From the NCBI GenBank assembly GCA_030429345.1, contig JAUIFJ010000048.1:1-21472 (forward strand): a stretch of 21,472 nucleotides of DNA, given 5' to 3'. Below, in pieces: positions 1 through 21,472 of the stretch; within the stretch, counting starts at the first letter, position 1; every line of letters begins with the position of its first letter. This DNA comes from a bacterium (GTDB lineage: Bacteria; CAIWAD01). A program made the translations under genes and the position numbers. Under the pieces are notes generated by a model. The model saw nothing but the letters and a program-made list of their open reading frames with translations. It was not told the origin of the DNA and searched no databases.

Positions 1-1229
1 AGGCGGTGCGCGAACTGATAGTTGGCGTAGCGGTCCTCAGTGGTCAGGATGTGCTCGACAGCCGCGCCGTTCGACCCGCCATCGATGCCCAGACCGGCGA
101 AGGCGAAGTGGTCGTCGAGGATCGCGATCAGCGCCGCCTGGTAGGTGTATGGCAGACGCTCGTTGTGAATGCGCAGGACAGGAATCAGCCGCCCCTTCTC
201 GTCCTCTTCCCAGACCGTCAGCTCCGAGGGGTCGTTGGTGTAGCCCAGGTCCCCGCCCAGCCAGAAGGTGCCGCCGGGGCGCTCCTGCAAGTCCAGCCGG
301 TAGGTCAGCCGGTCCCACGCCTCGTCCACGCTCTGGATGGCCACGAACTCCTCGCCCTCGATGCGTACGCAGCGGTACCGGCCCTCAAGCTTGCGTTCGC
401 AGCCTTGGTACTGCTTGTGGTTGAAGGCTGCGTAGCTGGGAGCCCCGTGCTCCCCTGCCACCTCGTGCTGGTATCCCGGGCTGTCTTCCCCGCCGTAGCG
501 CCGAATCGCCATCTCCCGGTCTGCCTTCGTCCAGGTAGGGACGATCCAGCTGGGCCACTTGTAGACCTTGGATCCCGAGCCGTCCTGGGTCAGCCGGTAG
601 TACTGGGTGTTCCTGAGGCCATTGGGATTCGTATACACCCTGAGCTGGGCCCCCGGATTCAGCACCCGGAACACCGCCTTCCACGCCGCCTCCGGGTACA
701 TCGCGGCCTCGTCGACAATGACCCGCGCGCAATGCAGAGATCGAACGGCCGCACCCGCGGACCCGGCAGGCCTGAAATACTGAATCACCCCCGACTTCCA
801 CTTGATCTGGTAGTAGGGCTTGCGCGTAATGAGCTGCCGGCCCGACCGGGGATCCACCGCCACCTGGGCGTTCAGGAAGTCGGAGCCAAAAATCTGGTCC
901 TCCACCTCCTCGATGATCTTGTTCAGATGCCCTTCGTTGGGCGTGGTGACCAGGGTCTTGCTGTTCCTGCCTGTCACACCTTCGTGGCAGACAAGGACCG
1001 TGATGTCCACGGTCTTGCCCACCGCGCGCCCGTCCTGGTGCACGATCTGCGGGTGATTGTCCCGCACATCCTCCTGCTGGTGCGGCCAGAGAATGAGCGG
1101 CGTGTTCGGCTCCGGGGCGTCCAGCGAGCGCATGAAGGCCGCGGCGAACTTCACCGGATCCAGCAGAATCTCCGCCAGCGCGAGATCATCCTGCGAAAGC
1201 GGCAACTCGGCCCCTGTTCGTTTTGTCAC
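1..1229 (-). CDS. terL: Phage terminase large subunit (TerL), 3' end cut by window edge
   Basis: This is the ATPase-nuclease motor that packages DNA into the prohead. The visible 409 residues contain a Walker A-like loop (GRAVGKT, about residues 67-73), a Walker B segment (VIVDEA, about 170-175), a YTNPNG coupling-type motif near 199-204, and the start of the RNase H-like nuclease domain with acidic residues at about D327 (GGDLGY) and D383 (GIDGG). The rest of the nuclease domain lies outside the window. I chose the GTG at 1229: no ATG fits, a TGA lies upstream in frame, and AGG sits seven bases ahead. The gene diverges from the recombinase at 1352. The family call rests on motif order and length; the exact TerL subfamily is not clear. 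Confidence 0.86.
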   Translation of the reverse strand, partial: MTKRTGAELPLSQDDLALAEILLDPVKFAAAFMRSLDAPEPNTPLILWPHQQEDVRDNHPQIVHQDGRAVGKTVDITVLVCHEGVTGRNSKTLVTTPNEGHLNKIIEEVEDQIFGSDFLNAQVAVDPRSGRQLITRKPYYQIKWKSGVIQYFRPAGSAGAAVRSLHCARVIVDEAAMYPEAAWKAVFRVLNPGAQLRVYTNPNGLRNTQYYRLTQDGSGSKVYKWPSWIVPTWTKADREMAIRRYGGEDSPGYQHEVAGEHGAPSYAAFNHKQYQGCERKLEGRYRCVRIEGEEFVAIQSVDEAWDRLTYRLDLQERPGGTFWLGGDLGYTNDPSELTVWEEDEKGRLIPVLRIHNERLPYTYQAALIAILDDHFAFAGLGIDGGSNGAAVEHILTTEDRYANYQFAHR

Positions 1230-1351
1230 ACGGAAACCTGCTTTTTGTGTTGCATCGCGTCCGGAAATGTGGCATTGTCACACGCGCAGAAGGACCCGGG
1301 CGCACGGGGAGCTTGTGCGCCGGGCCATCTGAACCACAAGGAGAAGTCTGC
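1223..1351. promoter_or_regulatory. Divergent TerL/recombinase regulatory interval with repeats
   Basis: This interval separates two divergent genes. TTGTCACACG occurs twice in the same orientation, at 1223-1232 (overlapping the terL start codon) and 1275-1284. The offset is 52 bp, close to five helical turns. An imperfect inverted repeat spans 1295-1324: GCGCAC at 1300-1305 and GTGCGC at 1315-1320, extended by CCCG/CGGG with one bulged base, around a 9-bp centre. It could be an operator, a leader hairpin or the recombinase crossover site. AAGGAG at 1338-1343 is the recombinase ribosome binding site. No clear -35/-10 pair was found. Confidence 0.4.
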
Positions 1352-2227
1352 ATGCACAGCAAAATCCAGTCTTTCAGCACCCACCTGAAGGCCCGCCGGT
1401 TGGCCACCGGCACCCAGGACACGTACGTCCGGGAACTTTCCCGCTTCGAAGCCTTCTGTACCCAGGCGGGGACTCCCCTGCTGAGCGCGGGACGCTCGCA
1501 GGTAGAACAGTACATGGCCCGAAACGATTTGGCCAGCTCTACGACCTCGCGTCGGCTGGTCATCCTGCGCGCCTTCTACTCCTGGCTGGACCACCCGCTG
1601 GCACGGGCGCTGAAGGACCTGCGGGCCCCGCGGACCGTGCGCAAGATCCCCCAGTTCCTGACCGAGGGAGAGGAGCGGCGGCTGCGCCAGGTGCTGAAAG
1701 GTCGGACGGACCAGCGATTCAGGGACCGGGACCGGGCCCTCCTGTGCCTGATGCTCGACACGGGTTTGAGGGTCGCGGAGGCCGTCGGGCTTTCGGTGGG
1801 AGATGTCGACCTGGTGGACAAAAGGGTTCGACTGCAGACCAAGGGGGGGAAGCTGCGGTCCAAGTTCCTTCCGGCCGAGACGCGGGAGCTGCTACTGCCG
1901 CTTGTCGATCAGCGGGAAGACCAGGAACCACTTTTCGAGGGCTGCGAAGGCACCCGGCTATCCGATCGCCAGGTCAGGCGCATCGTCGTCCACTGGACGC
2001 GGCTGGCGGGGATTCAGAAGCACGTCCACCCCCATACCCTGCGGCACACCTTTGCCACCAGCCTGCTGAACAGGACCCAGAACCTGCGGCTGGTCCAGAA
2101 AGCCATGGATCACGAATCCCCGTCGACCACCGCCATCTACGCCCACGTGGTGGACACGGAACTGCAGGCCGCGCTGGAGGGCCGGGCCGGCGAATTCGAA
2201 TGCAACACAAGCGAAATGGAAGGATAA
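1352..2227 (+). CDS. Tyrosine recombinase/integrase of XerC-like size
   Basis: This is a site-specific recombinase that cuts and joins DNA through a covalent 3'-phosphotyrosine link. It has 291 residues, near the length of XerC/XerD and shorter than many phage integrases. Residues 1-85 form the SAM-like core-binding domain (YVRELSRFEAF, then LRAFYSWL). The catalytic set is complete: R140 (TGLRVAEA), K164 (TKGGK), H228 and R231 (HTLRH), H254 (MDHES) and Y263 (IYAHV). The ATG at 1352 has AAGGAG eight bases ahead; longer in-frame starts upstream lack such a site. It heads a plus-strand unit with two small genes and faces away from terL. It may integrate the element, resolve dimers, or mobilise only the cargo; the sequence does not decide. 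Confidence 0.9.
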   Translation: MHSKIQSFSTHLKARRLATGTQDTYVRELSRFEAFCTQAGTPLLSAGRSQVEQYMARNDLASSTTSRRLVILRAFYSWLDHPLARALKDLRAPRTVRKIPQFLTEGEERRLRQVLKGRTDQRFRDRDRALLCLMLDTGLRVAEAVGLSVGDVDLVDKRVRLQTKGGKLRSKFLPAETRELLLPLVDQREDQEPLFEGCEGTRLSDRQVRRIVVHWTRLAGIQKHVHPHTLRHTFATSLLNRTQNLRLVQKAMDHESPSTTAIYAHVVDTELQAALEGRAGEFECNTSEMEG

Positions 2228-2231
2228 ACCG

Positions 2232-2570
2232 ATGATGAATCTCACTCGCACCTACTGCCGGCAGTCCGGCCCCCAGGTGGCCACAGAGTCTGCTGCCCCC
2301 GTTACCGATCAGGTGGAGGTCGTCGTCCGGGACGGGAACCTGGTGCTCGGCACCTTCGCCTTCCAGTGGCGGGATCACCGGCCCCAGGGGCTGGCAATCA
2401 CCCCGGAGCTCCATCTGCCGGACGGCGCCTGGCGCTCGCTCTTCACCCTGTCACACGATCTGGTTGAGCAGCTTGAGCGGCTGGCAGGCCAGCAGATCGA
2501 CCCCACCCACCTGACCCAGGTGCTGGATCGCCTGGGCTTCCAGGACCTGACGGACCAGGAGGCCGCATGA
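2232..2570 (+). CDS. Small uncharacterised protein downstream of recombinase
   Basis: I do not recognise this 112-residue protein. It has no membrane segment or zinc motif. The middle (about 28-75) alternates short strands with charged and aromatic residues (VEVVVRDGNLVLGTFAFQW), and the C-terminal part is amphipathic helix (LSHDLVEQLERLAGQQ). It begins four bases after the recombinase stop, with AAGGA seven bases before the first of two adjacent ATG codons (2232 or 2235). Its ATGA overlap with the next gene suggests translational coupling. The coding strand is well supported by spacing and by the shared terminator at 2889, so a role alongside the recombinase is possible but unproven. Confidence 0.75.
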   Translation: MMNLTRTYCRQSGPQVATESAAPVTDQVEVVVRDGNLVLGTFAFQWRDHRPQGLAITPELHLPDGAWRSLFTLSHDLVEQLERLAGQQIDPTHLTQVLDRLGFQDLTDQEAA

Positions 2571-2866
2571 ACAGCAGGACCCACCGGCTGGCCGCCGGCT
2601 ACGCCCACGAGGACCTCTGTGCCTTCCTGCACCACTTTTCTCACCCGCTGGACCTGAAAGTCACTGGCGATCAGGCAGGGCGGTTCAAACTCCGCTACTG
2701 CCTGCAGGTCCGGCTGGCCAATGGCACGATGGCCACAATCCCCGTGGCCGAAAGCTTCTACTCCCTGCGCCGCGGGTGGTGCTACGCCCTGCCACCCGGC
2801 ACCCCGGCCGACCCGGCAGGCGCAGCAGCCACGGCCAGGGGGCTGAGCAACAGGTTCCGCAGCTGA
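2567..2866 (+). CDS. Small uncharacterised protein, last gene of recombinase unit
   Basis: This 99-residue protein of unknown function starts inside the stop codon of the gene before it (ATGA at 2567-2570), with AGGAGG four bases upstream. It reads as a compact beta-rich domain (FKLRYCLQVRLANGTMATIPVAESFYSLRRGWCYALPPG, split here as one conserved-looking core at about residues 42-82) followed by an Ala/Gly/Pro-rich tail. No catalytic motif was seen. The transcription unit ends at the hairpin at 2889-2913. Together with the gene at 2232 it may belong to the recombinase cassette. Confidence 0.72.
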   Translation: MNSRTHRLAAGYAHEDLCAFLHHFSHPLDLKVTGDQAGRFKLRYCLQVRLANGTMATIPVAESFYSLRRGWCYALPPGTPADPAGAAATARGLSNRFRS

Positions 2867-2888
2867 CAGCCACTCAATTCCGCACCCA

Positions 2889-2913
2889 AAAGGCCCCGGT
2901 CTCCGGGGCTTTT
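2889..2913 (+). terminator. Rho-independent terminator of the recombinase unit
   Basis: GCCCCGG (2893-2899) pairs with CCGGGGC (2903-2909) around a TCT loop. The stem is extended by a G-T pair and three A-T pairs, then TTTT. It lies 23 bases after the stop at 2866. This is a textbook intrinsic terminator for plus-strand transcription, and the A-run on the other side could let it work in both directions. Confidence 0.9.
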
Positions 2914-2940
2914 CTGTCACACAAATTTTAAATTATATGC

Positions 2941-2969
2941 TTGACTTCTACTGTTATATTGCATATACT
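2941..2969 (+). promoter_or_regulatory. Consensus-like sigma-70 promoter of the toxin-antitoxin pair
   Basis: TTGACT at 2941-2946 and TATACT at 2964-2969 are separated by exactly 17 bases in an AT-rich stretch unlike the flanking genes. Transcription should begin near 2975-2977, at the first ATG of the toxin gene (2976), so the message may have little or no leader. Confidence 0.82.
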
Positions 2970-2975
2970 TTAGGC

Positions 2976-3344
2976 ATGAGAAAGATGATCACCCTCGGAT
3001 TCCAGCGCTGGGCGCGGAAGCAGAAAATCCAGACCAAGCAACTGCTGAAAGCGGTTGAAGACCTGAAGGCCGGTCTGGCCGACGCCAAGTCACTGGGTCA
3101 CCACCTCTGGCGCATCCGGGTCGCGAAGGGAAACCGGGGCTCAAGCGCCGGATACCGCACGTACCTGACGTGGGTGGAAGAGCAGCACGTGATCTTCATT
3201 ACCGGAATCCGGAAGACCGATCAAGACAACCTGAGCAAAGGCGATCTGGAGACCGTGAAACACTTCAGTCAGGAGTTCGCCCAGCTGTCAGAACAAGAAC
3301 TGCAGACCCTGATCGACAATGGACAACTGATCCTCATTGAGTAA
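2976..3344 (+). CDS. RelE/HigB-type toxin of a type II toxin-antitoxin system
   Basis: This is a predicted ribosome-dependent mRNA interferase of the RelE/ParE superfamily (the RelE-like family with a QRWARKQK...LLKAV start). It has 122 residues. The core signature is visible: LWRIRVAKGNRG (about 44-55), the GYRTYLTW strand (59-66) and FITGIRKTDQDNL (74-86), where related toxins read F.F.K..R.N. The toxin gene comes first and the HTH antitoxin second, as in higBA. I chose 2976, just after the -10 box; ATG 2985 is an alternative and would leave a leader of only about nine bases. As an addiction module it would stabilise an extrachromosomal or integrated element. Confidence 0.85.
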   Translation: MRKMITLGFQRWARKQKIQTKQLLKAVEDLKAGLADAKSLGHHLWRIRVAKGNRGSSAGYRTYLTWVEEQHVIFITGIRKTDQDNLSKGDLETVKHFSQEFAQLSEQELQTLIDNGQLILIE

Positions 3345-3370
3345 CACAAAACTCTGAATCACAGGTACAG

Positions 3371-3697
3371 ATGAACAAGCGAATGAAAGAGGAGCTGCGT
3401 GAAATGGCCCTTGCCCTCTTCAGCGTGGGCAGCGCGACCAGCATCACAGCCCGCGACCTCAACCGAATCGGCCTGAAAATCGAGCCCCCGGTCATCACGC
3501 CCAAGCAGGTGATCGCCCTGCGGGAGAAACTGGGCCTCAGCCAGGATGTGTTCGCCCAGGTCCTGGGCGTGGGAAAAATGACGGTCTCCAAGTGGGAACG
3601 CGGAACCTACCCGCCTTCCGCCACGGCGGCCGTGCTGCTCAAGACTATCGAGCGTGATCCCTCGATCATCAAGTACAGGCTGGGGCTGGAAGACTAG
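3371..3697 (+). CDS. HigA/NadS-type HTH antitoxin
   Basis: This is the antitoxin partner of the toxin ending at 3344: 108 residues with a C-terminal Xre-type HTH at about 44-95. The recognisable features are VITPKQVIALREKLGLSQ, then FAQVLGVGKMTVSKWERG and a PP.A...LL..IE tail, typical of antitoxins paired with this RelE-like family. The N-terminal 40 residues probably bind and neutralise the toxin. The gap to the toxin is 26 bases, and the two are likely cotranscribed from the promoter at 2941. Such antitoxins usually bind their own promoter, here the AT-rich 2920-2975 stretch. The ATG at 3371 has a weak AGGT ahead; ATG 3383 is possible. Confidence 0.87.
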   Translation: MNKRMKEELREMALALFSVGSATSITARDLNRIGLKIEPPVITPKQVIALREKLGLSQDVFAQVLGVGKMTVSKWERGTYPPSATAAVLLKTIERDPSIIKYRLGLED

Positions 3698-3899
3698 GCT
3701 GGGACTGATTTGCGTTCAAGTGGCCGGCCTTGGGGGTTCCGGCCTATATCACTTCGCTGGAGTGCCATTCGGCAGTGGGCGCTGGCAGTGCGGCTCTATG
3801 GCGACTACAGCGACTGGGCATTCAGCGGCAAGGCTCAGACACACGGGAATTCGGTCAAGCTTCCTTCAGGACACAAGATGGCCAATTCAGAAAGAGCAA
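3698..3899. other. Non-coding junction between toxin-antitoxin pair and AT-rich block
   Basis: I see no supported gene here. GGCCGG (3722-3727) and CCGGCC (3739-3744) can form a short hairpin with an 11-base loop but no T-tract, so it is at best a weak terminator between converging transcripts. Base composition shifts from GC-rich to AT-rich at about 3900, marking the left edge of the cargo block. Confidence 0.5.
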
Positions 3900-4808
3900 T
3901 CAATATCCAGATGCACGACCTAACATGAGAAGCGTGGTTGCAGTTAAATGCATTGTGTATTCTGCCATAAACTCAGGAATAACTCTCACTTGAGAACCTT
4001 GGCCATGACCCGCAAGCTTGTTTCGAGTCGTAGGTATACCTGATTCTAGAATTGATTGCAACGCATTGAGCTGATTATGAAGAAACTTGGGTATAAGGCC
4101 ATTTTTTAAACATACTTCAATGAGCTTTTTTGCAGAATCATTTTCACCGAATTTCCAGCCTCTTCTTTCAGCTATTACTTTAAGCATTGTTTCTAGACTC
4201 TTATTGGCTTCAACCAAACATGATTCATATCTACCATGACGATAGCTCTTATGTGCTTCTAAAAACTCCTGATTTACAGTTGAAAATGTAGAACTCCGCA
4301 ATAACACAAGTAGTGGTATTACCGCCTCTGAATGAATGAACTCAGAGTCAATTCGGATAATTTCACCCGATTCAAATTGGTATCCGATACCAGATTCTTT
4401 GAATCTTGCATTTAACTCCTCCAAAGCGTCGTCCATGCTTAGGGATCTGTTGAAGTAAAAGCTATTATCCCTGATTTGATTATCCGCATATCGAAACAGT
4501 ATCTCTACTGCATCTAGAACTCTCTCTGGATCTGCTTCATTGAGTATAAACTCACTAAGTGATTCGAAACCTTCTTCGCGGCCTCCTGTCAAGCTGAATT
4601 GTCCATACTCCCTACTTAGCGCCTGTTCAATTTCATGAAAGACCGATCTAGCATAATTCGTAATCTTATTATCCTGCGAATAGATTTCCCCTATCAAGTG
4701 TATTATCTGGATTCTTAGAGTTTTAGGAATACAATCGTACTCATACACGTCAGGGAACTCACCCCTTTCGCGCTTTCTACGCTTGGAGAACAAATCAATT
4801 ATCGCCAT
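3900..4808 (-). CDS. Abortive-infection protein, STM4504/CBY_0614-like, HEPN-type C-terminus
   Basis: This 302-residue protein matches my recollection of the STM4504/CBY_0614 family: N-terminal MAIIDLFSKRRKRERGE with a following VY.YD.IP..LR.QI segment. The C-terminal Abi domain starts at about residue 175. In that domain a helical EFLEAHKSYRHGRYESCL segment precedes RNKLAGHGQG at about 262-271, where R262 and H268 form an R-x5-H motif as in HEPN ribonucleases. The likely role is an RNase-type abortive-infection effector acting on host or phage RNA in the cytoplasm (inference). It is the last gene of an AT-rich minus-strand block, 82 bases after the YfbU gene. Composition and codon choice differ clearly from the GC-rich phage genes, which suggests transfer. 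Confidence 0.8.
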   Translation of the reverse strand: MAIIDLFSKRRKRERGEFPDVYEYDCIPKTLRIQIIHLIGEIYSQDNKITNYARSVFHEIEQALSREYGQFSLTGGREEGFESLSEFILNEADPERVLDAVEILFRYADNQIRDNSFYFNRSLSMDDALEELNARFKESGIGYQFESGEIIRIDSEFIHSEAVIPLLVLLRSSTFSTVNQEFLEAHKSYRHGRYESCLVEANKSLETMLKVIAERRGWKFGENDSAKKLIEVCLKNGLIPKFLHNQLNALQSILESGIPTTRNKLAGHGQGSQVRVIPEFMAEYTMHLTATTLLMLGRASGY

Positions 4809-4890
4809 ATAATTCTCTCCTGCTAGCGCTCAGGACACCTTTTGAACAGTCTGGCCATGTGTTGCCTGCGCAAAACGCAATACCGCAACC

Positions 4891-5445
4891 TTAAGATCTA
4901 TTACTAGGGTGTATTTGCTCCAAAAGGATCGCAGCCAATTGGTCAACACCAAGATCCCTAAAAGCCAATGTGCTTCGAATAGGTTCAAATGCTGACAACA
5001 TCCTACGATAGCCTTCAATTGACGGTCTATGTGAATTCATACTGCGCCCTTTGAACTCATCAAACCGTTCAAGATCATTAATCAAAAACCTAGCAACGCT
5101 CATGTATTCTGTTTCGTGGTTTCCATCAAATCCTGTGAACCTCGGATTATCTCCAAACGGATGCGCCTGCTCTTTCAGAGTCTCCTTTTCAGTGTCGGAT
5201 AACTTATCATATGCAAGTTCTATGAAACTCCACATATCAAGTACGTCAACAACATCCTTGACAATCTCAGGTGTTTCATCGTCAGAAAACTGAATTCCAG
5301 TATACTTCCAAGAAAATGCCCATAACTGGTCCTTGAAGATTGCGGACCTAACAAATTCAGGATCTATTCCTCCTTCTAACCCAAGCTTCTGATATACATC
5401 AGACAACATTAACAGAATGAGTTTTTCACCATTTGAGATCTTCAT
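4891..5445 (-). CDS. YfbU family protein
   Basis: This 184-residue protein follows the YfbU pattern from end to end. It has an N-terminal MKISNGEKLILLML (Escherichia coli YfbU starts similarly with N..RLIL.N), DVLDMW (IDIMEMY in YfbU) at about residue 66, FTGFDGNHETEYMSVARFLIN (split; about 103-122; the F.GFD...E..YL.YVRF core), and the YRRMLSAF (YQRMLNVW) motif near 146-153. The molecular role of YfbU proteins is not settled. Here the gene sits 17 bases after a membrane-protein gene and 82 bases before an Abi gene, all on one strand in an AT-rich block, so a regulatory or sensing part in a defence module is a reasonable inference. Confidence 0.83.
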   Translation of the reverse strand: MKISNGEKLILLMLSDVYQKLGLEGGIDPEFVRSAIFKDQLWAFSWKYTGIQFSDDETPEIVKDVVDVLDMWSFIELAYDKLSDTEKETLKEQAHPFGDNPRFTGFDGNHETEYMSVARFLINDLERFDEFKGRSMNSHRPSIEGYRRMLSAFEPIRSTLAFRDLGVDQLAAILLEQIHPSNRS

Positions 5446-5462
5446 TCTATGCTCCGTTCCGA

Positions 5463-5945
5463 TTAACTCAGCTTTTCATCATAAAGCGTTTTTACAAGCG
5501 GAAGAAAGTCTTCAATTTTATAGTAAATTCTAGATCCGGCACTCTTAAGGAGTGTCGGATCTATCTCTTCTGCAAGCACCGCAATGTCATTCTTTACATC
5601 TTTACATAATCTTTTAGCATGATTACCTAGCTCAGTATCAAAATGCTGACTCTGCTGCATTAATGATCTTGAATACTCTTCAACTTCCTTCGCAATATTT
5701 TGTGTGTTAACAGACTTGATTGATGCCTCATTACTGGACGAACCAACATTGGACACAATGCGTAGGATTCTCAGCGTATCAGAATATATGCTCGAAACCT
5801 CCATCGATTCCCGTTTGTCAACTAACTCATCTCTCACCTTTGTTGCTGCATCTGCACTTTCCTTCGAACGTCTTGCGTGCACTGCGGAAAGAATCGCACT
5901 AAAGATCGACGCAATAGAACCCAGTACTGCAATCCAGCGGTCCAT
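5463..5945 (-). CDS. Membrane-anchored protein with helical cytoplasmic domain, first gene of AT-rich block
   Basis: I do not recognise this family. The 160-residue product has one N-terminal transmembrane helix (about residues 4-24, IAVLGSIASIFSAILSAV) followed by HARRSK, so the long C-terminal part should be cytoplasmic. That part is predicted helical and partly coiled (about 25-140). I chose ATG 5945, which has GCGAGAAA just upstream; the longer form from 6014 adds 23 residues without a good binding site. It lies 17 bases ahead of the YfbU gene, so the two are probably cotranscribed. An inner-membrane sensor or anchor for the module would fit, but this is inference. Confidence 0.7.
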   Translation of the reverse strand: MDRWIAVLGSIASIFSAILSAVHARRSKESADAATKVRDELVDKRESMEVSSIYSDTLRILRIVSNVGSSSNEASIKSVNTQNIAKEVEEYSRSLMQQSQHFDTELGNHAKRLCKDVKNDIAVLAEEIDPTLLKSAGSRIYYKIEDFLPLVKTLYDEKLS

Positions 5946-6384
5946 TAGTTTCTCGCAATTGAAACTTGTTGATGAACGAACCGCAGTAGCGATCAAAATC
6001 GCGTGCTGGTTCAATTTTCTGCGAAACTAGTTCAGAAGATTTAAAAAAGTCAGAATGTTGAACCCAAAATGTTTAGCCAACCCCCTCGTGCGGGAAAACA
6101 CCCCTTTCTGCCGTGGAGACCGCATGCCCACTCGAGCTTTCCCAGCAACCACCCCCCCCTGCCACCTGGGACGCCGGCGCGCGCATCCCAACTGCAGCTG
6201 ATCAGGTGAGCAGCCATGGCCAGCAGCCTTCTCAGTCGCGGAAGCAGAGGCCGAGAATGGGTATTCCCGGACTCGATTAGCTTCAAATTATTGAGTCATG
6301 ATTGGCAATTGCTGTATAAACAGCGTTGCAAAATTATGAAATGACTCGATTTCTCGGACACGATTCCCTGAAAATCAGCGGATC
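5946..6384. other. Intergenic region between AT-rich block and possible terS
   Basis: No convincing gene is seen; a 78-codon minus-strand frame at 6050-6286 has phage-unlike composition and no ribosome site. ACTCGATT occurs twice in direct orientation (about 6272 and 6344), with a TGAGTCAT segment between them. CTGTATAAACAG (about 6313) is palindromic at its ends but too short for a LexA box. The promoter of the minus-strand block probably lies in 5946-6060, but I could not pick a clear one. Composition returns to GC-rich by about 6070. Confidence 0.45.
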
Positions 6385-7050
6385 TCAGTCGAACAGGTCG
6401 TCAAGGTCATCAGGCTCAGCCCGGCGGGGCGCTGGGAACTCCGGGTCTTCTACCTCGACTTCGCCTGCCTCAGGCGCCTGGGCCTGGGCGCCTGTTCCGC
6501 CGGCCAGAGCCTGCAGCTGACTGGCCGACAGGCTGACCCTGACGCGCTCAAGGATGGCTGCGGCCTGCAGGCCAGAAGGTCCTGGCAGGTTACTGTCCCG
6601 ATCGCCCGTCGACCTGGCTTCCTGCTGCTCCTTCGGCGTGGCCCGCAGGTTCCGCAGGTGGCGGTCGACGACGCGGCTCAGGTGCTCCAGGTCCTTGGGC
6701 TCAAGGATCGGGCCGTCGAAGACCAGGCGGACGTAGGCAATGCCGGACAGCAGGACCTGCCGCAGGTCCGCTGACTGGTTCAGTCCGTACTCCACCATGA
6801 TGCGCTCGACGTAGCGTTCCAGCTCGGCCTGCCGGTCCTCCTGCTTGAACACCTTCTGGATCTGGAAGCCGTCGGGCAGGCCGGCTGGCACCGGCCGCTC
6901 CTTCTTCCCCCCGTGATCAGCGCAGGGACGCCCATCAGCGGACGGCCGCTGGCAGGTCCCACCACTGCTCAAGGGTGCGCCGCAGACGCGCCCTGGGGCC
7001 GACAGGGCCCGCCGGCGCGCAGGATTCAATGCCCCATCCTGTCTCTTCAT
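6385..7050 (-). CDS. Zinc-motif protein of the HGG type; candidate small terminase subunit
   Basis: The 221-residue product has an N-terminal CGAPLSSGGTCQRP...GRPCADHGG cluster (about 22-48), like the Cys-rich HGGxSTG-type motif that often occurs in proteins encoded beside phage terminases. A helical middle follows (LERYVERIMVEYGL to about 160, with LEHLSRVVDRHLRNLRATPKEQ), then an acidic Pro/Glu-rich tail ending DDLDDLFD. The middle resembles DNA-binding and oligomerising regions of small terminases. The ATG at 7050 has GAAGGGAG five bases upstream; the GTG at 7056 would sit on top of that site. It reads towards terL, but cargo of about 5 kb separates them. The TerS role is inference from position and style; a different DNA-binding role is possible. 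Confidence 0.6.
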   Translation of the reverse strand: MKRQDGALNPARRRALSAPGRVCGAPLSSGGTCQRPSADGRPCADHGGKKERPVPAGLPDGFQIQKVFKQEDRQAELERYVERIMVEYGLNQSADLRQVLLSGIAYVRLVFDGPILEPKDLEHLSRVVDRHLRNLRATPKEQQEARSTGDRDSNLPGPSGLQAAAILERVRVSLSASQLQALAGGTGAQAQAPEAGEVEVEDPEFPAPRRAEPDDLDDLFD

Positions 7051-7307
7051 CGCCACTCCCTTCGGCGGGCGAACAAGGCGCCGGCGGAACAGGTTCGCGC
7101 GGGCGCCCGCGGGCGGGGCCTTACGCTGTTGATTCCGGCCATTTTGCGTCCTATCAACTCGGGGTCACCTTCAGAATATTGACCAGCCGGGAGCGCCGGG
7201 GTCAACTCCACTGGATATCCGATCACTTTTCTGCATTGGATTTCCCGCCCGAAAAGTGCTTCTGAAAACGCTGCCCTTGACCTGTCGATTTCCGGAACAT
7301 TGAGACC

Positions 7308-8669
7308 CTAGATCTGACCCCGTGTTGATCTTGTACGCCGTTCACGCTTGACCTTGCCTGCCGGGCGTGATTCAGGCACCGAAGCCTTGTACGCCTGCAG
7401 CTTGGGCGCCGGGTTCTGGACCATCAGGGTCTTCATCTCCGCCTTGACCTTCGCCAGTTCCTGCAGGTCGAGCCGGCCGCCCAGGGCTTTCATCAGCGTG
7501 TCGTACTCGCCTTTGCGGATGGCACCGATGCGTGCCATGATCCGTGCCTGCGGCTGCTTGAACGCCTTGGCAAAGATCTGGATCACGCGGTGTGGATCCA
7601 AGAACTCGGTCTCCGTTGTCTTGGACAGCCGATAGATGTGGTTCCGGGTCTGGATGTGATCCTGGCCGATGAGGTGGGTGCGCATCACGTCCCCCAGCTC
7701 TTCCTTCCGGCGGTAGAGGATTTTTGCCGCGTTGTTCATCCGCTCGTATTCCTCAGCCACGGCCGTGACGTCCATGGGGTCTATTTGCGCCTGTGGCAGG
7801 CCCTGATCGACGATCTGGCGCCACAGCGGGCATGCGTGCCGGACTTCGCAGTACGCGCAGTTCTTGTTCAGCTGTGGCCTGAATTCCCTGGTGGACTCGA
7901 TCTTGCGGACCAGGCCGACGATTTCGGTGAAAGCCTGGTTCAACTGCTCGGGACTGCGGGTGGTCCGCTGGTTGATCCCGGGGTGGCGTAGCATCACAAA
8001 CTCGATGTCCACCGGTGTCTCGGGATGGACGTTGAGCACCGTGCTGTCACGGACGGCCAGCTCGTAGATACTTGCCTGCCTGGACCGCCTCAGCTCGTCG
8101 TGTGTGAAGAGCAGTCTGCTGGACTTGTAGTCCACGATGCGGACGGTGTCATCGCCTCGGTGTTCCAGACGATCGATGTAGCCTCGGATCCCCACATCGC
8201 CTTCGAGGTCTTCCAGGATCAGCTTGAAGGGCCATTCGAGCCCGCGGATGGACTGGGCGTCCACCAGTTCGGTGGGCAGCCAGTGTTTGAGGATCTCCTG
8301 TGCCTCGATCAGGACTGCTGCACCTGCGGACGGGTCTTCTGCAAATGCCTGGTTCAGCATGTCGTAATACAGGTGTGCTTCCTTGACCACCCGGCCGGAG
8401 TGTCCGCCAGCCCACAGCTCCTGGGTGGCGAGTTCCAGGCACCGGTGCAGCAGGGTTCCGAGTGGCAGGGGGCCAGTCGGGTTCTCGACCACCTGGTGCT
8501 CGATGCCCAGCTTGGGGTCGATGTACCGGGCTTTATAGGCCTGTGGGCAATTGCAGAAGAGGTCGATGGACGAATGGGAGTGGAACTCCCTGTGGTGTGT
8601 GTATCCCTTCGGCAGCTGGGACTCCAGCATCTGGGTCTTTGGCAGCTGCAGGGTCTGTGTCTGTGACAT
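7308..8669 (-). CDS. PD-(D/E)XK nuclease of the RecB/Cas4 type with Fe-S cysteines
   Basis: This 453-residue protein carries the Cas4/AddB/RecB nuclease signature. It has S..DLFCNCPQAYKARY (about 34-49), GTLLHRCLE with H75, GYIDRLEH with D166, IVDYKSS with D180 and K182 (the D...D-x-K core), and QASIYELAV (Q198...Y202). Cys41 with C271, C274 and C280 (CAYCEVRHAC) can hold a 4Fe-4S cluster. It probably acts as an exonuclease in phage recombination or end processing. A C-terminal extension (about 290-453) is basic and unassigned. AAAGGA lies seven bases before the ATG. The gene lies directly downstream of the repeat array on the same strand, which suggests a role in replication or recombination started there. 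Confidence 0.88.
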   Translation of the reverse strand: MSQTQTLQLPKTQMLESQLPKGYTHHREFHSHSSIDLFCNCPQAYKARYIDPKLGIEHQVVENPTGPLPLGTLLHRCLELATQELWAGGHSGRVVKEAHLYYDMLNQAFAEDPSAGAAVLIEAQEILKHWLPTELVDAQSIRGLEWPFKLILEDLEGDVGIRGYIDRLEHRGDDTVRIVDYKSSRLLFTHDELRRSRQASIYELAVRDSTVLNVHPETPVDIEFVMLRHPGINQRTTRSPEQLNQAFTEIVGLVRKIESTREFRPQLNKNCAYCEVRHACPLWRQIVDQGLPQAQIDPMDVTAVAEEYERMNNAAKILYRRKEELGDVMRTHLIGQDHIQTRNHIYRLSKTTETEFLDPHRVIQIFAKAFKQPQARIMARIGAIRKGEYDTLMKALGGRLDLQELAKVKAEMKTLMVQNPAPKLQAYKASVPESRPAGKVKRERRTRSTRGQI

Positions 8670-8768
8670 GGTTGGTCCTTTCGTTCTGTTTCAGTTTGTC
8701 GGTTGGTCGCGGTGCGCGCGGCGCGCGCTGCGCCGTGGAAAAGAGGAGCGATCAGCCAGAAAAGATTC

Positions 8769-8801
8769 GGGCTTCGCCCGCGGTAGTCCGGCTTCGCCGG
8801 G
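8769..8801. repeat. Two tandem GC-rich hairpins with TTC loops
   Basis: CGGGC-TTC-GCCCG (8769-8781) and CCGGC-TTC-GCCGG (8789-8801) are perfect 5-bp stems separated by seven bases. Each shares the GGCTTCGCC core. They resemble a pair of REP-like hairpins. They sit in the leader of the nuclease gene on the minus strand, so they could stabilise or attenuate that message. Confidence 0.65.
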
Positions 8802-8853
8802 GACCTTGTGGAACACGCCTTTTGATTTCGAATCAGCCGATAGCGTCAAAATC

Positions 8854-8880
8854 AGAGGCCAAAACTCACTTTTGGCCTCT
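8854..8880. terminator. Strong 11-bp stem-loop, possible intrinsic terminator
   Basis: AGAGGCCAAAA (8854-8864) and TTTTGGCCTCT (8870-8880) pair perfectly around CTCAC. On the plus strand it is followed by CTTTGCG, and on the minus strand by GATTTTGACG. Neither is an ideal U-tract, so it may be a weak bidirectional terminator or a structural element at the left edge of the repeat array. Confidence 0.55.
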
Positions 8881-8885
8881 CTTTG

Positions 8886-9232
8886 CGAACGCCCAGCCCA
8901 ACGCCCACGCCTATCTGCATGACATTCAAGCAGATGAGTCCAAAAAGGGCTCTGGGCGTTGGGCTTTTGGCCAGTCTTTCCAATCACGCGATAACTCTCT
9001 CTCGTCTTAGTGGGGGGCTTTGGTCTGGGCGACATCACTTAGTAATCTCTTATTTTTCTAATAGGACCTAGTTGTTGCCGCCCAGTCAATGACGCCCACA
9101 GGGCTTTCTGTTCTGACTCTGGATTTCGCCAACGCCCAGAGCCCTTTTTGCACTTATCACTTTGATTTTAATTCCTTTAGCCTGGGCGTTGGCTGGGCGT
9201 TGGGGTTCTGGAAAAAGACCAATGGGCGTTGG
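8886..9232. repeat. Dyad-symmetric iteron-like array (TGGGCGTTGG) around an AT-rich centre; candidate origin
   Basis: Exact copies of TGGGCGTTGG lie at 8953-8962, 9183-9192, 9194-9203 and 9223-9232 (plus), and of its complement at 8898-8907 and 9129-9138. A one-mismatch complement copy is at 8886-8895, and TGGGCG half-sites are at 9026-9031 (plus), 9079-9084 and 9093-9098 (complement). The copies pair up about one centre: 8886 with 9203, 8898 with 9192 and 8953 with 9138 all give a midpoint near 9045, where AGTAATCTCTTATTTTTCTA (9041-9060) is AT-rich. Outer copies are tandem at 11-12 bp spacing, one helical turn. This is the arrangement expected of a protein-bound replication origin or a partition site. 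Orientation and symmetry argue against CRISPR. Confidence 0.85.
8941..9150. repeat. 22-bp perfect inverted repeat flanking the AT-rich centre
   Basis: The 22 bases at 8941-8962 (CAAAAAGGGCTC followed by the TGGGCGTTGG core) are the exact reverse complement of 9129-9150. The arms are 166 bases apart and the symmetry axis is at 9045.5, the same axis as the surrounding shorter copies. The match ends sharply on both sides. Chance identity of this length in opposite orientation is very unlikely. Confidence 0.93.
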
Positions 9233-9260
9233 CTACCCCCTAGGAAGCCAATGAATTCAT

Positions 9261-9348
9261 GTTCAGCAAATGTTCTCTTGTTCATTTCATAATTTTGAAA
9301 CACACGGGTTTCAGAATTTTTAAATGAACAAGAGAACAAGGCCTGAAC
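9261..9348. repeat. 88-base near-perfect palindrome (cruciform/hairpin)
   Basis: Arms 9271-9301 and 9308-9338 are complementary over 31 bases with three mismatches, around an ACACGG loop. After four unpaired bases on each side, GTTCAG (9261-9266) pairs with CTGAAC (9343-9348). The outermost 17 bases of the 31-base arms match perfectly (starting TGTTCTCTTG). It lies between the repeat array and the stop codon of the HTH gene at 9399. There is no T-tract after it on the minus strand, so it is not a standard terminator. An operator, a nicking or initiation hairpin, or a telomere-like site are alternatives. Confidence 0.9.
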
Positions 9349-9398
9349 ACAATTGCGCCATTTTCTTGAGGCCAAGATTCTGGCGTAAGGAACGATAA

Positions 9399-9899
9399 TC
9401 ATATCCAGTCCTCATCGGTTGAGGGTGACAGGCTGTCCATCCATTCCTCAATTGCGGCCTGGGTCTCTTTCCTGGGCATGGACTGACCAGACCGCCAGCG
9501 GTTGACGGTCTGGACGGTTACCCCGAATTTCCGTGCCACCTGCTGGGTGTTCATCCCCAGTTTTTTGATACACCCGTCCAGTGCGTTGGCGAAGGAGTTT
9601 TGTTCCGTGTACTCCCTGAGGCGGAGGGTCGGACGTGGTGTGGGTGCGGGCCTATTGACTACCGGCCTGTTCATCGCGCGGGACAGTGCTTGCAGCCCCT
9701 TCTTCGTCCTTTTCAGATCCTGTTCCAGTTGCTCAACACGGCGCAGGCGCACTTCCTGGCCTTCCAGTTTCTCTTTCACCTGGTCTATGAAGGGTCTGAT
9801 GTACCCGCGCATCCTGTGCACCAGGTCTGCCACCTGGGCCAGTGTCCAGTCCTGGGGGTTGTCTGGCAGTGGGGTGGCCCCCTGCTTATTCTTCTCCAT
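9399..9899 (-). CDS. Coiled-coil plus Xre-type HTH DNA-binding protein
   Basis: The 166-residue protein has a helical N-terminal half (about 16-75; a heptad-like stretch VKEKLEGQEVRLRRVEQLEQ), a Pro/Arg-rich linker (78-96), and a C-terminal HTH at about 104-150 with QQVARKFGVTVQTVNRWRSG, a helix 2-turn-helix 3 pattern. It is probably a dimeric or oligomeric site-specific DNA binder. The ATG at 9899 has AGGAG eight bases upstream. It is the last of three HTH genes and is adjacent to the palindrome and repeat array, so it is the first candidate for their binding protein. Replication initiator, partition-site binder and repressor are all possible; no enzymatic motif is visible. Confidence 0.82.
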   Translation of the reverse strand: MEKNKQGATPLPDNPQDWTLAQVADLVHRMRGYIRPFIDQVKEKLEGQEVRLRRVEQLEQDLKRTKKGLQALSRAMNRPVVNRPAPTPRPTLRLREYTEQNSFANALDGCIKKLGMNTQQVARKFGVTVQTVNRWRSGQSMPRKETQAAIEEWMDSLSPSTDEDWI

Positions 9900-9917
9900 T
9901 GGGCCTGCTCCTGTTGG

Positions 9918-10664
9918 TTAGAAGGGGATTTCGTCGATTTGTGATTGGGGCGACGTCTCCAGCTCGGCCGGCAGGGCGTCCAGCACTTCCCGGCATTCGA
10001 CCCTGAAGTACAAGCCCCAATACTTTGTGATCGTGTGGATATCCTGCCCTTCTTGCTGGTACAGCTTGATCAGGGTGGACAACACCGTCAGCCGGGATTT
10101 GGGTTCGGGCAGACGCTGTTCAATAGCATGGCATTGCTCACTTGGCCACAGGCCTTCCATCAGGGCTGCGAGCTCGCGACAGTTGCGGAGGGCTTCGAAC
10201 TTGCCGTACGCATCGATCACCGCCCTGGATACCAGTCGGATGGCCATCCTTCTGTCCCTTGCCTGCTTTTCCAGCTCTGCCCTTGAGGACTTTTTCAACC
10301 GGCGTGCACGCGCCTCCCGCGCCTCAAGTGCGATGGCACGCAGGTCGTCCGGACCGGCAGCTTCAACGGCTGCAATCCAGTTCAGTAGGGCCTGAAGTCT
10401 TTCATTCGTTGGCCGCGACTTCCCGTTTCGCCATTGGCCAACCGTGTCGGGAGTCACGCCAATCAGGGCGGCGAGCTGCGATCTCTTGACCCCGACCTTT
10501 TGCAAGGCGAATCGCAGTCTTCTTGCCAAGGGCTTGTGGTACGGATGTTGTGAGAACACATATCCGGGTGGAAGCCCCTTCATCATTTCCTTGACCAGGA
10601 AGTCATTGCCTGCTTTCTCGCCGCCGGACCCGGTATTCAAATCTTTGTCTACTTGGCTATTCAT
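9918..10664 (-). CDS. HTH DNA-binding protein with long helical C-terminus
   Basis: The 248-residue protein has an HTH at about 45-98 (KPLARRLRFALQKVGVKRSQ, LAALIGVTPDTVGQWRNG, then a PTNERLQ.LL end). A basic helix (about 104-145, with EAREARARRLKKSSRAELEK) and an unassigned C-terminal domain follow. Its start overlaps the upstream HTH gene by four bases (ATGA at 10661-10664), with AAGGAG ahead. It has 18 bases to the next HTH gene. The large extra domain is unusual for a simple phage repressor and might serve oligomerisation or replication. I cannot assign a family beyond Xre-type. Confidence 0.8.
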   Translation of the reverse strand: MNSQVDKDLNTGSGGEKAGNDFLVKEMMKGLPPGYVFSQHPYHKPLARRLRFALQKVGVKRSQLAALIGVTPDTVGQWRNGKSRPTNERLQALLNWIAAVEAAGPDDLRAIALEAREARARRLKKSSRAELEKQARDRRMAIRLVSRAVIDAYGKFEALRNCRELAALMEGLWPSEQCHAIEQRLPEPKSRLTVLSTLIKLYQQEGQDIHTITKYWGLYFRVECREVLDALPAELETSPQSQIDEIPF

Positions 10665-11167
10665 GCCTTGCTCCTTCGGCCAGCCGGCCGTGTTTCATTT
10701 TTCTGCAGCGGGTACACCATGCCCAGCCCATGGTCAGCCAGGAACACGTTCAGTATGTGACGTGCCTGGCCAATGGGTTTTGCGTGTCCTGCGCACCAGC
10801 GGTTGAGACTTCGGCGCCGGAGGCCCAGGCGGACTGCCAACTCGGGGACTGTGAGGCCTAGTGCAATCCGCAGGGCCTCGAGGACTGTCCGGGCGGTGCA
10901 GACGGCTGGAACGACTGATGTGGCCGCCCGGTCGACCAGGGGGGCGAGATCCAGGCCCGGGCGGGGTTCAGGGTGCTGATGGCGAATCCACTGCGCCACG
11001 GTGTGCGCCAGTTGCTTTTCTGCCTGGTTCTGGGTGTTGACCGTGGGGTTTGCCAGGTGCTGGTCTTCGGTCCAGCCGCAGGGCCTGCGTTGGTACCACA
11101 GGCGGATGGCGCAGCCCATGAGGGCTTCCGGCAGTGGTTGCGCTTGTATCTTCTGGTCATCGTGCAT
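10661..11167 (-). CDS. HTH DNA-binding protein, first of three in tandem
   Basis: The 168-residue protein has its HTH at about 93-140: TARTVLEALRIALGLTV, ELAVRLGLRRRSLNRWCAGH and PIGQARHIL. The N-terminal half (MHDDQKIQAQPLPEALMGCA, then RLWYQRRPCGW) is unassigned. I placed the start at ATG 11167 because GGAG lies seven bases upstream; the open frame runs to 11233 but that longer start has no site. Stop and start overlap with the next gene (ATGA), so translation is probably coupled. It is similar in design to its two downstream neighbours (one HTH, W-R/C-x-G after helix 3) but with the domain at the other end. Confidence 0.78.
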   Translation of the reverse strand: MHDDQKIQAQPLPEALMGCAIRLWYQRRPCGWTEDQHLANPTVNTQNQAEKQLAHTVAQWIRHQHPEPRPGLDLAPLVDRAATSVVPAVCTARTVLEALRIALGLTVPELAVRLGLRRRSLNRWCAGHAKPIGQARHILNVFLADHGLGMVYPLQKNETRPAGRRSKA

Positions 11168-11440
11168 GGGGGTCTCCGAAAAGGGATAGTCCGAGCAGCA
11201 AATGGCTAGCGGATTATTCACCATTTGATTCATGGCCGGCGCGCAGATTATTCATAGCCCTGTTTTCAAAGCTGCGGATGAGTCTTCTATCCAAACGGAC
11301 AGCGGTCGAGGCCCAGGTGCCTGATTCCATGGCCAGCATGGATTCGGGGCATGGGGCAACATTTCTGACCGGGGGGACTTGGGGATTTGCGGGGGGAAGG
11401 CACGGTTTCTTGCGGGGGCGGCGGGTTTGCCAGGCCCTGT
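11168..11440. promoter_or_regulatory. Leader region of the three-HTH operon with direct repeats
   Basis: There is no supported gene. GCGGATTATTCA (11209-11220) and GCAGATTATTCA (11243-11254) are direct repeats 34 bp apart, about 40-90 bases upstream of the first HTH start. They are plausible operators for autoregulation. No clear -35/-10 pair was found. The minus-strand frame 11214-11495 overlaps the preceding gene and has no credible features. Confidence 0.4.
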
Positions 11441-11650
11441 CTACGGTGGCGGGATTTCTCGGGCATTGGCCGCTTCCACCGTGCTGGCCGCGCATGCAGG
11501 GCAGACCGGTGTACCAGGCTCAGTAGGCCGTGCAGGTAGCCAGCTACGCAGCCAGAAGAGCGTGCCGCAGGCCCCGCGGTCAAACCGGCCGGCCCGCTGT
11601 CCATGGAACAGATGGACGAACCGGCTGCCCCTGGGCTGGATCCACTTCAT
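11441..11650 (-). CDS. Small Cys-rich phage protein with C-terminal CPAC motif
   Basis: A 69-residue protein of a pattern common in phage early regions: VHLFHGQRAGRFDRGACGTLF near the start, then a PTEPGTPVCPAC stretch (about 42-53). One upstream Cys (residue 28) with CPAC could bind zinc. It starts within the stop codon of the membrane-protein gene (ATGA at 11647-11650), with GAGGA just ahead. Function is unknown. It may be the last gene of the unit, since no further gene follows until 11167. Confidence 0.65.
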   Translation of the reverse strand: MKWIQPRGSRFVHLFHGQRAGRFDRGACGTLFWLRSWLPARPTEPGTPVCPACAASTVEAANAREIPPP

Positions 11651-11841
11651 TGGTCCTCGCCTTTCACTTGGTGATACCTTCTACCCGTCCAGGATGTCCA
11701 TGCCACGACGAACCACAGAACGGCGGCCATGGTGCCGGCGGCAATCAATCCACGAATGCAGGATCCGTCAATACGTGTGACTGCGGCCACGAATGTGAGC
11801 CCCGTCATGGCGAGGGCGACACGATGGCCAGGGTGCTGCAT
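11647..11841 (-). CDS. Small membrane protein with two transmembrane helices
   Basis: The product of 64 residues has hydrophobic segments at about 8-24 (VALAMTGLTFVAAVTRI) and 30-50 (LIAAGTMAAVLWFVVAWTSW), followed by a basic tail. The topology is holin-like, but its position in an early gene string rather than beside an endolysin gives no support for lysis. The start is uncertain: ATG 11841 has no clear ribosome site, and GTG 11901 would overlap the upstream gene by 20 bases and add a Cys/Arg-rich extension. Its ATGA overlap with the next gene supports translation of this frame. Confidence 0.6.
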   Translation of the reverse strand: MQHPGHRVALAMTGLTFVAAVTRIDGSCIRGLIAAGTMAAVLWFVVAWTSWTGRRYHQVKGEDQ

Positions 11842-11881
11842 CCAACAGCGTTTGACGGCTCGCCATTCAGATCTGCAGCTC

Positions 11882-12091
11882 CTACGCACGGCACAGCTCA
11901 CGGTCTGTCTTCATATACGAGTGGTGCTCAAGGCCCAGGGCCTGTAGCTCATCCCTTCGCTTCCTGACCGTACCAGCAGCCTGTGAGTGCTGACACAGGT
12001 GAATCCCTTGCCAACAAGATGACATCAGGCACTTGTCGCACACGGTTATCAGGTCTGATGGCTTCTGCTTGCGATCACCTTCCATGCTCAT
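11882..12091 (-). CDS. Small zinc-finger-like phage protein (CDKCLMSSCWQGIHLC)
   Basis: The 69-residue protein has four Cys in a compact block (VCDKCLMSSCWQGIHLC, about residues 17-33), then AGTVRKRRDELQALGLEHHSYM. I recognise this as the style of a recurrent small phage protein with the C..CL..SCWQG block followed by an AGT.....EL..L..EH.SY segment. The function is unknown; the Cys block suggests zinc binding. It begins inside the stop of the upstream HTH gene (ATGA at 12088-12091). Confidence 0.75.
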   Translation of the reverse strand: MSMEGDRKQKPSDLITVCDKCLMSSCWQGIHLCQHSQAAGTVRKRRDELQALGLEHHSYMKTDRELCRA

Positions 12092-12477
12092 CTGACACCT
12101 CGATCCATGCTGGTGATGAAGGTCCGCAGCTTCTCCACCCCGGTGATCATCTGCAGGACCTTCAGCCCGTTCTCCACGCCGGTCTCGGACAAGAAGGCGG
12201 CGATGGCCAAGAAATCCCTGGCAGTGATCTGGTCGGTCCAGCCCTTCTCATCCAGAAAGGACTGCGCGGCCGAGTGGACATCGGGTCCGGATTCGTAGCA
12301 CATGCGGATATCCAGCTGTTCGAACACGGCTTCCAGGCTGCTGATCTGGGGGCTGAAGCCCGGCTTGTTCAGCATGTCGTGCACGGTGCTAGTGGAAAGG
12401 CCGGCAGCCCTGGCCAGGGCACGGGCCGAGAGGTTCTTGCGCTCCAGGCCTTTGACGATTTCATTTCTCCAACTCAT
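12088..12477 (-). CDS. Cro/CI-like HTH regulator
   Basis: The 129-residue protein starts with an HTH at about 5-55: MSWRNEIVKGLERKNLSARA, LARAAGLSTSTVHDMLNKPG and a SSLEAVFEQL helix. The C-terminal half (70-129) contains TDQITARDFLAIAAFL and a helical tail, and may dimerise. The ATG at 12477 has AAGGAG about ten bases ahead. A longer open frame to 12642 runs antisense-like through the zinc-ribbon gene and is not the start. It sits in the middle of the early string rather than at a divergent switch, so a late or early-gene modulator is as likely as a lysogeny repressor. Confidence 0.8.
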   Translation of the reverse strand: MSWRNEIVKGLERKNLSARALARAAGLSTSTVHDMLNKPGFSPQISSLEAVFEQLDIRMCYESGPDVHSAAQSFLDEKGWTDQITARDFLAIAAFLSETGVENGLKVLQMITGVEKLRTFITSMDRGVR

Positions 12478-12551
12478 GATGCGGTTTCTCCTTCGGAAAT
12501 AGGGTTGTGTGTCACGGTTTGCATGATGTTTGCTCGGTCGAAGAGCAGTTC

Positions 12552-12905
12552 CTACGGTTGGTCCGACCAGTCGGACAGTTGGTTGATCGCCACCCTGTGG
12601 CCATAGCCGGGTCCGCCGTAATCCAGGTCCTTGGACAGCCACACATCACCCAGGCGCGAGCAGCCGGTAACCCTGTAGCGCTTGCCGCGCCAACTGCAGT
12701 ACAGGCGGAGATCCAGGACCTTCAGCCAGGGATCCAGTTTGAGCTTCAGGCCCTCGGGCAGGCGGTAGAGCAGGAAGAACAGGCTGGCATGGGGATCGGT
12801 ATCCGGGTCATCGATGAAGTCATCGACGTGGGGACAGCTGTGGATTGCTTCTGCTACTTGCTCGTCTGTGATGATCCTGAAACCGCAGTTCTGGCAATGA
12901 TGCAG
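12552..12905 (-). CDS. Zinc-ribbon-like phage protein lacking a normal start codon (frameshifted or CTG start)
   Basis: This frame reads as real protein: HHCQNCGFRI near its start, C..H further on, then LYCSWRGKRYRVTGCSRL, GDVWLSKDLDYGG and HRVAINQLSDWS before TAG at 12552. No ATG, GTG or TTG precedes the motif; after an in-frame TAG at 12909-12911 the codons are CTC CTG CAT CAT TGC. The ATG at 12930, which overlaps the upstream stop (ATGA), is in another frame that closes after 36 codons. A +1 shift between about 12907 and 12905 would join that start to the conserved body. An indel, a non-standard CTG start or real inactivation could explain it. Function unknown, probably zinc-binding. Confidence 0.65.
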   Translation of the reverse strand: MHHCQNCGFRIITDEQVAEAIHSCPHVDDFIDDPDTDPHASLFFLLYRLPEGLKLKLDPWLKVLDLRLYCSWRGKRYRVTGCSRLGDVWLSKDLDYGGPGYGHRVAINQLSDWSDQP

Positions 12906-12926
12906 GAGCTAGCTTGTGTGCGTGAT

Positions 12927-13178
12927 TCATAGCAACATCTCCCACAACCGATCTTCGTCCGGGTCTTCCCCTTGATCCTGCAGTTCGATGATCCGCGCGG
13001 CTTCCGCACCGATCTTCTCCAACCGCTTTTCCTCCTGGGTCTGCGCATTGGCAAGACAGAAGAGCTCAGTGAATTCAACCGCTGTCGGTTGCATGCCCAG
13101 GTTCAGTGTGTTCACAGTTCGGGCAATTGCATCACGCAATTGCTGGCAAGTCGGCGCAGTGTCTTCAGTCTTCGGCAT
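12927..13178 (-). CDS. Small helical acidic protein, unknown
   Basis: The 83-residue protein has no recognised family. It is mostly helix-forming: CQQLRDAIARTVNTLNLGMQ, then VEFTELFCLANAQTQEEKRL, and an acidic C-terminus (GEDPDEDRLWEMLL). The ATG at 13178 follows the membrane-peptide stop by two bases. The longer frame to 13220 enters that gene. Its stop overlaps the ATG at 12930 (ATGA), showing that this position was once, or still is, a coupled junction to the zinc-ribbon gene. Confidence 0.65.
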   Translation of the reverse strand: MPKTEDTAPTCQQLRDAIARTVNTLNLGMQPTAVEFTELFCLANAQTQEEKRLEKIGAEAARIIELQDQGEDPDEDRLWEMLL

Positions 13179-13180
13179 CG

Positions 13181-13315
13181 CTAGCCCCCGAAGTCGATTG
13201 TGACATGGTTCCACAGCCAAACGATGATCTCGATGAGCTTCCAGATGCCCAGTGGAATGGACACACAGAGCGCCCAGAACATGCCCTTGAGTAGTTGATC
13301 AAATCCTTCAAACAT
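13181..13315 (-). CDS. 44-residue single-pass membrane peptide
   Basis: The short frame MFEGFDQLLKGMFWALCVSI continues into a second hydrophobic stretch (LIEIIVWLWNHV), giving one long or two short membrane segments. AAGGGGG lies before the ATG at 13315, which overlaps the upstream stop by eight bases. Comparable small membrane peptides are frequent in phage early operons. Function unknown. Confidence 0.6.
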   Translation of the reverse strand: MFEGFDQLLKGMFWALCVSIPLGIWKLIEIIVWLWNHVTIDFGG

Positions 13316-13784
13316 CGGTTCCCCCTTCCCGCGCCGGATTGCTGCCGGGCTGGAGTTTCCCATACCGGCTGCCCATCTGCCCCGGCTCATTGCTTCCTGT
13401 GCAAAGATGTTTGTGGTTCGTAGCACGAGGGCAACGCTTGTTTCCGCACTCCGGGCAAAGGATCATCATGGTAGTTCGCTGCACTGCTGTCGCACAGTCG
13501 TAGCAGCATGGAGCATTCGAGTTGTCCGGAATTTCCGGACAACTGGGCTTCGGCTGGTTGTCCATGTCTGGGTAGCGCGAATCGTGACCGCAGATGTCTA
13601 CCCCGTCGATCGGCTGCTCGGCGGCGGGGCTGGTGAGCAGGGCGCGGAGTTCGTCGGCAACGAAACCTGCTTCGCCGTTGAACGCTGCGTGTGCTAATTC
13701 TTCGATCTTCTCCCGGCTCACGGCGATCTGGCCGGGCTGTAATACGCGGATGTCGCGTGTGCTATCGCCCATTGGTTTGTCCAT
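13308..13784 (-). CDS. Zinc-motif phage protein with CPECGNKRCP...CTGSNEPGQ signature
   Basis: The 158-residue protein ends with a Cys/His-rich block that I recognise from many phage early proteins. CCYDC (about 93-97) comes first, then LCPECGNKRCPRATNH (109-124), then LCTGSNEPGQ (127-136). It probably binds one or two zinc ions. The N-terminal part (ILQPGQ-like stretch, then EKIEELAHAAFNG and a LRALL helix) matches no family I can name. The ATG at 13784 has AAGGAA upstream and overlaps the previous gene by 23 bases. The open frame to 13988 only reflects read-through on that gene's strand. Function unknown. Confidence 0.75.
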   Translation of the reverse strand: MDKPMGDSTRDIRVLQPGQIAVSREKIEELAHAAFNGEAGFVADELRALLTSPAAEQPIDGVDICGHDSRYPDMDNQPKPSCPEIPDNSNAPCCYDCATAVQRTTMMILCPECGNKRCPRATNHKHLCTGSNEPGQMGSRYGKLQPGSNPAREGGTDV

Positions 13785-14136
13785 TCCGCGGCTTTTCCTT
13801 GAGCTGGCCGCCGCAGTGCGGGCACACCTGTTCACCGGGTTCAGCGTGCACAAGGGCTCGTACTCTCGGCCAGTAGATGAGGAGCGCTTTCCCTTCTCCC
13901 TGGCCGACGGCCACGATGTAGGACTGGTGATCGCGCGGACACCCGCCACCCCACATGGACCGGTAGCCCTGGCGTTCCAGCTGGTCAAACTGTTTGTGGG
14001 GATTGGCCCTGGGTTCGATCACCTGGATCACCTTGCCCCGTTTCTCGATCGTGGATCCATTGGAAGTAGAGGTCCACTTGACGGCATCGCCCACTTCGAA
14101 GACCTGGACTGCCTGCCCCACCTTCTGGTTCTTCAT
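13762..14136 (-). CDS. Small protein with beta-barrel-like N-terminus and C-terminal CPHC zinc knuckle
   Basis: A 124-residue protein. Its first half (FEVGDAVKWTSTSNGS, then KRGKVIQVI) has the look of a small KOW/SH3-like barrel, as in phage proteins that start VGD.V.W.S...G....K.G.V. The C-terminus has EQVCPHCGGQLKEKP (about 102-116). I chose ATG 14136 because it overlaps the upstream stop (ATGA) with GGAG just ahead; ATG 14145 would sit directly on AAAGG. Function unknown; nucleic-acid binding is possible. Confidence 0.72.
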   Translation of the reverse strand: MKNQKVGQAVQVFEVGDAVKWTSTSNGSTIEKRGKVIQVIEPRANPHKQFDQLERQGYRSMWGGGCPRDHQSYIVAVGQGEGKALLIYWPRVRALVHAEPGEQVCPHCGGQLKEKPRNGQTNGR

Positions 14137-14369
14137 GTTCTCCATCCTTTCATTTTGCGCTCGCCCACGATCTGCTTTTCAAGCTCCCGGAGCTCGCGCA
14201 GGGCGCGCCGGCGTCCATACCTGGTGATCGAGCGTGTGTAGGTGTGGTTCCGTCCATTGCACTTGATGGACAGGCTGAAGTAGTGCCTGTAGTACACCCT
14301 GCCATTCGGGTACTGCTGCCAGCGCTCTACTTCCTGGATCCGGCTGCGGCTCATGCTTCGCGCCCTCAT
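14133..14369 (-). CDS. Small basic protein, possible AP2/arm-type DNA-binding fold
   Basis: A 78-residue, strongly basic protein. VYYRHYFSLSIKCNGRNHTY (about 25-44) reads as three short strands and RRRALRELRELEKQI (53-67) as a helix, the order seen in AP2-like and integrase arm-binding domains. That comparison rests on pattern only. The first ATG (14369) overlaps the stop of the gene upstream (ATGA); ATG 14354 is a possible alternative with GAGG ahead. Its own stop overlaps the next start. Confidence 0.65.
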   Translation of the reverse strand: MRARSMSRSRIQEVERWQQYPNGRVYYRHYFSLSIKCNGRNHTYTRSITRYGRRRALRELRELEKQIVGERKMKGWRT

Positions 14370-14611
14370 CGCCTGACTTCATGATGCCCGCGGCAGACCT
14401 GGGGGCTGCAGTCCACCTTGGCGGGTCCGTAGCCGAATCTGGAGAGGGCGTGGACGGACACGCAGCCGGGTTTGCCTTCCAGCCAGGCGACGGGCCGGGC
14501 GCCGTTCAACAGGTTCTTGTGTGTCACGGTATAGACCTGGCCGTCGTGTGGGCCGCCCATGATCGGGTGGTAGCGGACACGCTGGCCGGGCTGGATGTCT
14601 TCGTAGTTCAC
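14366..14611 (-). CDS. Small conserved-looking phage protein, GTG start
   Basis: An 81-residue protein starting YEDIQPGQRVRYHPIMGGPH, with HDGQVYTVTHKN and ARPVAWLEGKPGCVSVHALS following. It looks like a small beta-barrel (G..VRY.P..GG..DG..Y.V). Residues H/C in VDCSPQVCRGHH at the end might bind a metal. The GTG at 14611 overlaps the upstream TGA (GTGA), with GAGGAG about seven bases ahead; the much longer frame to 14977 is read-through on the neighbouring gene. No function can be given. Confidence 0.7.
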   Translation of the reverse strand: MNYEDIQPGQRVRYHPIMGGPHDGQVYTVTHKNLLNGARPVAWLEGKPGCVSVHALSRFGYGPAKVDCSPQVCRGHHEVRR

Positions 14612-15186
14612 TTTGTGCTCCTCTGATTCAGCAGCAGCTGCAAGTCCTGTAGGATCTGCATGCGCGGCCAGTGCTGCCGTGCCTTCTGTGCCAGGTACAG
14701 CATGTTCTCCAGTCGCAGCTGCTTGTTGAAATCGCGCTTCTCGGCTGGGAGTCCGGACTGCCCCACCATCCAGGAATCCACGCCTGTCTGCGCTGCCAGC
14801 AGTGCATCCCGCCATTCGATGGCCCGGTCCTTGGCGCGCAACTGGGTCTTGGGTGCGGCAGGAATCAGAATGCGCGTGCAGCTTGCCGTGTCGTGCTGAA
14901 ACCGGGCGACCATGCCAGTTCCGTGATGCAACCCGCCGCAGGCGCAGGTGCAGTGCGGTCCTTGCGCCTTGGCACACGATTCATTGCACTTGCAGCCATG
15001 GGCCATATTTCCAGGCTTCTGCTTGATGACCTGGACCTTGCCCATGGTTTCGAAGGACTGGCCGCCACAGCAGCCGCATGTGCCGTCCGCAGGGATCGCT
15101 TGCGGATTCAGCAGCACGAAGGGCAGCAGGCAGTGATTGCAGCGCCAGTAGGTGCGCTCAGGCATGGCTGAGGGGCTGGTGCTCAT
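14608..15186 (-). CDS. Cys-rich multi-zinc-motif phage protein
   Basis: The 192-residue protein has eleven Cys in its first 83 residues: CNHC at 16-19, CGCCGG at 37-42, and HGCKCNESC at 63-71 followed by HCTCACGG (78-85) and HHGTG. This would bind two or three zinc ions. The C-terminal half (about 115-190) is helical (RAIEWRDALLAAQTG, RLENMLYLAQKARQHW). Multi-zinc proteins of this sort occur in phage early operons without known function. Start and stop overlap both neighbours by four bases, indicating coupled translation. Confidence 0.75.
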   Translation of the reverse strand: MSTSPSAMPERTYWRCNHCLLPFVLLNPQAIPADGTCGCCGGQSFETMGKVQVIKQKPGNMAHGCKCNESCAKAQGPHCTCACGGLHHGTGMVARFQHDTASCTRILIPAAPKTQLRAKDRAIEWRDALLAAQTGVDSWMVGQSGLPAEKRDFNKQLRLENMLYLAQKARQHWPRMQILQDLQLLLNQRSTK

Positions 15187-15692
15187 GACTGCTTTTGCTC
15201 CTCGTGCTCCGTCTTGAATGGAGCATACCCTGCGTCACTCGCCCGGGTCGTCAGGCTCAAAAGCCTGGCTTCCGCTTCCTGAAGGTCCCGCTGCGAATGC
15301 TGGATCTGCTCAGGGCTGCTGGCCAGCTTCAGCCCCGCCGCCGTGTTGTCCACGAAGTTCTGGGCATCCTCAATGGCCTTCAGGCGATCGCGTGCGGCGA
15401 ACAGGCAGCGGACGGTTGTGTGGATCGACTGGCCGATGTGCCCGCAGTCATGGCCTTCTAGCACCAGGCTGCCTTCCAGCAGCCCATCCCCAATCATCTG
15501 CGCGTGTCGGCTGGCAACGCAGGTGTTCCACGGAAAGCGGCGTGTGGCATTCGAGTCCGTGAGCTGCTTGATCCTCTTCTCCGCCAGACGTGCGCGTGAA
15601 CGCCACTGAAGCATCTGCTGCTTCGCCTCTTCCAGTTGGCGGACCAGCTGGCTGTATTCCGGGCAAGGGCCTGGTTTCTGTTTCTTGCTCAT
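15183..15692 (-). CDS. Coiled-coil protein, unknown (possible DUF-type early phage protein)
   Basis: The 169-residue protein has a coiled N-terminal region (about 13-45, SQLVRQLEEAKQQMLQWRSR) and a second helical part near the C-terminus (SPEQIQHSQRDLQEAEARLL). Between them lies RRFPWNTCVASRHAQMIGDG with a VLEGHDCGH segment. No family is recognised. ATG 15692 lies seven bases after the previous stop, with GGAAAG further upstream; ATG/GTG choices up to 15725 would overlap that gene. Stop overlaps the next start (ATGA). Confidence 0.68.
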   Translation of the reverse strand: MSKKQKPGPCPEYSQLVRQLEEAKQQMLQWRSRARLAEKRIKQLTDSNATRRFPWNTCVASRHAQMIGDGLLEGSLVLEGHDCGHIGQSIHTTVRCLFAARDRLKAIEDAQNFVDNTAAGLKLASSPEQIQHSQRDLQEAEARLLSLTTRASDAGYAPFKTEHEEQKQS

Positions 15693-15699
15693 CTGGATT

Positions 15700-15993
15700 C
15701 TACTTTCCGTTTGCCCGTGTGCCACACCTGGTGCTGCTCAAACCCAGCAGAACCCAACCCTCGGCCAGACCTGGTGTACCTGCCGGCACGATGTGCGTGA
15801 TGCATGCGCTAAAGGCCCGGTCCGTGATCTCGCTTCCACAGATCTCGTGCACCAGGATCCGCTGTCCCAGCTGGTACTCGAGGTCAGCCGGAGCCAGCAG
15901 GGCCTGCAGCTGCATCCGCAGCCCGTGTTCGAACTCACTGGTCGGCATGTTGAGTTCGTGGTCGAAGCGACCAAACCGCTCTATGTGATTCAC
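15700..15993 (-). CDS. Small uncharacterised protein downstream of methyltransferase
   Basis: A 97-residue protein starting at GTG 15993, inside the methyltransferase stop (GTGA), with AAGGAGG four bases ahead. N-terminal HIERFGRFDHELNMPTSEFE is followed by LEYQLGQRILVHEICGS and ITHIVPAGTPGLAEGWVLLG. The last part reads as strands with a Gly-rich turn. The pattern suggests a compact enzyme-accessory or nucleic-acid-binding protein, but nothing specific is seen. Confidence 0.7.
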   Translation of the reverse strand: MNHIERFGRFDHELNMPTSEFEHGLRMQLQALLAPADLEYQLGQRILVHEICGSEITDRAFSACITHIVPAGTPGLAEGWVLLGLSSTRCGTRANGK

Positions 15994-16907
15994 GCAACCT
16001 CCTTGATGGCTTTGATCATGTCAGCCGCCACGGGCGGGCACACGGAATTTCCCAGCAAGTGCACGGCGAGCCTGCGGTTGGCCGGCAGCTGGTAGCCTTC
16101 GGGGAATCCCATTCCAGCGCGCACTTCGTCGGGAAGGAGCATCCGCATCCGGTCACCGTCGACGATGGCCCAGCGGTCCCTGGTAGTCAGTGTGCCGATA
16201 GGGCGCTCGAGGCTTCGTCCACCGCGCTCGTTGCCGTAGTAACCAATCAGGAATCGCGGGCCGTGATCACGACGGCCGCGGGAAACTCTCGCGAGCGTGG
16301 CCGCGGCTCGCCCTGCGCGACGAACCGGGGACCAGTCGCCCCCAGACAAGTCCACGATCGTGGCGGCAGGTGTGTACTCCCGGCTGGGCAAGTTGAGGCC
16401 CAGCGGCGCGCGGCTGCGGGTTCCGACGATGAACAGCCGGCGGCGATGCTGGGGCACCCCGTGATCCGCGGCGTCGACGATCATGGGCATCAGGCTGTAG
16501 CCCAGGGCTTCCAGTGCCTGGCGCCAAGCGGGGAACAGCTGCCACTTCGCGAATTCGGGGACATTCTCGACCAGCAGGACAGGCGGCCGGTGGCACTCGG
16601 CTGCGGATACGACAGCCCAGGCGGTCGACCGTGTGGCGTCATGGTGCGGCCTGTCCTTGCCCCTGGCTCGGCTGTGTCCCTGGCAGGCGGGGCTGGCCAG
16701 CAGCAGGTCATGGGCCGGCACCTGGGTCCAGTCAGCCTGGTGCAGATCCTGGCAACTGTGCTCGGTCTCCGGGTGGTTGGCTTGGTGCGCCTCGACTGCT
16801 GCAGGCCAGTGATTTGCTGCCCAGACGACTTCGATACCGGCCATCCGAGCGCCCTCGCTGAATCCACCAGCGCCGGCGAACAGGTCAATCGCCTTGAGAC
16901 CGCTCAT
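15990..16907 (-). CDS. DNA (cytosine-5-)-methyltransferase, orphan phage type
   Basis: This enzyme transfers a methyl group from S-adenosylmethionine to C5 of cytosine. The 305 residues carry motif I (DLFAGAGG, 8-15), motif IV with catalytic C75 (ASPACQGHS, 71-79), motif VI (LLVENVPEF, 111-119), motif VIII (QHRRRLFIVG, 153-162), a short target-recognition region (about 170-230), and motifs IX-X (GTLTTRDRW and GNSVCPPVAADMI near the end). Motif IV reads PAC where many relatives read PPC. No restriction endonuclease gene is adjacent, so it probably protects phage DNA from host restriction or marks it. Starts at ATG overlapping the SEC-C gene stop (ATGA). Confidence 0.94.
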   Translation of the reverse strand: MSGLKAIDLFAGAGGFSEGARMAGIEVVWAANHWPAAVEAHQANHPETEHSCQDLHQADWTQVPAHDLLLASPACQGHSRARGKDRPHHDATRSTAWAVVSAAECHRPPVLLVENVPEFAKWQLFPAWRQALEALGYSLMPMIVDAADHGVPQHRRRLFIVGTRSRAPLGLNLPSREYTPAATIVDLSGGDWSPVRRAGRAAATLARVSRGRRDHGPRFLIGYYGNERGGRSLERPIGTLTTRDRWAIVDGDRMRMLLPDEVRAGMGFPEGYQLPANRRLAVHLLGNSVCPPVAADMIKAIKEVA

Positions 16908-17248
16908 CGCTTCAGCCCGGTCATGCAGCAGCGCTTGAACCTGAGTCCCGTGCCACAGGGACAGGGGCTGTTGCGGCTGACCATCCCGCGGTCGTGTTGG
17001 TCGCGGAGCCGGGCCTGCTGGTCAACCAGCAGCTGGACCTGCGGGGGCAGCAGCTCGTTCGGCAGGGCCTTCATGTGCCCCGGGTAGCTATGACCACCGC
17101 GGATCACCGGCCGCCGGCCCCGCTGCCGGGCCATCAGCTCGCGCAGGGAAATTGGCTTGCCCTTCTGGTCAATGATCCGCACGCCCTGCTGGCCAGCCAG
17201 GCGATAAAGGCGCTTCAGTTTCTTCGGGTTCTTCAGCTGGTTCTGCAT
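16904..17248 (-). CDS. SEC-C motif protein
   Basis: The 114-residue protein ends with the SEC-C zinc motif NSPCPCGTGLRFKRCC (Cys at about 96, 98, 107 and 108), the small metal-binding module also found at the SecA C-terminus. The N-terminal 90 residues are basic and helical (KKLKRLYRLAGQQGVRIID) and unassigned. GGAG lies six bases before the ATG at 17248. It is coupled to the methyltransferase through an ATGA overlap. In phages such motifs probably support nucleic acid or protein binding; the specific role is unknown. Confidence 0.85.
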   Translation of the reverse strand: MQNQLKNPKKLKRLYRLAGQQGVRIIDQKGKPISLRELMARQRGRRPVIRGGHSYPGHMKALPNELLPPQVQLLVDQQARLRDQHDRGMVSRNSPCPCGTGLRFKRCCMTGLKR

Positions 17249-17263
17249 CCTTGTCTCCGTGTG

Positions 17264-17452
17264 CTATTTGCGATTACGTCTACGTGATTTCTTGATCATC
17301 TGGCGGCGGGAGCTCTTCGATCGTGATACTCGCCGATCGGAGGCTGTGCGCTGGCGAACGCTGGAAGAATTATCTCCAGACAGGTGCATGGATGTTATGC
17401 CGCCACTCAATGCAGCTCCGGCGACCATCAGGAGCCCAGTCAGTTGTCTCAC
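17264..17452 (-). CDS. Small membrane-anchored, very basic peptide
   Basis: A 62-residue frame with an N-terminal hydrophobic segment (LTGLLMVAGAALSGGITSM, about 4-22) and a tail full of Arg, Lys and Ser. GTG 17452 lies in the stop of the upstream gene (GTGA), which is the main support. No lipobox Cys is present, so it would be a membrane anchor rather than a lipoprotein. It could be a small phage membrane protein, but a chance frame is not excluded. Confidence 0.5.
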   Translation of the reverse strand: MRQLTGLLMVAGAALSGGITSMHLSGDNSSSVRQRTASDRRVSRSKSSRRQMIKKSRRRNRK

Positions 17453-17997
17453 AATGACTCACTTCCGGCAGAATTCTTCAGCTTGATCACCAGGTGGATT
17501 TCATGCGGCGGGCTCTGGCCATCGGCGGGTCTGTGTGGCGGGCGGATCCCATGCCCGCCCTGGCAGCCGTAGTGCGGCCAGGGGAGTTCGGGATGCAGGC
17601 TGCAGACCTGGGTGTGTGGCAGGGTCTCCGGATCCGGCTCCGCCCATTCGATCAGGTCGCGCAGGAATTGATTCCAGGTAGGACCTGCTGCCCCGACGGC
17701 CAGTTCATGCTGATCCGGCAGGGCTATCTGGATGGTGCAGACACGCTGCTCCTGCGCCTCAAGGGCAGGTGTAGTCGTGGGTGGCGCATCCACTCCCTGG
17801 GCGTTCAACCGCTCTGCCCTGGCATTCAGGATCCGCCACAGGGCGTGCCAGCCGGAGGAACCGTACCGCAGGCCAAAGAGCGTGCGGTTCTCGGCCAGCT
17901 CGCGGATCACGGCGTACAGGTCTTCCAGCTCGTCGGCCGGATTCATGGGCCTGGTGGAAAACAGGCGCGGGATCGGATGGGAGGGGCTGTCCTTCAT
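17449..17997 (-). CDS. Uncharacterised phage protein with C-terminal Cys/His segment
   Basis: The 182-residue protein has a helical N-terminal part (ELEDLYAVIRELAENRTLFG, then WHALWRILNARAERL at about 50-64). Its C-terminal CSLHPELPWPHYGCQGGHGI segment (about 132-151) resembles a short motif of phage proteins (CS.HP..PWPH..C.G.G). One metal ion could bind there. The ATG at 17997 overlaps the upstream stop (ATGA). Function is unknown. Confidence 0.7.
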   Translation of the reverse strand: MKDSPSHPIPRLFSTRPMNPADELEDLYAVIRELAENRTLFGLRYGSSGWHALWRILNARAERLNAQGVDAPPTTTPALEAQEQRVCTIQIALPDQHELAVGAAGPTWNQFLRDLIEWAEPDPETLPHTQVCSLHPELPWPHYGCQGGHGIRPPHRPADGQSPPHEIHLVIKLKNSAGSESL

Positions 17998-18341
17998 TGC
18001 CGGACCGTCCCCCGGGCGAGGATCGCGCCGGCCGGCAGGTGTCGTTCCTGCAGCTCACCCGTCACGGCGTGTGACAGCTTGAACTGCGCGGGATGCCTGA
18101 CCACCAGGCACCAGTCGGCGCCACCTTCCAGACTGGGATACTGCTCGATCCGGACCCCGCGATAGCTTTCGTCTTTGAGGATCAGTCTGTGCGTCCCGTG
18201 GGCATCCAGAACGGCCTGGACAAGGGTATCGCGGCCCCTGCGGGTCATCATCAGCCGCAAGTCCCCCGGGCGGTGGCGTCCGCCCCCATGGGCGGTCAGG
18301 CCCGCGTCCAGCTCGGTCAGGATGGTCTGTACATCGGTCAC
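17994..18341 (-). CDS. Small uncharacterised protein, first gene after an intrinsic terminator
   Basis: A protein of 115 residues if begun at GTG 18341 (GGAGG eight bases ahead), or 131 if at TTG 18389 (poorly spaced AGGA). No ATG precedes it in frame. The visible pieces are VQTILTELDAGLTAHGG, MMTRRGRDTLVQAVLDAHG and YPSLEGGADWCLVVRHP. The ILKDESYRGVRIEQYPSLEG stretch is the sort of pattern seen in small phage proteins, with a receptor-like L.G..V. I cannot assign it. It follows the terminator at 18425-18452, so it probably has its own promoter or depends on read-through or antitermination. Confidence 0.62.
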   Translation of the reverse strand: MTDVQTILTELDAGLTAHGGGRHRPGDLRLMMTRRGRDTLVQAVLDAHGTHRLILKDESYRGVRIEQYPSLEGGADWCLVVRHPAQFKLSHAVTGELQERHLPAGAILARGTVRQ

Positions 18342-18424
18342 CAGGTAGTCCTCCAGTTCGGGGTGTCTACCTACGTATGGCTCGAGCAAATCCTGATTTG
18401 TGACAGGCCCAGAGAAAAAAGGTC

Positions 18425-18452
18425 AAAAAAAGAGCAGCCGAAGCTGCTCTTT
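18425..18452 (-). terminator. Rho-independent terminator with TTCG tetraloop
   Basis: Read on the minus strand, AAAGAGCAGC and GCTGCTCTTT close a TTCG loop (plus-strand stem arms 18429-18438 and 18443-18452) and are followed by a T-run. It lies 25 bases after the stop at 18477 and divides the early region into two transcription segments. Confidence 0.9.
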
Positions 18453-18476
18453 GTGTGTGACGCTGGGGCCTGAAGG

Positions 18477-18698
18477 CTATTCGTTCTCGACCTCGATGGT
18501 GATCCGGACCCGCCGCTTGACCCCATCGCCTGCAGCAACGGCCTCGACGGGGAAGCAGCCCCCAACGAAGTCTTTGAGTTCGTCCTTCACACGGTCGTTG
18601 GACAGGAATCCACTGTAATTCTCCAGCCCATTCAGAATCGTCTGCTCCATCTTCTCGTCCTTGGGGACGGTGCGAGTAAGCGTGCGCGTGAATTTCAT
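18477..18698 (-). CDS. Small acidic/basic mixed protein, unknown
   Basis: A 73-residue protein (MKFTRTLTRTVPKDEKMEQT, then LENYSGFLSNDRVKDELKDF and a strand-rich end VKRRVRITIEVENE). No motif is recognised. AAGGA lies six bases before the ATG at 18698, and the gene ends 25 bases before a strong terminator, which supports it. The beta-strand-helix-strand order suggests a compact fold. Confidence 0.68.
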   Translation of the reverse strand: MKFTRTLTRTVPKDEKMEQTILNGLENYSGFLSNDRVKDELKDFVGGCFPVEAVAAGDGVKRRVRITIEVENE

Positions 18699-18723
18699 CC
18701 TTCTTCCTTTCGGTCAATGTGTG

Positions 18724-18999
18724 TCATTTGAAATTGTTCCAGTCCTGGGCTTCGAGCCAGCGCAGGGCCTGGCCGGCAGACATGCCAGTGGGGAACTCCA
18801 GACCAAGCCGCTTAAGAATCGTGCGCCTGGCCCGGCCGTTGCCCCGTGGCCAGCGCTTGGGTCTGGTCTGCTCTGCCTGGAAGGCCAGGGCATCGATCCT
18901 GCGGTTCAGGGCTCGCAGGCCTTCTCGATCCCCGTAGAAGGGGACGCCGGCGAAACGGGGTGGAACAGGATCCCCCTGCCCCTGTCTACTGCGCAGCAT
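18724..18999 (-). CDS. Small phage protein, unknown
   Basis: A 91-residue protein: an N-terminal GDREGLRALNRRIDALAFQA helix at about 23-42, a basic middle (RPKRWPRGNGRARRTILKRLG) split by a turn, and a C-terminal MSAGQALRWLEAQDW helix. The pattern is that of a recurrent phage early protein, but I can name no function. Its ATG (18999) overlaps the HTH gene end by 14 bases. The ribosome site is weak. Confidence 0.65.
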   Translation of the reverse strand: MLRSRQGQGDPVPPRFAGVPFYGDREGLRALNRRIDALAFQAEQTRPKRWPRGNGRARRTILKRLGLEFPTGMSAGQALRWLEAQDWNNFK

Positions 19000-19279
19000 C
19001 CGTGACCGGCCCCAGAAGTCCGTCGGTCAGGCAACCCACGCCATCCAGATCGAAGTGCTGCACCAGGCGCAGTAGGGTTCGCAGTCCCGGCATCTGGCCC
19101 CTGGGCTTCAGGATCCCCTGCAGGCTGCCCATGCTGATGCCCGCGGCGCGCGCCACGACCGCCGGCACCGCAGGCGGATCAGACTCCTGCATCAGCAGCC
19201 GAACACTGTGTGACAGACGCTGAAGGACCTCGTGGTCCAGCTCGGAAAGCGGCTTGCGCCGCGCCCGCGGTTCGCTCAT
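18986..19279 (-). CDS. Small HTH regulator
   Basis: A 97-residue protein with an HTH at about 35-80: AVPAVVARAAGISMGSLQGI, a G..PGLRTLLRLVQHF helix follows. The fold order resembles Xre/Cro proteins. It is coupled to the gene at 19276 by an ATGA overlap, so the two HTH proteins are made together. It may act as an early phage transcription regulator. Confidence 0.72.
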   Translation of the reverse strand: MSEPRARRKPLSELDHEVLQRLSHSVRLLMQESDPPAVPAVVARAAGISMGSLQGILKPRGQMPGLRTLLRLVQHFDLDGVGCLTDGLLGPVTDAAQ

Positions 19280-20073
19280 GCCTCACCGCCTTTCGAACCA
19301 GACTCCAGATATGCCAGGCCTTCTAGGTGCAGATCCGTGATGTGCTCGGCCTTCAGACCATAGACCAGCTGGGCAATCCGCATCCGGTTCCGCAGATCCG
19401 GCTTCTGGGTCTTGTCCGCCCACTTGTAGAGCGTGCGGACATGGACGCCCAGCTCCTCGGCCGCGCGGCTATCCACCTTGCCGGGCTGGGCCAGCAGCTG
19501 CTTCAGTTTCAGGATCAGGGGATCTCCCCTGGAATCCATGTCCGCCGTGCCCGCCAGCTGCTCAGGGTTTGGGCTGCGCACATCGTAAACCCAGCCGGCG
19601 ATTTCCTGGCGATGGCGCTGGCTGGGGATTGAGCGGCCTTGCGCCCATTGCTCGATCAGTTCCACGGGTGCGCCCACGTCCTCGGCGAAGGCCCAGACGG
19701 TGGCCGGGTCCGTCCTGGAGAGCAGGTAGCGCAGGCGATTCATTAGCGGATCGCGGGGCACACGTTGGTCCAGCTGCTGCCGCAGCTGTTGTTCCAGGTT
19801 GCGCTTGAGCCGCATTTCCATTCGCAGCACTTCAGCTTTTGTGGTGGCCGCCTGCGCCTTCGAGTCCTCCCTGATCCTTCGATCGCAGTAGCGTTCCGCA
19901 TCACGGGCTAGCTGGTTCTGCCCATCGATCGCTACGTCCACAGCACCCTGCAGGCGATTGATGCGCGCGACTAGCAGGTCCACCGCAGTCTTCCAGTCCG
20001 TGCTGGTAATCCACCGCCAGAAAGCCTTGAGCGGCCCCGGGCGCAGTGCCCGGTATTGGCGATCCATATGCAT
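19276..20073 (-). CDS. Coiled-coil protein with two HTH-like domains
   Basis: A 265-residue protein. Residues about 35-105 form a long helix or coiled coil (with EVLRMEMRLKRNLEQQLRQQ). Two HTH-like units follow: about 110-165 (TVWAFAEDVGAPVELIEQWA) and about 185-240 (AAEELGVHVRTLYKWADKTQ, then a P..R.RM.IAQLVYG helix). Two HTH units would let one protein bind paired sites. GAAGGGG lies six bases before the ATG at 20073. It resembles the 9399 gene in joining a coiled coil to an HTH with a W at the end of helix 3. The first HTH is less certain than the second. Confidence 0.72.
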   Translation of the reverse strand: MHMDRQYRALRPGPLKAFWRWITSTDWKTAVDLLVARINRLQGAVDVAIDGQNQLARDAERYCDRRIREDSKAQAATTKAEVLRMEMRLKRNLEQQLRQQLDQRVPRDPLMNRLRYLLSRTDPATVWAFAEDVGAPVELIEQWAQGRSIPSQRHRQEIAGWVYDVRSPNPEQLAGTADMDSRGDPLILKLKQLLAQPGKVDSRAAEELGVHVRTLYKWADKTQKPDLRNRMRIAQLVYGLKAEHITDLHLEGLAYLESGSKGGEA

Positions 20074-20089
20074 GTGCTACCCCTTCGTG

Positions 20090-20467
20090 TTACAGGCCCA
20101 GCAGCTGCTGCAGGACCACCATGCCGATCAGGACGCCCACCAGGTCGACGACCAGGTCTGACCAGCTGAAGCCATCCGCGCGCAGGAACTGGTCCCTCAA
20201 GTCCCCGAAGGGCCGCTCGTACCACAGGGGCTTGAAGCCGTCCCCCACTTCCCAGAGCAGTCCCAACAGCAGTGCCCAGCCAGCTGCCGGTAGCTCGGGC
20301 CGTCCCGCCTCTGACTTGTATACCAGCAGTCCGATCCCCACACAGAGACCCAGGCTGCCGAACAGGTGCACCCAAGTGTGACGATCGAAGACAAAGCGCC
20401 GGTTGAGCCGGAAGGGCAGATTTCCCAGGTGGAAGAGGGTCGTGATCCAGCGCGGCGGGCTATTCAT
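20090..20467 (-). CDS. Polytopic membrane protein, VanZ/DUF2279-like
   Basis: A 125-residue protein with membrane helices at about 32-50, 60-76 and 104-123. The spacing of charged residues (WEVGDGFKP at about 72-80, then DGFSWSDLVVDLVGVLIG at 98-115) resembles the E...D and D..xN-G pattern of VanZ and DUF2279 proteins, small membrane proteins of unclear function. The start ATG 20467 has a perfect AAGGAGGT site and overlaps the HU-like stop by eight bases. It may be a cargo or membrane-associated early protein. Confidence 0.6.
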   Translation of the reverse strand: MNSPPRWITTLFHLGNLPFRLNRRFVFDRHTWVHLFGSLGLCVGIGLLVYKSEAGRPELPAAGWALLLGLLWEVGDGFKPLWYERPFGDLRDQFLRADGFSWSDLVVDLVGVLIGMVVLQQLLGL

Positions 20468-20777
20468 CGGCCACCTCCTTCATTTCCGTGTAACGAACAG
20501 GGCTCGGTGGAATTCTTTCCTGCAGGCCCTGCTTCACGGACGCCGCGGGGTAAAAGACCAGGCGCGCGCGCCAGTCCGCCGCCTTGCACCATCGGCGCTC
20601 GGTGACCTTGAAGCGCCCAAGGTTGAGGAGCGTCAGGCTGTCTTCGATTTCCAGCTCGTCCATCAGGTCCAGCATGGCCTGCGTGGTCTGGGTCAGGATG
20701 GTCTGACACTTCTCCACCGAGCGTGCGACCCCCAGCTCTTTCATCCGGACGGCCAAGTCGCGGTTCTTGTATCTCAT
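20460..20777 (-). CDS. HU/IHF-family DNA-binding protein
   Basis: A 105-residue protein whose order fits the HU fold: an N-terminal helical pair (NRDLAVRMKELGVARSVEKC at about 5-24, then helix 26-45), then the DSLTLLNLGRFKVTERR strand-turn segment (46-62), which in HU is V.L.GFG.F.V..R. The C-terminal ARLVFYPAASVKQGL reads as the return strand and helix. The normal beta-arm is shorter than in HU. Such proteins bend DNA and assist packaging, replication or recombination. GGAG lies five bases before the ATG. Confidence 0.75.
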   Translation of the reverse strand: MRYKNRDLAVRMKELGVARSVEKCQTILTQTTQAMLDLMDELEIEDSLTLLNLGRFKVTERRWCKAADWRARLVFYPAASVKQGLQERIPPSPVRYTEMKEVADE

Positions 20778-20860
20778 CGGTGCTCCAAAATGTGGCCCGG
20801 CAACCGTCCCTCCACCTCCCCCCCGGAAAGTTTTGGTTCAGGCTGCCGGGCCCGTCAAGA

Positions 20861-21472
20861 CTAGTCGCCGAAGGGGTCGAGGGTGCCTTCCTCGTCGCCG
20901 CCGGCGTCCTGGCCATTGGTCACTTCATCTTCAAGTGCATCACCTCCCTCCGGGCTGGATTCCTGTTCCTCTTCGGAGGCCGGATCCCCCGCCCGGGGCT
21001 GGGCGACTGCCGGGTCGGAATCCACTTCCCCGGGCGGGTTGGCCGGCTCTTCGGGATTGTTCTCCACCGCCGGGCGCGGCGTGTGCGTCACGACCGTGAT
21101 CCGGCCGGTCTTCTTGTCCAGCTCGGCACTGTACTGGAATTCGGATTCGAAGAGCGGGTACTTCTCCCTGAGCTCGTTGATCCGCTCCACCGGTTCCAGC
21201 AGCCGCTGGATCTGCTCATCCACCAGCTTGGCCGTCGACTGCATGCGGATCACGTCGTTCATCTTCTCCGCGGTCAGCAGGCAGGTCTTGGCGTGGTCGC
21301 GCGCATCCAGCAGCTGGCCGAATACGGTGCGCCAACCGCGCGTATGCGTCATCTCCTGCAGGTCCAGCAGCTCCTGGACCAGGTCCTGGTAGTCGCGTGT
21401 GGCAGCCGGTGGCGGTCCTTCCGGCTTTTCGGACTCCTCGTCCTTCGGCTCTTCCGGCGGATCCGTCCCTTC
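20861..21472 (-). CDS. Acidic coiled protein, 5' end outside window
   Basis: The frame is open from 21472 to the TAG at 20861, at least 203 codons. The visible order is an acidic stretch (PPEEPKDEESEKPEG), a helical coiled core (YQDLVQELLDLQEM, later MNDVIRMQSTAKLVDEQIQR), a strand segment (FESEFQYSAELDKKTGRITV), and a long Glu/Asp/Pro-rich disordered tail. No family is recognised. ATG 21352 is internal: the upstream frame stays open and in character, so the true start lies beyond the edge. Confidence 0.7.
   Translation of the reverse strand, partial: EGTDPPEEPKDEESEKPEGPPPAATRDYQDLVQELLDLQEMTHTRGWRTVFGQLLDARDHAKTCLLTAEKMNDVIRMQSTAKLVDEQIQRLLEPVERINELREKYPLFESEFQYSAELDKKTGRITVVTHTPRPAVENNPEEPANPPGEVDSDPAVAQPRAGDPASEEEQESSPEGGDALEDEVTNGQDAGGDEEGTLDPFGD

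Follow-up and report, generated by a model that had tools for sequence, protein, structure and literature searches.

The window analysed here is the whole of contig C43 (21,472 nucleotides) from a 4.24-Mb genome assembled in 92 contigs. Two leftward genes in it flank a gap, a PDDEXK (Cas4/lambda-exo-like) exonuclease gene (7308-8669, minus strand), which is conserved among sister elements, on the left and HTH1 (9399-9899, minus strand) on the right. The HTH1 product has an N-terminus that appears coiled-coil-like by eye and a Cro/C1-type HTH at its C-terminus, which gave an HTH_3 match in a profile scan. The gap holds two arrays of repeated words, site A (8886-9232) and site B (9260-9349). Indels between the site A region and the sister contig C57 (L009) were not multiples of three, and the region was thus taken to be non-coding; no Rfam family was matched and no tRNA was found. 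The first-pass annotation had regarded coding sequence at this position in homologous elements, or loss of the symmetric copies there, as decisive against its reading. The region was non-coding wherever the alignment was readable, and a symmetric array was present in all seven elements.

Site A, a putative origin, is an array of TGGGCGTTGG half-sites arranged symmetrically about an AT-rich core. All seven copies (six exact, one near) of the 10-bp word reported in the first-pass annotation, in both orientations, were located at 8886-9232. The left tandem pair is formed by the near copy TGGGCGTTCG (8886-8895, minus), its outer member, and an exact copy (8898-8907, minus), and the right tandem pair by exact copies at 9183-9192 (plus, inner) and 9194-9203 (plus, outer). 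Two further exact copies (8953-8962, plus; 9129-9138, minus) lie within the left (8941-8962) and right (9129-9150) arms of a 22-bp perfect inverted repeat, as had been described. The proposal that the pairs share one axis near 9045 held for the main axis, which falls at about 9045.5 with the midpoints of the mirror pairs ranging from ~9039 to ~9051, but the symmetry is incomplete, the exact copy at 9223-9232 (plus) having no mirror partner. Inner half-sites, TCTGGGCG at 9024, CGCCCA at 9079 and ACGCCCA at 9092, flank the core on both sides, in agreement with the earlier description, and the stretch which they span (9024-9098) is the part of the array most diverged from L009. The core itself, CTCTTATTTTT (9035-9066), is a putative melting region, and the most AT-rich 30 bp lie ~2 bp or less from the axis, which bears out the earlier placement of the axis on an AT-rich stretch.

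Matches to TGGGCGTTGG with no more than one mismatch numbered nine in the window against 2.15 expected, and nine or more were reached in none of 100 shuffles. Site A had a symmetry score of 34; over 200 dinucleotide shuffles, scores averaged 2.6 and did not exceed 9. A dyad and repeat search, as the first-pass annotation had suggested, placed site A first in the whole window as its most symmetric spot, followed by a separate inverted repeat at 9312, which is site B. A GC-skew switch, also proposed at that stage, was not clearly visible at site A. An inversion of the core between the window and L009 was considered and set aside, its sole support being one shared 11-mer.

Site B is an inverted array of six TGTTC words, three on the plus strand (9260, 9271 and 9279) and three on the minus strand (9326, 9334 and 9345). 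Elsewhere in the window, positions 2937-3697 and 3900-5445 carry a RelE-like toxin gene with a small ORF beside it and a 40% GC island encoding AbiJ_NTD4/DUF7014 and YfbU proteins, and these genes are likely to be defence cargo. A C-5 cytosine DNA methyltransferase is encoded at 15990-16907 (PF00145, E 2.5e-45). The protein encoded at 11331-12410 of L009 has an FtsK gamma DNA-recognition domain (E 1.7e-22), no motor domain being reported by the Pfam scan, and its homologue in the window is truncated by the window end (20861-21472).

Sister elements were found three times in the genome of the window, the window included, and at least four more times in G001, a genome from another genus of the same family, where they appear to be integrated, lying within long contigs. 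Homologues of the exonuclease were present on C57, C26 and partly C24 in the genome of the window, and four were present in G001; as the match of the window to C24 runs as far as 7570 and that to C57 starts at 7638, the two contigs probably represent one element. An array of the site A type occupied the same gap in seven of the seven elements with a readable region. For each of the seven the symmetry was reached by none of 200 shuffles, and the most AT-rich 30 bp lay no more than ~10 bp from the axis; every sister array had an A-tract core at its axis. The words change among elements, some of them entirely, and the layout is constant; the symmetry was weaker in C26 (score 10). The A and B axes were 193-196 bp apart in the G001 elements and 234-259 bp apart in those of the window's own genome. 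The boundaries of the A and B segments used for the symmetry and word tests were set by hand after the sequences had been viewed, and an unsupervised symmetry scan placed the same A and B spots among its top-ranked positions. A further genome, G002, holds a looser version of the array, which we regard as tentative and have excluded from the seven.

By their 6-mer repeats, the window and L009 have site A words in common, those of C26 are different and those of the G001 sites overlap in part, giving about three word types overall and a 2:1 split within the genome of the window. In an alignment of the G001 arrays, GCGGGCAG/CTGCCCGC half-sites surround an A-tract core that the arrays have in common; C58 carries variants. 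In C26, a cassette comprising site A, site B, HTH1 and HTH2 (~8805-10658 in the window) has been swapped as a block between flanks that are 87-91% identical. HTH3, HTH4 and HTH5 were considered as binders of site A and rejected, being largely conserved in C26 despite the different site A there. The site B words of L009 (GTGTCCA; L009 1620-1720) resemble the half-site GTGTCCATAA within the site A of C26 (L023, near 19250-19410).

Comparison of the window with L009 offered an opportunity to follow the specificity of the two sites. The site A words are unchanged between the two elements. At site B, in contrast, TGTTC is absent from L009, the six positions carrying TGTCC (five) or TGTCT (one), so that the same base has been altered in six of the six words. 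The two HTH1 proteins share 82% identity; their recognition helix changes from GVTVQTVNRWRSG in the window to GATVRTVNRWRSG in L009, with Val-Ala and Gln-Arg replacements (helix 3). In protein-DNA contacts glutamine prefers adenine and arginine guanine; since these preferences fit the changes in both helix and words, binding of site B by HTH1 is a reasonable inference, and HTH1 appears better matched to site B than to site A. Each element, co-resident ones included, has site B words that are essentially its own. In the C100 element of G001, site B had no repeated 6-mers and no significant symmetry, and its assignment there thus rests solely on an 8-bp inverted repeat.

The C100 element of G001 extends over ~84.7-115.1 kb. 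Besides an integrase and a methyltransferase, it encodes an SSB-like protein, two helicases (one DinG-type, one ResIII), a primase/AAA+ fusion and an AAA_23 protein. The fusion, a primase-helicase, joins a DnaG-type (CHC2/Toprim) primase to an AAA+/DUF3631-like part (a weak match), and its C-terminal segment, close to the weak DUF3631 match, looks winged-helix-like by eye. It is encoded at 102.7-105.6 kb, ~15 kb away from the site A of C100 near 87.3 kb. The ResIII helicase encoded at 3631-5694 of L042, with its homologues on C2, C63, C76 and C58, has a RuvC-like region at its C-terminus, for which the Pfam RuvC match was below cut-off (E 0.029). In C58 of G001 the reading frame of the primase-helicase is interrupted where the primase part gives way to the helicase part (12440-12461, L032).

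Three primase-helicases are encoded in the genome of the window, on C2, C63 and C76. Their primase halves are 95-97% identical, and their C-terminal halves split 2:1 with a sharp breakpoint at about residue 390, C2 and C63 being at least 90% identical and C76 ~30-50%. By C-terminal type the proteins fall into C2/C63, C76 and the four of G001 (C100, C22, C93 and C58), these four sharing one winged-helix-like type (LTxNRLTN.LK); the protein of G001 C98 stands apart, containing stops and fitting no type. The number of primase-helicase types per genome matches that of site A types, and the GCGGGCAG-like half-sites common to the G001 arrays run parallel to the one primase-helicase type shared there. 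Contig C57 differs from C76 and C63 at the overlaps, which leaves C2, of the majority type, as the partner of L009 by elimination. A direct C57-C63 join was rejected, the 80-bp overlap being only 95% identical, and no bridging contig linking the window or C26 to C63 or C76 was found. The pairing of initiator and array is thus consistent with the sequences, with L009 alone assigned, by elimination.

The region had no BLASTN match in phage and plasmid collections, a search for the same array in such genomes having been proposed in the first-pass annotation. The exonuclease query found no relatives in viral and genome contigs, and in phages only distant Cas4-like exonucleases (~25% identity). An alignment search with the helicase in genome and viral contigs recovered distant helicases only, without the rest of the element. 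The tandem-word pattern had one match in viral contigs, which was taken as chance, the array layout being absent by eye, and matches to the inverted repeat at two host loci were by eye unrelated repeats.

We consider it probable that site A is the origin of a P4/PICI-like integrative replicon, with the primase-helicase as its likely initiator, and that site B is a control or immunity site of HTH1; origin activity, the identity of the initiator and the role of site B we infer from sequence. The element would replicate following excision, from site A (8886-9232), where an element-encoded initiator would bind the inverted half-sites to the left and right of the AT-rich core and open that core. 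Given the mirror arrangement of the sites, helicase would be loaded on both strands and forks would depart in both directions. The initiator would most likely be the fused DnaG-type primase/AAA+ helicase, acting through its C-terminal winged-helix-like segment in the manner of P4 alpha. Site B (9260-9349) would be a control site in its own right, to which HTH1 would bind. Since co-resident elements have different words there, site B would most likely set immunity or incompatibility, perhaps through silencing of the origin next to it.

Sites A and B could instead serve together in transcriptional control of the exonuclease gene, as an immunity or early operator for a cooperative repressor or activator, with looping between the halves. 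The array does lie just upstream of that gene, genes for several HTH proteins of the Cro/C1 type are adjacent to it, and site B varies as phage immunity operators do. However, a sigma-70-like promoter was not found in the region (a weak test), and the flanking genes are co-directional, so that the gene layout needs no divergent promoter. Moreover, a 350-bp AT-centred mirror array that is kept with unrelated words exceeds the usual operators, and the specificity of HTH1 appears to follow site B rather than site A. We therefore regard this reading as unlikely.

The first-pass annotation had left the choice between an origin and a partition site. Partition would make the gap the centromere of a plasmid-like stage, with an HTH1-type binder and with A and B as two box types. 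The position of the sites just 3' of the HTH1 gene, as parS lies downstream of parB, the coiled-coil-like part of HTH1, the weak match of its HTH profile to the chromosome-anchoring protein RacA and the difference in site B among co-resident elements, as incompatibility requires, would all agree with this. In ParABS systems, however, a partition ATPase gene lies beside the centromere-binding gene, and no ParA- or ParM-like protein was recognised among the neighbouring proteins scanned; in addition, the G001 elements seem to be integrated in long contigs, and centromeres are not typically marked by an AT-rich core. The elements bring a primase-helicase and accessory helicases of their own and keep the symmetric layout, and since a partition ATPase was not recognised the origin is favoured, partition being quite improbable. 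A role in recombination or in packaging (as attP arms, cos/pac or a protelomerase target), for which the inverted arm-type sites about a core and the presence of integrase and HTH genes would speak, is very improbable indeed, as the integrase gene of C100 lies at the opposite end of the element, ~27 kb away from site A, the proteins scanned included no confidently recognised terminase or capsid protein, and the core is not a long palindrome.

On the preferred reading of an origin beside an HTH1 control site, the PICI/P4-like origin layout is extended to a sparsely sampled bacterial phylum. Seven sisters from two genomes, with one layout and different words, form a comparative set for changes in initiator and repressor specificity, and the apparent Gln to Arg switch, paired with the same base change in six target words, would represent protein-DNA specificity evolving in nature. 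A bolder and more tentative reading is that these elements form a new family, with a mirror-array bidirectional origin, a remote DnaG-primase/AAA+ initiator and an HTH1/site B code that governs co-residence. If so, replication and immunity specificity would evolve independently, with the HTH1/site B code evolving fast beside the origin.

A close parallel for the putative initiator is the alpha protein of satellite phage P4, with its ori/crr, which combines primase and helicase in one protein with a C-terminal winged-helix-like candidate origin binder. Primase, helicase and a C-terminal winged-helix-like segment likewise occur in a single protein here, a likeness of architecture; in contrast, the array layout differs from ori/crr and the primase here is of the DnaG type (CHC2/Toprim). 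In lambdoid immunity regions, co-resident elements differ in repressor-operator specificity and share other modules. Site B and HTH1 would show the same specificity pattern, although here HTH1 lies in the same operon direction and the site is downstream of the gene. In the PLE of Vibrio cholerae, the origin and the initiator that belongs to it are exchanged as modules among elements that are otherwise alike, and inverted repeats converge on a poly-A tract, with a RepA_N initiator and three semi-palindromic iterons (PMC7145576, PMC8263062). The elements described here are alike in inverted repeats at an A-tract and may resemble the PLE in module swapping, but a RepA_N match was not seen.

The layout of site A matches that of PICI/SaPI origins, in which two iteron sets always flank an AT-rich region (PMC6092414), and the word "new" in the earlier description of site A was thus overstated. 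Common to both are two word sets around an AT-rich region, an integrative carrier and genes for a primase and a helicase-type initiator, sometimes fused (PMC6092414), a trait represented here by the C100 fusion and its homologues, the putative initiators. No capsid gene was found among the proteins scanned, and a helper phage was not identified. PICI origins lie just 3' of the initiator gene; in C100, however, the origin-like array is ~15 kb from the primase-helicase gene. The elements differ further in the mirror symmetry of the array and in the pairing of this origin-like array with a second, HTH-linked array, site B.
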